DNA from: Gammaproteobacteria bacterium RIFCSPHIGHO2_12_FULL_63_22
Lineage (GTDB): Bacteria > Pseudomonadota > Gammaproteobacteria > Xanthomonadales > Xanthomonadaceae
Assembly (NCBI GenBank): GCA_001801685.1
Contig: MGYJ01000078.1
Coordinates: 124,001 to 188,000, forward strand
Direction of reading: 5' to 3'
Length of the DNA: 64,000 nucleotides
In this document: in pieces, positions 1 through 64,000 of the stretch
How the letters are laid out: every line of letters starts with the position of its first letter
Position numbering within the stretch: the first letter of the stretch is position 1
The notes under the pieces: generated by a model
Told to the model about the DNA's origin: nothing
Databases searched by the model: none
Seen by the model: the letters and a program-made list of their open reading frames with translations, nothing else
Position numbers and translations under genes: made by a program

Positions 1-1542
1 ACCCTTCCTCGAATCGCAGTCGCTTTTTCGACCGTTGGCCTGGCGGGCCTGATCTTCATCCAGATGCACGACACGGCGAACGCCACGCCCGGCTCCGGCG
101 GCCAGGCGCTGGTCGCGCAAACCGTCAGCACCACTGCGGCGCCGCCGCTGGTCAACCTTCCCGATTTCTCGCGACTTGTGGACCAAGCCGGTCCTGCAGT
201 GGTCAACATCGAATCGATCATGGGCAAGGCCAACGCCGGCCGCACCCTCCAGTTCGGTCCCGGCGCCGGTGAGGATTCACCGCAAGCGCCCGGCCAGGAG
301 GAGATGCCCGAATTCTTCCGCCGCTTCTTCGACCAGCCTGGCAGCCCGGGCAGGCCGATGCCCCAGCAGCCGCGTGGCGGCACGTCCTTCGGCAGTGGGT
401 TCATCATCTCGGCTGACGGTTTCGTGTTGACCAATCACCACGTCATCGATGGCGCGAGCGAAGTCATCGTGCACCTGGCCGATCGCCGCGAGTTGAAGGC
501 CAAGGTGATCGGCAGCGATCCCAATTCCGATATCGCAGTGCTCAAGATCGAAGCCCGGAACCTGCCGGTACTGCGCCTGAGCGACTCGCGCAACCTCAAG
601 CCCGGGCAGTGGGTGCTGGCGATCGGTTCTCCGTTCGGGTTCGATCATTCGGTGACCGCTGGCGTGGTCAGCGGCCTGGGCCGGCCGAGCATGGACAATG
701 CCCAGCGCTACGTGCCCTTCATCCAGACCGATGTCGCGATCAACCGCGGTAACTCGGGCGGCCCGCTGCTCAACACCAGTGGCGAAGTGGTCGGCATCAA
801 TTCCCAGATCTTCAGCAATTCCGGCGGCTACATGGGCGTCAGCTTCGCGATCCCGATCGAGGTCGCGATGAACTCCGTCCGCCAGATCCAGAAGACCGGC
901 AAGGTAGCGCGCGGCCAGTTGGGTGTGCAGGTGGGCGACGTGCAACGCGAGCAGATGGAAGAATTGGGCCTGACCCGGGCCGGCGGCGCCTTCGTTGGCG
1001 CCGTGCAGAACGACAGCGCCGCTGCGAAGGCAGGCATCCGGGCCGGCGACGTGATCGTCGCCTTCAACGGCAAGGAGATCGTCAGTTCCTCCGACCTGCC
1101 GCCGCTGGTCGGCGCGATGCCGCCCGGCAGCCGCGCCAACGTCCAGCTGCTGCGCGATGGCAAGAACCTGGATGTGGTGGTGGTGCTGAGCCCGCTGGAC
1201 GAGTCGGTCGCCTCCAACGACCGCACCGAGCCACGGGCCACGCCCTCGCCAGGTGCCGACCTGAATCGGGTGGGCATTGTTGTTGCGGAAATCGATCCGG
1301 CCACGCGCTCGCGGCTCGGCCTGAAGGTTGGCGAAGGCGTGCGGATAAGCCGCGTAGCCAGCCTGGCCGCCCGCCAGGCCGGCCTGACCCCTGGGGACGT
1401 GATCCTGCAGGTGGGCAAGACCAACGTCGGCAGCGCGGCCCAGTTCGAGTCCGCGATCAAGGGCTTCAAGCCGGGCGATCGCGTGCGGCTGTTGGTGCGC
1501 AACGAGCAGAGCACCGGGCTGGTGACCATTCCGGCTTCATGA
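1..1542 (+). CDS. mucD: DegP/DegQ-family periplasmic serine protease MucD (5' end outside window)
   Basis: Periplasmic HtrA-type serine protease that degrades misfolded envelope proteins. The frame is open to base 1 and encodes a hydrophobic stretch before the first ATG at 64, so the true start and part of the signal sequence lie upstream. Counting from that ATG, the catalytic triad is H126 (TNHHV), D156 (SDIAVLK) and S231 (GNSGGPL). A trypsin-like domain is followed by two PDZ domains (about residues 290-370 and 400-490). In Xanthomonadales and Pseudomonas this gene usually closes an rpoE-anti-sigma-mucD cluster and sits before lepA, as here. The protease family is certain; MucD rather than another DegQ paralogue is inferred from position. 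Confidence 0.93.
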   Translation, partial: TLPRIAVAFSTVGLAGLIFIQMHDTANATPGSGGQALVAQTVSTTAAPPLVNLPDFSRLVDQAGPAVVNIESIMGKANAGRTLQFGPGAGEDSPQAPGQEEMPEFFRRFFDQPGSPGRPMPQQPRGGTSFGSGFIISADGFVLTNHHVIDGASEVIVHLADRRELKAKVIGSDPNSDIAVLKIEARNLPVLRLSDSRNLKPGQWVLAIGSPFGFDHSVTAGVVSGLGRPSMDNAQRYVPFIQTDVAINRGNSGGPLLNTSGEVVGINSQIFSNSGGYMGVSFAIPIEVAMNSVRQIQKTGKVARGQLGVQVGDVQREQMEELGLTRAGGAFVGAVQNDSAAAKAGIRAGDVIVAFNGKEIVSSSDLPPLVGAMPPGSRANVQLLRDGKNLDVVVVLSPLDESVASNDRTEPRATPSPGADLNRVGIVVAEIDPATRSRLGLKVGEGVRISRVASLAARQAGLTPGDVILQVGKTNVGSAAQFESAIKGFKPGDRVRLLVRNEQSTGLVTIPAS

Positions 1543-1566
1543 GGGTCTAGGCGGCAGATCCCCGGC

Positions 1567-1610
1567 CAGCCTGTTCAGGGCAGGCTGTGTCCGGGGGCCT
1601 GTGCGATAAT
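1567..1610 (+). promoter_or_regulatory. Hairpin and possible -10 element upstream of lepA
   Basis: CAGCCTG (1567-1573) and CAGGCTG (1581-1587) form a perfect 7-bp inverted repeat with a 7-nt loop. No U-tract follows, so it is not a convincing intrinsic terminator. GATAAT at 1605-1610 resembles a -10 box, with start of transcription expected near 1617. No good -35 is visible, so this is only a candidate lepA promoter. Confidence 0.3.
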
Positions 1611-1648
1611 GCCGTGTTCACATCGACAGACGGCCTCGCGCCGCCCCC

Positions 1649-3442
1649 ATGCAGCACATCCGAAACTTTTCAATCATCGCCCACGTCGACCACGGCAAAT
1701 CAACGCTCGCTGACCGGATCATCCAGATCTGCGGCGGCCTCGAGGCCCGGGAAATGGAAGCGCAGGTCCTCGATTCCAATCCGATCGAGCGCGAGCGCGG
1801 CATCACCATCAAGGCCCAGTCGGTCTCCTTGCCCTATACGGCGAAGGACGGCCAGGTCTACCAGCTGAACTTCATCGACACACCCGGCCACGTGGACTTC
1901 AGTTATGAAGTTTCGCGATCGCTCGCTGCCTGCGAAGGCGCGCTGCTGGTGGTGGACGCGGCGCAAGGCGTCGAGGCGCAATCGGTCGCCAACTGCTACA
2001 CGGCCGTCGAGCAAGGCCTGGAGGTCGTGCCGGTCATCAACAAGATCGACCTGCCGACGGCCGACGTTGAAAAGGTGAAGAAGGAAATCGAGGCCGTGAT
2101 CGGCATCCACGCCGACGACGCGGTCGCCATCAGCGCCAAGACCGGCCTGGGCGTGATCGACGTGCTCGAGGCGATCGTGCACCGGATCCCGGCGCCGACG
2201 CCGCGCGGCAGCGACAAGCTGCAGGCGCTGATCATCGATTCGTGGTTCGACAATTACCTCGGCGTGGTTTCGCTGGTGCGCGTGATGCAGGGCGAAATCA
2301 AGCCCGGCGACAAGATCCTGGTGATGACCACTGGCCGTGTGCACCAAGTCGATGCGGTGGGCGTATTCACGCCCAAGCGCAAGGAGTTGGCCAAGCTTGG
2401 CGCCGGTGAAGTGGGCTGGCTGAATGCCTCGATCAAGGACGTGCATGGCGCGCCGGTCGGCGACACGCTGACGCTCGCCAGCAATCCGGCGACCGAAGCG
2501 CTACCGGGCTTCCAGAAGATGCAGTCGCGCGTTTTCGCCGGCTTGTTCCCGGTCGATGCCGAGGATTACACGGCCCTGCGCGAGGCGCTCGACAAGCTCA
2601 AGCTCAACGACGCAGCGCTGAATTTCGAGCCGGAAAGCTCCGAGGCGATGGGCTTCGGCTTCCGCTGCGGGTTCCTGGGCATGCTGCACATGGAGATCGT
2701 GCAGGAGCGCCTGGAGCGCGAGTACGACCTGAACCTGATCAGCACCGCGCCGACGGTGATCTACGAAGTGCTCAAGACCGACGGCAGCATCCTGCCGCTG
2801 GACAACCCGGCCAAGCTGCCGTCGCTCAACATGATCCAGGAAATTCGCGAGCCGATCATCCACGCGACCATCCTGACTCCGCCCGATTACGTCGGCGCGG
2901 TTATCAAGCTGTGCGAGGAAAAGCGCGGTTCGCAGCAGAGCATCAACTACCTCGGCAGCCAGGTGCAGATCAATTACGAACTGCCGATGGCCGAAGTGGT
3001 GATGGACTTCTTCGACAAGCTCAAGTCGGTGTCGCGTGGTTATGCCTCGCTCGACTACCACTTCCTTCGCTTCGAGGCCGGTCCGTTCGTGCGCGTGGAT
3101 GTGCTGATCAACGGCGATCGCGTGGATGCGATGTCCATGATCCTGCACCGTGCCCATTCCGACCGCCGCGGCCGCGAGCTGTGCGAGAAGATGAAGGACC
3201 TGATTCCGCGGCAGATGTTCGACGTGGCCATCCAGGCTGCGGTCGGCGCGCAGGTCATCGCGCGCTCGACGGTGAAGGCCATGCGCAAGAACGTGCTGGC
3301 CAAGTGCTACGGCGGCGACGCCACGCGCAAGAAGAAGCTGCTCGAGAAGCAGAAGAAAGGCAAGAAGCGCATGAAGCAGTTCGGCAAGGTCGAGATTCCG
3401 CAGGAAGCCTTCCTTGCCGTGCTGCAGAGCGACAGCAAATAA
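1649..3442 (+). CDS. lepA: Elongation factor 4 (LepA), ribosome-binding GTPase
   Basis: Translational GTPase that binds the ribosome and back-translocates or remodels stalled elongation complexes. At 597 aa it has the family's normal length. The P-loop is AHVDHGKST (residues 11-19), the switch-II motif is DTPGHVDF and the guanine-specificity motif is NKID. The C-terminal LepA-specific domain is rich in lysine near its end ([20 protein letters not shown]). It is the first gene of a same-strand lepA-lepB-DUF4845-rnc-era-recO series, with 24 bases to lepB. Confidence 0.98.
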
Positions 3443-3466
3443 TCAACGCAGCCAGGATGGACGCCC

Positions 3467-4279
3467 GTGAAACTTGATTTCGCCCTGATTCTGACCGTGC
3501 TGTCCGCCCTCACCGGGATGGTGTGGCTGGCCGATCGCCTGTTCTTCGCCAAGCACCGCACGATGATGGTGAAGGACGGCGAAGAAGTCGCCGAGCCGGT
3601 GATCGTGGATTACTCGCGTTCCCTGTTCCCGGTGCTGTTCTTCGTGCTGGTGCTGCGTTCGTTCCTGGCCGAGCCCTTCCGTATCCCGTCCGAGTCGATG
3701 ATGCCGAACCTGCTGGTCGGCGATTTCATCCTGGTCAACAAATACGACTACGGCCTGCGCGTGCCGGTGATCAACCGCAAGTTCATCGCCAACGGCGAGC
3801 CCAAGCGCGGCGACGTGGCGGTGTTCCGATTCCCCGGCCGCGACGTGGGCGACCCGGAAACCGGCACCGACTACATCAAGCGCATCGTCGGCCTGCCGGG
3901 CGACACCGTGGAAGTTTCCGAAGACCGCGTCACCATCAATGGCGAACCGGTCGCCTACCAGACCGACGGCGTGTTCGTCGGCACCGGTTCGGCGCTGGAC
4001 AACAGCGGTACGGATGTCGTGACCGAGCAGCTTCCGGGCCGCCCGCACACCATCCTGGACTTGCCTGGCAGCCCCTTCCTGCCCGGTCGCTGGGTGGTGC
4101 CTGAAGGCCAGTATTTCGCCATGGGCGACAACCGCGACCACAGCGCCGACAGCCGGGATTGGGGCTTCGTCCCCGAGGAAAACCTGGTCGGGCGCGCTAT
4201 GATCATCTGGCTTAACTGCGAAGGCTGGCTCTGTTCGAATGGCTTCGACTATTCCAGAATCGGCGATACCATCAACTGA
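3467..4279 (+). CDS. lepB: Signal peptidase I
   Basis: Inner-membrane serine/lysine peptidase that removes signal peptides from Sec and Tat exported proteins. The GTG at 3467 is taken as start; it follows an AGGA element and gives a 270-aa product beginning with a hydrophobic segment. A second membrane segment lies near residues 50-65. Catalytic S77 is in the SESM box and K138 in YIKRIVGLPGD. The later GDNRDHSADSRDWG box is also present. It sits between lepA and a small DUF4845 gene, the usual order in Xanthomonadales and Pseudomonas. Confidence 0.97.
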   Translation: MKLDFALILTVLSALTGMVWLADRLFFAKHRTMMVKDGEEVAEPVIVDYSRSLFPVLFFVLVLRSFLAEPFRIPSESMMPNLLVGDFILVNKYDYGLRVPVINRKFIANGEPKRGDVAVFRFPGRDVGDPETGTDYIKRIVGLPGDTVEVSEDRVTINGEPVAYQTDGVFVGTGSALDNSGTDVVTEQLPGRPHTILDLPGSPFLPGRWVVPEGQYFAMGDNRDHSADSRDWGFVPEENLVGRAMIIWLNCEGWLCSNGFDYSRIGDTIN

Positions 4280-4329
4280 ACGCGGCCCCGCGGGCGGGCC
4301 GAGCCACGATAGCAGCCAAGGGGAAAGTC

Positions 4330-4725
4330 ATGAACGTCGTCGCCAGCAAGCGCAAGCAAAGCGGAATCACGCTCGTCGGTTTCATCATCGTCATGGTGGT
4401 GGCTGGCTTCTTTGCCTACATGGGCATGATCCTGGGGCCGGCCTACAGCGAGTACTACGGCGTCGTGAAGGCAGTCAACTTCGTCGCTGGCGAAGCCACG
4501 CCCAACACCACCGACTTCGAGTCGCTGCGAAAGGGCCTCGATCGCCAATTCAACGTTGGCTACGTCGAGTCGGTCACCGGCAAGGACGCAAAACTCATTC
4601 GCGACAAGACCGGCAACATCCTGTCCATGACCTACGAAGTGCGCAAGCCCTTCCTCTACAACATTGACTTCGTGGTCAAGTTCTCCCACGCCCAGCCTTT
4701 GGGAAGCAAGACTGCCGGTGACTGA
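4330..4725 (+). CDS. DUF4845 small membrane-anchored protein
   Basis: A 131-aa protein of unknown function. A single N-terminal membrane segment (about residues 12-35, [20 protein letters not shown]) follows a short basic stretch and resembles a type IV pilin-like anchor. The remaining roughly 95 residues would face the periplasm. A strong ribosome-binding site (AAGGGGAAAG) precedes the ATG. Its stop overlaps the GTG of rnc by 8 bases, suggesting translational coupling. A DUF4845 protein between lepB and rnc is a conserved arrangement in gammaproteobacteria, but its role is not known to me. Confidence 0.88.
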
Positions 4726-5377
4726 TAGTTTCGGTCATCCGTTTCGCGACCCCGGCCTGTTGCGGCAGGCGCTTCGCCACCGCAGCGCCGGGGTTCCGCA
4801 CAACGAGCGCATGGAATTCCTTGGCGATGCGTTGGTGAACCTGATTGTCGCCGAGGCCCTGCACGATCGCTGGCCCAAGGCCGATGAAGGCGCGCTCACC
4901 CGGGCTCGCGCCAGCCTGGTCCGTGAATCCACCCTCGCTACCATCGCCCGTAGCCTGGGGCTGGGCGACCGGCTGGAACTCGGTACGGGCGAGCTGAAGA
5001 CCGGCGGGCACCGTCGCGACTCGATCCTGGCCGATGCCCTGGAGGCGCTGGTCGGCGCGATCCACCTCGATGCCGGCTTCGAGGCCTGCCGCGAACGCGT
5101 CTTGCCCTGGTTCGAGCCGCTGATCGACCAGTTGCCCATCGGCAAGGTCGAGAAGGATGCCAAGACCCGGCTGCAGGAATGGCTGCAGGCCCGGCAGTCG
5201 CCTCGGCCCGACTACACCCTGATAGATGCCTCCGGCGAGGAACACGCGCGCACCTTCCGCGTGTCCTGCCGCGTGGGCGAACCTGAAACCGAAGCGACCG
5301 GCGAGGGCAGTTCGATGCGCTCGGCCGAACAGGCGGCCGCAGCCGCCGTGCTTGACCAACTGGAGTTGATCCGATGA
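4718..5377 (+). CDS. rnc: Ribonuclease III
   Basis: Double-strand-specific endoribonuclease that processes rRNA precursors and some mRNAs. The start is placed at GTG 4718, giving VTDSFGHPF and a 219-aa protein; a longer in-frame ATG at 4664 would lie inside the DUF4845 gene and adds no RNase III sequence. The signature [11 protein letters not shown] and the second acidic box [16 protein letters not shown] carry the metal-binding acidic residues. The C-terminal 70 residues form a double-stranded RNA-binding domain. Its stop overlaps the era start by four bases (ATGA). Confidence 0.97.
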
Positions 5378-6270
5378 CTGCCGCCCCCTACCGTGCCGGC
5401 ACCATCGCGGTGGTCGGCCGACCCAACGTCGGCAAGTCCACGCTGATCAATTCCCTGGTGGGCGCGAAGGTGAGCATCGTCTCGCCGCGTCCGCAAACCA
5501 CGCGGCACCGCCTGCTTGGCATCGCCACCTTCCCGGAAGGCCAGTTGATGCTGGTGGACACGCCCGGCATCCACGGCAACCAGAAGCGCGCGATGAACCG
5601 CTACATGAATCGCGCCGCGCGCGGCGCCGTGTCCGACGTGGACGCCGCGATCCTGATGATCGAAGCCGGTCGCTGGGTGGAAGACGATGCACTGGCCTAT
5701 TCGGCATTGAAGGAATCGGGCGTGCCTTGCGTGCTGGTCATCAACAAGGTCGACAAGATTCCCGACAAGACCAAATTGTTTCCCTTCATTGCGGAGGTCA
5801 CGACGGGGCGCGAATTCGCGTCCGTGCACCTGATATCGGCGATGAAGCGCAAGGGCACCGAAGTGCTGGTGAAGGACCTCATCGCCATGGTTCCGGAGAG
5901 CGATCCGCATTACGGCGACGATGAGATTACCGACAAAAGCCAACGGTTCCTCGCGGCCGAACTGGTGCGCGAGCAATTGATGCTGCGCCTCGGCGACGAG
6001 CTGCCGTATTCGGCCACGGTCGAGATCGAGAAGTTCGAGGAAGACGGTGCGTTGCTGCGCATTGCCGCCGTGATCTGGCTGGAACGCGAAAGCCAGAAGC
6101 CCATCGTCATCGGCAAGGGCGGCGAGCGCATGAAGGCGATCTCCACCGGCGCGCGGTTGGGCATGGAGCGACTGTTCGACCGGAAGGTCTTCCTGGAAAC
6201 CTGGTGTCGCGTCCGCGAAGGCTGGTCCGACGACGAAGCCGCGCTCAGCCGTTTCGGATACAGCGAATAA
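5374..6270 (+). CDS. era: GTPase Era
   Basis: Essential GTPase that binds the 3' end of 16S rRNA and assists 30S subunit assembly. The 298-aa product has the P-loop GRPNVGKS (about residues 15-22), DTPG, and NKVDKI as G4. A C-terminal KH RNA-binding domain contains [19 protein letters not shown]. It is translationally coupled to rnc by an ATGA overlap, and recO follows after 12 bases. The rnc-era-recO order is conserved across proteobacteria. Confidence 0.98.
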
Positions 6271-6282
6271 GGAAGCGCGCCG

Positions 6283-7005
6283 ATGCGCGTCCTGGGACAG
6301 CAGGCTTTCGTATTGCATGCGCGGCCCTGGCGCGAAACCAGCCTGATCGTTGAACTGCTGACCATGGAACACGGCCGGGTCGGCGTGGTGGCGCGCGGCT
6401 TGAACACACCGAAACGGCACACTCTGAAGGCCGCATTGCAGCCCCTGCAATACATCCGCGTGGATTACCTGCCGCGTGGCGAGTTGGCCCGATTGATACA
6501 GGCCGAAGCGCTCGACGTCGCGCCGGCGCTGACGGGCGATCGGCTGATGGCCGCCTTCTACGTCAACGAATTGCTGCTCAAGCTCACGCCGCGCAACGAT
6601 GCCGCGCCGGCCCTGTTCGAATTGTATGGCCGGGTGCGCGGCGAGTTCGCCGACGCCAGGCGCCTGGCCTGGAACCTGCGCCGCTTCGAACGCGACCTGC
6701 TCGATGCCCTGGGCGTCGGCCTGCCCTGGGACCAGACGGCGGAAGGCGAGAGCGTGCTGGCCGAGCGCCGTTATCGACTCGACCCGGAAGTCGGCCCGGT
6801 GCCGGACGTGCGCCGCGCCGGCGACAGCATCGCCGGCGAAACCTTGCTGAGCCTGGCGGCCGACCAGATGCCCTCGTCGGAAGGGTTGGCGGAGTTGCGC
6901 CGGGCACTGCGGGTCGTGTTGTCGGCGCAGTTGGGTTCAACCGGCTTGCGGTCCTGGGGCTTGCTCGATGAATTGGCCCAGGTGCGACCGCGGCCTCAGG
7001 ACTGA
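6283..7005 (+). CDS. recO: DNA repair protein RecO
   Basis: RecO loads RecA onto SSB-coated single-stranded DNA together with RecR in the RecFOR pathway. The 240-aa protein begins with the characteristic OB-fold region (VLGQQAFVLHARPWRETSLI) and continues into the helical C-terminal domain. No zinc-binding cysteine cluster is visible, as in other gammaproteobacterial RecO proteins. An AAGGA ribosome-binding site precedes the ATG. The 3' end overlaps a convergent gene by 10 bases. Confidence 0.95.
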   Translation: MRVLGQQAFVLHARPWRETSLIVELLTMEHGRVGVVARGLNTPKRHTLKAALQPLQYIRVDYLPRGELARLIQAEALDVAPALTGDRLMAAFYVNELLLKLTPRNDAAPALFELYGRVRGEFADARRLAWNLRRFERDLLDALGVGLPWDQTAEGESVLAERRYRLDPEVGPVPDVRRAGDSIAGETLLSLAADQMPSSEGLAELRRALRVVLSAQLGSTGLRSWGLLDELAQVRPRPQD

Positions 7006-7718
7006 TCGTCCTTCCACGCCAGCGCGTCCTGCGCGGCGAACTCGAACAGCTGTCCCAATTGCGCATCGAGGGGCGATTGCGCGAGTGCGTCCACGGCGCG
7101 GCCCAGTCGCGCGGCGCCGACGAAACCACAACTGGCCTTCAATTTGTGCAGCACCGCCTGCGCGGCCGGCGGGTTTCCCGCGCTGCGCGCGCGCTGCAAT
7201 TCATCGGCCAGGGCAGGCAATTCCGCCTGGAACAGACTGCGCAGTTTCAGCAACGCGGCCCGGTCGCCGCCAATCGCCGACAAGGCCTGCTGCTCGTCCC
7301 AGACCGGCAGCTTTCCGGGCGAAGGTTCACGGATTCCCTGCGGCGCGTGCCCAACCAGGCGTCGCACCGTGGCGCAAAGCAAGGCCACCGACACCGGCTT
7401 GCACAACACTTCGACGAAGCCTGCCTCGCACAATGCATCGAGTTCTTCGCGGGCCGTGCTGGCGGTGACGGCCAGTGCCGTCGTGCCAGCGATCGATCGC
7501 AGCGCGCGCAGGCAATCGATGCCGTCACCGTCAGGCAAATGCGCGTCCACGATCCACAAGTCGTGGCGATGAAGCCGGGCGAGCACGATCGCGCTCGCGA
7601 TGTCGCTGGTCGAATCGACGAGGGCCGGAACACTGCCGAGCGCATCTTCCAGGAAGCTCCGGCTGATCGGATCGTCCTCGACCAGCAACAGTCGCACCGG
7701 CGTTACGGGAAAGCTCAT
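6996..7718 (-). CDS. Orphan response-regulator receiver domain fused to an Hpt domain
   Basis: A 240-aa signalling protein with two domains and no DNA-binding output. The receiver domain (residues 8-125) has the acidic pair D15-D16, phospho-acceptor D58 (IVDAHLPDGDG) and conserved K107. The C-terminal Hpt domain (about 145-235) carries the phosphotransfer histidine H191 in VLHKLKASCGF. Such proteins pass phosphate between a hybrid kinase and another regulator. No histidine kinase is next to it, so its partners are unknown. It is convergent with recO, overlapping by 10 bases, and divergent from the YdbH-like gene. Confidence 0.85.
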   Translation of the reverse strand: MSFPVTPVRLLLVEDDPISRSFLEDALGSVPALVDSTSDIASAIVLARLHRHDLWIVDAHLPDGDGIDCLRALRSIAGTTALAVTASTAREELDALCEAGFVEVLCKPVSVALLCATVRRLVGHAPQGIREPSPGKLPVWDEQQALSAIGGDRAALLKLRSLFQAELPALADELQRARSAGNPPAAQAVLHKLKASCGFVGAARLGRAVDALAQSPLDAQLGQLFEFAAQDALAWKDDQS

Positions 7719-7752
7719 GAAGTGCCCATCGCAAACGGTTTATGCTTGCAGC

Positions 7753-9795
7753 ATGCGCATGGCCGCCGTTTCCATCAAGCTTTGCCTGCTGCTCGCAGTT
7801 TGTGCGGCGTGCGCGGTTTGCGCGATTTCGCCCGTGCGGGCCGAGGTGCTGACAGCGCGCATCGCATCCATCAACACCGGCGCGGGCAGCTTGAAGGACG
7901 TGCAGGTCAGCCTCGATTGGCCGCGGGGTGCGGCCCAGGGCAGGCTGAGCCTCAAGGCGGCCTCGCTCGATTTTCCCTCCTTGTCCTACGACGCCAGCCA
8001 GCTCAGCTGGCAGTGTCCCTTGCTGCGTGCCGCCAATGACGGCTGGAAATGCGATGGCGTGGTGCAGGCGCGCGGCTCGAAGCCGCAGAAGCTGGCCATC
8101 GAGTTTTCTCCCGATGCAACAGTTGCACGACTCGCCATCGGCAACAGCCGCATCGAATATCGCAGTCCGCCCGCGCTGTCCGATCGCCATCGCGTGCAAC
8201 TCGAACGCGTGCCGGTCGCCTGGCTGGGCGCGTTCCTGCGAGGCTTGTGGGCGGAAGGAAAATGGACCAGCGGCCAGCTGGGTGGCAGCGTGGATGTGAT
8301 CAGCCCGGACCAGGGCGCCTTCGAGGTGCGCACCGACTTGCAACTGGCCGACGTCGGGCTCGAAACACCGGACGGCTTGCTCGCTGCGGCGTCAATGAAG
8401 GGCAGGTTGCAGATTGCCTATCGCGAGCTGTCCGGCGCGCGCAGCGTGGACGCACGCGTCACCACCCGTGGCGGCGAACTGCTGTTCGACAGCTTGTATA
8501 CGAAATTTCCATCCAGCCCGGTGCTGATCCACGTGCTCGCCCAACAGGCGCCCAAGGGCTTGTGGAAACTTCCCGACATCGAATGGCAGGACCCCGGCGT
8601 GTTGATGGCGAAGGGAAGCGCGACGCTGGACGCGCAGTCTTCGGTGTCCGACCTGTCGATGCAGCTCGATTTCGGAAACCTGGGCACCGCGCGCGACCGC
8701 TACCTGAGCGGATTCCTCGCACCGGCCGGATTCTCTGATCTGTTGCTCACCGGTGGCATGAAGGCCGAGCTGCAGATGCGCGCAGGACAGTTGGCAGGAT
8801 TCGAAGCGACGATGCGACAGGTCAATGCGGTGGACACCAAGGCGCGTTTCACGCTGGCGGGAATCGACGGCGACTTGCGCTGGACACGCGCAGGCGCGCC
8901 CGTGGCGAGCCGCGTCGGCTGGCACGACGGCGCCATTTTCGGCATCGGCCTGGGCGCTGCCGATTTCCGTTTCAGCAGTGCCAACGGCGAACTCGTGCTG
9001 GGACCGGAAGTCGTGATTCAAGCGCTGAACGGAAAGCTGGTGCTCGATCAGCTTCGTTGGCAAGCGCCGGCTGGCGAGGCTGGCGCGCGATTCCAGTTCG
9101 GCCTGGGCATGCGGGAGCTCGACCTGGCCAGCCTGTCGCAACGCCTGGGTTGGCCGGCATTCACCGGCACCATCAGCGGCAAGATTCCGTCTGCGCGATT
9201 CCAGGACGACCTGCTGACCCTGGACGGCGGCCTGCAGATGAACCTCTTTGGCGGCAACATCAACCTGGCCAAGCTGTCCATGGAACGGCCGTTCGGCGTC
9301 GCGCCCACCCTGTCGGCGGACGTCGTCATCCAGGACATCGACCTCGAACCGATGACCAAGGTCTTTGGCTTTGGCGCGATTACAGGCCGCCTGGATGGCC
9401 GCATCGACGACCTGCGCCTGGTGGACTGGTCGCCGGTAGCATTCGATGCGCGGCTGGAAACCGATCGCGACTGGAAGGGCAAGCGTCGCATCAGCCAGCG
9501 CGCCGTCAATGACATCTCCAGCGTCGGCGGCAGCGGCCTGGCCGGCAGCCTGCAGACCAAGGTATTGAAGGTGTTCGACGACTTCGGCTACGCCCGCATC
9601 GGCCTGGGCTGCAAGTTGAAGGACAATGTCTGCACGATGGAAGGCATCGGTTCAGCCGGCGACGGCTATATCATCGTCGAAGGGGCCGGTCTTCCACGGA
9701 TCCAGGTGGTCGGGTTCCGGCGTCGGGTCGATTGGCCCACGCTGGTAGCGCGACTGCAGGCTGCCACCAGCGGCCAGGCCCCCGTCATCCAATAG
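7753..9795 (+). CDS. AsmA/YdbH-like envelope protein, possible intermembrane lipid-transfer bridge
   Basis: A 680-aa exported protein. The start at ATG 7753 is chosen because it begins a clear signal peptide (SIKLCLLLAVCAACAVCA, cleavage near AEV); the frame also extends upstream over the divergent gene. The body is a long run of amphipathic beta-strand-like segments with Gly/Asp turns, as in AsmA, TamB and YdbH proteins. The next gene, 10 bases downstream, is a DUF1318 (YdbL-like) lipoprotein. In E. coli ydbH, ynbE and ydbL form one operon whose products bridge the membranes for phospholipid homeostasis. That parallel suggests the same role here, but the residue-level assignment to YdbH is tentative. 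Confidence 0.65.
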   Translation: MRMAAVSIKLCLLLAVCAACAVCAISPVRAEVLTARIASINTGAGSLKDVQVSLDWPRGAAQGRLSLKAASLDFPSLSYDASQLSWQCPLLRAANDGWKCDGVVQARGSKPQKLAIEFSPDATVARLAIGNSRIEYRSPPALSDRHRVQLERVPVAWLGAFLRGLWAEGKWTSGQLGGSVDVISPDQGAFEVRTDLQLADVGLETPDGLLAAASMKGRLQIAYRELSGARSVDARVTTRGGELLFDSLYTKFPSSPVLIHVLAQQAPKGLWKLPDIEWQDPGVLMAKGSATLDAQSSVSDLSMQLDFGNLGTARDRYLSGFLAPAGFSDLLLTGGMKAELQMRAGQLAGFEATMRQVNAVDTKARFTLAGIDGDLRWTRAGAPVASRVGWHDGAIFGIGLGAADFRFSSANGELVLGPEVVIQALNGKLVLDQLRWQAPAGEAGARFQFGLGMRELDLASLSQRLGWPAFTGTISGKIPSARFQDDLLTLDGGLQMNLFGGNINLAKLSMERPFGVAPTLSADVVIQDIDLEPMTKVFGFGAITGRLDGRIDDLRLVDWSPVAFDARLETDRDWKGKRRISQRAVNDISSVGGSGLAGSLQTKVLKVFDDFGYARIGLGCKLKDNVCTMEGIGSAGDGYIIVEGAGLPRIQVVGFRRRVDWPTLVARLQAATSGQAPVIQ

Positions 9796-9805
9796 GAGAT
9801 TCCAG

Positions 9806-10399
9806 ATGCGCAAGTTGTTGTCCCCCCTGCTTTTCGCCAGCGCGATGGTGCTCGCCGCCTGCGTCACCATCAACGTGTATTTTCCCGCCGCCGAAGCGCA
9901 GGAAGCCGCGGCTGAATTCGTCGAAAAGGTCATCGGCGATGACCCGGCGCAGACGCAGCCGGCGCCGGTGAAGCCGCCCCAGGCGTTCCGCCTTCCGCGG
10001 TTCAACCCGATGTCGCTGTTCATCAGTGACGCGCAGGCGCAATCGGTGGACATCACCATCCGCACTCCGGCCATCCAGGCCATCCAGGACCGCATGGCGG
10101 CGCGCTTCAAGTCTTCGCTCGAAGTCCATTTCGACAGCGGCGCGCTCGGTTTCGGCAACGACGGCCTGATCGTCGTGCGCGATGCCAGCAAGGTCGCGTT
10201 GAAGGATCGCGTTGGTGTGAACCAGCTGGTCGCCGAGGACAATCGCGACCGCAAGGCTGTTTACCGTGAAATCGCGGTAGCGAACGGCCACCCGGAATGG
10301 GAAGACCAGATCCGCGAAACCTTCGCGCGCCAATGGGTCGCCAGCGCGCACAAGGGCTGGGCCTACCAGGCCGAAGACGGGACCTGGAAGCAGAAATAA
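9806..10399 (+). CDS. DUF1318 (YdbL-like) lipoprotein
   Basis: A 197-aa lipoprotein preceded by a good AGGAG site. The lipobox is LAAC with lipidated C19, followed by TINVYFPAAEAQEAA. After a Pro/Ala-rich linker (about residues 55-75), residues 85-197 match the DUF1318/YdbL pattern: a repeated DAS...LKDRVGVNQL section, an AVYREIA helix and a C-terminal GWAYQAEDGTWKQK. E. coli YdbL is a soluble periplasmic chaperone and YnbE a separate small lipoprotein. Here one lipoprotein appears to cover both, since the segment after the lipid recalls the short beta-strand of YnbE. That last point is inference. An intrinsic terminator follows at 10441. Confidence 0.78.
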   Translation: MRKLLSPLLFASAMVLAACVTINVYFPAAEAQEAAAEFVEKVIGDDPAQTQPAPVKPPQAFRLPRFNPMSLFISDAQAQSVDITIRTPAIQAIQDRMAARFKSSLEVHFDSGALGFGNDGLIVVRDASKVALKDRVGVNQLVAEDNRDRKAVYREIAVANGHPEWEDQIRETFARQWVASAHKGWAYQAEDGTWKQK

Positions 10400-10440
10400 G
10401 CCAGCCAGGGCCCGAGCGGCCCGACATGGATTAACCCCGG

Positions 10441-10475
10441 GGGCCGCGGATTTGAGACAATCCGCGGCCCTTTTT
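10441..10475 (+). terminator. Rho-independent terminator after the DUF1318 gene
   Basis: GGGCCGCGGA (10441-10450) pairs perfectly with TCCGCGGCCC (10461-10470) around a 10-nt loop, followed by TTTTT. The U-tract ends only about 15 bases before the likely start codon of rlmD. Confidence 0.93.
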
Positions 10476-10489
10476 GATTGCAGAAACCC

Positions 10490-11809
10490 GTGGCCCGATC
10501 CCGCACCAAGATCAATCGCGAATTCGAACTCGACATCACCGACCTGCTGCACGACGGTCGTGGCGTCGGGCGACTCGACGGCAAGGCCGTGTTCGTCACC
10601 GGCGCATTGCCGGGCGAGACGGTCAGGGTCAAGCAGACCGGCCGCAATCGCAACTTCGATGAAGGCGAAACGATCGAGGTATTGAAGGCGTCACCGGACC
10701 GCGTGCAGCCGCGCTGCCCGCACTTCGGCGTCTGCGCCGGCTGCGTGCTGCAACACCTCGACCAGGACAAGCAGATCGCCGCCAAGCAGCACGTGCTGGA
10801 AGAAAACCTGGCGCGCATCGGCCACGTGCAGCCGGGCCGCATGCTGGAACCGCTGGTGGACGCGGCCTGGGGCTATCGGCGCAAGGGCCGTTTCTCGGTG
10901 CGCTTCGTCGAGAAGAAGGATCGCATCGTCATCGGCTTTCGCGAATTGAATCCGCGCTTCGTCGCCGAACTGGGCGAGTGCCACACCATCCTGCCGGAAC
11001 TGGGCATGCGAATTCCGGAACTGGCCGCCGTGGTCGAAAGCCTCGATGCAAAGCGCAGCATCCCGCAGATCGAGTTCATCGCTGGCGACGGACCGGTCGC
11101 GCTGGTATTCCGCCATCTCGAGCCGCTGGGCGACGCCGACGTGGATCGCCTGCGCGAATTTGCCAAGTCGAGTGGATTCGCCGTGCTGTTGCAGCCCGGC
11201 GGCGTGGATTCGGTGCAGCCATTGTGGCCGGAGCAACTCGCCCTCGAATTCCCTATTCCCGCGTTCGATCTCAGCCTGGCCTTCCGGCCGCTGGACTTCA
11301 TCCAGGTCAATGCCGGGCTCAACCAGAAGATGATTGCCCGGGCGCTGGAGTTGCTCGATCCGCAACCGGCCGACCGGGTACTCGACTTGTTCTGCGGCCT
11401 GGGCAACTTCACCCTGCCGCTGGCGCGCCGCGCGGGGCAGGTGGTAGGCGTGGAGGGCGATGCCGGCCTGATTGCCCGCGCGCGCGAGAATGCCGTCCGC
11501 AACGGCCTGGCCAACGTCGAGTTCCACGCCGCCGACCTGGCCAAGGACCTCGCTTCCGAGCCGTGGATGAAGCTCGGCTTCGACAAGTTGCTGATCGACC
11601 CGCCGCGCGCCGGCGCCGCCGAGGTCCTCGCGCAATTGCCCCTGAAGGACATCCGCCGAATCGTCTATGTGTCCTGCCACCCCGGTTCGCTGGCGCGCGA
11701 CGCCGGCTTCCTGGTTACCGAACGTGGCTATCGCCTGGTGGCTGCCGGCGCGATGGACATGTTCCCGCAGACCGCGCACGTCGAATCCATCGCCCTGTTC
11801 GAGAAGTGA
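10490..11809 (+). CDS. rlmD: 23S rRNA (uracil-1939 C5) methyltransferase RlmD
   Basis: SAM-dependent enzyme that makes 5-methyluridine at position 1939 of 23S rRNA. An N-terminal TRAM domain is followed by an iron-sulfur cluster motif (CPHFGVCAGC, with a fourth Cys in GECHTI) and a Rossmann methyltransferase domain (LDLFCGLGNFTLPLA). The catalytic Cys is in YVSCHPGSLARD. The start is uncertain: TTG 10478 and GTG 10490 are in frame and neither has a clear Shine-Dalgarno. GTG 10490 is preferred because TTG 10478 directly abuts the upstream terminator's U-tract. The product is about 439 aa, normal for the family. Confidence 0.93.
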   Translation: MARSRTKINREFELDITDLLHDGRGVGRLDGKAVFVTGALPGETVRVKQTGRNRNFDEGETIEVLKASPDRVQPRCPHFGVCAGCVLQHLDQDKQIAAKQHVLEENLARIGHVQPGRMLEPLVDAAWGYRRKGRFSVRFVEKKDRIVIGFRELNPRFVAELGECHTILPELGMRIPELAAVVESLDAKRSIPQIEFIAGDGPVALVFRHLEPLGDADVDRLREFAKSSGFAVLLQPGGVDSVQPLWPEQLALEFPIPAFDLSLAFRPLDFIQVNAGLNQKMIARALELLDPQPADRVLDLFCGLGNFTLPLARRAGQVVGVEGDAGLIARARENAVRNGLANVEFHAADLAKDLASEPWMKLGFDKLLIDPPRAGAAEVLAQLPLKDIRRIVYVSCHPGSLARDAGFLVTERGYRLVAAGAMDMFPQTAHVESIALFEK

Positions 11810-11861
11810 ACGGAAACCGGCGGCATCACGCGTCCGGGGCTGGCTGGCCCATGGGCGGTAT

Positions 11862-11867
11862 TACAAT
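11862..11867 (+). promoter_or_regulatory. Possible -10 box upstream of nagZ
   Basis: TACAAT (11862-11867) matches the sigma-70 -10 consensus at five of six positions, 45 bases before the nagZ ATG. A matching -35 is not evident, so this is a weak prediction. Confidence 0.3.
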
Positions 11868-11912
11868 CGGAAACTGGCCCGTCTTGGCGGGCACCCTGAC
11901 GGAGACTTGCGG

Positions 11913-12923
11913 ATGTTGGTGATTGGAATCGCTGGAAAGGAACTGGCCCCGCACGAAGGCGAGTGGTTGCAGCATCCTGGTTGCGCCGGCGTCATCCTGT
12001 TCAGCCGCAACTTCGAGTCGCGCTCTCAGGTGGCGGAATTGACTGAATCCATCCGCGCCGCCGCGCCGCGCCCGCAACTTATCTGCGTGGACCAGGAGGG
12101 CGGTCGCGTGCAGCGCTTCCGCGATGGCTACGCCGACTTGCCGCCGTTGGAGAATTTCGGCGCGCTGTACCTGCGCGATCCGGACGCGGCGATGAAACTC
12201 GCCGAAGAACACGCCTGGTTGATGGCCAGCGAAATCCGCGCCACCGGCGTGGACCTGAGTTTCGCACCGGTAGTCGATCTCGGCCGTGGCAATCTCGCCA
12301 TCGGCAACCGCGCCTTCCATGCGGAACCTGCCATCGTTGGCGAGCTTACTCGCGCCTATGTGCGCGGCATGCATTCGGCCGGCATGGCTGCCACGCTCAA
12401 GCATTTCCCGGGCCACGGTTCGGTCCTGGAAGACACGCACTTCGATGAAGCCATCGATCCGCGTCCACTCGATGTGTTGCGGCAGGAAGACCTGCTGCCT
12501 TTCGTGGCCGGCATCGATGCCGGCGCCGACGCGGTGATGATGGCGCACGTTATCTATCCTGCGGTCGCACCGGAACCGGCGGGTTATTCGCCGCGCTGGA
12601 TGAATGAGATCCTGCGCGGCGAGATGGGCTTTCGGGGCGTGATCTTCAGTGACGACATCGGCATGGCTGCGGCGGAATCGGCGGGTGGCGTCGCCGCCCG
12701 CATCGACGCGCACCTCGATGCCGGCTGCGATGTCGTGCTGGTCTGTCCGCCGGTGCTGGTGGCTGATTCGCTGGCAGCGATGGACCGCCGGCCCACCTCG
12801 AATACGGCGACCCTGGTTTCGCTGATGGGGCGGGGCTTCTGCGGCTGGGACGGCCTGCTGGCCGAGGCGCGTTACGATGGTGCACGCGCCGCCCTGGGCG
12901 GCCCCGACTTCAAGGTAGGCTGA
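11913..12923 (+). CDS. nagZ: Beta-N-acetylhexosaminidase NagZ (GH3)
   Basis: Cytosolic glycosidase that removes N-acetylglucosamine from anhydromuropeptides during peptidoglycan recycling. The start at ATG 11913 follows a GGAG site and gives MLVIGIAGKEL, where the GH3 fold begins; the frame is open further upstream but overlaps rlmD. The 336-aa length is normal. The signature KHFPGHG with following D..HFDEA, and SDDIGM carrying the catalytic aspartate, are present. One base separates its stop from the hpt ATG, so the two are cotranscribed with mtnP downstream. Confidence 0.96.
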   Translation: MLVIGIAGKELAPHEGEWLQHPGCAGVILFSRNFESRSQVAELTESIRAAAPRPQLICVDQEGGRVQRFRDGYADLPPLENFGALYLRDPDAAMKLAEEHAWLMASEIRATGVDLSFAPVVDLGRGNLAIGNRAFHAEPAIVGELTRAYVRGMHSAGMAATLKHFPGHGSVLEDTHFDEAIDPRPLDVLRQEDLLPFVAGIDAGADAVMMAHVIYPAVAPEPAGYSPRWMNEILRGEMGFRGVIFSDDIGMAAAESAGGVAARIDAHLDAGCDVVLVCPPVLVADSLAAMDRRPTSNTATLVSLMGRGFCGWDGLLAEARYDGARAALGGPDFKVG

Positions 12924-12924
12924 G

Positions 12925-13467
12925 ATGACCAACGACCTCGCGACTGCGCTGAAGGATTCAGACTGCCTGTTCGAAGAAATCCAGATCGAGGTCGCCATCG
13001 CGCGGATCGCAGTGGAGATCCGCGAGGATTACGCCGGCACGCGTCCGCTCTACCTGACCCTCATGCACGGCGGCATGCTGTTTTCTTCGCGGCTGTCGCT
13101 CGAACTGGGTTTCGACGTGGAATTCGACTATCTGCACGCCACGCGTTATCGCGGCGCGCTAACCGGCTCCGGCCTGGCTTGGCTGCATCGCCCGGCCACG
13201 CCGCTGGAAGGTCGCCGCGTGATCATCGCCGATGACATCCTCGATGAGGGACACACTCTGAAGGCCGTGCGCGACTGGTGCGAAGACCAGGGCGCCGCGG
13301 ACGTCCGCATCGCGGTGATGTGCGTCAAGAACCATGACCGTCGCGTGGAAGGCATCGACGCCGATTACATCGCGCTGGAAGTACCCGATCGCTACGTCTA
13401 TGGCTATGGCATGGACTACTACGAGCAAGGCCGCAACCTGCCAGGCATCTATGCCCTTGGCCATTGA
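12925..13467 (+). CDS. hpt: Hypoxanthine-guanine phosphoribosyltransferase
   Basis: Purine salvage enzyme converting hypoxanthine or guanine plus PRPP to IMP or GMP. The 180-aa protein has the PRPP-binding loop VIIADDILDEGHTL and the flexible-loop/base-recognition region near ALEVPDRYVYGYGMDY. Its 3' end overlaps the mtnP start by 17 bases. The downstream phosphorylase looks specific for a 6-oxopurine and would release hypoxanthine, the substrate of this enzyme, which supports the call. Confidence 0.93.
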   Translation: MTNDLATALKDSDCLFEEIQIEVAIARIAVEIREDYAGTRPLYLTLMHGGMLFSSRLSLELGFDVEFDYLHATRYRGALTGSGLAWLHRPATPLEGRRVIIADDILDEGHTLKAVRDWCEDQGAADVRIAVMCVKNHDRRVEGIDADYIALEVPDRYVYGYGMDYYEQGRNLPGIYALGH

Positions 13468-14218
13468 CCTCGCGATCATCGGCGGCACCGGCCTGTACAA
13501 GCTGGCCGCGATGGAATCGGTGGAGACACTGGAAGGCGACACCGTGTTCGGAACACCGTCGGCGCCGGTGCGCGTCGGCCTCATCGCCGGGCGTCGGGTG
13601 GCCTTCATGGCGCGCCACGGCGAGGGCCATTCGGTGCCGCCGCACCAGGTCAACTATCGCGCCAACCTGCGTCGCCTCGTCGACCTGGGCGTCAAGCGGG
13701 TGCTTGCCATCAATGCCGTCGGCGGCATCACGCCCGCCTGCGGTCCGCGCGTCATCGCGGTTCCCGACCAGATCATCGACTACACCTGGGGTCGCATCAG
13801 CACCATCTGCGAAGAGCCCGGCACGCCGGTGCTGCACGTGGATTTTGGCGAGCCGTACACGCCCTCGCTGCGCGCCGCAGTCCTTCGCGCCGCCGTCGAT
13901 GCCGGCGTACAGGTGCTGGATGGCGGCTGCTACGGCGCCACGCAGGGCCCGCGCCTGGAAACCCGCGCCGAAATCGCCCGCATGCGTCGCGACGGCTGCG
14001 ACCTGGTCGGCATGACCGGCATGCCCGAGGCCGGCCTGGCCCGCGAAATGGAACTCGACTACGCCTGCCTCGCACTGGTGGCCAACTGGGCGGCCGGCTG
14101 CGGCGTGGAAGCGCTGGGCGCGCCAGCCCCGGAGATCACCCTGGACGAAGTGCTGGCCAACGTGGAGGCGGCCACGGCCGACCTGCCGCGCCTGCTGGAA
14201 GCCTTGTTGAGCCAGTAG
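13451..14218 (+). CDS. mtnP: S-methyl-5'-thioinosine phosphorylase (MtnP/PNP family)
   Basis: Purine nucleoside phosphorylase of the MTAP clade, 255 aa, start at ATG 13451 (MPLAIDLAIIGGTGLY). It cleaves a methylthio-nucleoside with phosphate to methylthioribose-1-phosphate plus a base. The phosphate-binding GGTGLY, ARHGEGHS and the TQGPRLETRAEI box are present. True MTA phosphorylases carry two aspartates (human TDYD) for the adenine N6/N7. Here the equivalent loop reads ALVANWAAG, with N212 as in 6-oxopurine PNPs and as I recall for the Pseudomonas methylthioinosine phosphorylase. The inosine assignment is therefore favoured. Cotranscribed with nagZ and hpt. Confidence 0.88.
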   Translation: MPLAIDLAIIGGTGLYKLAAMESVETLEGDTVFGTPSAPVRVGLIAGRRVAFMARHGEGHSVPPHQVNYRANLRRLVDLGVKRVLAINAVGGITPACGPRVIAVPDQIIDYTWGRISTICEEPGTPVLHVDFGEPYTPSLRAAVLRAAVDAGVQVLDGGCYGATQGPRLETRAEIARMRRDGCDLVGMTGMPEAGLAREMELDYACLALVANWAAGCGVEALGAPAPEITLDEVLANVEAATADLPRLLEALLSQ

Positions 14219-14229
14219 GCGGCCGGTGA

Positions 14230-14259
14230 TTGTCAAGCCGAGGGTTGCTTGTACATAAT
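14230..14259 (+). promoter_or_regulatory. Predicted sigma-70 promoter of the cold-shock gene
   Basis: TTGTCA (14230-14235), an 18-bp spacer and CATAAT (14254-14259). Transcription would start near 14266 and give a leader of about 113 nt before the csp start codon. Confidence 0.65.
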
Positions 14260-14265
14260 CGGGCC

Positions 14266-14378
14266 GCGCACGCGACCGATGTCACCCTGAGGCCGTCGCA
14301 CTCCGCCGCGCAGGACGCGCAAGTGCCGCGGGAGGCAGGACGCCGGGAGTGCCCGTCCGTCCGCTATCGAGGTAGTAC
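14266..14378 (+). promoter_or_regulatory. Long structured 5' leader of the cold-shock gene
   Basis: About 113 nt of GC-rich untranslated leader lie between the predicted start site and the csp ATG. They end with a GAGGT ribosome-binding site 5 nt before the ATG. Long leaders that refold in the cold are typical of cspA genes. No separate gene is seen in 14219-14378. Confidence 0.5.
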
Positions 14379-14582
14379 ATGAGCAACGGCACCGTAAAGT
14401 GGTTCAACGACGCCAAGGGCTTTGGCTTCATTTCGCCGGAAGACGGCAGCGAAGACATCTTCGTGCATTTTTCGGCAATCGCGTCCACCGGCTTTCGCTC
14501 CCTGAAGGAAGGCCAGGCCGTGAGTTTTGAAGTTGTGCAGGGTCCGAAGGGCAAGCAGGCAGCAAACGTTTCGCCCGTCTGA
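14379..14582 (+). CDS. cspA: Cold-shock protein, CspA family
   Basis: A 67-aa single cold-shock domain that binds single-stranded RNA or DNA and acts as an RNA chaperone. RNP1 is KGFGFISP and RNP2 is DIFVHFSAI. Length and sequence are those of canonical CspA/CspE proteins. It is monocistronic, with its own promoter, long leader and terminator. Whether it is cold-inducible or constitutive cannot be told from sequence. Confidence 0.97.
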
Positions 14583-14606
14583 AAGATCAGTCGCCCATGC
14601 AATGCG

Positions 14607-14634
14607 AAAGCCCCGCTTCGGCGGGGCTTTTTTT
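14607..14634 (+). terminator. Rho-independent terminator after cspA
   Basis: AAAGCCCCGC (14607-14616) pairs perfectly with GCGGGGCTTT (14621-14630) around a TTCG tetraloop and is followed by TTTT. It may also end the convergent transcript of the small membrane protein gene. Confidence 0.95.
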
Positions 14635-14659
14635 CGCCTGCGTCGCGGGCCTCGACGGT

Positions 14660-14854
14660 CTAGCTGAGGATTCGTGCGGGCAGCATGAACAAGGACCGCA
14701 CCAGCGCGATCATGCCCTCGAACACCACGCCCACGATCCGGAACGGAATCGAAATCAGCCACACGATCGGCGCAAGCACGAGCACCAGCAGGGCCAGCGG
14801 CCAGGCCAGCACGAACAGGATGCACCAGCAGGTGAACAGCAGCAGGGTCTTCAT
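14660..14854 (-). CDS. Small hydrophobic membrane protein of unknown function
   Basis: A 64-aa protein that is almost entirely hydrophobic, with two predicted membrane helices (about residues 3-35 and 38-60) and basic residues only near the turns (PFR, VRS, PAR). A good GGAG site lies 8 bases before the ATG on the minus strand, which argues for a real gene. Similar short proteins occur beside csp genes in Xanthomonadales as I recall them. It is convergent with cspA. No function is proposed. Confidence 0.72.
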   Translation of the reverse strand: MKTLLLFTCWCILFVLAWPLALLVLVLAPIVWLISIPFRIVGVVFEGMIALVRSLFMLPARILS

Positions 14855-14978
14855 GGTTTGCGCTCCAGGCCCAGGGGTGGCCTCGACGCCATGCTAGCGC
14901 CTCGTGGGCCGGCTGCCAGTGCAGGAGGTAATGCCCGGGTTCACGGTGCGTGTACGGCCCGGGCGGTGAAATCGCGGC

Positions 14979-15716
14979 ATGAAAACCCTTCTCATCACCG
15001 GCGCCAGCAGCGGCGTCGCCCAGGGCATTGCCCGCGAGCTGGCCGCCCAGGGTTGGCAGGTTGCGCGGGTATGCCGCGACATTTCCCGGCTCGATGGCGA
15101 CAGCTCCGACTCGCTGGCAGCAGACGTGTCCACCGAGGCTGGTGCGCAGCAGGCCATCGAGTTTGCGAGGGCGCGTTTTGGTGGGCTGCCCGGCGCGGTG
15201 GCCAACTGCGCAGGCAGTTCGCTGATCGCGCCCATCGGCCGGACCAGCGAAGCGCAGTATCGTGCGGTGATGGCCGCCAACCTCGATACCGCGTTCTTCG
15301 TTTCCCGCGCTTATGCCACGGCGCTTGCTTCGGCGAAGCAGGGTGGTTCGCTGCTGCTGTTTTCTTCCGTGGTCGCGGCGACTGGGGTGGCCAACCACGC
15401 GGCCATCGCGGCAGCGAAAGGCGGGATTGAATCGCTGACCCGTTCGCTGGCCGCCGATTTTTCCGGCATCGGCCTGCGCGTCAACTGCATCGCCCCTGGC
15501 CTGATGCGCACACCGATGACGACGCGCATGCTCGCCAATGACGCATCGGTGAAACAGGTTTCTGCGCAATATCCGCTCGGCCGCCACGGCGAAGTCGCCG
15601 ATGCCGCCGCGCTTGCCGCTTTCCTGCTGTCCGATGCCGCGGGCTGGATCACCGGCCAGGTCATCGGCCTCGATGGCGGTTTCTCGGCGGTACGTCCCTA
15701 CGTGAAGGCGGTCTGA
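14979..15716 (+). CDS. SDR-family protein lacking the catalytic tyrosine
   Basis: A 245-aa Rossmann protein with the NAD(P)-binding TGASSGVAQGIA at the N-terminus, NCAGSSLIAPIG, the serine strand LLLFSSV, and a C-terminal GWITGQVIGLDGGFS typical of FabG-like reductases. The YxxxK active-site motif is altered: I143 occupies the tyrosine position and K147 is kept (HAAIAAAKGG). It may be a divergent reductase or a non-catalytic NAD(P)-binding protein; the substrate is unknown. Its stop overlaps the phrB start by one base, so it is probably coexpressed with photolyase. Confidence 0.85.
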   Translation: MKTLLITGASSGVAQGIARELAAQGWQVARVCRDISRLDGDSSDSLAADVSTEAGAQQAIEFARARFGGLPGAVANCAGSSLIAPIGRTSEAQYRAVMAANLDTAFFVSRAYATALASAKQGGSLLLFSSVVAATGVANHAAIAAAKGGIESLTRSLAADFSGIGLRVNCIAPGLMRTPMTTRMLANDASVKQVSAQYPLGRHGEVADAAALAAFLLSDAAGWITGQVIGLDGGFSAVRPYVKAV

Positions 15717-17134
15717 TGTCGCAGGCCATCGTCTGGTTCCGCCGTGACCTGCGGCTGGCCGACAATCCTGCGTTGCAGGCGGCGTTGGACGCCGGCCATG
15801 CGCCGATTCCGCTGTACGTGCATGCGCCGGAAGAGGACGCGCCGTGGCAGCCGGGTGGCGCGTCCTGCACCTGGCTTGCCCGCTCGCTTCGCTCGCTCGA
15901 CGCCGATCTGCGCAAGCTCGGATCCCGACTGGTGATCCGCAGCGGTAGCAGCCTGGCCGAGATCGAAAAGGTCCTCGATGAAACCGGCGCCGAAGCCGTC
16001 TACTGGAATCGACTCTACGAACCCACGCCCATCGCGCGCGACACGCGGGTGAAAGATGCGCTGAAGTCGCGCGGGCTGCATGTTGAAAGCAGCAATGCCG
16101 CGCTGCTCGTGGAACCGTGGACCATCGCGACCCTCGGTGGCGAGCCGTATCGAGTGTTCACTCCCTTCTGGAAGAACGCCAGCGCGCGCGTCGCCGGACA
16201 GCAGGCCATGGCGCGGCCTGCGTCCCTGCCGCGGATTCCCGATGACGTTGAAAGCCTGGCCGTGGACGAGCTCGGCCTCGAACCGACCGTCCCCTGGGAC
16301 AAGGCATTCTGGACCGACTGGCAACCCGGTGAAGCCGGTGCCGCGGACTTGCTGGAGGCTTTCGTCGAGGGCGCATCGCACGGCTACAAGGAACAACGGA
16401 ATTTTCCTGATCGCATCGGCACGTCGCGCCTGTCGCCGCACCTGCACTTCGGCGAGATCTCGCCTCGGCAGATCGCGCGGCAGGTCATCGATGCGCGCAA
16501 ACCGGCGATTCCCGAAACCGATCTCGGCCACTACCTCAGCGAACTGGGCTGGCGCGAATTCTCCCACCACCTGTTGTTCCACTACCCGCACACGACGGAA
16601 CATGACCTCAGCCCGAAGTTCGCGCGCTTCCGCTGGGCGCAGGCCGATCCGGAAGTGTTGCGACGCTGGCAGCAGGGTCGCACCGGCGTGCCGTTGGTGG
16701 ACGCGGGCATGCGCGAGCTGTGGCAGACGGGCTGGATGCACAACCGCGTACGCATGGTGGTCGCCAGCTTCCTCACCAAGAACCTGCGTTATCACTGGAG
16801 CCATGGCGCCCGCTGGTTCTGGGACACGCTGGTCGACGCGGACCTCGCGCAAAATACGCAAGGCTGGCAATGGTCCGCCGGAACCGGCGCCGACGCCGCG
16901 CCGTATTTCCGGATCTTCAGTCCCACCGCGCAAGCGGAGCGCTTCGACTTGAAGGGCAACTACATCCGGCGCTGGGTTCCCGAACTTGCGGCGCTGCCGC
17001 TGCCGGCGCTCTACGAACCCTGGAACCATGCCGCCCTGGCCGCGAAGCTGGCGCCGGATTATCCGACTTCGCCCATCATCGACATGCGCGCATCGCGCGA
17101 AGCCGCACTTGCCGCGTTCCAGCAATCGAAATGA
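15716..17134 (+). CDS. phrB: Deoxyribodipyrimidine photolyase (class I CPD)
   Basis: Light-driven flavoenzyme that splits cyclobutane pyrimidine dimers. The 472-aa protein has the N-terminal antenna-binding domain (AIVWFRRDLRLADNPAL) and a C-terminal FAD domain. Both class I photolyase signatures are intact: TGWMHNRVRMVVASFLTKNL and, further on, DADLAQNTQGWQW followed by GTGADAAPYFRIFSP. The tryptophans needed for FAD photoreduction appear kept. It is translationally coupled to the upstream SDR gene and convergent with the pirin gene. Confidence 0.95.
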   Translation: MSQAIVWFRRDLRLADNPALQAALDAGHAPIPLYVHAPEEDAPWQPGGASCTWLARSLRSLDADLRKLGSRLVIRSGSSLAEIEKVLDETGAEAVYWNRLYEPTPIARDTRVKDALKSRGLHVESSNAALLVEPWTIATLGGEPYRVFTPFWKNASARVAGQQAMARPASLPRIPDDVESLAVDELGLEPTVPWDKAFWTDWQPGEAGAADLLEAFVEGASHGYKEQRNFPDRIGTSRLSPHLHFGEISPRQIARQVIDARKPAIPETDLGHYLSELGWREFSHHLLFHYPHTTEHDLSPKFARFRWAQADPEVLRRWQQGRTGVPLVDAGMRELWQTGWMHNRVRMVVASFLTKNLRYHWSHGARWFWDTLVDADLAQNTQGWQWSAGTGADAAPYFRIFSPTAQAERFDLKGNYIRRWVPELAALPLPALYEPWNHAALAAKLAPDYPTSPIIDMRASREAALAAFQQSK

Positions 17135-17149
17135 TCCTGACCGACCTGC

Positions 17150-18007
17150 TCAATCGGGCAGGGGAATGAACTCCGTTTCACCGGGCACGGTTTCGAAGGC
17201 GCCGGATTTCCAGCGCTGCTTGGCTGCTTCTATCTTTTCGCGCGAGGTGGAAACAAAATTCCACCAGACGAAGCGCGGACCATCCAGCGCCTTGCCGCCC
17301 AGCAACATCACCCGCGCCGCGCCGCCAGCGGTCAGGATGGGTTCGCTGCCCGCGTCCAGGACCACCAGCGTATTCAGGGGCAGCGGCTCGCCGTCGAGGT
17401 ACAACTCGCCGCTGACCGGAAACAACGCGCGTTCTTCATGTTCGGCCGGCAATCGCAGGCTGGCGTCGGTGATGAAATCCAGCGACACGTACAAGGTCGG
17501 CGTCAGCACCTTCACCGGCGACTCCAGGCCGAAGGCATTGCCCGCGACCACGGTCATGGTCACGCCGTCGCGCTCGAGTACCGGCAGCGTCGATCCCGGA
17601 TGGTGCGCAAATGATGGCTCGTCGTCCTCGTGCGGGGCCGGCAGGGCCACCCAGGTCTGCAGGCCGTGGAAGGGATGATCCACGCCACGCAAGCGGGGCG
17701 GCGTGCGTTCGGAATGCACGATGCCGCGGCCGGCGGTCATCCAGTTGACGTCGCCCGGCTGGATTTCCTGCACCGATCCCAGGCTGTCGCGATGCATCAT
17801 CGCGCCTTCCCAAAGATAGGTGACGGTGGCCAGCCCGATATGCGGATGCGGACGCACGGCCACCGGCTGTTCGCCGCCCAATACCGCCGGTCCGATGTGG
17901 TCGAAGAACACGAAGGGACCGACGCTGCGGCGATTCGCGCTGGGCAACACGCGGCCGACGGTGAAACCGCCAAGGTCGTGCATTCGCGGGCTGTGGAATT
18001 CGGGCAT
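17150..18007 (-). CDS. Pirin family protein (bicupin)
   Basis: A 285-aa protein of the pirin family. Family members bind one metal in the N-terminal cupin and some have quercetin 2,3-dioxygenase activity. ATG 18007 (MPEFHSPRMHDLGGFTVGRVLPS) is preferred over an in-frame ATG at 18043 because it follows a GAGGTG site and pirins begin with this segment. The metal ligands lie in HPHIGLATVTYLWEGAMMHRD (split here as HPHIGLATVTYL and EGAMMHRD), and TAGRGIVHSE follows. It is convergent with phrB and divergent from the cytochrome b561 gene. The physiological substrate is unknown. Confidence 0.9.
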   Translation of the reverse strand: MPEFHSPRMHDLGGFTVGRVLPSANRRSVGPFVFFDHIGPAVLGGEQPVAVRPHPHIGLATVTYLWEGAMMHRDSLGSVQEIQPGDVNWMTAGRGIVHSERTPPRLRGVDHPFHGLQTWVALPAPHEDDEPSFAHHPGSTLPVLERDGVTMTVVAGNAFGLESPVKVLTPTLYVSLDFITDASLRLPAEHEERALFPVSGELYLDGEPLPLNTLVVLDAGSEPILTAGGAARVMLLGGKALDGPRFVWWNFVSTSREKIEAAKQRWKSGAFETVPGETEFIPLPD

Positions 18008-18084
18008 GGCGAGCACCTCGCGGGAAAGTGAAAATAATGCCACGACTGCGGTCCGTCCGGCCCTGACGTGGACTCTATGGCTTG

Positions 18085-18101
18085 GAGTACGCTAGGTACT
18101 C
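18085..18101. promoter_or_regulatory. 17-bp palindrome in the pirin/cytochrome divergent region
   Basis: GAGTAC (18085-18090) and GTACTC (18096-18101) form a perfect inverted repeat around GCTAG, 20 bases before the cytochrome start codon. It may be an operator shared by the two divergent genes. Confidence 0.35.
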
Positions 18102-18121
18102 GGACAGGGCGAGGACAGGGC

Positions 18122-18970
18122 ATGTCTGGAACGGCGACACGCAGCACCTACCGGCACCGGCTGCCGGTGCGAATCATGCACTGGATCAACGTGGCCTGCC
18201 TGTTCATCCTGCTGATGAGCGGGCTGCAGATCTTCAATGCCCACCCGGCGCTGTACTGGGGCAATATTTCCACCTTCGACAAGCCTGCGATGTCCCTGAC
18301 AGCCAGGACCGGGGCGGATGGAAAGCTGCGCGGGCAAACGCAGGTCGGCAACTTGCGGTTCGATACCACCGGCGTGCTCGGCGTGTCGAAAAACATGGCG
18401 GGCGAGGACAGCCGTCGCGGATTTCCGATGTGGGCGACGATTCCCGGTCCGCGAAATCTCGCGGAAGGACGGCGCTGGCATTTCTTTTTCGCCTGGGTGT
18501 TCGTGATCAACGGACTGGCCTACCTGTTGTGGTCGTGGCGCGCGCGCCACCTGCGCGATGACCTCGCGCCCACCCGGTCCGACTGGCGTGGCATCGGCCA
18601 ATCCCTCCGCGATCACCTGCGCTTCAGGCATCCGACCGGCGTCGAAGCCACGCGCTACAACGTGTTGCAGAAGCTTGCCTACCTGGCGGTGATCTTCATC
18701 TTCCTGCCCGGCATCGTGCTGATGGGGCTGGCCATGTCGCCGCAATTGGACTCGGTGCTGGGTTGGATGGTGGACATGGTTGGCGGCAGGCAGTCGGCCC
18801 GCACCTGGCACTTTGTCATCGCCGTCGCGCTGGTCGCCTTCGTCGCAGTGCATGTCTTCATGGTGCTGGTGAGCGGACCGGTCAACCAGATTCGTTCGAT
18901 GATTACCGGGCGTTACCGTATACCCGAAGAACCGGCGCCGCCGGAAGGAGCCGACCATGTCGGAAAATGA
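18122..18970 (+). CDS. Cytochrome b561-type membrane protein, electron-transfer partner of the downstream oxidoreductase
   Basis: A 282-aa integral membrane protein with about four membrane helices (LPVRIMHWINVACLFILLMSG, FFFAWVFVINGLAYLLW, LAYLAVIFIFLPGIVLMGLA, TWHFVIAVALVAFVAVHVFM). Histidines in the first and last helices fit di-heme b ligation as in PF01292 proteins. A roughly 60-residue loop after helix 1 would face the periplasm. The start at ATG 18122 (MSGTATRSTYRHRLP) is chosen because the family begins here. Its end overlaps the molybdenum oxidoreductase start by 14 bases, so the two are a redox pair: quinol to heme b to the periplasmic enzyme or the reverse. Confidence 0.88.
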   Translation: MSGTATRSTYRHRLPVRIMHWINVACLFILLMSGLQIFNAHPALYWGNISTFDKPAMSLTARTGADGKLRGQTQVGNLRFDTTGVLGVSKNMAGEDSRRGFPMWATIPGPRNLAEGRRWHFFFAWVFVINGLAYLLWSWRARHLRDDLAPTRSDWRGIGQSLRDHLRFRHPTGVEATRYNVLQKLAYLAVIFIFLPGIVLMGLAMSPQLDSVLGWMVDMVGGRQSARTWHFVIAVALVAFVAVHVFMVLVSGPVNQIRSMITGRYRIPEEPAPPEGADHVGK

Positions 18971-19721
18971 TCGTCGTCGCTTCCTGCGGCGCATGGCCAT
19001 GGCCTCGGGCGCCGTGTTGCTGGGCGGCTGCGACCGGCTGGCCGAGAGCGAGAGTTTCAAATCCCTGCTGGCCAAGGCCGACGCACCTACCGACGCGGCG
19101 CTGCATACGCTGACGCCGGAGGATGCCCTGGCCCAGGAATTCACCGCGGCCGACCTGTCGCCGGTGTTCAAGGCCAATGGCTCGATCAACCCGCAGACGC
19201 CGGAATACCTGGCGATGGTGGCGAATGGTTTTGCCGATTACCGGCTACAGGTGGGCGGCCTGGTGGACAAGCCGGTCAGCCTGAGCCTGGCCGAACTACG
19301 GGCGATGCCCTCGCGCACCCAGATCACCCGGCACGATTGCGTCGAGGGCTGGAGCTGCATCGGCAAGTGGAAGGGCACTCCCTTGGGCAAGGTGCTCGAC
19401 CTGGCGGGGCCGCGGCCCGATGCCCGGTTCGTGGTCTTCCATTGCGCCGACAGCCTGGAAAAGGATGACAGCCGCTATTACGAAAGCATCTACCTGTCCG
19501 AGGCGTATCACGCGCAGTCCATCCTGGCCTACGACATGAACGATGCCGTGCTCGGCATTCCCCATGGCGCACCGTTGCGGGTGCGACTGGAGCGCAAGCT
19601 GGGTTACAAGATGGCCAAGTACATCGTCGGCCTGCAACTGGTGGCCAGCCTTGATGGCCTGGGCGGCGGCAACGGGGGCTACTGGGAAGACCGCGGCTAC
19701 CAGTGGCACGGCGGCATCTGA
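18957..19721 (+). CDS. Tat-exported molybdopterin-dependent oxidoreductase (sulfite oxidase/MsrP fold)
   Basis: A 254-aa protein with a twin-arginine signal (RRRFLRRM) running into a lipobox LLGGC (C25), so probably a Tat-secreted lipoprotein. The sulfite-oxidase-fold core includes HDCVEGWSCIGKW, whose first Cys should ligate molybdenum, and a C-terminal GYKMAKYIVGLQLV. MsrP (YedY) is its best-known relative and reduces periplasmic protein methionine sulfoxide with a heme membrane partner. Here the partner is the overlapping b561 gene rather than a YedZ protein. The substrate is not determined; an msrA gene lies 1.5 kb downstream. Confidence 0.88.
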   Translation: MSENDRRRFLRRMAMASGAVLLGGCDRLAESESFKSLLAKADAPTDAALHTLTPEDALAQEFTAADLSPVFKANGSINPQTPEYLAMVANGFADYRLQVGGLVDKPVSLSLAELRAMPSRTQITRHDCVEGWSCIGKWKGTPLGKVLDLAGPRPDARFVVFHCADSLEKDDSRYYESIYLSEAYHAQSILAYDMNDAVLGIPHGAPLRVRLERKLGYKMAKYIVGLQLVASLDGLGGGNGGYWEDRGYQWHGGI

Positions 19722-19791
19722 CCCGACCTTTCCGCAAGCTTGCCCTCGCGCGCGCAGCCATGCACCATCAGTGCTGACAGAGGGAAGCACC

Positions 19792-21240
19792 ATGGCCGAG
19801 AAAAAAGCGCCCAGGATCCGACGCGAACCGATGTCGCGCGTGGACACGGCGTGGTTGCGCATGGAGCGCGCGACCAACCTGATGATGATCACCAGCGTGA
19901 TGATGTTCGAGGAGTCGATGGACATCGACCGCCTCAAGCGCATGGTGAAGACGCGCTTCCTCGCCTATCCGCGGTTCCGGCAGAAGGCCGTGGACTCACC
20001 TGCGGGCGCGGTCTGGGAAGACGACGCCGACTTCGACCTCGACTGGCATGTGCGGCTGTCGGCCTTGCCCGGTCGTGCCGGCAAGCGCGAGCTCGAACGC
20101 TTCGTCAGCCAACAGGCCTCCACGCCGCTCGACAAGACCAAACCGCTCTGGCAATTCCACCTGGTTGAAAAATACGGCGGCGGTTCGGCGCTTGTGACGC
20201 GCATCCACCATTGCTATGCCGACGGCATGGCGCTGGTGCAGGTGATGCTGTCCATGACCGATACCTCGCGCGAAGCGAAGAAGGGCAGCGACCTGGCCAA
20301 GGCCTGGCTCAATGGCGACGGCAAGCAGGTCGCGGAGCGGGTAGGCGCGATCGACCGGTACATGAAGATTGGTGGCCAGATGCTGGAGAAGGGGCTCGAT
20401 TTCTATCGCGACCCCGGCCTTGCCACCGTCGTCGCGAAGGAAGGCGGTGAGATCGCCCGCGAACTAGCCGTCGCACTGTCGCTGTCCGACGATCCCGACA
20501 CCATCCTGCGTGGACGCCTTGGCGTCAGCAAGCGCGTCGCCTGGGCGGAACCGCTGGACCTCGAGGAAGTGAAGGCCATCGGCCGCGCCTTCGATTGCAC
20601 CGTCAACGACGTGTTGATGGCGTCGGCGGCGGGCGCCTTGCGCAGCTACATGATCGACCGCGGCGAGATGGTGGACGGATTGACGATTCGCGCGACGGTG
20701 CCGGTGAATTTGCGGCCGCTGGAGCACGCCAAGAAACTCGGCAATCATTTCGGCCTGGTCTTCCTCGAATTGCCCGTGGGCGAGGACAATCCCGTGCGCC
20801 GGCTCGAGCGCGTGGCCGACTGCATGTGCAAGCTCAAGACCTCGCGCCAGGCCATCGTCAGTTATGGCTTGCTCGCCGCGCTGGGCATGGCGCCTGCCGG
20901 CCTGCAGCGCACTTTCCTGGAGTTGTTCAGCCGCAAGGCCACGGCGGTCGCGACCAACGTACCCGGTCCGCACATGCCGCTTTACCTGGCCGGTTGCACG
21001 GTGCGCGACATGATGTTCTGGGTGCCGCAGACCGGTTCCATCGGCCTGGGTATTTCCATCCTCAGCTACAACGGCAAGGTGCACTTCGGCCTGATCGGCG
21101 ATGCGAAACTCGTTCCGGACCCGGACGCCATCATCCAGCGCTTCCGCCCCGAATTCGAAAAACTCCTGTACCTGGCCTTGATGGGCAACTGGGACGACAC
21201 CATCTATTCCGGTGACGCCGAGGCGATGCTGGTGGAGTGA
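19792..21240 (+). CDS. Wax ester synthase/diacylglycerol acyltransferase (WS/DGAT)
   Basis: Membrane-associated acyltransferase making wax esters or triacylglycerol from acyl-CoA. The start at ATG 19792 follows a GAGGGAAG site and gives MAEKKAPRIRREPMSRVD, 482 aa. The active-site HHxxxDG motif is complete (H139, H140, D144, G145: HHCYADG). The C-terminal half has the TNVPGP motif common to WS/DGAT proteins. Upstream is the molybdenum oxidoreductase and 3 bases downstream is msrA. Which alcohol acceptor it uses cannot be told from sequence. Confidence 0.92.
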   Translation: MAEKKAPRIRREPMSRVDTAWLRMERATNLMMITSVMMFEESMDIDRLKRMVKTRFLAYPRFRQKAVDSPAGAVWEDDADFDLDWHVRLSALPGRAGKRELERFVSQQASTPLDKTKPLWQFHLVEKYGGGSALVTRIHHCYADGMALVQVMLSMTDTSREAKKGSDLAKAWLNGDGKQVAERVGAIDRYMKIGGQMLEKGLDFYRDPGLATVVAKEGGEIARELAVALSLSDDPDTILRGRLGVSKRVAWAEPLDLEEVKAIGRAFDCTVNDVLMASAAGALRSYMIDRGEMVDGLTIRATVPVNLRPLEHAKKLGNHFGLVFLELPVGEDNPVRRLERVADCMCKLKTSRQAIVSYGLLAALGMAPAGLQRTFLELFSRKATAVATNVPGPHMPLYLAGCTVRDMMFWVPQTGSIGLGISILSYNGKVHFGLIGDAKLVPDPDAIIQRFRPEFEKLLYLALMGNWDDTIYSGDAEAMLVE

Positions 21241-21243
21241 GCC

Positions 21244-21867
21244 ATGAATACCTGTGATATCCCCGGGCTGGGCCTGCGCGTTTCGCCGGACCAGGTGCCC
21301 AATCCACTGCTCGATGTACCCACCGCCGACGACCGCGGCGAAGCGGTGCTGGCCGGTGGTTGTTTCTGGTGCACGGAAGCCGTGTTCCGCCGCCTGCAGG
21401 GCGTGACCGAGGTGCAACCCGGCTACGCCGGCGGCGCGGCCGATGCCGCCAACTACAAGGCCGTTTGCAGCGGCAGCACCGGCCATGCCGAAGTCATCCG
21501 CATACTCTACGACCCTGCCGTCATCAGCTTCGGCCAATTGCTGAAGGTGTTCTTTGCCGTTGCGCACAATCCGACCCAGAAGGATCGCCAGGGCAACGAC
21601 GTCGGCACGCAGTATCGATCGGCGATCTTTCCGCTCGACGATGCGCAGTCGGCCGTTGCGGCCAATTACCTCCGGCAACTCGAAGCGGCGCAGGCTTTTG
21701 CTTCACCTATCGTGACGACGATCGAACCCCTGGAAACTTTCTTCGTGGCCGAGAGCTACCACCACAACTACGCCGAGCTCAATCCCGGCCAGGGCTACAT
21801 CCAGTTCGTCTCGATGCCCAAGGTCGGCAAGCTGGAGAGTTATTTCGCCGACAAGCTGAAAGACTGA
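21244..21867 (+). CDS. msrA: Peptide methionine (S)-S-oxide reductase MsrA
   Basis: Repairs the S epimer of methionine sulfoxide in proteins, using thioredoxin. The 207-aa product has the GCFWC active site with catalytic C40, followed by the family's GYAGG (PGYAGGAADAANY) and HNPTQKDRQGNDVGTQYRSAI sections. No MsrB domain is fused. It starts 3 bases after the WS/DGAT stop and is convergent with the ureohydrolase gene. Confidence 0.96.
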   Translation: MNTCDIPGLGLRVSPDQVPNPLLDVPTADDRGEAVLAGGCFWCTEAVFRRLQGVTEVQPGYAGGAADAANYKAVCSGSTGHAEVIRILYDPAVISFGQLLKVFFAVAHNPTQKDRQGNDVGTQYRSAIFPLDDAQSAVAANYLRQLEAAQAFASPIVTTIEPLETFFVAESYHHNYAELNPGQGYIQFVSMPKVGKLESYFADKLKD

Positions 21868-21872
21868 CCGGG

Positions 21873-22850
21873 TCAGTCGCGCGGTGGCATCCGGCTGACC
21901 AGTGCGCAAAGCAGTTCCTGCGCAATCGATGCCGCTGCCAGCGAGGTCAGTTCGCTCACGTCGAAGGGCGGCGACACTTCCACCACGTCGGCGCCCACGA
22001 TGTTCAAGCCGGCCAGGCCGCGCACCAGGCGCAGCGCCATGTTCGTATCGAAGCCACCCACGACCGGCGTGCCCGTGCCGGGCGCGCAGGACGGGTCCAG
22101 GAAGTCGATGTCGAAGCTGACGTAGCAGGGGTGCTCGCCAACCCGATCGCGGATTTCCTCGATGCAGGCCTCCGCACCATGCGCGTGCAGCCAGCGCGCA
22201 TCGAGCACCTGGTAGCCATGCGACTCGTCATTATGAGTGCGCATGCCGACCTGGATGGAGCGCGACGGATCCACGAAGCCGCGCCGCGCGGCGTGGTAGA
22301 ACATCGTGCCGTGGTCAATCCGGCCTTCGTTGTCGCGCCACGTGTCGCAATGCGCGTCGAAGTGGATCAGCGACAGCGGGCCGTGTTTTTCCTGCAGCGC
22401 CTCGATGATCGGGTAACTGATGAAATGGTCTCCGCCCAGTGTCAGCGGCAGCACGCCGGCGGCCATGAAGGCCCGGTAGGCATTGCAGATGGCATCGGGC
22501 ACTTTCGCCGGCTGTCCCGAATCGAAAAAGACGTCACCCCAGTCCACTACGTTGGCGCGGTCGAACGGATCGAAGTCCCACGCGTAGGGCCTGCACCAGG
22601 CCAGCGAGGCGGACGCCGCGCGAATGCCGCGCGGCCCCAGCCGTGTGCCGGGACGATTGGTGGTGGCCAGGTCGAAAGGCACGCCGACGACGGCGACATC
22701 CACGCCGTCGAGGTCCTTGCTGTAGCGGCGGCGAAGAAAACTCAGTGCGCCGGAATAAGTCGGTTCGGCAGAAGTGCCGTAGGGTGATTCGCGGGTGAAG
22801 GCCAGGTCCACGTGGCTGGCGGTGGCCGCGGATTTTTCAGGCGAATTCAT
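21873..22850 (-). CDS. Arginase/agmatinase-family ureohydrolase
   Basis: A 325-aa manganese ureohydrolase that releases urea from a guanidino compound. Metal-binding motifs are GGDHF, HFDAHCDT and SFDIDFLDPS, with an acidic C-terminal VEVSPPFD; all are complete. The family includes agmatinase, guanidinobutyrase and guanidinopropionase, which sequence reading alone cannot separate. It precedes mmsA by 4 bases in reading order reversed (mmsA lies upstream on the minus strand), in a set of genes centred on beta-alanine. Agmatine to putrescine, or 3-guanidinopropionate to beta-alanine, would both fit. Confidence 0.9.
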   Translation of the reverse strand: MNSPEKSAATASHVDLAFTRESPYGTSAEPTYSGALSFLRRRYSKDLDGVDVAVVGVPFDLATTNRPGTRLGPRGIRAASASLAWCRPYAWDFDPFDRANVVDWGDVFFDSGQPAKVPDAICNAYRAFMAAGVLPLTLGGDHFISYPIIEALQEKHGPLSLIHFDAHCDTWRDNEGRIDHGTMFYHAARRGFVDPSRSIQVGMRTHNDESHGYQVLDARWLHAHGAEACIEEIRDRVGEHPCYVSFDIDFLDPSCAPGTGTPVVGGFDTNMALRLVRGLAGLNIVGADVVEVSPPFDVSELTSLAAASIAQELLCALVSRMPPRD

Positions 22851-22854
22851 CTGC

Positions 22855-24363
22855 TTACTTCATCGTCGGCATGCTGAATTCGGCGCCGGCGCGAATGCCG
22901 GTCGGCCAGCGCGCGGTGATCGTCTTCATCCGCGTATAGAAACGCACGCCGTCGGGGCCATGCATGTGCAGGGGACCGAACAGCGACCGCTTCCAGCCGC
23001 CGAAGCTGTGGAAGGCCATCGGCACCGGGATCGGCACGTTGATGCCGACCATGCCCACCTGCACCTGGTGCGCATACTGACGCGCGCAATCACCGTCGCG
23101 GGTGAAGATGGCCGTGCCGTTGCCGTACTCGTGCTGGTTCACCAATGCCAGCGCCTGGCCGAAGTCCTTCGCGCGCAACACGCACAACACCGGCCCGAAT
23201 ATTTCCTCGCGGTAGATGCGCATTTCGGGCGTCACGTGGTCGAACAGGCAACCGCCCAGGTAAAAGCCTGCGTCATGCCCGGGCACTTTGAGGTTGCGTC
23301 CGTCCACGACCAGGGTCGCGCCCTCGCTTACGCCCAGGTCCACGTAGCCTTGCACCTTGTCGCGATGCTGGCAGGTCACCAGCGGTCCCATGTCCGGATC
23401 GCCATGGTGTCCCGGGCCGATGCGCAGGTCCTGCACCATCGGCTTGAGTTTCGCGATCAATGCATCTGCAGTGGCATCGCCAACACACACGGCCACCGAG
23501 ATCGCCATGCAGCGCTCGCCTGCAGAACCGTAGCCTGCGCCCAGCAGCGCATTCGCGGCCTGGTCCATGTCGGCGTCGGGCATCACCACCATGTGGTTCT
23601 TGGCGCCGCCCAGCGCCTGCACGCGCTTGCCATTGGCCGATCCACGCGAATAGATGTATTCGGCAATCGGCGTGGAGCCGACGAAGCTGACCGCCTGCAC
23701 GCGCGGGTCATCGAGCAGCGCATCCACCGCTTCCTTGTCGCCATTCACGACGTTCAGCACGCCATCGGGCAGGCCCGCCTGTTTCAGCAGTCGCGCCAGC
23801 ATCAGCGTGGGCGTCGGGTCGCGTTCGGAAGGTTTCAGGATGAAGGTGTTGCCGCAAGCCAGTGCGATCGGGAACATCCACATCGGCACCATGCACGGAA
23901 AGTTGAACGGCGTGATGCCGGCGACCACGCCCAGCGGCGAATATTCGCTGTAGCTGTCCACGCCGCTGCCGACGTTCATCGAATGCTCGCCCTTCAGCAG
24001 GTGCGGGATGCCGCAGGCAAACTCCACCACCTCGATGCCGCGGGTCAGTTCACCGCGCGCATCCGACAATACCTTGCCGTGCTCGCTGGTGATGGCCATG
24101 GCGATGTCATCGGCATTGGCCTCGAGCAGTTCCTTGAACTTGAACAGCACGCGGGCGCGATTGAGCGGCGTCGTTGCCGCCCATCCCGGGAAGGCCGCCT
24201 GCGCCGAGGCGATGGCGGCTTCCACTTCCTGCTTCGACGCCAGCGGCACGCGTCCGGTGACGTTGCCGGTGGCGGGATTGAACACATCGCCGAAGCGACC
24301 GCTGCTGCCGGCCACGTCCTCGCCGTTGATGAAGTGGGGAAGATTGGCGGGCAGCAGTGTCAT
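22855..24363 (-). CDS. mmsA: CoA-acylating (methyl)malonate-semialdehyde dehydrogenase
   Basis: Aldehyde dehydrogenase that converts malonate semialdehyde (or methylmalonate semialdehyde) with CoA and NAD to acetyl-CoA (or propionyl-CoA) and CO2. The 502-aa length is normal. The catalytic Cys lies in [16 protein letters not shown], the form typical of MmsA/IolA, and the N-terminus ([12 protein letters not shown]) fits. Two tasks are possible: valine/inositol breakdown, or beta-alanine breakdown as in Pseudomonas bauC. Neighbouring bauA and ald favour the second. The gap to ald is 36 bases. Confidence 0.93.
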
Positions 24364-24399
24364 GGGCGAATCACTCGCAGGTTGTTACCAAAAGGCGCT

Positions 24400-25515
24400 T
24401 CAGGCCAGCGCGTCGGCCGCCGGCACGTAGTCGTAGCCCAGGTCACGCGCCACGGCTTCGTAGGTCACCTTGCCGGCGTGGATGTTCAGGCCGTTCATCA
24501 GGTGCGGGTCGTCCAGCATCGCCTGCTTGTAACCCTTGTTCGCCAGTTGCACGGCGAAGGGAAGGGTGGCATTGGTCAGCGCGAAGGTGGACGTGCGCGC
24601 GACGCCGCCGGGCATGTTGGCCACGCAGTAGTGGATGATGCCGTCCACTTCATAGGTCGGGTTCTGGTGCGTGGTCGCCTTGCTGGTCTCGAAGCAGCCG
24701 CCCTGGTCGATGGCGACGTCCACCAGCACCGAGCCGGGGCGCATCAATTTCAGCTGCGAACGCGAAATCAACTTCGGCGCCGCAGCGCCGGGCACCAGCA
24801 CGGCGCCAATCACGAGGTCGGCGTAAGCCAGGCGCTCTTCAATGGCATCGTGCGTGGAATAGATCGTCGTCAGGCGATCGCCGTAGAGTTCGTCGAGTTG
24901 CTTCAGGCGATTGAGCGAACGATCGAGGATGGTGACGTGCGCATTCATGCCCATCGCCATGCGCGCGGCATTGATGCCGACCACGCCGCCGCCAATCACC
25001 AGCACTTCGGCCGGCATCACGCCGGGCACGCCGCCCAGCAATACGCCGGAGCCGCCCTGTGCTTTTTCGAGCGCATGCGCGCCGGCCTGGATGGACATGC
25101 GTCCGGCCACTTCACTCATCGGCGCCAGCAAGGGCAGGCCGCCGCTGCGGTCGGTGACGGTTTCATAGGCAATCGCCGTGCAACCGCTCGCAATCAGCGC
25201 GCGGGTCTGGTCCGGGTCCGGCGCCAGGTGCAGGTAGGTGTAGAGCAACTGGCCCGGGCGCAGCATCGCGCATTCGTTGGGCTGCGGTTCCTTCACCTTG
25301 ATGATCATGTCGGCCCGCGCGAAGATGTCCTCGGCGCTTTCCCAGATTTCGGCGCCAGCCTTGCGGTACATCTCGTTGGTAAGTCCGATCGACTTGCCGC
25401 CGTCGTGCTGCACGATAACCTGGTGGCCGTTGGCCTCGAGTTCGCGCACGCCGGCCGGGGTGAGGCCGATGCGGTACTCGTGGTTCTTGATTTCCTTGGG
25501 GACGCCGATAAGCAT
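24400..25515 (-). CDS. ald: Alanine dehydrogenase
   Basis: NAD-dependent interconversion of L-alanine with pyruvate and ammonia. The 371-aa protein starts [20 protein letters not shown], the family signature, and has the nucleotide-binding [20 protein letters not shown]. Placed between a pyruvate-dependent aminotransferase (bauA) and mmsA, it would recycle the alanine formed by that aminotransferase back to pyruvate. A GC-rich hairpin (25562-25575) without a U-tract lies between it and bauA. Confidence 0.96.
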
Positions 25516-25602
25516 GGGTATTGCCCTCCCGGGGCATGACTCATTGATTTGGATGCGGTCCGGCCCGTCCGGGCCAGCCGCCCATTGTACTAGCCCATAC
25601 GG

Positions 25603-26988
25603 TCAGGCGGTTTCGCGGATGGCCTCGGAAACCCGCGCAAAGATCTGGTCCACGTGGTTCCGGTCCAGGATCAGCGGCGGCGACAGGGCAATCACGTCGC
25701 CGGTGGTGCGGATCAGCACGTCTTTTTCGTGGAAGCACTTGGTGAACACGTCGTAACCGCGGGCGCCGGGCTTGCCATCGCGCGCGCCCAGTTCGATCGC
25801 GCCGATCAGGCCGAAATTGCGGATGTCCACCACGTTCGGCAGGTCCTTCAGGCTGTGGATCGCGTCTTCCCAGTATTGGCCGATCTCGATGGCCTTCTCG
25901 AACAGGTTTTCCTCGGCATAGATATCCAGCGTCGCCAGCGCGGCGGCGCAGGCCAGCGGATGGCCGGAATACGTGTAGCCGTGGAACAGGTCGATCATGC
26001 CCTCGGGGCCCTGCATGAACGCGTCGTGCACCTGGTTGGACACGAACACCGCGCCCATCGGCACGCAGCCGTTGGTCAGGCCTTTGGCCGTGGTCATCAG
26101 GTCGGGCGTTACGCCGAAGCGCTGCGCTGCAAACGCCTTGCCGACGCGGCCGAAGCCGGTGATGACTTCGTCGAAGATCAGCAGGATGCCGTGCTTGGTG
26201 CAGATGTCGCGAAGGCGCTGCAGGTAGCCTTCCGGCGGCAGCACCACGCCCGCCGAACCGGAGATCGGCTCGACGATGACGGCGGCAATAGTCGAGGCAT
26301 CGTGCAATTGCACCAGGCGTTCCAGATCGTCGGCAAGTTCCGCGCCATGCAGGGGCAGGCCGCGCGAGAATCCATTGCGCTCGATGTCGAGCGTGTGTCG
26401 CAGATGGTCCACGCCGGGAATCAGCGGGCCATAGAACTTGCGATTGTTGACCATGCCGCCGACGGAAATTCCGCCGAAGCCGACACCGTGGTAACCCTTC
26501 TCGCGGCCGATCAGGCGCGTGCGCTGGCCTTCGCCACGGGCGCGGTGATAGGCGAGCGCGATCTTCAGCGCGGTGTCCACCGATTCCGAGCCGGAGTTGG
26601 TGAAGAACACATGCTTCAGCGGATCGGGCGCGATCGCCGCCAGGCGTTCGGCGAGCACGAAGGGCAGGGGATGGCCCATCTGGAAGGTGGGCGCGAAGTC
26701 CATCGTCGCGATCTGGCGGCTGACGGCCTCGACGATGCGGGTGCGGGCGTGGCCGGCATTGCAGCACCACAGGCCGCCGGTGCCGTCGAGGATTTCACGG
26801 CCTTCTGTCGTCTTGTAGTGCATGCCTGCGGCACTGGCCAGCAGGCGTGGATTCTTCTTGAACTGCCGGTTGGCGCTGAACGGCATCCAGAAGGCGTCCA
26901 TGCTGTCGGGCGTCACGGTGGCCTGGGCTTCATACACGTCGCCCAGCGCGGCAGCGTCCGTCGCCGGGACTGCGGGGGGATCGATCAT
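25603..26988 (-). CDS. bauA: Beta-alanine (omega-amino acid)-pyruvate aminotransferase
   Basis: Class III PLP aminotransferase, 461 aa. The N-terminal DAFWMPFSANRQFKKNPRLL is close to the Pseudomonas omega-amino acid-pyruvate transaminase in sequence as I recall it. GHPLPFVLAERL, FFTNSGSESVDTALK, IFDEVITGFGRVGK and the PLP-lysine segment TTAKGLTNGCVPMGAV are present. It would move the amino group of beta-alanine to pyruvate, giving malonate semialdehyde and alanine. A polyamine aminotransferase (SpuC type) is the main alternative. Divergent from the PuuR-like regulator across a 140-bp AT-rich region. Confidence 0.9.
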   Translation of the reverse strand: MIDPPAVPATDAAALGDVYEAQATVTPDSMDAFWMPFSANRQFKKNPRLLASAAGMHYKTTEGREILDGTGGLWCCNAGHARTRIVEAVSRQIATMDFAPTFQMGHPLPFVLAERLAAIAPDPLKHVFFTNSGSESVDTALKIALAYHRARGEGQRTRLIGREKGYHGVGFGGISVGGMVNNRKFYGPLIPGVDHLRHTLDIERNGFSRGLPLHGAELADDLERLVQLHDASTIAAVIVEPISGSAGVVLPPEGYLQRLRDICTKHGILLIFDEVITGFGRVGKAFAAQRFGVTPDLMTTAKGLTNGCVPMGAVFVSNQVHDAFMQGPEGMIDLFHGYTYSGHPLACAAALATLDIYAEENLFEKAIEIGQYWEDAIHSLKDLPNVVDIRNFGLIGAIELGARDGKPGARGYDVFTKCFHEKDVLIRTTGDVIALSPPLILDRNHVDQIFARVSEAIRETA

Positions 26989-27128
26989 GGCGATGCCTTC
27001 GAGTCGAATGGGGAGGCCTGAAAATTATCAGTGTTGAATAAAATTTACAACTGTTGCCATATGTGTGAATAATTGACCGTGCGTGACACGAGTGTTAAAT
27101 ATTCCGCATCACACAAATCAGGCTGCGC
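26989..27128. promoter_or_regulatory. Divergent control region between bauA and the PuuR-like gene
   Basis: This 140-bp stretch is clearly more AT-rich than its surroundings. Three related elements end in AATA at 27037-27040, 27068-27071 and 27098-27101, spaced 31 and 30 bp: AGTGTTGAATA, TGTGTGAATA and AGTGTTAAATA. A dyad, GTTG with CAAC, spans 27033-27051. A plus-strand promoter is predicted as TTGACC (27073-27078), 17 bp, TAAATA (27096-27101), with the third element overlapping the -10. The neighbouring XRE-cupin protein is the obvious candidate to bind here. Confidence 0.55.
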
Positions 27129-27677
27129 ATGGACATCGGTTCCCGTCTCCACTCGGTACGCACCAGCAAGGGTTTGAGCCAGCGCGAACTGGCCAAGCGT
27201 GTCGGAGTCACCAACAGCACCATCTCGCTGATCGAACAGAACAAGGTCAGTCCTTCGGTGGGCTCCTTGAAGAAGGTGCTCGACGGCATCCCGATCTCGC
27301 TGGCCGATTTTTTCACCCTGGATCTCGCCGGTGACGCATCGGACGGCCCCTATTACGCAGCCGAGGAATTGCCCGACGTCGGCAACAACGAGATCCATTA
27401 TTTCCTGGTCGGCAATCGACGCGGAAATCGCCAGATGTGCATCCTTCGCGAAGTGATGCCGCCCGGCAGCGACACCGGCGAGACGTCGCTGAGCCACGAC
27501 GGCGAAGAAGGTGGGGTGATCGTGCAAGGGCAAGTGGAGGTGACCGTCGGCGACCGCGTCAAGGTGCTCGGCCCGGGCGAGGCCTATTACTTCGAAAGCC
27601 GCACGCCGCATCGCTTCCGCAACGTCGGCAGCGACGACGCCATCATCGTCAGCGCCAACACACCTCCCACTTTCTAA
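27129..27677 (+). CDS. XRE-cupin transcriptional regulator, PuuR-like
   Basis: A 182-aa regulator with an N-terminal helix-turn-helix of the Xre type (residues 4-60: RLHSVRTSKGLSQRELAKRV, then TNSTISLIEQNKVSPS) and a C-terminal cupin (about 105-180, with GEEGGVIVQGQVEV and GEAYYFESRTPHRFRN). This architecture is that of E. coli PuuR, the putrescine-responsive repressor of polyamine catabolism. It starts 24 bases before a PuuC/KauB-like aldehyde dehydrogenase and faces bauA, so it probably controls both. The inducer is inferred to be a polyamine or related amine, not shown. Confidence 0.88.
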   Translation: MDIGSRLHSVRTSKGLSQRELAKRVGVTNSTISLIEQNKVSPSVGSLKKVLDGIPISLADFFTLDLAGDASDGPYYAAEELPDVGNNEIHYFLVGNRRGNRQMCILREVMPPGSDTGETSLSHDGEEGGVIVQGQVEVTVGDRVKVLGPGEAYYFESRTPHRFRNVGSDDAIIVSANTPPTF

Positions 27678-27700
27678 GCCAGGCCTTCCAAAGACAGACC

Positions 27701-29203
27701 ATGAGCAAACCGCAGACACGGGCACAGTGGGAAGCGCGGGCCGCCGCGTTGCAGATTCGAAGCCAGGCCTTCATCGACGGCAAATACGTGGATGCCGCGT
27801 CCGGCAAGACCTTCGATTGCATCAGCCCGATCGACGGCCGTGTCATCTGCGCCGTGGCCGAATGCGAAGCCGAGGATGTGGATCGTGCCGTGGCGGTTTC
27901 GCGCGCGGCATTCAACAGCGGACGCTGGAGCGAAACTTCGCCGGTGCATCGCAAGCGCACCCTGATTCGCTTCGCGCAACTGATCGACCAGCATGGCGAG
28001 GAGCTCGCCCTGCTCGAGTCGCTGGACATGGGCAAGCCGGTCGGCGATGCATTGGTCGTGGACGTCGCCGCCACCGTGCGTTGCATGAACTGGACCGGCG
28101 AAGCCATTGACAAGGTGTACGACCAGGTGGCGCCCACCGGCCACCACGAACTCGGGCTGGTCACGCACGAGCCGCTCGGCGTCATCGCCGCGATCGTGCC
28201 GTGGAATTTCCCGATGCTGATGGCGGCCTGGAAACTCGCGCCCGCACTGGCGATGGGTAATAGCGTGATCCTGAAGCCCTCGGAAAAATCGCCCCTCACC
28301 GCGATCCGCCTTGCCGAACTCGCGATCGAGGCGGGCATCCCACCCGGCGTGTTCAACGTGTTGCCAGGGTTCGGCAAGGGCGCCGGCGAGCCACTGGCGC
28401 TGCACATGGACGTTGATGGCCTGGTGTTCACTGGTTCCACAGCCATCGGCAAGCACCTGATGCAGTGCGCAGGTCGCTCCAACCTCAAGCGCGCCTACAT
28501 GGAATGCGGCGGCAAGAGCCCGAACATCGTGTTCGCCGATGCGCCCGACCTGGACGCAGCAGCGAAGGCGGCAGCCAGCGGCATCTTCTACAACCAGGGC
28601 GAGGTCTGCACTGCTGCGTCGAGGTTGTTGGTCGAGCGTTCCATCAAGGACGAGTTCATGGCGCGCGTCGTGGAGGCGGGGCGCCAGATGCAGCCACGCC
28701 ATCCCTTCGAGCCCGGCGCGCCGATGGGCGCCATGGTCGACCAGGTGCAGATGGAGCGCGTTCTCGGCTACATCGGCCAGGGCAGCGACGAAGGCGCAAA
28801 ACTGACGCTGGGCGGCAGGCGCGTACTCGCCGAGACTGGCGGTTTCTACATCGAGCCCACGATCTTCGACGATGTCCTTCACACGATGACCATCTCGCGT
28901 GAAGAGATCTTTGGCCCCGTGCTTTCCGCGATCGCCTTCGACAGTGAAGAGGAAGCGCTGCGAATCGCCAACGATTCGCCCTACGGCCTGGCCGCGGGCG
29001 TGTGGACGCAGAACCTTTCCCGCGCCCATCGGGTTGCGCGGAAACTCCGCGCTGGCAGCGTCTGGGTCAACTATTGGGATGGCGGCGACATGACCGCACC
29101 CTTCGGCGGTTACAAGCAATCGGGCAACGGCCGCGACAAATCGCTGCACGCCTTCAGCAAGTACACCGAGACCAAGGCGACCTGGATCAACCTGTCGGGC
29201 TAG
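27701..29203 (+). CDS. NAD(P)-dependent aldehyde dehydrogenase, PuuC/KauB-like
   Basis: A 500-aa aldehyde dehydrogenase, start at ATG 27701 (MSKPQTRAQWEARAAAL). Catalytic residues are visible: N in PWNFPMLMAAWK, E in MECGGKSPNIVF and Cys in FYNQGEVCTAASRLLVE. The start QIRSQAFIDGKYVDAASGKTF (read as two halves, QIRSQAFIDGK and YVDAASGKTF) and overall form match enzymes that oxidise aminoaldehydes from polyamine breakdown: 3-aminopropanal to beta-alanine, or 4-aminobutanal to GABA. It is downstream of the PuuR-like regulator in one operon. Confidence 0.92.
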   Translation: MSKPQTRAQWEARAAALQIRSQAFIDGKYVDAASGKTFDCISPIDGRVICAVAECEAEDVDRAVAVSRAAFNSGRWSETSPVHRKRTLIRFAQLIDQHGEELALLESLDMGKPVGDALVVDVAATVRCMNWTGEAIDKVYDQVAPTGHHELGLVTHEPLGVIAAIVPWNFPMLMAAWKLAPALAMGNSVILKPSEKSPLTAIRLAELAIEAGIPPGVFNVLPGFGKGAGEPLALHMDVDGLVFTGSTAIGKHLMQCAGRSNLKRAYMECGGKSPNIVFADAPDLDAAAKAAASGIFYNQGEVCTAASRLLVERSIKDEFMARVVEAGRQMQPRHPFEPGAPMGAMVDQVQMERVLGYIGQGSDEGAKLTLGGRRVLAETGGFYIEPTIFDDVLHTMTISREEIFGPVLSAIAFDSEEEALRIANDSPYGLAAGVWTQNLSRAHRVARKLRAGSVWVNYWDGGDMTAPFGGYKQSGNGRDKSLHAFSKYTETKATWINLSG

Positions 29204-29229
29204 TGGCTGGCGTCAAGGGCTGAATCCAG

Positions 29230-29692
29230 GGGTTCTGGGTGGGGTGGTGGCCGGTGATCATTTTGAGTCGCCACACGGAATCGGCTTGGTCAAAATAATC
29301 CCCGGCCACCACCTACGCGCACCTGTGACCAACATCGCTTCAGTGCAACACCCTGCCGTACCGTCGCCAACGCAGGTCGCCCGGCGCCGCCAGTCGCACT
29401 TCGTGCTTGGTGGGGACAGCCGGGCGATCCTGCGTTTGCAGGCAGTGTGCGTGGGCGTCGCTTCGCTCGCCGCAGGTTGGCGACAAAACGCAGGATCGGC
29501 CGCTGGTCCCCACCGAGCAAGCCTGCGAATGGGGCAGCGGGCGACCTGCGTTTGCGGTGGTACGGCAGGGTGTTGCCGTGAAGTCCCAGACCGCGCAGGA
29601 AGTTGCAGGCGAGCGCCGGCTTTCATTTTGACCAAGCCGATCCCGTGCGGCGACTCAAAATGAAAGCCGGCGATCGCCAGTCGCGATTAGCT
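29230..29692. repeat. Giant imperfect palindrome, copy A (about 463 bp)
   Basis: The whole segment folds back on itself. Paired arms in nested order: 29261-29295 with 29626-29660 (33 of 35 complementary), 29346-29362 with 29559-29575 (17/17), 29371-29383 with 29538-29550 (13/13), 29406-29417 with 29506-29517 (11/12), 29425-29437 with 29486-29498 (13/13), leaving a loop of about 48 nt. The outermost arms each also fold locally (TTTTGA with TCAAAA). Reading frames on both strands encode look-alike peptides ending ILTKPIPCGDSK, a consequence of the symmetry and not of coding. A second copy lies at 32754-33221. No transposase is present. It fills most of the 29204-29875 gap. Confidence 0.93.
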
Positions 29693-29728
29693 CTTGAGAA
29701 TCGCCAGTCGCGATCAGCTCTTGGCGAT
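29673..29728 (+). repeat. Two tandem 27-bp units at the end of palindrome copy A
   Basis: A unit starting ATCGCCAGTCGCGATTAGCT at 29673 recurs at 29700 with a single early difference (TTAGCT becomes TCAGCT). Copy B has one such unit (33202 onward). The rest of 29729-29875 shows no gene. Confidence 0.7.
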
Positions 29729-29875
29729 CGCCCTTCACGACGACCCGTTGCGGATTTGCCGGGCAGGGCACAGTTCTTGCTTGGCTGAACGGGGTATGGT
29801 CGTTCCGACCTACCCGCCGTGGTCTATTTCGACCGGGGCATAGCCACGCCGGCCCTGCCGGCCCAGGGGAAACAC

Positions 29876-32671
29876 ATGCTCGTACGTGCTGCTCGCAACC
29901 TGCGAACCTGCTTCGTCGCCATCCTCGCCACGCTTGCCTTTGTCGGCAGCGCAGTCGCGGCGCCTTCGGATACCGGCCTCGCTTCCCGCCAGTTCGGCAA
30001 CGGCCGCCCGGTCAGCCTCAACGACCTGCCGGCAGGGCAACTCAAGCGCCGCCTGGAATCGCTGGCGCCCAAGGCACAGTCCAACGCGCTGCGCTGGCTG
30101 CAGTACATCTCCTTCACCGGCACCGACCTTGACCTGCTGCGGGTTGACGACGGTGGCGGCGTGTTCTTTGCCGACACGATGCGGCCCGACAATGCCATGC
30201 GCAAGGCGGCCAGCAAATCGACCGGCACTGTCAGCGCGGCCTATGTGCCCAGTGATGCGTTCTTCCTGCACAGCCGTCCCGGCGCGACCAAGCGCGTGTA
30301 TCTCGATTTCAACGGCCACACTTTTACCAACACCGCGTGGGGCGCCGGCACGTTTGTCGGCGTGGCTTTCAGCATCGATGCGGACCGCGCCAATTTCAGC
30401 GACGCCGAGCGCACCGCCATCATCAGCATCTGGCATCGCGTGGCCGAGGACCTGGCGCCGTTCGACATCGACGTCACCACCGAAGAGCCCGCCAGCTTCA
30501 ACAGCACTACCGGTCGCGTCCTGATCACCGAGGACAACCAGGCCGACGGCACGGCCATGCCATCGCAAGGGGCGGGCGGCGTTGCCTATGTCAACGTGTT
30601 CGGTGCGTCGAACTACCACACCTACTATTCGCCGGCGCTGGTCTATGCCGAGAACCTCGGCCCGAATGTGGACACCTACATCGCCGAAGCGTCCTCGCAC
30701 GAGTTCGGCCACAACCTCGGCCTGTCGCACGACGGCACCACCGCGGGCGTGGCCTATTACGCCGGCCACGGTACGGGCCTGGTGTCGTGGGCCCCGATCA
30801 TGGGCAACAGCTATTACAACAACGTCACCGAGTGGAGCAAAGGCGAGTACACCGGCGCCAACCAGACCCAGGACGACCTGGCCATCATTGGCGCCAAGCT
30901 CGGCTTCCGTCCCGACGACCATGGCAACACCATTGCCAGCGGCACTGCGCTAACCGTCGCCGGCGACGGCACCGTGGATGCGTCCAATCCGGAGCTCGAC
31001 CCCTACAACCTGTTGCCGCAGAACAAGGGTGTGATCAACTCGGGCACCGACGTCGATGTCTTCACCTTCATCTCCGGCAGCGGCCCGCTGACGCTCACCG
31101 TAACGCCGGCTTGGGATGCGTTCTATCGCGCCACTACCCGCCGCGCAGCCAACCTCGACGTCGGACTGGAATTGCGCGACAACGCCGGCAACCTGGTCGC
31201 CTCCAGCGATCCGAATACGGATACGTCGGCCGTGGTCTCCGCGACCGTGGCAGCCGGTACCTATCACCTGTTGGTGACGGGCGTAGGCAACGCAGTCGTG
31301 CCGTATTCCGACTACGACAGCCTGGGCCAGTTCTTCATCAACGGATCGATCACCACCGGTGTCAGCGACACGACGGCGCCGAACCCGAATCCGATGACCT
31401 GGGCCAGCGTGCCGTCGCCGACCGGCGAGAGCACCATCGCCATGACGGCCAGCACGGCAGTGGATGAAACCAGCACCGTGCAGTACCGCTTCAACTGCAC
31501 CAGCGGCGGCACCGGTTGTGTTGCCAGCGCGTGGCAGGCCGGCACCTCCTACGTCGCCAGCGGCCTCGCACCAGCAACGCAGTACACCTTCACCGTGCAG
31601 GCACGCGATTTCTCGGGCAATACCACCGCCGCCTCATCGGCCGTCAGCGCGACCACCGACACGCCGCCCCCGCCGCCGCCCTACTTTGATTTCGTGGCCG
31701 GCAGTGAAAGCACCGTGGCAGGCTCGTTGTCTGGCAACTACACCAGCACTGCCACCGACAACGGCGTCGCCGAGTCGATCACCGAAGTGTCGTCGGGCGG
31801 CCAGCCGGCCAAGCGCTTCAGCCAGCTCGAACATCGCTGGAACTTCAACCTCAGCGCCGGCATCAGCGCCACGCTGGTCGCCAACGCCTGGAGCAGCGGC
31901 TCCACCGATGGCGATACTTTCAACTTCCAGTATTCGACCAACGGCGGCAGCAGCTGGACGACGATGTTCAACGTATCGTCCACCAGCAATGGCAACGTGC
32001 AGAGCTTCGTGCTGCCGGGCGCGCCGAGCGGCGCGGTCATCGTGCGGGTGATCGACAGCAACCGCACGGCCGGCGCCACGGCATTGAACACCGTGTCGGT
32101 GGACCACCTGTACATCCAGGTCGCCAACCCGTCCACCGATCCGCCCACCGGCAATCCATCGGGCCTGTCGGCCACGGCGATATCGTCCAGCCGCATCGAC
32201 CTGGCCTGGACCGATGGCGTCAGCAACGAGTCCAGCTACCGCGTCGAGCGTTCGCCCGACGGCAGCACCGGCTGGACCGTGGTGGCGACCCTGCCGCTTG
32301 ACAGCCAGTCGTACAGCGACACGACGGTGGCGGCGAGCACGACCTACTTCTATCGGGTCAGCGCCTTCAACAACATCGCGAGCACCGGCTACGCCAGCGC
32401 CAATGCCACCACGCCCGTCGCCCCGCCGCCGCCAGCCATCGCGCTGACGGCCGTCGGTTCAAAGGTGAAGGGCGTCATCCGCATCCAGCTGAACTGGACC
32501 GGCGCGAGCAGTGTCGATGTCTACCGCAACGGCGGCGTGATCGCCCCGAACGTCAGTGGCACGTCCTATCTCGACATTACGGGCTCGAAGGCTGCCGGGA
32601 CCTACACGCACAGGGTATGCTTGGCGGGCAGTACGACCACGTGCTCGAATACGACGTCCACTGTGTTCTGA
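29876..32671 (+). CDS. Secreted zinc metalloprotease with PPC-like and fibronectin type III domains
   Basis: A 931-aa exported protease. ATG 29876 follows an AGGGGAAA site and opens a signal peptide (about 28 residues, cleavage near AVA-APSD). The metzincin zinc site is H275-E276-x2-H279-x5-H285 (HEFGHNLGLSHDG). After the catalytic domain come a pre-peptidase C-terminal-like beta domain (about 370-490), a fibronectin type III domain (about 500-595), a Pro-rich linker (PPPPPPYF), a beta-rich domain (about 605-750), a second FN3 domain (about 765-845) and another Ig-like C-terminal module. Such enzymes are typical exoenzymes of Xanthomonadales. It is monocistronic and flanked by the two giant palindromes. 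Confidence 0.92.
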   Translation: MLVRAARNLRTCFVAILATLAFVGSAVAAPSDTGLASRQFGNGRPVSLNDLPAGQLKRRLESLAPKAQSNALRWLQYISFTGTDLDLLRVDDGGGVFFADTMRPDNAMRKAASKSTGTVSAAYVPSDAFFLHSRPGATKRVYLDFNGHTFTNTAWGAGTFVGVAFSIDADRANFSDAERTAIISIWHRVAEDLAPFDIDVTTEEPASFNSTTGRVLITEDNQADGTAMPSQGAGGVAYVNVFGASNYHTYYSPALVYAENLGPNVDTYIAEASSHEFGHNLGLSHDGTTAGVAYYAGHGTGLVSWAPIMGNSYYNNVTEWSKGEYTGANQTQDDLAIIGAKLGFRPDDHGNTIASGTALTVAGDGTVDASNPELDPYNLLPQNKGVINSGTDVDVFTFISGSGPLTLTVTPAWDAFYRATTRRAANLDVGLELRDNAGNLVASSDPNTDTSAVVSATVAAGTYHLLVTGVGNAVVPYSDYDSLGQFFINGSITTGVSDTTAPNPNPMTWASVPSPTGESTIAMTASTAVDETSTVQYRFNCTSGGTGCVASAWQAGTSYVASGLAPATQYTFTVQARDFSGNTTAASSAVSATTDTPPPPPPYFDFVAGSESTVAGSLSGNYTSTATDNGVAESITEVSSGGQPAKRFSQLEHRWNFNLSAGISATLVANAWSSGSTDGDTFNFQYSTNGGSSWTTMFNVSSTSNGNVQSFVLPGAPSGAVIVRVIDSNRTAGATALNTVSVDHLYIQVANPSTDPPTGNPSGLSATAISSSRIDLAWTDGVSNESSYRVERSPDGSTGWTVVATLPLDSQSYSDTTVAASTTYFYRVSAFNNIASTGYASANATTPVAPPPPAIALTAVGSKVKGVIRIQLNWTGASSVDVYRNGGVIAPNVSGTSYLDITGSKAAGTYTHRVCLAGSTTTCSNTTSTVF

Positions 32672-32692
32672 TTTGCATCAATCCAGGGGAAG

Positions 32693-32725
32693 AGGCGCCA
32701 TGAGCAATCGTGGCGCCTTTTTTTT
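32693..32725 (+). terminator. Rho-independent terminator after the metalloprotease gene
   Basis: AGGCGCCA (32693-32700) pairs with TGGCGCCT (32711-32718) around a 10-nt loop, and a run of eight T residues (32718-32725) follows. It sits 29 bases before palindrome copy B. Confidence 0.93.
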
Positions 32726-32753
32726 GCGCTGTTGTCTTGAAGGTCAAGGACTT

Positions 32754-33221
32754 GGGTTCTGGGTGGGGTGGTGGCCGGTGATCATTTTGAGTCGCCGCAC
32801 GATACCGGCTTGGTCAAAATAATCCCCGGCCACCACCTGCGCGCACTTCTGACCAACATCGCTTCAGTGCAACACCCTGCATTACCCCCGCCAACGCAGG
32901 TCGCCCGGCGCCGCCAGTCGCACTTCGTGCTTGGTGGGGACTGCCGGGCGATCCTGCGTCTTCTCACCAGCTTGCGTGGGCTTCGCTGCGCTCGCCGGAG
33001 GTTGTACCGGCGACAGAACGCAGGATCGCCCGGTGGCCCCACCGAGCAAGCCTGCGAATGGGGCAGCGGGCGACCTGCGTTGGCCGGGGTACGGCAGGGT
33101 GTTGCCGTGAAGACCCAGACCGCGCAGGAAGTTGCGGGCGAGCGCCGGATTTTATTTTGACCAAGCCGGTATCGTGCGGCGACTCAAAATGAAAGCCGGC
33201 GATCGCCAGTCGCGATCAGCT
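32754..33221. repeat. Giant imperfect palindrome, copy B (about 468 bp)
   Basis: Second copy of the element at 29230-29692, in the same orientation. The outer arms 32785-32819 and 33155-33189 are fully complementary over 35 bases. Inner arms are kept: CAACACCCTGC near 32870 with its complement near 33100, and CCAACGCAGGTCGCCCG with its complement around 33068-33085. Copy B differs from copy A in the middle of the outer arms (GCACGATACC in B, ACACGGAATC in A), and both arms of B carry the matching change. No coding capacity is credible. It fills the 32672-33228 gap together with the terminator. Confidence 0.93.
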
Positions 33222-33228
33222 GTTGCTC

Positions 33229-33657
33229 TTAGACAGCGACAGCAGCAGCCCTTGCCTGGATGAAGGCAAGCAATGCGGCCATGCCATTGCTGCGCGTCGG
33301 CGAGAGGTGTTTCGACAGGCCGATCTTTTCGATGTAGTCCGGAGTTGTGGCCAGGATCTCTGCCGCGCTGCGGCCTGAGTAGACGCGCAGTGCCAGGTAG
33401 ACCAGCCCCGAGACGATGCTCGAGTCGCTGATCGCGTGGAACTCAAGTCGTGATGCGTCGCCTTCCGGCACGATCCAGACCATCGACTGGCAGCCCTGCA
33501 GGCGGTTCGCTTCCGTCTTCCATTCCTCCGGGAAGGGCGGCAGGCGGCGGCCGAGATCGATCAGGTATTGGTAGCGCTCGGACCAGTCGCCGAAGAAGGC
33601 GAATTCGTCGGCGATGGCTTGCTGTGCTTCGACCGCAGTGGCTTCAGGGGGAAGCAT
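33229..33657 (-). CDS. sufE: SufE-family sulfur-acceptor protein
   Basis: Accepts persulfide sulfur from a cysteine desulfurase for iron-sulfur cluster or related sulfur transfer. The 142-aa length is normal and the acceptor Cys is C56 in NRLQGCQSMVWI. Its ATG overlaps the cysS stop by one base, so it is the second gene of a cysS-sufE unit. No sufS or other suf gene is in the window. Its stop lies 8 bases from palindrome copy B. Confidence 0.92.
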   Translation of the reverse strand: MLPPEATAVEAQQAIADEFAFFGDWSERYQYLIDLGRRLPPFPEEWKTEANRLQGCQSMVWIVPEGDASRLEFHAISDSSIVSGLVYLALRVYSGRSAAEILATTPDYIEKIGLSKHLSPTRSNGMAALLAFIQARAAAVAV

Positions 33658-35030
33658 CAGCCGCGTCTCCAGCGGACGCCCTGTGCGGTGTCTTCGAGCA
33701 AGACGCCTTCGCGGGCGAGTTCATCGCGTAGTGCGTCGGCACGGGCGAAGTCGCGGGCTTTCTTGGCGGCGTTGCGTTCGTCAACGATGGCCTGGATGCG
33801 TGAATCCTCATCGGCATTGCCGCCGCGCGAGAACCAGGCCGCCGGATCCTGTTGCAGCAAGCCGAGGATTTCGCCTGCGGCCAGCAGTTCGCCTTTCAGG
33901 CGCTGCTTTTCCGATGCATCGGTTGCGATGCGGGCTTCGCCGGCCAGGCGCGATAGCTCGGCCAGTACCGCCGGGGTGTTGAGGTCGTCGCACAGCGCCA
34001 CCTCGACAGCGGTGGGGAGTCCGTCGATGGCAACGGCCTTGACGCCGGCCAGGTCGCGCAGCGTGCCGTACAGGCGGTCCAGGGTGCGGATGCACTGGTC
34101 GATCAGCGCGTCGGACCAGTCGAGCGGCTGCCGGTACTGGGCGGACAGCAGGGCGTAGCGCAGGGCTTCGGGTGGCTGGCTGTCGAGCAGTTCGTGCAGC
34201 ACGCTCACGTTGCCCAAGGACTTCGACATCTTGGTGCCGCCGAAGTTGAGCATGCCGTTGTGCAGCCAGAAACGCGCGAACACCTTGCCGCCGTGGGCGC
34301 AGGTGCTTTGCGCCAGCTCGTTTTCGTGATGCGGGAATTGCAGGTCCACGCCGCCGGCATGGATGTCGATGGTGTCGCCGAGGTGGGCAGCGGCCATTGC
34401 CGAACATTCGATGTGCCAACCCGGGCGGCCGATGCCCCAGGGCGATGGCCATCCCGGCAATTCCGGGGATGAAGGCTTCCACAGGACGAAGTCGCCGGCA
34501 TCGCGCTTGTACGGCGCCACTTCCACGCGCGCACCCGCCAGCATTTCGTCCACCGGCCGACGGGAAAGCTTGCCGTAGTCCGGGAAGCTGGCGACGGAAA
34601 AAAGAACGTGACCGTCGGCGGCATAGGCATGGCCGCTTGCAATCAGCGTCTCGATCATCGTGATGATCTCGCCGATATGCGCGGTCGCGTGCGGTTCCAC
34701 GTCCTGCGGCGCGACGCCCAACCGGGCCATGTCGTCCCGGTAAACGGCGGTGAACTTGTCGGTGATGGTGCTGATCGGCACGCCCTGTTCCAGTGCGGCT
34801 GCATTGATCTTGTCATCAACGTCGGTGATATTGCGGGCGTAGACCAGCCGCGGATAGCGGCGGCGAAGCATTTTCGCCAGCACGTCGAACACCACCGGTC
34901 CGCGCGCATTGCCGATATGCACGTAGTTGTAGACTGTCGGGCCGCACAGGTACATGGTTACGCGCTGCGGGTCGAGCGGGGAGAACGCCTCGAGGCGGCG
35001 ATGCAGGTTGTTGTAGAGGCGAATGTCCAT
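33657..35030 (-). CDS. cysS: Cysteinyl-tRNA synthetase
   Basis: Class I aminoacyl-tRNA synthetase charging tRNA-Cys. The 457-aa length is normal. The ATP-binding HIGH-type motif is [14 protein letters not shown] appears intact as [10 protein letters not shown], and zinc ligands include C29 ([10 protein letters not shown]) and later C and H residues ([21 protein letters not shown]). It is cotranscribed with sufE, a plausible pairing because both proteins use cysteine. Confidence 0.98.
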
Positions 35031-35216
35031 GGCTCCAAGTTTAGCAAACGCCAGCCCGTGGCTTAACGGAATTCTTATGTCGAGGTTCAGCCAGCTGATG
35101 CTTGAATGGAATCCTGGATATCAACGCGGGTGCGGGACTGGGGTGGTGCGGAAAGGCATGGATGCCGACGTTCCTTGGCAGTGCCGTGCCTTTGCCCCCG
35201 TGCAGAGGATTCCATC

Positions 35217-35735
35217 ATGAGGTTTCGCGCCGTCACGCTCGCCCTGGCACTGCTGGTGTCGGGTTTTGCGCAGGGTCAGAGCCGCTACGCCGATGAAAAC
35301 GTGACCTACGGCTACGCGCAGGTGCTGCGCGCCACGCCCATTTACGAGATGGTCAGGGTGCGTGTGCCGGAGCAGCGATGCGAAGGCACGTCCGACCGCG
35401 ATGACGGCACGGGTGGCACGGTCGCCGGGGCCCTGGTGGGCGGCGCGCTGGGAAACCAGGTTGGAAAGGGTGATGGGCGCAAGGCATCCACCATTGCGGG
35501 CGCCGTGCTCGGCGGCGCGATCGGACGCCGGATCGATCGAAACAACAGTGTCGCCGGCACGGGCCGTTGCCGGACGGTCGAGGTGGAGCGCGACGAGCGC
35601 CGGCTCACCGGCTACGACGTCGAATACCAGTACAAGGGCGAAACCTACATGTCGCGCCTGGCGGCGGACCCGGGTATCCGCCTGCGGATCCGAATCGCGG
35701 TCAGTCCGGACGACCCATCACTGCGCAACCGCTGA
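35217..35735 (+). CDS. Glycine-zipper 2TM-domain envelope protein
   Basis: A 172-aa exported protein. ATG 35217 opens a signal peptide (FRAVTLALALLVSGFAQGQS). Residues 65-105 form a glycine-zipper membrane hairpin: TVAGALVGGALGNQVGKGDG, then TIAGAVLGGAIGRRIDR, as in the 17-kDa surface antigen family. The C-terminal third is a small soluble region (RCRTVEVERDERRLTGYDVE). Function is unknown; such proteins are envelope-associated. The 186 bases upstream hold no gene. It precedes the arginine operon but is probably separately transcribed. Confidence 0.85.
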   Translation: MRFRAVTLALALLVSGFAQGQSRYADENVTYGYAQVLRATPIYEMVRVRVPEQRCEGTSDRDDGTGGTVAGALVGGALGNQVGKGDGRKASTIAGAVLGGAIGRRIDRNNSVAGTGRCRTVEVERDERRLTGYDVEYQYKGETYMSRLAADPGIRLRIRIAVSPDDPSLRNR

Positions 35736-35736
35736 G

Positions 35737-35765
35737 TTGCGGGCTCCAGCGGCTGCTGACATACT
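35737..35765 (+). promoter_or_regulatory. Predicted promoter of the arginine operon leader
   Basis: TTGCGG (35737-35742), a 17-bp spacer and CATACT (35760-35765). The start of transcription would fall near 35772, almost at the ATG of the leader ORF. The hexamers are only moderate matches. Confidence 0.4.
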
Positions 35766-35774
35766 CGGCGCCCA

Positions 35775-35873
35775 ATGACCACTTGCCACGCCAACGCCGA
35801 CATCCTGACCTCTGCCCGAATGGCAGCGGGAATGACGTCGCGTGCTCGCCGACCGGAACCCCACACAGCCTAG
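35775..35873 (+). CDS. Possible 32-aa leader peptide with clustered Arg codons
   Basis: A short frame starting at ATG 35775 and ending TAG 35871-35873 encodes MTTCHANADILTSARM and ends SRARRPEPHTA. Arg codons at positions 23, 25 and 26 (CGT, CGC, CGA) lie 19-30 bases before the stop. There is no Shine-Dalgarno, but the predicted transcript start is nearly at the ATG, so leaderless translation is possible. An intrinsic terminator follows 35 bases after the stop and just before argF'. This fits a ribosome-dependent attenuator, but the frame could be chance. Confidence 0.35.
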   Translation: MTTCHANADILTSARMAAGMTSRARRPEPHTA

Positions 35874-35907
35874 TTGGGTCCCGGACGTCGTCGTCTTGAA
35901 ACCGGAA

Positions 35908-35934
35908 AAGCCCAGCCTAGTGCTGGGCTTTTTT
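35908..35934 (+). terminator. Intrinsic terminator 32 bases before argF', possible attenuator
   Basis: AAGCCCAGC (35908-35916) pairs with GCTGGGCTT (35922-35930) around CTAGT, then TTTT. It either ends the glycine-zipper transcript or acts as an attenuator for the arginine operon. A competing pairing exists: GTTGGGT (35873-35879) with GCCCAGC (35910-35916), seven pairs including two G-U. Confidence 0.85.
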
Positions 35935-35965
35935 GTTTTCCAATTTCTCCACAGGATCACCACGA

Positions 35966-36970
35966 ATGAAGCACTTCCTCAACACCCAGGACTGGACCCG
36001 CCCCGAGCTCGACGCCTTGCTGGCCCAGGCCGCCGCCTTCAAGCGCTCGAAGATCGGCGACCAGTTGCGCGGCAAGTCCATCGCGTTGGTGTTCTTCAAT
36101 CCGTCGCTGCGCACCCGCACCAGTTTTGAGTTGGGCGCGTTCCAGTTGGGCGGCCACGCGGTGGTGCTGGCGCCGGGCAAGGACGCCTGGCCGATCGAGT
36201 TCGAGCTGGGCACGGTGATGGACGGCGATACCGAGGAGCATATTTCCGAGGTGGCCAAGGTATTGTCGCGCTACGTCGACCTGATTGCCGTGCGCGCCTT
36301 TCCGAAGTTCCAGGACTGGTCGGTGGACCGCCAGGACAAAGTGCTGAAGGGCTTCGCCAAGCACGCCACGGTGCCGGTGATCAATCTGGAAACCATCACC
36401 CATCCCTGCCAGGAACTGGCCCACATCATGGCGCTGCAACAGCGCTTCGGCACCGACCTGCGCGGCAAGAAATACGTGCTGACCTGGACCTACCACCCGA
36501 AGGCGCTGAACACCGCCGTCGCCAACTCGGCGCTGACCATCGCCACCCGCTTCGGCATGGACGTGACTCTTCTCTGCCCGACACCCGATTACGTGCTCGA
36601 CTCGCGATACATGGATTTCGGTGCCGCGAACGTGGCTGAAAATGGCGGCTCGCTGACCGTCAGCCACGACATCGCCTCCGCTTATTCCGGCGCAGACGTG
36701 GTCTATGCAAAAAGCTGGGGCGCGCTGCCGTACTTCGGCAACTGGGACCAGGAAAAGCCCATCCGCGACCAGTTCAAGCACTTCATCGTGGACGAGGCGA
36801 AGATGGCCCTTACCAACAATGGCGTCTTCAGCCATTGCCTGCCGCTGCGCCGGAATATCAAGGCGACCGATGCGGTGATGGATTCGCCGGCCTGCATCGC
36901 CATTGATGAGGCCGAAAACCGCCTGCACGTGCAGAAGGCCATCATGGCCGCGCTAGTTGCCGCAAACTGA
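35966..36970 (+). CDS. argF': N-acetylornithine carbamoyltransferase
   Basis: Forms N-acetylcitrulline from N-acetylornithine and carbamoyl phosphate in the Xanthomonas-type arginine pathway. The start at ATG 35966 gives [19 protein letters not shown], 334 aa, which agrees closely with my recollection of the X. campestris enzyme and not with ordinary ornithine transcarbamylases. The carbamoyl-phosphate motif is SLRTR (residues 47-51), HPCQEL is present, and [13 protein letters not shown] keeps the lysine reported to be carboxylated in the Xanthomonas enzyme. First structural gene of the arg operon; argG follows after 16 bases. Confidence 0.95.
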
Positions 36971-36986
36971 AACCAACGGAACCGAC

Positions 36987-38183
36987 ATGACCAACAAGAA
37001 AGACATCGTTCTCGCCTTCTCGGGCGGCCTGGACACCAGCTTCTGTGTTCCCTACCTGCAGGAACGCGGTTATGCGGTGCACACCGTGTTCGCCGACACC
37101 GGCGGCGTGGACGCCGAGGAGCGTGCCTTCATCGAGGACCGCGCCGCCGAGCTGGGCGTCACCAGCCACGTCACCGTGGATGGCGGTCCCGCCATCTGGA
37201 ACGGTTTCGTGAAGCCCTTCGTCTGGGCCGGCGAGGGATACCAGGGCCAGTACCCGCTGCTGGTGTCGGACCGCTACCTGATCGTCGAGGCGGCGTTGCA
37301 GCGCTGCAATGAACTGGGCACGCGCGAGATCGCGCATGGCTGCACCGGCATGGGCAACGACCAGGTGCGCTTCGACCTGGCGGTGAAGGCGCTGGGCGAC
37401 TATGAAATCGTCGCGCCGATCCGGGAAATCCAGAAGGAGCACACGCAGACCCGCGCCTACGAACAGGCCTACCTGGAGGAACGCGGCTTCGGCGTGCGCG
37501 CCAAGCAGAAGGCCTACACCATCAACGAGAACCTGCTCGGCCTGACCATGTCCGGCGGCGAGATCGATCGTTGGGAAGCCCCGGGCGAGGGCGCGCGCGG
37601 CTGGTGCGCACCGCGCGCCGAGTGGCCAACGCAGCCCTTGCGCGCAACGCTGCGCTTTGAAAACGGCGTTGCGGTGGCGCTGGATGGCGACGTCATGCCC
37701 GGCCACCGGATGCTGGCGAAATTGAACGCGATGTTCGCCGCGTATGGCGTCGGTCGCGGCATCTACACCGGCGACACCACGATTGGCTTGAAAGGCCGCA
37801 TCATTTTCGAAGCGCCCGGACTGGCGGCCTTGCTCAGCGCGCACCGCGCGCTGGAAGAAGCCGTGCTCAGCAAACATCAAAACCGCTTCAAGCCCGACGT
37901 GGCGCGCAAGTGGGTCGAACTCGTTTACGAAGGTTTCTACCGCGACCCATTGAAGGCCGACCTCGAGACCTTCCTCGCCTCCAGCCAGCGTTGCGTGAAT
38001 GGCGAAGTGATGATCGAGACCCAAGGCGGAACCGTCGGCGCTGTCGCGCTGAAGTCGCCGCACATCCTCAATGCCAAGGGCGCGACCTACGCACAGTCGG
38101 CCGACTGGGGCGTGGCCGAGGCGGAAGGCTTCATCCGTCTCTATGGAATGAGCAGCACCCTGTGGGCCGAGGTCAATCGCTGA
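36987..38183 (+). CDS. argG: Argininosuccinate synthase
   Basis: Condenses citrulline with aspartate using ATP. ATG 36987 ([20 protein letters not shown]) is chosen; the PP-loop SGGLDTS starts at about residue 12. The 398-aa protein keeps the nucleotide and citrulline binding sections ([33 protein letters not shown]). It lies between the acetylornithine transcarbamylase and the deacetylase that supplies free citrulline, and its stop overlaps the next ATG by one base. Confidence 0.96.
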
Positions 38184-39277
38184 TGTTGAGTCGCGTCCTC
38201 CAGCATCTGGATGCCTTGGTGGCGTTCGACACGCGCAATCCACCGCGTGCCATCGGCAGCGATGGCATCTTCGATTACTTGCGCGAAAAACTGACGGGCT
38301 TCGATGTTCGGGTCAGCGACCACGGGGCAGGGGCCGTTTCCCTGCTGGCCGTGCGTGGGCAGACCTCGCGCGTTTTCAACGTGCACCTCGACACCGTGCC
38401 GAGCTCGCCGGCGTGGACGGCCGACCCGCTGCGCCTGCGGGTCAGTACCGATCGCGCCATCGGTCTTGGCGCCTGTGACATCAAGGGTGCGGCCGCCTGC
38501 CTGCTCGCTGCGGCTGAAGACTCCACGGGCCCCGTGGCCTTCCTCTTCAGCAGTGATGAAGAAGCCAATGACGCGCGCTGCATTCCCGCTTTCCTGCAGA
38601 CCGACCATGGCTTCAGCGAAGCGATCATCGCCGAGCCGACCAATGCGCAGGCCGTGCTGGCGCATCGCGGCATCGTGTCGGCGCGGATCGCCTTCAAGGG
38701 CCAGGCGGGACACGCGTCCGCCGCCAACGCGCTCGAGCTGAGCGCCGTGCACCAGGCCATGCGCTGGGGCGTGAAGTCGCTCGACCATGTTGCCTCGCTG
38801 GCCCACGCGCGTTTCGGCGGCCTGACCGGCCTGCGCTTCAATATCGGCAAGGTGGAAGGCGGCATCAAGGGCAATGTCATTGCCCCGTCGGCCGAGCTGC
38901 GCTTTGGTTTCCGGCCGCTGCCGTCGCAGGACTTCGAACAATTGCACGATACGTTCCGGAGTTTCGCCGAGCCGGCAGCACTGGCCGACTATGAAGAAAC
39001 GTTTCGCGGCCCGTCCTTGCCTTCTGGCGACATCGCGAGCGCCGAGGAACGTCGCCTGCAGGCGCGCGACCTGGCCGATGCACTTGAACTGCCGATCGGC
39101 AACGCGGTCGATTTCTGGACCGAAGCTTCGTTGTTCTCCGCTGCCGGCTTAACCTCACTGGTCTACGGCCCGGGTGACATCGCCCAGGCGCATTCAGCCG
39201 ACGAATGGGTTGCGCTCGAGCAACTTGCCACCGTTGTTTCCACCTACCACCGCCTGATGGGTGGCCAACATGCCTAA
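38183..39277 (+). CDS. argE': N-acetylcitrulline deacetylase (M20 family)
   Basis: Zinc-dependent M20 amidohydrolase, 364 aa, start at ATG 38183 overlapping the argG stop. Metal-site motifs are [32 protein letters not shown] and EPTNAQ. A dimerisation domain is present ([18 protein letters not shown]). In Xanthomonadales this gene is the acetylcitrulline deacetylase that replaces acetylornithine deacetylase, which matches its position right after argF' and argG. By sequence alone it could also be called a generic ArgE/DapE. Confidence 0.9.
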
Positions 39278-40592
39278 GCCAATGAACGACCTTCGCCCCA
39301 CCATCGTCCGCCTGCTGTCCAACATGGCCAGCGCGAAGGAAATCCAGCAGTACCTCAAGCGCTTCTCGCAGCTTGATGCGGCGAAATTCGCCGTGGTGAA
39401 GGTTGGCGGCGCCATCCTGCGCGACGACATGGAAGCCCTGGTTTCTTCACTCGCCTTCCTGCAGCAGGTGGGACTGACGCCGATCGTGGTGCACGGCGCC
39501 GGCCCGCAGCTCGACGAGGAGATGAAGGCCGAACGCATCACCAAGGAAACCATCGACGGCCTGCGCGTCACCACGCCAGAAGGCCTGGCCGTGGTGCGCC
39601 GCGTGTTCCAGCAGGAAAACCTGCGCCTGGTCGAAGCACTGCAGGCGCAGGGCGTTCGCGCCACGTCGGTTACCTCAGGCGTGTTCGAGTGCGTGTTCCT
39701 CAACAAGCGCAAGTACGGGCTGGTCGGCAAGGTGGCGAAGGTGCATACCGCGTCGATCGAGGCCGCGATCAAGGTCGGCTCGATCCCTGTCATCGCGTCC
39801 TTGGGCGAAACCGTCGGCGGCCAGATCCTCAACGTCAATGCCGACTGGGCCGCCAACGACCTGGTCATGACCCTGCAGCCCTACAAGATCATCTTCCTCA
39901 CCGGTACCGGCGGCTTGCTGGACGGCGATGGTGAGTTGATTGATTCCATCAACCTGTCCACCGAATACGACGAGCTGATGCACCAGCCCTGGCTGCATTC
40001 GGGAATGAAGCTGAAGATCGAGCAGATCCACGACCTGCTGATGCAGTTGCCGCCGTCGTCGTCGGTGTCCATCACCCGACCCGATGAACTGGCCAAGGAG
40101 CTGTTCACCCATCGCGGCTCGGGCACGCTGGTTCGTCGGGGCGAGAAGATCCGCAGTGTCGATTCCTGGAAGAAGCTCGACCTGAAGCGCCTGAAGTCAC
40201 TCATCGAGTCGGGCTTCGGCCGCAAGCTGGCGCCGGATTACTTCACGGCGACCAAGCCGTTCCGCATTTTTGTCAGCGAGCACTATCGCGCGGCCCTGGT
40301 GTTGACGCTGGAAGACGGCATCCCGCACCTCGACAAGTTCGCGGTCAGCGACGATGCGCAGGGCGAAGGCCTGGGCCGCGCCGCGTGGCTGGTGATGCGC
40401 GCGAGCACGCCGCAATTGTTCTGGCGCTCGCGCGCCGACAACCAGATCAACGAGTTCTATTTCGACGAATCCGACGGCTGCATCAAGGGCGAGCAATGGA
40501 ATGTGTTCTGGTATGGGCTGGAAAGCTTCGACCAGATCCGTTTCGCGGTGGACCACTGCATGGCGCGGCCCGCCACCTTGAAGGGACCCTGA
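39270..40592 (+). CDS. argB: Bifunctional N-acetylglutamate kinase/synthase
   Basis: A 440-aa fusion. The N-terminal amino-acid kinase domain (to about residue 285) has [24 protein letters not shown] and [12 protein letters not shown] and phosphorylates N-acetylglutamate. The C-terminal domain (about 295-440) is a GNAT-type acetyltransferase of the vertebrate-like NAGS class that makes N-acetylglutamate; [17 protein letters not shown] is its acetyl-CoA loop. ATG 39270 is taken as start, overlapping the argE' stop by 8 bases; GTG 39261 and ATG 39282 are also in frame. No separate argA is needed. Confidence 0.95.
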
Positions 40593-40596
40593 CCGC

Positions 40597-41205
40597 ATGG
40601 CCGCCTGGTTGGCTCCGATCGCCTTGCAAGGCCGCCATGTGCGGCTCGAGCCGCTGTCGCTGGCGCATGTGCCCGGCCTGCAGCAGGCGACCCGCGACGG
40701 CGAACTCTGGCGCCTTTGGTACACCTCGGTGCCCGATCCGGATGGCATGCACGCCTACGTGGAAAAGGCCTTGGCGCTGCGTGACGCGGGGGCCGCCTTG
40801 CCCTGGGCAGTGATCGATGCCAATGGCGAAGTCGTGGGCAGCACGCGCTACGGCAACGTGGATGCCGACAACAAGCGCGTGGAGATCGGCTGGACCTGGT
40901 ATGCGAAACGCGTGCAGCGCACCGCGTTGAACACCGAGGCCAAACTGTTGCTGCTGACGCATGCGTTCGAGGCGCTGGATTGCGCGGCGGTAGAATTCCG
41001 CACGAGCTGGTTCAACCACGCCTCGCGCAACGCCATTGCGCGCCTTGGCGCGAAGCAGGACGGCATCTTGCGCAAGCACATGCGCATGGCCGATGGCCAG
41101 CATCGCGACACCGTCGTATTTTCTATCATCGACGGCGAATGGCCGATGGTGAAGCGGCACCTTTCCTTCAAGCTCGAACAATCCCACCGGAGCAGTCAGT
41201 CATGA
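40597..41205 (+). CDS. GNAT-family N-acetyltransferase (RimJ/RimL type) inside the arg operon
   Basis: A 202-aa single-domain acetyltransferase. The RimL-like features are the start [39 protein letters not shown], and an acceptor-helix region [20 protein letters not shown]. It begins 4 bases after argB and overlaps argC by four bases (ATGA), so it is tightly built into the operon. The substrate is not known: RimL relatives acetylate protein N-termini, but the location suggests a possible link to the acetylated arginine pathway. Confidence 0.9.
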
Positions 41206-42158
41206 GCAAGCGCATCGGACTCATCGGGGCTCGTGGGCATGTCGGCGCGGAGTTGATCCGCCTGATTGCCGGGCATCCCGAACTCGAGCTGGCCTTCGTG
41301 TCATCGCGCGAGCGGGTAGGGCAATCGGTGGCCGAGCACCACCCGGAAGTCGGCGGCGACCTGCGTTACGTCGAGGTCACCCCGGAAAATATCGCCTCGT
41401 ATCCTGCCGACGCGCTGATCCTGGCACTGCCCAATGGCAAGGCGGCGCCCTACGTCGCAGCGATCGATGCCAATGCACCCGGTACCGTCGTGCTCGATCT
41501 TTCAGCCGACTATCGCTTCAACCCTGACTGGTATTACGGCTTGCCGGAGCTCACGCGCAAGCAGTACCACGGCCAGAAGCGCATCAGCAATCCCGGCTGT
41601 TACGCCACCGCGATGCAGCTGGCGATCGCCCCACTGCGCGATTCCCTGTCGGGACCGGCGCAGTGCTTCGGTGTGTCGGGCTTCAGCGGCGCCGGGACCT
41701 CGCCGTCAGACAAGAACGATCCTGAAAAGCTGCGCGACAACCTCATTCCCTATGCGTTGACCGACCATATCCACGAGCGCGAGGCCGGGGAAAAACTGGG
41801 CTGGACGGTGCAGTTCATGCCGCATGTCGCGCCGCATTTCCGCGGCCTGTCCATCACTGCCAACCTGCACCTGCGCGAGCCGATGACATTGCACGATATC
41901 CGCCAGCGCTACCTCGATTTCTATGCCGGCGAGCCCCTGGTCGGCGTGCAGGACGATGCACCGTGGGTCAGCGCGATTGCCGGCAAGCCCGGCGCGCTGG
42001 TCGGTGGGTTCACGATGGGCGAAGTCGGGCGTCGCGTAGTGCTGGTATCGGTGCTCGACAATCTGTTGAAGGGCGCGGCGACCCAGGCGCTGCAGAACCT
42101 CAACCTGGTTTTCGGTTTTCCCGAGACCCAGGGCATTACCACGGTTTCCGAAGGCTGA
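41202..42158 (+). CDS. argC: N-acetyl-gamma-glutamyl-phosphate reductase
   Basis: NADPH-dependent reduction of N-acetylglutamyl phosphate to the semialdehyde. ATG 41202 ([21 protein letters not shown]) overlaps the upstream gene by four bases. The 318-aa protein has a Rossmann dinucleotide motif GARGHVG and the catalytic C133 in [10 protein letters not shown] conserved [14 protein letters not shown] section follows. The next gene, argH, starts 5 bases downstream. Confidence 0.96.
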
Positions 42159-42163
42159 CCCTG

Positions 42164-43453
42164 ATGTCCGACCTGCTTTGGCAAAAACCCGGTGTCCAGG
42201 TGGACGCGGCGATCCAGGACTTCCTCGCGGGCGAGGACGTCATCCTCGATCGCGAATTCTTCCTGTTCGACATCCAGGCGAGCAAGGCGCACGCCGAGGG
42301 CTTGCAACACATCGGCATCCTCGATGCCGATGAGCTGGCGGGCCTGCAGCGCGAGCTCGATTTATTGGCCGCAGATTTCAGCGAAGGCCGCTTCGTGCTG
42401 GATGCTCGTTTCGAGGATTGCCATTCAGCCATCGAATCGCGCCTGACAGAACGCCTGGGCGATGCCGGGCGCAAGATCCACACCGGGCGCAGCCGCAACG
42501 ACCAGATCCTGGTCGCGACGCGGCTGTGGTTGAAGGACCGTTTGTCGCGCGTCGCATCACTCTGCGCCGATGCCGCGCGCGTCGCGCTGGATCGTGCCGA
42601 AGCCGAAAAGGCGCTGCCCATGCCTGGTTACACGCACCTGCAACGCGCCGTCGTTTCATCGGCCGGCATGTGGTGGTCTGCCTGGGCCGAAGCCTTTGTC
42701 GACAACGCGCAGCGCGCGCGCCAGACGCTTGCCTGGATCGACGCCAATCCGCTGGGCAGCGCCGCGGGCTACGGCATCAACCTGCCGCTGGACCGCGACC
42801 ATTCGACGCAGGCGTTGGGTTTTGCACGCATGCAGGTGTCGGCGCCCTATGCGCAACTATCGCGCGGCAAGTTCGAGATGGCGGCGATCGAATCGCTCGG
42901 ATCGGCACTGCTCGATTTGCGTCGCCTGGCCTGGGACTTGTCGCTTTTCACCAGCGCGGAGTTCGGCTTCGTCAGCCTGCCGCCGGAATACACGACGGGC
43001 AGCTCGATCATGCCCAACAAGCGCAATCCCGACGTCATCGAACTGATGCGTGCGACCTACGCCAGCGCCGCTGCCGCGCGCACCGAAATCGAGCAGCTGT
43101 TGTCGCTGCCTTCCGGTTATCACCGGGATCTGCAGTTCAGCAAGGGCGCCATATTCCACGCTTTCGGTCGCGGCCTGTCGGCGCTCGCGCTATTACCCGA
43201 CCTGTTGCGGCGCCTGTCGTGGAATCCCGAACGCATGCGCGCCGCGCTCGATCCGTCCATGTATGCCACCGACCTTGCCGTCGATCTCGCGCGGCAAGGC
43301 CTGCCGTTTCGCGACGCGTACAAGCAGGCGGCCGACCCGGCACGCTGGGCGCAGGGCGATCCGGAAGCAAGCCTGCAGGCACGTGTATCGCCTGGCGCGT
43401 CGGCCGACCTTCGGCTGGATGTGTTGCGGCAACGGCTGGACGGAATTAGCTGA
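42164..43453 (+). CDS. argH: Argininosuccinate lyase
   Basis: Last step of arginine synthesis: splits argininosuccinate into arginine and fumarate. ATG 42164 gives [20 protein letters not shown] and a 429-aa protein, slightly shorter than the E. coli enzyme. Family motifs are [19 protein letters not shown] and the fumarase-superfamily signature [12 protein letters not shown]. Its stop overlaps the proB start by one base, joining arginine and proline synthesis in one transcript. Confidence 0.96.
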
Positions 43454-44597
43454 TGGACGCGCACGCGTTCGGCGCTCAGCCCTTGCCGGACTGGCGTCGA
43501 GCCGTGCTGAAAGTGGGCAGCAGTTTGCTGGCCGCCGCCGATGGCGGGTTGAGCGACACGCATGCCGCAGGCCTCGCCCGGTTTGTTTCCGATAGCCGCA
43601 GGCAAGGCCGCGAAGTCGTGATCGTGTCGTCCGGCGCGGTGGCAGCCGGACGCGGCGTATTGAAGACCGAAGCCGCCGGCCTGACCCAGCGACAGGCGCT
43701 GGCCGCATTGGGCCAGGCGCCCATGATCGCGCTTTGGCAAAGCTTGTCGGACGTGCCCGTGGCGCAGGTTTTGCTGAGCCACGACGATGTACGCAATCGT
43801 CGCCGCTACCTCAACGCGCGCGCCACGCTGCGCGAATTGCTGCGGCTCGGCGTGCTGCCTGTCATCAATGAAAACGATACCGTTGCCGTGGATGAATTGA
43901 AATTGGGCGACAACGACAATCTTGCCGCGGTGGTCGCGACGCTGGTGGATGCCGACCTGTTGCTGATCGCGACCGATATCGCGGGACTCTACGACGACCA
44001 TCCGGTGCGCAATCCCCGGGCGACACCGCTGCCGCGCATCAAGGCGATCACGCCGACGGTGCTGCGCATGGCGCAGGGCGATGCCGGCACGCTGGGCACG
44101 GGCGGCATGCGCACCAAGCTCGAAGCCGCCAGCAAGGCGGCCGCCGCAGGCATCGGCACCGCGCTTTTTTGCGGTCGCGATGCCGACACCGTGCAGTCCC
44201 TGTCGCAAGGCATCCTGCATGGCAGTTTCGTGGAGCCGCACGGCGACCGCCTTCTCGCGCGCAAGCAGTGGCTGCGCAATGCGCCGGCAGGCCTGCATGG
44301 CCTGCGCGTGGATGCCGGCGCAGCGCGCGCGTTGGTGGAGCGTGGTGCATCGCTGTTGCCGGGCGGTGTGGTGTCGGTGGAAGGCGAGTTCGGTCGCGGC
44401 GATTTGATTGAACTGCGCCTAGCCGGCGCCGACTACGGCCAGGTTTTGGCGCGTGGGCTCGCGCAATATGGTTCCGGCGACATGCAACGCATTGCCGGTC
44501 GTCACAGCCGCGACATCGAGGGCATCCTCGGCTATCGCTATGGCGAGGTCGTGGTGCACCGCGACGACCTAGTCGTCCTTTCGCAGGACTCGCTTGC

Positions 44598-44601
<4 letters not shown>
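43453..44601 (+). CDS. proB: Glutamate 5-kinase
   Basis: First step of proline synthesis, phosphorylating glutamate. The 382-aa protein has an amino-acid kinase domain ([49 protein letters not shown]) and a C-terminal PUA domain (about residues 285-370). It overlaps proA by four bases (ATGA). Proline feedback is expected at the kinase domain from the family, not shown here. Confidence 0.96.
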
Positions 44602-45869
<1,268 letters not shown>

Positions 45870-45953
45870 CAGTTGGAGCTCAGGAGCGGATTCCGGAGCG
45901 AAAGCGACAGGGTGCGGAAGGGCGGACCGGTTATTCCGCTGCGCTTGAACGAC

Positions 45954-45978
45954 AAAGCCGCCTGGGAGGCGGCTTTTT
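45954..45978 (+). terminator. Rho-independent terminator of the arg-pro operon
   Basis: AAAGCCGCC (45954-45962) pairs with GGCGGCTTT (45968-45976) around TGGGA, then TT. On the minus strand it lies just downstream of tRNA-Pro and could serve both transcripts. No gene is seen in 45870-45953. Confidence 0.88.
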
Positions 45979-45992
45979 CATTCAACATGCTT

Positions 45993-46069
<77 letters not shown>

Positions 46070-46081
46070 AGGGAGCCGCCT

Positions 46082-46110
46082 ATTCTAAAGACCGACCCGC
46101 CCTGAGGCAA
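46082..46110 (-). promoter_or_regulatory. Predicted promoter of tRNA-Pro
   Basis: On the minus strand, TTGCCT (46110-46105), a 17-bp spacer and TAGAAT (46087-46082). Transcription would begin near 46075, six bases before the mature tRNA 5' end. Confidence 0.7.
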
Positions 46111-46145
46111 GTTTTGTCTTAAAATACCGGATTCGCGCCGCCCGC

Positions 46146-47528
46146 ATGGAGTTTCGCTTGATCAAGCCCCGCACCCCGCCTGGCGTCATGGAGCTGTTGC
46201 CCCGCGACCAGATCGCCTTCCAGCGCATGCTGGACGTGATCCGGCGCAATTTCGAGCGATTCGGGTTCCTGCCGGTCGAAACGCCCGTGTTCGAACTGTC
46301 GGACGTGCTGCTGACCAAGACCGGTGGCGAGACCGAGCGCCAGGTCTATTTCGTCCAGTCCACGGGTTCGCTCGAGCAAGGCGGTCAGCCGGAACTCGCC
46401 CTGCGCTTCGACCTGACCGTGCCATTGGCTCGCTACGTGGCCGAGCACGAGCACGACCTGGCCTTCCCGTTCCGTCGTTACCAGATGCAGCGCGTCTATC
46501 GCGGCGAGCGCGCCCAGCGCGGCCGTTTCCGCGAGTTCTACCAGTGCGACATCGATGTCATCGGCAAGGACTCATTGTCGGTGCGCTACGACGCCGAAAT
46601 GCCGGCCGTCATCTATTCGGTATTTTCGGAGTTGGGCATCGGCCCCTTCACCGTGCACCTGAACAATCGCAAATTGCTGCGCGGATTCTTCGAAGGCCTC
46701 GGCATCGCCGATGGCGAACGGCAGATGGCCGTGCTGCGTGAAGTGGACAAGCTCGACAAGCGCGGCACCGACCACGTGCGCGCCACCTTGCAGGGCGAAG
46801 GCTTCGGCCTGTCGGAAGCGACCACCGACCAGATCCTGTCCTTCGTGCAGATGCGCTCCACCAGCCATGCCGATGCCTTGGCCCGCCTCGACGCCATGCA
46901 GGGCAATCAAACCCTGGCGCAGGGCGCCGCCGAACTGCGCGAAGTGATCGAACTGCTGCGTGCCAACGGCGTGCCGGAAAAGAACTACGCCATCAACTTC
47001 TCGATTGCGCGCGGCCTCGATTACTACACCGGTACCGTGTACGAAACGATCCTGGACGATTTTCCACAGATCGGCTCGATCTGTTCCGGTGGCCGCTACG
47101 AAAACCTTGCCGGCCACTACAGCAAGTCGCACCTGCCGGGCGTCGGCATTTCCATCGGTGCCACGCGCCTGTTCTGGCAGCTGCGTGAAGCCGGCATCCT
47201 GTCCACCGCCGAAAGTTCGGTAGAAGCCCTGGTCGGCCTGATGGACGAGAGCCGCCTCGGCCAGTCCATGGCGCTGGCGCAACTGCTGCGCGCCGGTGGC
47301 ATCAATACCGAGGTCCAGCTGGAGGCGAAAAAACTCGCCAAGCAATTCCAGTACGCCGATCGCGCCGGTATCCGCTTCATGGTGCTGGTGGGCGAGGACG
47401 AGGCGGCACGCGGGGTCGTCACGGTAAAGGACCTGCGTCGCCAGGAACAATTCGAAGTTCCGCAGGCCGAGCTCGTCGCCGCGCTGAAGGTCGAGTTGGA
47501 ACAACAACGCGCCATGCAGGAACGCTGA
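46146..47528 (+). CDS. hisS: Histidyl-tRNA synthetase
   Basis: Class II synthetase charging tRNA-His. The 460-aa protein begins [20 protein letters not shown] and has motif 2 ([20 protein letters not shown] then [12 protein letters not shown]), the histidine-specific [13 protein letters not shown] and a C-terminal anticodon-binding domain (from about residue 365). A -10-like TAAAAT (46120-46125) lies 20 bases before the ATG. The catalytic His motifs and anticodon domain argue against HisZ. The next gene starts 1 base after the stop. Confidence 0.94.
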
Positions 47529-47529
47529 G

Positions 47530-49425
47530 ATGAAACCGATCCGCCTCGACGGCCAGTCCCTCACCCGCGAACAGGTGATCGCCGTCGCCTACGGCGCCAC
47601 GGTCGAACTCGATGCCGAACAACTGAAGAAAGTGCAGCGCGCCGCTGACTTCCTGGTCGAGCAGGTGGCCTTGCAGGAGCCGATCTACGGCGTGTCCACC
47701 GGCTTCGGCAGCAACGCCGACAAGTTGCTCGGCGCGCATCGCCTGCGCAGCGGCATGCCGGGCGTGAAGGCCAATGACGAAACCCTGCTGGAAGAACTGC
47801 AGCGCAACCTGATCGTCACCCATGCCGTGTGCGTCGGCGAACCGTTCGGCGCCGATGTCGTGCGCGCGATGCTGGTGATCCGCATCAACACCCTGATGCG
47901 CGGCCACTCTGGCATCCGCGTCAGCACGCTGAAGGCGCAGGCTGCGATGTTGAATGCCGGCATCGTGCCGGTGGTGCCACAGAAGGGATCGGTGGGCGCC
48001 AGCGGCGACCTCGCGCCCTTGTCGCACTTGGCCATCGTGCTGCTGGGTGGCGGTGAAGCATTCTACGAAGGCGAACGGATGCCGGGCGCGGAAGCCCTGA
48101 AGCGTGCCGGACTCGAGCCGATCAGGCTGTCGCACAAGGAAGGCCTGGCCCTCAACAACGGCACCGCGCAGATGCTCGCCACCGGCGTGCTCGCCTGCGC
48201 CAAACTCGAAGACTTGCTCGACACGGCCGACCTCGCTGCCGCCATGACCATCGATGCGTTCGCCGGGCGCATGCGCGCCTTCGATGCGCACGTGCACGCA
48301 TTGCGTCCGCATCCGGGGCAGTTGCAATCGGCCGCCAACCTGCGCAGCCTGCTGCGTAATTCAACGCTGGCCAACATCGATTACCACCTGGTGCCGCGCT
48401 TCCGTCAGTGGGTCCCTGAAAGCTGGGACACGCCCTCGCAGCAAGCGCTCGATTTCGACATCGGCTGGGACTGGGTGCCGCTGACCATGCGCCATGGTCG
48501 CGAGCGTTTCTACCAGCGCTTCAAGCCCTTCCGCGGCGGCAAGAAGCACCAGCCGCAGGACAGTTATTCCCTGCGCTGCGTGCCGCAGGTGCATGGCGCC
48601 GTGCGTGACGCGGTGGCGCAGGCCAAGCGCGTGCTCGATATCGAATTGAATGCCGTCACCGACAACCCGCTGCTGTTCCCGGACCTGCCGGGCGCGCTGT
48701 TCGTCGAAGACCAGGTCGTGTCGGCCGGCCACTTCCATGGTATGCCGCTGGCCTTGGCGATGAGTTACGTCAAGGCCTCCATTCCCGTGCTCGCCTCGAT
48801 CTCCGAACGCCGATTGAACAAGCTCGTGGACCCTGCCACCAACGACGGCTTGCCGGCCTTCCTGATCGGTAACGAGGATGGCACCGAAAGCGGCTTCATG
48901 ATCGTGCAATACACCGCTGCCGCCATCGTCAACGACCTGTGCAGTCGCGCGCATCCGGCATCCGTGTACAGCATCCCGACCAGCGCCAATGCCGAGGACC
49001 ATGTGTCCATGGGCGCCAACGAGGCGCGCCACGTTCTGGAGATGACCGACGACCTGGCCCGCGTGCTGGCGCTGGAAATCTATTCGGCGGCGCAGGCGCT
49101 CGACTATCGCCGCGACATGATCAACGCCGCGCGCGAACTCGCCCGCAATGGCGATGCTGAAGCACTCGCTGCAAAAATCCAGGGCGCGCCGATGCCCGGC
49201 TCACCCGATCGCGCGAAATTCCTGGAAGAAGTCGAAGCCTTGCGGATCGAGTTGGCCGAGTCCGGCGAATTCCATCCGGGTCGCGCAGTCGCTGCGACGC
49301 TGGATCGCTTGCGCGAGGACATTGCCTTCATGGACGCCGACCGCGCCATGGACGGCGAAGTAGCGCTGGCCGTGCGGCTGGTGGAGCAGGGCGAATTGCT
49401 GCGGGCAGCCAAGGCCGCCGTCTAG
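47530..49425 (+). CDS. Enlarged histidine/aromatic amino acid ammonia-lyase (MIO family)
   Basis: A 631-aa lyase with the MIO-forming Ala157-Ser158-Gly159 in GSVGASGDLAPLSH. YGVSTGFG, the His-containing LQRNLIVTHAV, EGLALNNGTA, SLRCVPQVHGA and IPTSANAEDHVSMG are all present. H in the THAV segment resembles the histidine ammonia-lyase site rather than phenylalanine-type enzymes, so urocanate formation from histidine is the best guess. Ordinary HutH is about 510 aa; here roughly 45 extra residues are inserted between residues 275 and 343 (including WDWVPLTMRHGRERFYQRFK) and the C-terminus is long. No other hut gene is adjacent; it is 1 base after hisS. Confidence 0.85.
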   Translation: MKPIRLDGQSLTREQVIAVAYGATVELDAEQLKKVQRAADFLVEQVALQEPIYGVSTGFGSNADKLLGAHRLRSGMPGVKANDETLLEELQRNLIVTHAVCVGEPFGADVVRAMLVIRINTLMRGHSGIRVSTLKAQAAMLNAGIVPVVPQKGSVGASGDLAPLSHLAIVLLGGGEAFYEGERMPGAEALKRAGLEPIRLSHKEGLALNNGTAQMLATGVLACAKLEDLLDTADLAAAMTIDAFAGRMRAFDAHVHALRPHPGQLQSAANLRSLLRNSTLANIDYHLVPRFRQWVPESWDTPSQQALDFDIGWDWVPLTMRHGRERFYQRFKPFRGGKKHQPQDSYSLRCVPQVHGAVRDAVAQAKRVLDIELNAVTDNPLLFPDLPGALFVEDQVVSAGHFHGMPLALAMSYVKASIPVLASISERRLNKLVDPATNDGLPAFLIGNEDGTESGFMIVQYTAAAIVNDLCSRAHPASVYSIPTSANAEDHVSMGANEARHVLEMTDDLARVLALEIYSAAQALDYRRDMINAARELARNGDAEALAAKIQGAPMPGSPDRAKFLEEVEALRIELAESGEFHPGRAVAATLDRLREDIAFMDADRAMDGEVALAVRLVEQGELLRAAKAAV

Positions 49426-51257
49426 GCGGACACGTGCACGCGGTTGCGACCGGCATTCTTTGCCGCGTACAGGGCATCGTCGGCCTGGTGCAGCACTTCA
49501 TCGGCCGACATGCTTGACCCGACCGGCACGCTGTACACGCCGATACTTGCGGTCATGGGAATTTCCTTGCCGGCGTAGCGCACTGGCACCGCGCCAATGT
49601 GCCGGCGCACACGCTCTGCAATATCCACGACGCGTGTCGCCGATACGCCCGGCAGCACTACTACGAATTCCTCGCCGCCGAAGCGCGCGCATACCGCCAC
49701 TTCCTGCACCAGGCAGTCGGCCAGGTTGCGGGCCAGGCCGCGCAGGCATTCATCGCCGGCCAGGTGGCCGTACTCATCGTTCACCCGCTTGAAATGGTCC
49801 AGGTCGATCAGCAGCAGGCTGATCGGCTGTCGGGTTTCCGCCGCGTGGTGCAGCATCTGTTCGAACACCTCGCGGAAATGCCGGCGATTGAACATGCCGG
49901 TCAAGACGTCGCGCCGGTTGGATTCACGCAGGCGCGAATTGGCATCGGCCAATTGTTCCAGCGCGGCGCTGAGCTCCGCCGTGCGCCGGGAAACATTGCG
50001 CTCGAGTTGTTCGTTGGCCTCGCGCACCACGTTCTCGTTTTCGCTGCGCAGGTTCGCATAGCGGTAGGCGAGGGCGAACGACAGCAGCACCATCTCCATC
50101 GCCGAGCCGATCTGGATGCCATATTCGGTGAAGAAGTTCTTCTGCAGGATGCCGAACGACACCGAGGCGTACATCGCCGTGCCCACCAGCAGCATCGTCC
50201 ATGCCGCGAGGAAGAGCCGCGCCGGGCGATAGCCGCGGCGGATGGCGTGGAAGGTCTGGTAAAGCACGGCCAGCACGCCCGGGAACACGCCATAAGTGCC
50301 CAGCTGCACCGACGTCCGATAGTCCACCCACAACGACGACAGGCCGACCGCCGCGTAGAAGGCGATGAAGGCCAGCGAAATCTTGTCGCCCAGCGGCCAT
50401 CGCTGCTTTTGTTCCAGGAACAATCGCACGAACTGGTGCATCGCCATCTGCGAGAAAGCCATGGCCAGCGGGATGGCATGGTTGGCCAGCCACGGGTTGC
50501 CGGGCCACAGGTATTCGAAGGCCAGTCCGTTGAGGCAGAACAGCACCATGCCGAAGCCGGCGAGATGGCACATGTACCAGAAGTGGCTGCTGTCCCTCAG
50601 CGACAGCCACAACACCATGTTGTAGAAGAACAAGGCGAGCAGGATGCCGTCGTACAAGCCGATGCCGATCTGCGCGTCGCGCTCCATCTCGGCGAAGGCG
50701 CCGAAGGTATAGATGTGCAACGGCGCCTGCATCGAGCTTTCGCTCTGCGCGCGCACCAGCAGTTCCACTTCGGTGCGCTGCGGCAGGTTCAGCCAGAAGT
50801 TCGGATGCCGGTAACGGATCGCCCGCGCCGAGAACGGCAGCTTGTCGCCCGATGCAAGGTGGTCCACGCGCCCGTCGGGGTAGCGCATGTACACGTCGAG
50901 GTTGTCGAGCAGGGAGTACTGCAGGACCAGCAGCCAGCGTTCTTCGCTGTTGCCGTCATTGAAGAGGCGGGTATGGAACCAGTAGGCGCCGTCGCCGAAT
51001 CCGAAGGTCGCATTGCCGTTGGGCAGGGGCTGGAACCGGCCCTGGGCCGCCGACTGGAACATGGTGGATGCGTCCGCGCGCCCTTCCGGATCCACCAGGT
51101 AGGTCATGCGCGGGGACAGGGACAGGTCGGTCAGGTTGGGACCGATCGTGACGCGGGCAGGCTTCGCCTCAGCCAGGCAGGCGCCGGCCAGGGCCAGGAT
51201 CAGCACCAGAATTCGCAAACCCAGGCTCACCAAACACGTTCCTCCGATTTCGCACAC
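49422..51257 (-). CDS. Membrane diguanylate cyclase with 7TMR-DISM sensor
   Basis: A 611-aa protein: signal peptide (about 1-30), a periplasmic 7TMR-DISMED2-type beta domain (about 40-185), seven membrane helices (about 195-400), a short coiled coil (NEQLERNVSRRTAELSAALE) and a C-terminal GGDEF domain with GGEEF near residue 525. It should make cyclic di-GMP in response to a ligand, perhaps carbohydrate, in the periplasm. The RxxD product-inhibition site is absent: the residues before the motif read QEVAVCARFGGEEF. It is convergent with the lyase gene, overlapping at a CTAG. Confidence 0.92.
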   Translation of the reverse strand: MCEIGGTCLVSLGLRILVLILALAGACLAEAKPARVTIGPNLTDLSLSPRMTYLVDPEGRADASTMFQSAAQGRFQPLPNGNATFGFGDGAYWFHTRLFNDGNSEERWLLVLQYSLLDNLDVYMRYPDGRVDHLASGDKLPFSARAIRYRHPNFWLNLPQRTEVELLVRAQSESSMQAPLHIYTFGAFAEMERDAQIGIGLYDGILLALFFYNMVLWLSLRDSSHFWYMCHLAGFGMVLFCLNGLAFEYLWPGNPWLANHAIPLAMAFSQMAMHQFVRLFLEQKQRWPLGDKISLAFIAFYAAVGLSSLWVDYRTSVQLGTYGVFPGVLAVLYQTFHAIRRGYRPARLFLAAWTMLLVGTAMYASVSFGILQKNFFTEYGIQIGSAMEMVLLSFALAYRYANLRSENENVVREANEQLERNVSRRTAELSAALEQLADANSRLRESNRRDVLTGMFNRRHFREVFEQMLHHAAETRQPISLLLIDLDHFKRVNDEYGHLAGDECLRGLARNLADCLVQEVAVCARFGGEEFVVVLPGVSATRVVDIAERVRRHIGAVPVRYAGKEIPMTASIGVYSVPVGSSMSADEVLHQADDALYAAKNAGRNRVHVSA

Positions 51258-51310
51258 CTTAACGGGACGCGTGGGTAATGGCTATCAGGGCGCGTTTTCC
51301 GGGGTAAAGC

Positions 51311-51342
51311 TTGCCAATGTAATAGCGCGCTGTTACATTGGC
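51311..51342. promoter_or_regulatory. 30-bp palindromic operator on the promoter of the TrpR-like gene
   Basis: GCCAATGTAA (51313-51322) and TTACATTGGC (51333-51342) are perfect inverted arms; the 10-bp centre TAGCGCGCTG is itself nearly symmetric, so 28 of 30 positions are palindromic. The same bases hold a promoter: TTGCCA (51311-51316), 17 bp, TACATT (51334-51339). Transcription would begin at about 51346, the start codon. A bound repressor would block RNA polymerase completely. Confidence 0.8.
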
Positions 51343-51345
51343 ACA

Positions 51346-51681
51346 ATGAAGCGAAAGCCCACCCTGCCCACTTCGCCCCCCATTCGGGGATCCGAGCCCC
51401 TCGATTGCCTGATCGAGGCCGTCCTGGCCATGCGCAGCCCGGACGAGCTGCGCGCGTTCCTGGAAGACCTGTGCACGCCGGCCGAACTCGAGGCGATCGC
51501 CGATCGCTGGCGGGTCGTACCGCTGCTGCTGCAGGGCACGGCCTATCGGGAAATCCATGACCGGACCGGTGTCAGCGTCACCACCGTCGGTCGCATCGCC
51601 CGCTGCCTCGACCTCGGCGCGGGCGGTTACCGCCTCGCGGCCGAGCGCGTGCTCGGCGATATCAAAGCCAGCCCCAACTGA
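51346..51681 (+). CDS. TrpR/YerC-family transcriptional regulator of the his operon
   Basis: A 111-aa DNA-binding protein of the TrpR superfamily: helices around [20 protein letters not shown], then [20 protein letters not shown] and the recognition segment [14 protein letters not shown]. Its ATG at 51346 sits 3 bases after a 30-bp palindrome and at the predicted transcript start, so the mRNA is probably leaderless. hisG begins 22 bases downstream in the same direction. This position is usual in Xanthomonadales. It is most likely an amino-acid-responsive repressor of itself and the his operon; histidine as co-repressor is inference. Confidence 0.88.
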
Positions 51682-51703
51682 ATTCAAGAAAAGGACTTCA
51701 CCC

Positions 51704-52606
51704 ATGCGGACGCATGATCGCCTGCGTATTGCCATACAAAAATCCGGACGCTTGTCCGACCCGGCGCGAGACCTGCTTGCGCGCGCCGGCCTGAGCTTTC
51801 GTGAAAGTCGCGACCGCCTGTTCTGCTACGGCGATTCGCTGCCGATCGACCTGCTGCTGGTGCGCGACGACGATATTCCCGGCCTGATCGCCGAAGGCGT
51901 CTGCGACCTGGGCATCGTCGGCCAGAACGTATTGGACGAACAAGCGGCCGAGCGCCGCGCAACCGGCAAGGACGAAGCGTTTTCCGTGCTGCGTCCACTC
52001 GGCTTCGGCCGTTGCCGACTGTCCATCGCCGTGCCGAACGAGTGGGACTGGCAGGGCGACAACCAGCGCCTGGCGGGCACCCGCATTGCCACCAGCTATC
52101 CGCACCTGCTCGCCCAGTGGCTGGCGGCGCAAGGCGTGGACGCAGAACCCGTGGTGCTGTCGGGTTCGGTGGAAATCGCTCCGCGCCTGGGCAAGGCCGA
52201 AAGCATCTGCGACCTGGTGTCGTCCGGCGCCACGCTGGTCGCCAACCAGTTGAAGGAAGTTGCGATCATCCTGGAAAGTGAAGCCGTGCTGGCCGGTCCG
52301 GCCAAGCCCTTCGGCGACGTGCGCGCCGACCTTGCCGGCCTGTTGTTGCGTCGCCTCGACGGCGTGCTGAGCCTGCAATCGAGCAAGTTGCTGTTGTTCC
52401 AGGCGCGCCGAAGCGCCGTGCCGGAAATCCTCAAGCTGCTGACCGACGCCGAACCACCCACCATCACCACCATCGAAGGCCGCAGCGATGAAGTCTCGCT
52501 GCAGGCCCTGTGCCGCACGGCGATGACCTGGCAACGGCTCGAAGACATGAAGCGTGCCGGCGCCTTCGGCATGCTGGTGCTTCCCGTGGAGCAGATGCTG
52601 GCATGA
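51704..52606 (+). CDS. hisG: ATP phosphoribosyltransferase, long form
   Basis: First and usually feedback-regulated step of histidine synthesis. ATG 51704 follows AAGGAC and gives [20 protein letters not shown], 300 aa. The length shows the long HisG with a C-terminal regulatory domain (about residues 225-300), so no HisZ partner is needed. DLGIVGQN and the PRPP-binding [20 protein letters not shown] (E. coli-like) are present. It overlaps hisD by four bases. Confidence 0.96.
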
Positions 52607-53901
52607 AGACCCTGGCCTGGAAGGACATGGATGCTGCTTCTCGCGCGCAGGCCTTGCAGCGACCGGTGGAAGCGACCAATACCGAACTGGAAACGGCAGT
52701 CGCCCGCATCATCGAACAAGTGCGGGCCGATGGCGATGGGGCGATTCGTGCACTGACGCGACGATTCGACGGCATCGAAGTAGGCAACGCCGCCGTGGAT
52801 GAGGCGCAGTTCGACGAAGCACGCGCGGCCGTTCCCGACGAAGTCTTCGAGGCGATGCAGCAGGCGCGCGAGCGGCTGATTGCCTGGCACGTCGCCGGCC
52901 AAGCGTTGCCCTTCGAAATCGAGACCGCGCCCGGCGTGCAATGTGGACGAATCCTTCGCGGTATTCGACGGGTCGGATTGTACGTGCCGGCCGGCACCGC
53001 GCCCCTGCCATCCACCGCGCTGATGCTGGGCGTGCCCGCTGCGCTGGCTGGTTGCGACGACATCGTGTTGTGCACGCCGCCGCGCCCCGACGGCAAGGCC
53101 GACCCCTACGTGCTCACTGCGGCCCGCCTGTGCGGCGTCACGCGGGTGTTCCGGATCGGTGGCGCGCAAGCGATCGCCGCCATGGCCTTCGGTACGCCGA
53201 CCGTTCCCGCCTGCGACAAGTTGTTCGGCCCCGGCAACAGCTTCGTCACCCAGGCCAAGCAGCAGGTGTCCGTGCGCAGTGGCGGCCCGGCCATCGACAT
53301 GCCGGCCGGCCCGTCGGAAGTGCTGGTGATCGCCGATGCCGGCGCGTCGCCGGCCTTCGTGGCGTCCGACCTGCTGTCGCAGGCCGAACACGGCACGGAT
53401 TCGCAGGTCATCCTGCTCGCGCTGTCGGCGGATTTCATCGAAGCGGTGGGTGTCGAGATTGAACGCCAGTTGCTCGTCTTGCCACGTGCCGAAATCGCGC
53501 GCGCGGCGTTGGCGCATGCGCGGCTGATCCTCGTGGATGACCTCGACCAGGCCTTCGACATCAGCAACGCCTACGCCCCCGAACACCTGATCCTGGCCTT
53601 GCGCGATGCGCGTGCCTGGCTGCCCAGGGTGCGCAGCGCCGGCTCGGTTTTCCTCGGCGACCATGCGCCCGAATCGCTGGGCGACTACTGCTCCGGCACC
53701 AATCATGTGTTGCCGACCAACGGCGCCGCGCATGCTTACAGCGGCGTCGGCGTCGCCAGTTTCCAGACCAGCATCAGCGTCCAGGCAGTCACGCCGGCAG
53801 GTCTCGCCGCCATCGGTCCGTGCGCAGTCACGCTGGCGCGCGCCGAGGGCCTGGAAGCGCACGCGCAGGCCGTGTTGCTGCGGCTGGGGGCATCGGCATG
53901 A
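52603..53901 (+). CDS. hisD: Histidinol dehydrogenase
   Basis: Zinc enzyme oxidising histidinol to histidine in two NAD-dependent steps. ATG 52603, overlapping hisG (ATGA), gives [20 protein letters not shown], 432 aa. Signature segments are [36 protein letters not shown] and [16 protein letters not shown], with metal ligands in [10 protein letters not shown]. Stop overlaps hisC by four bases. Confidence 0.97.
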
Positions 53902-54977
53902 GCGCGGTGCTCGAATTGTTGCGGCCCGACCTGCGTGATTTCGCCGGCTACTCGTCTGCGCGCCGCACCAGTGCGCGCGGCTCGGTCTGGCTCAATGCGA
54001 ATGAGTCGCCCGAGCCCTCGATCGCCGATGGCGGGCTGTCACTCAATCGCTATCCCGACCCGCAGCCTCGTGCACTGCGCGAACGACTTGCCGCCCTGTA
54101 TGCCGTGACGCCCGGACAGTTGATGGTGACCCGAGGCAGCGACGAGGGCATCGACTTGCTCGTTCGCGCTTTCTGCCGCGCTGGCCGGGACGGCGTCGCC
54201 ATCGCGCCGCCCTGTTTCGGCATGTATGCCGTATGCGCGAGAGTGCAGGGCGCGCCGCTGGTCGAAGTGCCGCTGTTGGAAGCAGACGGCCAGTGGCGGC
54301 TGAACCTGCCGGCGCTGGTGGATGTGGTCGCCGAGCGCAACGTGCGCATCGTGTTCCTGTGCTCCCCGGCCAATCCCACCGGCCAGGCCCTCGACATCGA
54401 CCAGATCCGCACGCTTGCCGCTTCGTTGGCAGGACGCGCCGTGCTGGTGATCGACGAGGCCTACGGCGAGTACAGCGCCATCGCCAGTGCATCCACGCTG
54501 CTGGCGGAATTTCCCGGCCTGGTCGTGCTGCGCACGATGTCGAAGGCCTATGCCCTGGCCGGCGCGCGCATCGGTTGCGTGCTGGCCGATCCCGAACTGA
54601 TCGCCGTGCTGCGCAATCTCTCCGCGCCCTATCCGGTGCCCGCGCCTTCAGCGGCGCTGGCGCTTGCGGCGCTGTCCGATGCCGGCATCGCGCAGGCGCG
54701 CCAGCGTTGCGACCTGGCCGTGGGCGAGCGCGAAGCCCTGCGCAGGGGCCTGCTCTCGCTTCCCGGCGTCACGCGCGTGTATCCGTCCCAGGGCAATTAC
54801 CTGCTGGTGCGCTTCAACCGGGCCCAGGACGTATTCGACCGATTGTTGGCGGCCGGCATCGTGGTCCGCGACATGCGCGCCATGGAAGGGCTTGGCGATG
54901 CGCTGCGCATCACCGTCGGCAGCCCGGCGGAAAACGCCGCCTTGCTGGCCACGCTGCAACAGCAGGTGGCGGCATGA
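53898..54977 (+). CDS. hisC: Histidinol-phosphate aminotransferase
   Basis: PLP enzyme transaminating imidazole-acetol phosphate. ATG 53898 gives [20 protein letters not shown], 359 aa. The substrate loop [37 protein letters not shown] and the PLP-lysine motif [14 protein letters not shown] are present. It overlaps hisD and hisB by four bases each, in a fully coupled operon. Confidence 0.96.
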
Positions 54978-56035
54978 GCAAGATCCTCTTCATCGACCGC
55001 GACGGCGTGCTGATCGAGGAGCCCGCCGACGAACAGATCGACAGCTTCGAAAAATTCCGCCTGGTGGCCGATGTGATACCGGCCCTGTTGCGCCTGCGCG
55101 ACGCGGGATTCGAATTCGTGATGGTGTCCAACCAGGACGGGCTCGGCAGCGCATCGTACCCGCGTGAATCCTTCGAAGGCCCCCAGGCGCTGTTGCTGCA
55201 GGTCCTTCGGTCGCAGGGCATCGTCTTTCGCGAAGTCCTGATTGACGAACATTTCCCGGCTGACAACTCGCCCAACCGGAAGCCCGGCATCGGCATGGTC
55301 ATGCATTACCTGCGCGACCGCAGCGTGGACCTGGATGCAAGCGCCATGGTCGGCGACCGCGAGACCGACATGGAGTTCGCCCGCAATCTCGGCGTGCGCG
55401 GCTTCCGCATCGGCGCCGGGCAAATGGGATGGAACGATGTTGCGCATGCCCTGGCCGATGCGCCGCGCATCGCCAGCATCGAGCGCATCACCAAAGAGAC
55501 CAGGATCCGGGTCAGCATCGACCTCGACCGCGTCGCCGACCCGGTCGTGCTGACCGGCCATGGATTCTTCGACCACATGCTGGAGCAACTGGGCAAGCAC
55601 GGCGGTTTTGCGCTGGACGTCCAGTGTGCCGGCGACCTGCACATCGACGAACACCACACGGTGGAAGACTGCGCGCTGGCACTCGGCGCTGCGCTGAAGA
55701 CGGCCCTGGGCGACAAGCGTGGCATCGGCCGCTATGGATTCACCCTGCCGATGGATGAAACCCAGGCCAGCGCCGTGCTCGACTTCTCCGGCCGCCCGTA
55801 CTTCGTGTTCGAAGGCGAGTTCCCGCGCGACCGCGTTGGCGACCTGCCGACGGAAATGGTGCCGCACTTCTTCCGTTCGCTTTGCGAAACCTCGGGGCTG
55901 AACCTGCACCTGACGGTGCGTGGCGAGAATGCGCACCACATGGTGGAAGCCTGCTTCAAGTCCGTGGCGCGCGCGCTGCGCCAGGCCATCCGCCGCGAAG
56001 GCAGCGAACTTCCGACCACGAAAGGCGTGTTGTGA
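54974..56035 (+). CDS. hisB: Bifunctional histidinol-phosphatase/imidazoleglycerol-phosphate dehydratase
   Basis: A 353-aa fusion, start at ATG 54974. The N-terminal HAD phosphatase (about 1-165) has D8 and D10 in FIDRDG, and VSNQDGLG. The C-terminal dehydratase (about 170-353) has [32 protein letters not shown] and [13 protein letters not shown] with the manganese-binding histidines. This fusion is the enterobacterial and xanthomonad type. Its stop overlaps the hisH GTG. Confidence 0.97.
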
Positions 56036-56631
56036 CCGGCGCGCCGCGCGTCGTGCTGCTCGATTCGGGCGGCGCCAACCTCGGCTCGGTGCGCGCCGCC
56101 TTCGCGCGCCTGGGCGTGGATGCGCCGGTGACGTCCGACTGGAACACCATCCAGGCCGCCACGCACGTCGTGCTGCCCGGCGTCGGTGCGGCTGCCAGCG
56201 CCATGGCGCGCCTGCGCGAGAATGGACTCGACAAACTGGTGGCCCGACTCACGCAGCCGCTGATCGGCATCTGCATCGGCATGCAGTTGCTGTTCGAGTC
56301 TTCCGAGGAAGGCGATACCGAATGCCTGGGCTTGTTGCCAGGCAAAGTGACGCGATTGCCATCGTCCCCCGGCATCCGCATTCCGCACATGGGCTGGAAT
56401 CGACTTGAAACCATGGCCGACCATCCCCTGTCAGCCGGGCTGGACCAGCAATGGGTGTACTTCGTACACAGCTACGCTGCCCGCGATGCGGCATCCACCA
56501 TTACCCGCTGCAATCACGGCGAACCCTTTGCCGCCATGGTGGCAAGGGGTTCGGTGATGGGCGCGCAATTCCACCCGGAGCGATCCGCCGCCGCTGGCGC
56601 GCGCTTGCTCAAGAACTTCCTGGCGCTCTGA
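56032..56631 (+). CDS. hisH: Imidazole glycerol phosphate synthase, glutaminase subunit
   Basis: Class I glutamine amidotransferase that feeds ammonia to HisF. GTG 56032 is the start (GTGA overlap with hisB), giving a 199-aa protein with [12 protein letters not shown] at the N-terminus, where the more usual sequence is DYGxGN. The triad is C81 ([12 protein letters not shown]), H181 and E183 (AQFHPERS). Partner hisF lies two genes downstream. Confidence 0.95.
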
Positions 56632-56634
56632 CCG

Positions 56635-57384
56635 ATGCCTTTCACCCTGATACCCGCCATTGACATCCGCAATGGACGCGTCGTCCGCCTCGCACAAGGC
56701 GATTACGAACGCGAGACCGTGTACGGGGACGATCCTGTCGCCGTCGCGCGCGCCTACGCCGACCAGGGCGCGCAATGGCTGCACCTGGTGGACCTGGATG
56801 CGGCGCGCTTCGGCGGCTATACACAGTTGCCCCTGGTCGAGAGACTGAAGGCGGAAACCGGCTTGCGCCTGCAGACCGGTGGCGGGATCCGCGCTGCGCA
56901 GGATGTCGAGCTACTCTTGGCTGCCGGGGTGGATCGCGTGGTTGTCGGCACCCAGGCGGTGCGCAGGCCGTCACTGGTCAGTGCCTGGTTGCGTCGCTAT
57001 GGAAGCGAACACCTGACCCTGGCGCTGGACACGCGCCAGGACGAGGGCGGCGTCTGGCGGCTGCCGGTGTCGGGCTGGACCGAAGCATCGGTTTCCACAC
57101 TCGATGACATGCTCGCCACCTATTCCCAGGTCGGCCTCAAGCACGTGCTGTGCACCGACATTTCCCGCGACGGCATGCTGACCGGATTCAATATCGCGCT
57201 CTACCAGATGCTGGCCTTGCGCTGGCCGCAGCTGTGCATCCAGGCGTCGGGCGGCGTGAACGGCCTGGCAGACATCAGTGCGGCGCGAGAGGCGGGCGCC
57301 AGCAGCGCCATCCTTGGTCGCGCCTTGCTCGAGCAACGTTTCAGCCTTGCCGACGCCATGCGCGCCCAGGCGCCGACATGCTGA
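56635..57384 (+). CDS. hisA: Phosphoribosylformimino-AICAR-phosphate isomerase
   Basis: TIM-barrel isomerase (ProFAR to PRFAR). The 249-aa protein begins [20 protein letters not shown] with catalytic D10 and has [13 protein letters not shown] and a second half [15 protein letters not shown] carrying the second acidic residue. Three bases follow the hisH stop, and hisF overlaps its end by 7 bases. Confidence 0.97.
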
Positions 57385-58154
57385 GCCGGCGAATCATTCC
57401 CTGCCTGGACGTTCGCGACGGCCAGGTCGTGAAGGGCGTGCGCTTCCGGGACCATGTGGTGGTCGGTTCAATCGAGGACCTTGCCCTGCGCTATCGCGAC
57501 GAGGGCGCCGACGAACTCGTGTTCTACGACATCACCGCAAGTCCGGAGGGCCGATCGGTGGACCGTGCCTGGATCGAGCGTATCGCGACGATCATCGACA
57601 TTCCCTTCTGCGTGGCGGGGGGGATCCGTTCGGTGGCCGAGGCGCGTGCCGTGCTGGCCGCGGGCGCCGACAAGATTTCAGTGAACTCGCCGGCCCTCGA
57701 ACGCCCGGCGCTGGTGTCGGAGCTTGCCGAAGCCTTTGGCGTGCAATGCGTGGTGGTGGGCATCGACAGCCTGCGTGACGAAGACGGGCAGTGGCATGTT
57801 CGCCAGTACAGCGGCGACCCGGATCGGACCCTGGCGCTGGCGCGCAAGACTCTGGACTGGATCATCGAGGTGCAAGCCCTGGGCGCCGGCGAGATCGTGC
57901 TCAACTGCATGGGTTCCGACGGCGCGCGCAATGGTTTCGACATCGTCCAACTGCAGGCGGCGCGGGCCGTATGCCAGGTCCCCTTGGTCGCCTCGGGCGG
58001 CGCCGGCACGGCCTCGCATTTCGCGGATGCATTCCTGCAGGCCGATGTCGATGCGACCCTGGCTGCGAGTATTTTCCACAGTGGCGAACTCGCCATTCAC
58101 GATCTGAAACGTTCCCTGCGCAGCCAGGGCATCGAGGTGCGAGATGACTTCTGA
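57378..58154 (+). CDS. hisF: Imidazole glycerol phosphate synthase, cyclase subunit
   Basis: TIM-barrel cyclase that works with HisH to make imidazole glycerol phosphate and AICAR. ATG 57378 gives [20 protein letters not shown] with catalytic D11; the second aspartate falls in the [18 protein letters not shown] segment. The 258-aa length is normal. It overlaps hisA by 7 bases and hisI by 11. Confidence 0.97.
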
Positions 58155-58773
58155 AGATTCGGCCTTGCGGGCCGGTGATCCGCGCATCGCGGACCTGGCC
58201 TGGGACAAACAGGCCGGCCTGCTGCCGGCCGTCGTGCAGGACGCGGGCAATGGCCGCGTGCTGATGCTCGGCTACATGGATCGCGAGGCGCTCGCGAAAA
58301 CTCTCGAGTCCGGGCAAGTCACCTTCTTCAGTCGCAGCAAGCAAAGGCTGTGGACGAAGGGCGAGGGTAGCGGCCACTTCCTGCAGTTGCAATCCATCGA
58401 AACCGATTGCGACGGCGACACCTTGCTGGTGCAGGCGCTGCCCCAGGGTCCGACCTGCCACCTCGGTCGCACCAGTTGTTTTCCCTCGGCGCCCGGCAAT
58501 TTCCTGGCGGACCTGGATGGCGTGATCGCCGCCCGGGAACGGGACCGGCCCGAAGGCAGCTACAGCACGCGTCTGTTCGAAGCGGGCACGCGCCGCATCG
58601 CGCAGAAGGTGGGCGAGGAGGGCGTGGAAACTGCCCTGGCCGCGGTGGCGCAGGACGACGCCGAGCTGCTGGGTGAATCGGCCGACCTGCTGTACCACCT
58701 GCTGGTGTTGCTGCGCGCACGTGGACTGTCGCTGGGTGACGCGGTGGCGGTACTCGAACAACGGCACCGATAA
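58144..58773 (+). CDS. hisI: Bifunctional phosphoribosyl-AMP cyclohydrolase/phosphoribosyl-ATP pyrophosphatase
   Basis: A 209-aa HisIE fusion. The N-terminal cyclohydrolase (about 1-120) has [32 protein letters not shown] and metal ligands in [10 protein letters not shown]. The C-terminal pyrophosphatase (about 120-209) has [13 protein letters not shown] and [13 protein letters not shown]. It ends the his operon hisGDCBHAFI; the enterobacterial-like order with hisI(E) last is kept. Confidence 0.96.
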
Positions 58774-58809
58774 CCGCGATAATCGTCGCCTCATCCCGGG
58801 ATATTCCCT

Positions 58810-60423
58810 ATGCGCGCGACCCATTCGTCCCTTCACTGCGTCCTCTTGCTGACCCTCTTCGCGTCATATGTCTGCCACGCGGATACCACCACGCCAGGCA
58901 CGCTGTCTTGCACGGGCACCGTCTTCATCGATCGCGACAACGACGGCCTGCGCGACAAGCGCGAGAGGGGCCTGCCCAACGTCGCGGTGTCCGACGGCGA
59001 AAGCATCGTTCGCAGCGACAAACGCGGTCGCTACGTGCTGGATGCGAAACCGGCGCGCAGCGTCTTCATCATCAAGCCTGCCGGCTACGTTGCCCCGCTT
59101 CGCGGCGACGGCTTGCCGGACACCTGGATCAACCTGCAACCCGAGGCAGGTCCGAAGCTGCGCTACGGCGGCGTACCTGTGTCGACGGCCGGCGGCTGCC
59201 GCGATTTCGCATTGCGCACCGCGCCGAAGCCCACGTCCGCCGCGTTGGACGTGCTGGTGTTCGGCGACCCGCAACTGAAGTCCATGGTGGATGCCGACTA
59301 CTATGCGCGGGATATCGTCGCGCCCCTGCAGGGCAAGCCGGCGGCGCGCCTCGGAATCACCCTCGGCGACCTGGTCAACGACGACCTGTCCCTGTTTCCC
59401 GCGCTCAAGGCCACCGATGCGCGCCTCGGCCTGCCCTGGCTGCATGCGCCCGGCAACCACGACATCGATTTCGATGCGCCGCGCGACGAACACTCGCTCG
59501 ACAGCTTCCGCCATGCTTTCGGCCCGGATACCTACGCCTGGGAAGAAGACCAGGCCAACTTCGTCGTTCTCGACGACGTCATCTACCTGCCGGGCCAGCA
59601 ACCGCAGTACATCGGCGGCCTGCGCGAACCGCAGTTCGCCTTCCTCGAGTCCTATCTCGCCACGGCAGCCAAGGATCGCCTGCTGGTCCTGTCCATGCAC
59701 ATCCATCTGTACGATGCCGTGCCCGGCGTCGAGACCTTTCGCAAGGCCGATCGCGAACGGCTTTTCGCACTGCTGAAGCCATTCCCGAGCGTGCTCGTGC
59801 TCAGCGCACATGCGCACAAGCAATCGCACGTCTTCCACGACGCAGCCACGGGCTGGCAGGGCGCCCGGCCCTTGCACGAGTACAACGTCGGCGCGACCTG
59901 CGGAACGTACTGGACGGGCGTGAAGGATGCGACAGGCATTCCCGCCGCGACGATGAACGACGGCACGCCCAATGGCTATGCCCGCCTGCGGGTGCAAAAC
60001 GGCAAGGCCGACCTGCGCTGGTTCGCGGCGCGGGCACCGCTCGATTACCAGATCAACCTGCATGGCCCGAAGGTGTTGCGTCGCGGCGAATGGCCGGGCA
60101 TCGGCCTGTATGCGAACGTCTTCATGGGCCACGCCGACACGCCCGTTGAAATGCGCATCGACGAGGGCCCGTGGAAGCCAATGAAACGCGTCCTGCAAGC
60201 CGATCCCGCAATGCTTGAACAAAACCTGCTCGATGATGCCGCCGACCAGCTGCGCGGTTATGACCGTGCGCCCGAGGCGGTGCCTTCCGCGCATCTGTGG
60301 CGGCTGTCGCTGCCTACCGATCTCTCGCCCGGGACGCACAAGGTGCAGGTGCGCGCGGTGCTGGACGGCTTTGGCGAAGCCCGTGCGGAAACCAGCTATC
60401 GCCTGGACATCGCGACGCCCTGA
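58810..60423 (+). CDS. Exported calcineurin-like metallophosphoesterase with N-terminal beta domain
   Basis: A 537-aa secreted protein. Signal peptide: SSLHCVLLLTLFASYVCHA. Residues 30-130 form a SdrD_B/Cna-like beta domain (GTVFIDRDNDGLRDKRERGL, NVAVSDGESIVRSDKRGRY). The phosphoesterase core (about 140-365) shows GDPQ, GDLVND, GNHDID, MHIHLYD and SAHAHKQSH, a nearly complete metallophosphatase set. A C-terminal beta domain follows (about 400-535). Substrate is unknown. It follows hisI by 36 bases; GATAAT at 58778-58783 may give it its own promoter. Confidence 0.85.
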   Translation: MRATHSSLHCVLLLTLFASYVCHADTTTPGTLSCTGTVFIDRDNDGLRDKRERGLPNVAVSDGESIVRSDKRGRYVLDAKPARSVFIIKPAGYVAPLRGDGLPDTWINLQPEAGPKLRYGGVPVSTAGGCRDFALRTAPKPTSAALDVLVFGDPQLKSMVDADYYARDIVAPLQGKPAARLGITLGDLVNDDLSLFPALKATDARLGLPWLHAPGNHDIDFDAPRDEHSLDSFRHAFGPDTYAWEEDQANFVVLDDVIYLPGQQPQYIGGLREPQFAFLESYLATAAKDRLLVLSMHIHLYDAVPGVETFRKADRERLFALLKPFPSVLVLSAHAHKQSHVFHDAATGWQGARPLHEYNVGATCGTYWTGVKDATGIPAATMNDGTPNGYARLRVQNGKADLRWFAARAPLDYQINLHGPKVLRRGEWPGIGLYANVFMGHADTPVEMRIDEGPWKPMKRVLQADPAMLEQNLLDDAADQLRGYDRAPEAVPSAHLWRLSLPTDLSPGTHKVQVRAVLDGFGEARAETSYRLDIATP

Positions 60424-60428
60424 GCTGC

Positions 60429-60473
60429 GGCGACCTGAAGCGCGTCGACCCGAGGCGCGGCAACCTGCCGCGC
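60429..60473 (+). repeat. Three imperfect 15-bp tandem repeats between convergent genes
   Basis: Units GGCGACCTGAAGCGC (60429), GTCGACCCGAGGCGC (60444) and GGCAACCTGCCGCGC (60459) lie between the phosphoesterase stop and the mtnC stop. The shared pattern is G-C-ACC-G---GCGC. No terminator hairpin is obvious. Confidence 0.6.
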
Positions 60474-60481
60474 GGCGAAAA

Positions 60482-61174
60482 TCACTCGAGCGCGTTGCTG
60501 AAACTTTCGACCCGGCGATGGCCGTGGCAGGCCTCGCCTGTGCGCGGCTGCGGGTAGTCCTCGCGACGGTCCACCAGCACCGTCTGCATGCCGGCTTCGC
60601 GCGCGGCATCGAGTTCTTCCACCACGTCCGACAGGAAAACCACCTCGCTTGCAGGCAGTGCCAGCGCGCCCAGCACGTTGCGATAACTCTGCGCTTCGCG
60701 CTTGCCGCCGACCGCCGTGTCGAAATAGCCGTTGAACAAACTGCGCAGGTCTCCGGCGCTGCTATGGCCGAACAGCAGCTTCTGCGCCGCCACCGATCCG
60801 GATGAATACACGAACATCGGATGGCCGTCGGCCTTCCATTGCCGAAGCGCGGCGACCGCATCGGGATAGACATGCGCGACGTATTCACCGCTGGCATAGC
60901 CATCGGCCCAGATCAGGCCCTGCAGCGCCTTCAATGCCGGATGCTTGCGGTCCTCGTCGATCCAGCCCTGCAGCAGCTCGACGATCATGTCGTCCTGGCA
61001 CATCGATCCGGCATCCACCGCGGCCTGGTCCAGCCAGTAACGCACTTCGGGTTCACCGCCATGCTGGCGGACGAATCCGGGAAGCGCACGCCGCGCGTAC
61101 GGAAACAGCACATCCTTCACGAAGGAAATCGAACTGGTCGTGCCCTCGATGTCGGTCAGGATGGTGTGCTTCAC
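60482..61174 (-). CDS. mtnC: Enolase-phosphatase MtnC
   Basis: HAD-family enzyme that enolises and dephosphorylates diketo-methylthiopentyl phosphate to acireductone in methionine salvage. The start is GTG 61174 (GTGA overlap with the mtnD stop). The 230-aa protein has [20 protein letters not shown] with D8 and E10 at the active site, [15 protein letters not shown] and [16 protein letters not shown]. Third gene of the mtnB-mtnD-mtnC operon. Confidence 0.95.
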
Positions 61175-61731
61175 CCGTTGGCGCCGGTGTTGTCAAAGCG
61201 CGGGAATTTCTGCGCCAGGTCGGTGCCGGTGAAATGCCCGACCCAGCCATCCGGTTCGGTGAAGAATCGAACCGCGATGAAGTGGGGCGCCGGGCCCATG
61301 TCGAACCAGTGCCTGGTGCTGTCGGGCACGCCGATCAGGTCGCCCTGTTCGCACAGGATTTCATAGACGCGATCGCCGACGTGCAGGGTGAACAATCCCG
61401 AGCCGGCGACGAAGAAACGCACTTCGTCTTCCTTGTGGAAATGTTCGTCCAGGAATTTCTTGCGCATCGCCTCGCGGTCCGGATGGTCCGGCGCGATGCT
61501 GACCACATCCACGGTGCGAAAGCCCTTTTCCTGCACGATCTCGTCGATATGGCTCTTGTAGGCGGCAAGCACCGCTTCGTGGCTTGCGCCCGGCTCAAGG
61601 TCGGCGGTTGCCTGCCATTGCTCGAAGCGCACGCCGATCTTGCCCAGTTGCTCGGCAATGAACTCGTGGGTGGACGTAATCAGCATCGGATGCACGGGAT
61701 CGGCTTCCGAAAAAATCCGCAGGCGGCTCAT
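61171..61731 (-). CDS. mtnD: Acireductone dioxygenase MtnD
   Basis: Metal-dependent cupin dioxygenase. With iron it gives the keto-acid precursor of methionine; with nickel it gives an off-pathway product. ATG 61731 gives [20 protein letters not shown], 186 aa. Metal ligands are H97, H99, E103 and H141 ([13 protein letters not shown] and [10 protein letters not shown]), one residue offset from the Klebsiella numbering I recall. It overlaps mtnB and mtnC by four bases each. Confidence 0.96.
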
Positions 61732-62363
61732 GAGCGCAACTTCCTCATCTCCAGTTCGCAGTTCAACAGGAATTCGAAGGCTTCCAGGTGGCGCCGGGCC
61801 TCGGCCATGTCGCGGCCCCAGGCATACATGCCATGGCCCTCGATCAGGTAACCCCACATGGTTCCGCGGTCGAGCAATACATCCACCTGCGCGGCCAACG
61901 TGGGAATGCACTGGTTGTTGGCCAGCACCGGCACGTCCATCTCGGTGTCATGCGTTTCCTGGCCGCGGAAGGCCTTGATCAGCTCGTAGTCTTCGAAGCG
62001 CACGTGGCCGGCGCCGGCGTACAGCCGCGATGCCAGGGTCTGCGCCAGCGAGTGGGTGTGCAGCACGCAGCCCACGTCCGGCAGGCGGGCGTAAAGTTGC
62101 GTGTGCAGCACGGTTTCCGCCGACGGCTTCTGGCCCTCGTGCACGGCCTTGCCGGTGTAGTCCACCACCATGATGTCGTCCGGTTTCAGTCGGCCCTTGT
62201 CGCGGCCGGACACCGTAACCGCCACGTGCCTGTCGTCCAGGCGCATGGAAAAATTGCTGCTGGTGGCCGGGGTCCAGCCAAGCGCGGAAAGCTCGCGGGT
62301 GGCGGCAACGATTTCCCCGGCAAGGGCGGCGAGGCGGGCGTGGTCGTAGCTGGGCGTTTCCAT
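61728..62363 (-). CDS. mtnB: Methylthioribulose-1-phosphate dehydratase MtnB
   Basis: Class II aldolase-fold zinc enzyme acting before MtnC in methionine salvage. The 211-aa protein has [45 protein letters not shown] and [13 protein letters not shown], with metal histidines in HTHS and near GHG. First gene of mtnBDC, all with four-base overlaps. The preceding steps are covered in part by mtnP at 13451; mtnA is not in the window. Confidence 0.95.
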
Positions 62364-62472
62364 GGGCGATAGTCTAGCGAAAGCCGATTGCCATCGCTGC
62401 GCCGATTGGCTTGACCGCGATCAAGTCGTCTTCACGGCGCAGGATTACACTAGTGTTTTCCAGGAGCCTGCC

Positions 62473-62787
62473 ATGAGCGAAATCCGTGATAACCGCCGTC
62501 GTTTCCTGCTGAAGGCCGTCGTGGCCGCCACCGCGCTGCCGCTGTTGGGCCGGATGTCTCCCGTTCAGGCAGCACCGCTGCCCAAGCTGCCGCTGACCAA
62601 CGCACAGGCCAAGGCCCTCAGCTACACCGAGGACGCCAGCAAGACCAAGCACGCCGCGTTCAAGCCCGGCAGCAACTGCGCCAACTGCCAGTTCTTCACC
62701 GCTGCCACGGGCGCCTGCACGCTGTTCCCGGGCTTCAGCGTTGCCCCGAAGGGCTGGTGCTCGGCCTGGGCCAAGAAAGCCGCCTGA
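62473..62787 (+). CDS. High-potential iron-sulfur protein (HiPIP)
   Basis: A periplasmic 4Fe-4S electron carrier, 104 aa. ATG 62473 follows a CAGGAG site and opens a Tat signal (NRRRFLLKAVVAATALPLL). Four cluster cysteines are in the family spacing: C69, C72, C82 and C96 (NCANCQFF, ACTLFPG, GWCSAW). It is monocistronic, between the divergent mtn operon and rmuC. Possible partners are a terminal oxidase or cytochrome bc1; none is adjacent. Confidence 0.94.
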   Translation: MSEIRDNRRRFLLKAVVAATALPLLGRMSPVQAAPLPKLPLTNAQAKALSYTEDASKTKHAAFKPGSNCANCQFFTAATGACTLFPGFSVAPKGWCSAWAKKAA

Positions 62788-62864
62788 GCAAGCCGCCTGA
62801 GCTTTCTCTGCGCATGAGACGCCCGGCCGCTTAGAATCGCCAGGTCCTTGCAAGGGAATCGCGG

Positions 62865-64000
62865 ATGGAACTGCTGATCTGGGTCGTCGTGGCGCTGGCC
62901 ATCGTGCAACTGTTGGCCCTGTTCGCGCTCTGGCGCCGGCAATCGCAGTCCCGGCCGGGGGCTGAGCTCGAGGCCCGCTTCAGCCAGCTGCTGTCCGACA
63001 TCGACCGGGTCGAGCGCGGCGTGCGCGAGGAACACCGGACCGGGCGCGGCGAATCACAGGCCGCGTTCGCCGGCTTCGACCAGCGCCTGGGCCAGTTCAC
63101 CGAACGCACCCAGGAAGGCCTCGCCAGCCTGCGCCAGGCCCTGGCCGAAGACGCCCGCGCCGGGCGCAACGAATCCGGCGCCGGCCTGCAGCGCTTCGAA
63201 GCCGCCCTGCAACTGCGCCTGGAAAAATTGAACGAAACCACCGAACGTCGCCTCGGCGAAGTGCGCCTGACCCTGGAAGGGCGCCTGTCGGAACTGCAGA
63301 AGGACAACGCCGCCAAGCTCGAGCAGATGCGCCAGACCGTGGACGAAAAATTGCAGTCCACGCTGGAAGCGCGCCTGGGCGAATCGTTCCGCATGGTCCA
63401 GCAGCAGCTCGAGCAGGTCCAGCGTGGCCTCGGCGAAATGCAGAGCCTCGCCACCGGCGTCGGCGACCTGAAGCGCGTGCTCGGCAACGTCAAGACCCGC
63501 GGCATCTTCGGCGAAGTGCAACTGGCCGCGATCCTCGAGCAGATGCTCACCATCGACCAGTACGCCACCAACATCGCCACCGCGCCAGGCAGCAGCGAGC
63601 GCGTCGAGTTCGCGATCCGCCTTCCCGGCCACACCGACTCGGCGGAAAGCCCGGTCTGGCTGCCGATCGACGCCAAGTTCCCGCGCGAAGACTACGAGCG
63701 CCTGCTCGACGCGCAGGAAAACGCCGACCTCGAGGGCGCCACACAAGCCGGGGCTGCACTGGAACGGCGCATGCGCGACGAAGCGAAGAGCATCTCGACC
63801 AAATACGTCTCGCCGCCGCATACCGCGGACTTCGCCATCATGTTCCTGCCGACCGAAGGCCTGTACGCCGAAGTGTTGCGGCGCCCCGGGCTGGTGGAGG
63901 CCTTGCAGCGCGACCATCGCGTGGTGATCGCCGGCCCGACCACGCTGTCGGCCATCCTCAATTCATTGCGCATGGGCTTCCGCACGCTGGCGATCGAGAA
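62865..64000 (+). CDS. rmuC: DNA recombination protein RmuC (3' end outside window)
   Basis: ATG 62865 opens MELLIWVVVALAIVQLLALF, an N-terminal membrane anchor, followed by a long coiled-coil region (about residues 30-200, rich in Glu, Arg, Gln and Leu) and the RmuC nuclease-like domain from about residue 205. Diagnostic segments are WLPIDAKFPREDYERLL, KYVSPPHTADFAIMFLPTEG and GPTTLSAILNSLRMGFRTLA. The frame runs to the end of the window with no stop, 378 codons visible. RmuC limits inversions at short inverted repeats in E. coli. Confidence 0.94.
   Translation, partial: MELLIWVVVALAIVQLLALFALWRRQSQSRPGAELEARFSQLLSDIDRVERGVREEHRTGRGESQAAFAGFDQRLGQFTERTQEGLASLRQALAEDARAGRNESGAGLQRFEAALQLRLEKLNETTERRLGEVRLTLEGRLSELQKDNAAKLEQMRQTVDEKLQSTLEARLGESFRMVQQQLEQVQRGLGEMQSLATGVGDLKRVLGNVKTRGIFGEVQLAAILEQMLTIDQYATNIATAPGSSERVEFAIRLPGHTDSAESPVWLPIDAKFPREDYERLLDAQENADLEGATQAGAALERRMRDEAKSISTKYVSPPHTADFAIMFLPTEGLYAEVLRRPGLVEALQRDHRVVIAGPTTLSAILNSLRMGFRTLAIE

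Follow-up and report, generated by a model that had tools for sequence, protein, structure and literature searches.

REPINs are described as inverted doublets of REP sequences, with common doublet spacings of 71 and 110 bp (PMC3116915), and TnpA-REP is reported to recognize single-stranded hairpins in a strand-specific manner (PMC8266576). In the REP families of the papers compared here, identity is carried by a flanking tag together with a short stem. Stems of GTAG-tagged REPs measure 5 to 13 bp, and a CGTC-tagged group is portrayed as palindromic, with 8- to 9-bp stems and 4- to 5-nt loops, arranged in head-to-head dimers and lacking a dedicated transposase (PMC3733652). MITEs and the enterobacterial RU/YPAL repeats are small, non-autonomous and intergenic, with inverted ends. 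Integron attC sites are imperfect hairpins that follow a gene, with one active strand and a free stem sequence; they have conserved R boxes at their ends and an IntI nearby.

The window analyzed here, the whole stretch of 64,000 nucleotides, comes from a genome of the genus Arenimonas. As the earlier note reported, it contains two copies, A and B, of a long palindromic repeat (Table 1), measuring 463 and 468 nt and 91 to 92% identical over their full length. Two direct repeats (29230-29435/32754-32959 and 29508-29696/33037-33225) reach 94% identity each. The inverted arms of copy A are nested around a 48-nt center: the outermost arms span 64 nt at 81% (29243-29306/29615-29678), the middle ones 51 nt at 86% (29338-29388/29533-29583) and the innermost 34 nt at 85% (29404-29437/29486-29519). 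At 81 to 86%, they make the description “almost all perfectly complementary” too strong. Folded as RNA, copy A reaches −311.5 kcal/mol (z = −16.2) and copy B −329.3 kcal/mol (z = −19.5), and folded as DNA copy A gives z = −15.4; in each case none of 100 shuffles folded as well. Both palindromes thus fold far better than shuffled sequence. When copy A is folded as DNA, its ends give separate local hairpins and no single giant stem. Downstream of copy A lies a plus-strand gene with reprolysin-like and fn3 domains.

Table 1. Hairpins and related features of copies A and B, numbered from the first letter of the window
Feature	Coordinates	Strand	Details
Copy A, four-hairpin element	29230..29692	+	starts 27 bp past an aldehyde dehydrogenase gene that ends at 29203
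A-H1, outer hairpin, forward	29243..29313	+	24-nt arms 29243-29266/29290-29313; 23-nt conserved tip 29267-29289
A-H2, inner hairpin, GTC..TTGG-like tip	29369..29436	+	weak hairpin-model match (32 bits), 29359-29446
A-H3, inner hairpin, reversed	29487..29552	-	by eye only; unmatched by the hairpin model
A-H4, outer hairpin, reversed	29608..29678	-	24-nt arms 29608-29631/29655-29678; conserved tip 29632-29654
27-bp tandem duplication, right end of copy A	29673..29726	+	units 85% identical
Copy B of the element	32754..33221	+	between convergent genes, one ending at 32671 and a SufE gene ending at 33229
B-H1, outer hairpin, forward	32767..32837	+	arms 32767-32790/32814-32837
B-H2, inner hairpin	32893..32960	+	weak hairpin-model match (27.9 bits), 32883-32970
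B-H3, inner hairpin, reversed	33017..33081	-	by eye only; unmatched by the hairpin model
B-H4, outer hairpin, reversed	33137..33207	-	arms 33137-33160/33184-33207

The basic unit is a hairpin of about 24 bp and not the 465-bp palindrome. Each copy is a composite of four hairpins, in which H1 and H2 (forward) and H3 and H4 (reversed) form two halves in a fixed inward orientation, and the outer hairpin also occurs elsewhere singly or in arrays. In the copies of this genome, the inner hairpins were assigned from weak model matches (H2) or by eye (H3). The tip is conserved, with the consensus A-GTC-GNN-GCNCGNNAYC-NNC-TTGG-T, and the stem varies between loci and genomes. Among 25 distinct aligned hairpins, pre-filtered to have no fewer than 14 of the 24 positions paired, 19 to 23 of the 24 positions are Watson-Crick paired and 22 of the 24 pairs change on both sides. 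The covariation score is 0.740; shuffling gives 0.200 and sliding no more than 0.170. This set derives from 34 representatives, of which 26 were aligned and one was left out for its shifted stem; one of those left unaligned is a degenerate hairpin in which 15 of the 24 positions pair. When the stem filter is dropped, 15 to 23 pairs are seen in 42 of 49 distinct loop matches; the remaining seven, which the order scan picked up outside the genus, show 3 to 8. The full four-hairpin element is repeated about 20 times in a metagenome-assembled genome (MAG) of the Burkholderiaceae, G681, where 33 distinct hairpins of the 43 present show covariation both in the stem (0.264 versus 0.101 shuffled) and in the 3-bp inner stem of the tip (0.491 versus 0.118), beyond 200 shuffles. 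In this relative the tip's octaloop, which reads CNCGNNAY on one strand and RTNNCGNG on the other, caps the inner hairpins too: 37 of the 38 octaloops on inner stems of at least 8 bp in the 20 paired elements fit the motif. A fixed tip on changeable stems suggests that the tip is read by some factor that may spread the repeat.

The two strands of the hairpin are not equivalent. On the GTC strand, stem mismatches are A.C in 22 cells versus G.T in 7 (25 hairpins), and in G681 these counts are 51 versus 8. With RNA energies, 67 of 68 hairpins (24/25 in the hairpin set, 43/43 in G681) fold better on the complementary strand (CCAA...GAC), and with DNA energies 65 of 68 do (22/25 and 43/43); these counts are not independent, since the hairpins of one genome are related. 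Because of this strand bias of the mismatches, one strand, as single-stranded DNA or RNA, looks like the working form, and the cruciform with equal strands raised in the earlier note is disfavored.

In its own genome the repeat occupies ten loci with 19 loop matches, two loci being read as split across contig ends, and all seven contiguous two-hairpin copies are inverted doublets in extragenic space. These copies are 82 to 95% identical and therefore give no sign of recent movement. Four of 27 Arenimonas genomes are carriers; in Arenimonas oryziterrae the hairpin is found single, paired and in arrays. One loop pattern searched across genome contigs gave 11 stretches, nine in A. oryziterrae and two in Burkholderiaceae MAGs. 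A scan of the order (299 genomes) found the pattern in nine genomes, with real hairpins in two (G000 and G008) and 3 to 8 of 24 stem pairs in the other seven. In the family of G681, 6 of 74 genomes match the pattern, five of them with stems; in its order, 18 of 399 match, two are real (G681 and G737) and the others have at most 9 of 20 stem pairs. The loop patterns used in these taxonomic scans miss diverged tips. A search of the class with a hairpin model matched 1 of 369 genomes, which is weak evidence of absence because only 11 candidates were scored per genome. The motif is thus rare, present in few of the genomes searched, and patchy. Copies are mostly located shortly downstream of stop codons. 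The 43 hairpins of G681 form 23 elements (20 forward..reverse pairs and three singles), none overlapping a predicted gene, and 12 of the 23 lie between convergent genes, compared with 4 of 48 background pairs (Fisher test; P = 9e−5).

Rfam 15 gave nothing above gathering in 29000-33400, the only hit being RF02871 (19.7 bits, gathering 43), outside the elements. The palindrome copies were without match in the plasmid and phage searches, as were two long frames across copies A and B in Pfam and three in PHROGs. Among ten own-genome entries holding H1, the frame through it measures 36 to 203 codons where closed (one reaches a contig end and one crosses unknown bases), so no conserved protein is seen, and the idea that the element encodes one was rejected on these varying lengths and the lack of Pfam and PHROGs matches. 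A viral source was likewise rejected: 107 IMG/VR stretches carried a loose loop pattern and none was counted as real because of too few stem and inner pairs (the best two paired at 11 of 20 stem positions and only 1 of 3 inner ones, and the rest had fewer than 11 stem pairs), while a stricter pattern had no viral match. The search for intrinsic terminators gave two weak sites, each bordering H4, compared with 2.9 expected in shuffles. Searches confined to open-licence PMC papers gave no recognizable description of the hairpin family. Overall, the searches run, which among transposase families covered Y1_Tnp, revealed neither a match to an insertion sequence, nor a lack of further copies, nor pairing explicable by chance.

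The repeat resembles REPINs in having an inverted hairpin pair as repeat unit, in being extragenic and non-coding and in its predicted long single-stranded DNA hairpin; the strand-specific recognition reported for TnpA-REP is a precedent for its proposed reading. It differs from them by its variable stems of about 24 bp with a conserved tip in place of a short GTAG-tagged stem, by its size (465 to 611 bp per element, well apart from the common doublet spacings), by its two hairpins per half, and by a host with no match to Y1_Tnp (PF01797), which is present in 21 of 27 genus members. An ordinary REP/BIME family mobilized by a RAYT (Y1 tyrosine transposase) would account for extragenic palindromic hairpins in inverted doublets and alternating arrays, and RAYT-type genes do occur in those 21 members, including the hairpin carriers G008, G005 and G017. 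We nevertheless consider it highly improbable, since stems are longer than in GTAG REPs and GTAG lies within the 12-nt flanks of only 1 of 25 hairpins on each side in the Arenimonas-plus-LH set; the corresponding counts for the 43 hairpins of G681 are 0 and 1. In addition, other repeats, of the GTAGGAGCG or GTGGGAGCGGG type, flank the RAYT genes of G005 and G017 and one of the two RAYT loci of G008, and no copy of the hairpin motif flanks the second G008 locus. Hairpin-model matches beside the RAYT genes of G005 and G017 consist of the stem only, with the tip absent, and a RAYT origin was rejected. The hairpin family is not a REP, as it has no GTAG tag, a long stem and no Y1 (RAYT-type) transposase detected in its host. 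With the CGTC-tagged REPs it shares the palindromic form, the head-to-head arrangement, the lack of a dedicated transposase and, in 18 of 43 (G681) and 6 of 25 hairpins, a CGTC within the 12 nt that lie 5′ of the hairpin on the GTC strand; their stems and loops are shorter, and the tetranucleotide is absent from most hairpins here. Like MITEs and RU/YPAL it is small, intergenic and non-autonomous and has inverted ends, and like MITEs it is non-coding and multi-copy, but no target duplication was detected, and conservation lies in the hairpin tip, not in a terminal sequence. Like attC sites, it is an imperfect hairpin past a gene with a free stem and one favored strand, but it is conserved in the tip rather than the ends and is scattered among chromosomal genes.

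The main rival to a REPIN-like element is an RNA role, in which the hairpin would be a protein-binding or mRNA-protecting transcript structure whose copies are kept for that function. The position of most copies after stop codons fits this, as does the A.C excess on the GTC strand, which means G.U on the CCAA strand. In two Burkholderiaceae genomes, G737 and G746 (the latter with gene names assigned by Pfam), one hairpin sits in the dnaK-dnaJ interval; its CCAA..GAC strand is in mRNA sense, and the stems of the two genomes differ and are nearly perfect (20 and 19 of 20 pairs). This same-site hairpin looks like a retained RNA function and is a point against the mobile reading. Conversely, the inverted halves of the element leave only half of it in the favored polarity in any one transcript, G.U on the CCAA strand is not clearly above G.G and G.A in G681 (51 versus 45 and 38 cells, 7 of the 38 coming from a shifted variant), no Rfam family covers the region, and the distribution is patchier than a housekeeping role would allow. 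Moreover, those two genomes provide the only hairpins among 30 DnaJ loci (29 matched of 30 chosen genomes, six loci yielding no start codon and some cut by contig ends), so that dnaK-dnaJ was rejected as the ancestral home. G740 encodes a DnaJ 93% identical to the G746 protein, and 2 nt separate its dnaK and dnaJ. We regard the RNA role as possible but doubtful. Neutral palindromes held symmetrical by template switching during replication, for which stem covariation needs no function, are quite unlikely in our judgment. At a matching site between AhpD-like and GMP-reductase-like genes (named by eye), G682 has a full pair and G687 one hairpin mixing features of both ends, such as a template switch could leave, and copy A carries a tandem duplication at its right end. 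Drift should, however, erase the loop first, yet across two host groups no part is better conserved than the tip. The 3-bp inner stem of the tip covaries, and the mismatches are strand-biased.

The explanation we favor, to which we give an even chance, is a non-autonomous, REPIN-like repeat of four hairpins whose tip is read as a single strand by some protein that spreads the element. The hairpin would work as a single strand of one polarity, 5′-A CCAA N3 G RTNNCGNG C N3 GAC T-3′; the protein would recognize its tip as single-stranded DNA, for instance on the lagging-strand template, and this reading would spread the element. The non-autonomous mobile element proposed in the earlier note fits the ten loci, the patchy distribution and the lack of Rfam, plasmid and phage matches, its mobility and enzyme being what we infer. 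No copy with a transposase gene was found among those read, and no empty site was seen. In the 20 paired elements of G681, direct repeats between the two flanks of an element measure 5.90 nt, no longer than the 5.94 nt between cross-paired flanks, and inspection by eye of the own-genome copies revealed no target duplication. In A. oryziterrae one hairpin pair brackets an ORF with weak similarity to Imm26, below cut-off. It is unlikely, though conceivable, that the hairpins form a new class of element, recognized in single-stranded form and defined by interchangeable stems that carry an asymmetric internal loop and a conserved octaloop, moved between Arenimonas and Burkholderiaceae by a non-RAYT enzyme and able to capture a gene between hairpins.

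The arrangement differs from that in the REP families compared: distant hosts share one fixed tip, and the stem sequence is free and covaries strongly, so that the hairpin family offers a clean substrate with which to identify the protein reading it. If mobile, the repeat would represent REPIN-like spread outside the RAYT system; if it acts as RNA, it would be a structured RNA motif absent from Rfam that also occurs in a dnaK-dnaJ operon.

Sequence comparison confirmed that copies A and B are genuine near-copies, as the earlier note had proposed, and their folding lies far past chance compared with shuffled sequences (z of -16.2 for copy A and -19.5 for copy B). The long arms, described there as almost all perfectly complementary, are only 81 to 86% complementary. 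With DNA parameters, copy A folds into local hairpins at its ends, a first hint that the giant palindrome is composite. Copy A ends on the right in short tandem duplications, and by inspection so do C69a/C75a and stretch L218.

BLAST in the host genome (4.26 Mb, 99 contigs) gave 30 matches, read as ten loci, and all 18 exact occurrences of TTTTGAGTCGCCR fall within them. Seven compared copies were 82 to 95% identical. The ends of contigs C94, C5, C69, and C75 fall within or adjoin copies and another copy has unknown bases, so copy number may be undercounted. Plasmid and phage databases gave zero matches to the element, and Rfam nothing above threshold.

Loci of the element in the host genome and related features in compared genomes
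Feature	Location	State
Copy A	29230-29692	
Copy B	32754-33221	
Host loci	C31, C75b, C40, C2	
Host locus	C69b	right hairpin lost
Host locus	C78:190 kb	broken by unknown bases
Host locus	C94/C5	divided across contig ends
Host locus	C69a/C75a	divided across contig ends
Triple hairpin, A. oryziterrae	L170:15491-16316	same orientation
Pair around ORF, A. oryziterrae	L167:3324-4056	forward..reverse
RAYT-like gene, A. oryziterrae	L158:1300-2100	
dnaK-dnaJ hairpins	L245:1501-1523, L246:1480-1545	
Second repeat family	L163:636-740, L164:625-731 (host C69:47135, C92:9924)	

The unit is a hairpin with a fixed tip and a variable stem. In Arenimonas oryziterrae and two other Arenimonas genomes, the same 23-nt tip, slightly altered, sits on wholly different stems, in hairpins that are single, paired, or in alternating arrays. 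The hairpin model found 23 in A. oryziterrae, along with six weaker matches to the same places on the opposite strand. In an alignment of 25 distinct hairpins (Arenimonas and two MAGs), prefiltered for pairing, 22 of 24 stem pairs changed on both sides, and 92.9% of cells were paired, versus 63.4% after shuffling and at most 41.0% after sliding. Dropping this filter gave 49 distinct loop matches, 42 of them with 15 to 23 of the 24 pairs and the other seven, from other genera, with 3 to 8. In the host, H2 (the second forward hairpin) matched the model weakly and H3 (reversed) was recognised by eye only. Three near-identical hairpins of the tip family lie close to GTGGGAGCGGGCCTGACCGCGA-type repeats in A. 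oryziterrae. A second intergenic repeat family, soon after reading-frame ends, has a related GTCGC..GCGAC-TTGG tip and matches the model weakly (27 to 31 bits).

Carriers were 4 of 27 Arenimonas genomes, pattern and model agreeing, and only G000 and A. oryziterrae (G008) in an order-wide scan of 299 genomes. One loop pattern run against genome_contigs recovered A. oryziterrae and the Burkholderiaceae MAGs LH_M1 and LH_M2. LH_M2 (G681) holds 43 hairpins, of which three stand alone and the rest form 20 forward..reverse pairs of 465 to 611 bp, commonly near 563; LH_M1 (G682) has one pair, and G687, G737, and G746, of the same family, one hairpin apiece. The inner 3-bp stem in LH_M2 (n = 43) is GCG/CGC in 24, GCC/GGC in 13, GGC/GCC in 2, and GCA/TGC, GTC/GAC, GTG/CAC, and mispaired GCC/CGC in one each, a covariation exceeding shuffles. 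Within the 20 paired elements, left-half hairpins carry the same octaloop, CNCGNNAY, and right-half hairpins its complement; 37 of 38 inner octaloops on stems of ≥8 bp matched this motif. In the Arenimonas stretches examined, none of eight such octaloop hairpins matched, and the inner hairpins are degenerate.

The elements lie in gaps between genes, as judged with a simple ORF caller (window flanking genes, DnaJ, and Hsp70 named by Pfam; AhpD-like and GMP-reductase-like by eye). In LH_M2, the nearest gene end is mostly 26 to 131 bp away, the exceptions being L224, between divergent genes, and L239, 669 bp from its left-hand gene; 12 of 23 elements are convergent, 10 tandem, and 1 divergent (background pairs 4, 39, and 5, respectively). 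Five of the eight contiguous host loci are convergent, as are 7 of 59 adjacent gene pairs in the window. A. oryziterrae hairpins occur in either orientation, two between divergent genes (L165, L174); one pair surrounds an ORF in a lower-GC stretch, with weak, below-cut-off Imm26 similarity (E = 0.0011). No target duplication was detected in LH_M2. At one matching site, LH_M1 has a full element and G687 a single hairpin mixing features of both ends.

The strands differ. On the GTC strand (tip read as A-GTC-...-TTGG-T), A.C mismatches outnumber G.T: the 25 hairpins have 22 against 7, with five of the latter at the stem base, and LH_M2 has 51 against 8, seven of these G.T cells coming from a single shifted variant. 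LH_M2 also has 45 C.C cells and 38 C.T/T.C (7 from that variant), with fewer purine-purine mismatches (10, 7 from the variant). These become G.U/G.T (from A.C), G.G, and G.A on the complementary strand, and G.T, G.G, and G.A are the mismatches best tolerated in DNA. The complementary strand folds better in 24 of 25 and 43 of 43 (LH_M2) hairpins with RNA energies, and in 22 of 25 and 43 of 43 with DNA parameters; hairpins within one genome are not independent in these counts. G.U has no clear advantage over G.G or G.A, so the working form leans weakly toward DNA. Mutation bias may also underlie the strand-biased mismatches. The main competing reading is an RNA function, on account of the hairpin that G746 and G737 share between dnaK and dnaJ. 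Among 30 DnaJ loci it is present only in these two, and in G740 the gap there is 2 nt. The stems of these two hairpins differ, and their CCAA strand, complementary to the GTC strand, is the mRNA sense.

In REPINs, a transposase reads a folded single strand (PMC8266576, PMC3116915). In A. oryziterrae, a Y1 transposase (RAYT-like) gene lies between GTGGGAGCGGGCC repeats, an ordinary REP-type association. The element resembles REPINs in its inverted hairpin doublets, patchy spread, and one-strand bias, but differs in tag, stem length, and RAYT; it would therefore be said to work like a REPIN rather than to be one, with a putative factor that would read the hairpin tip as a folded single strand.
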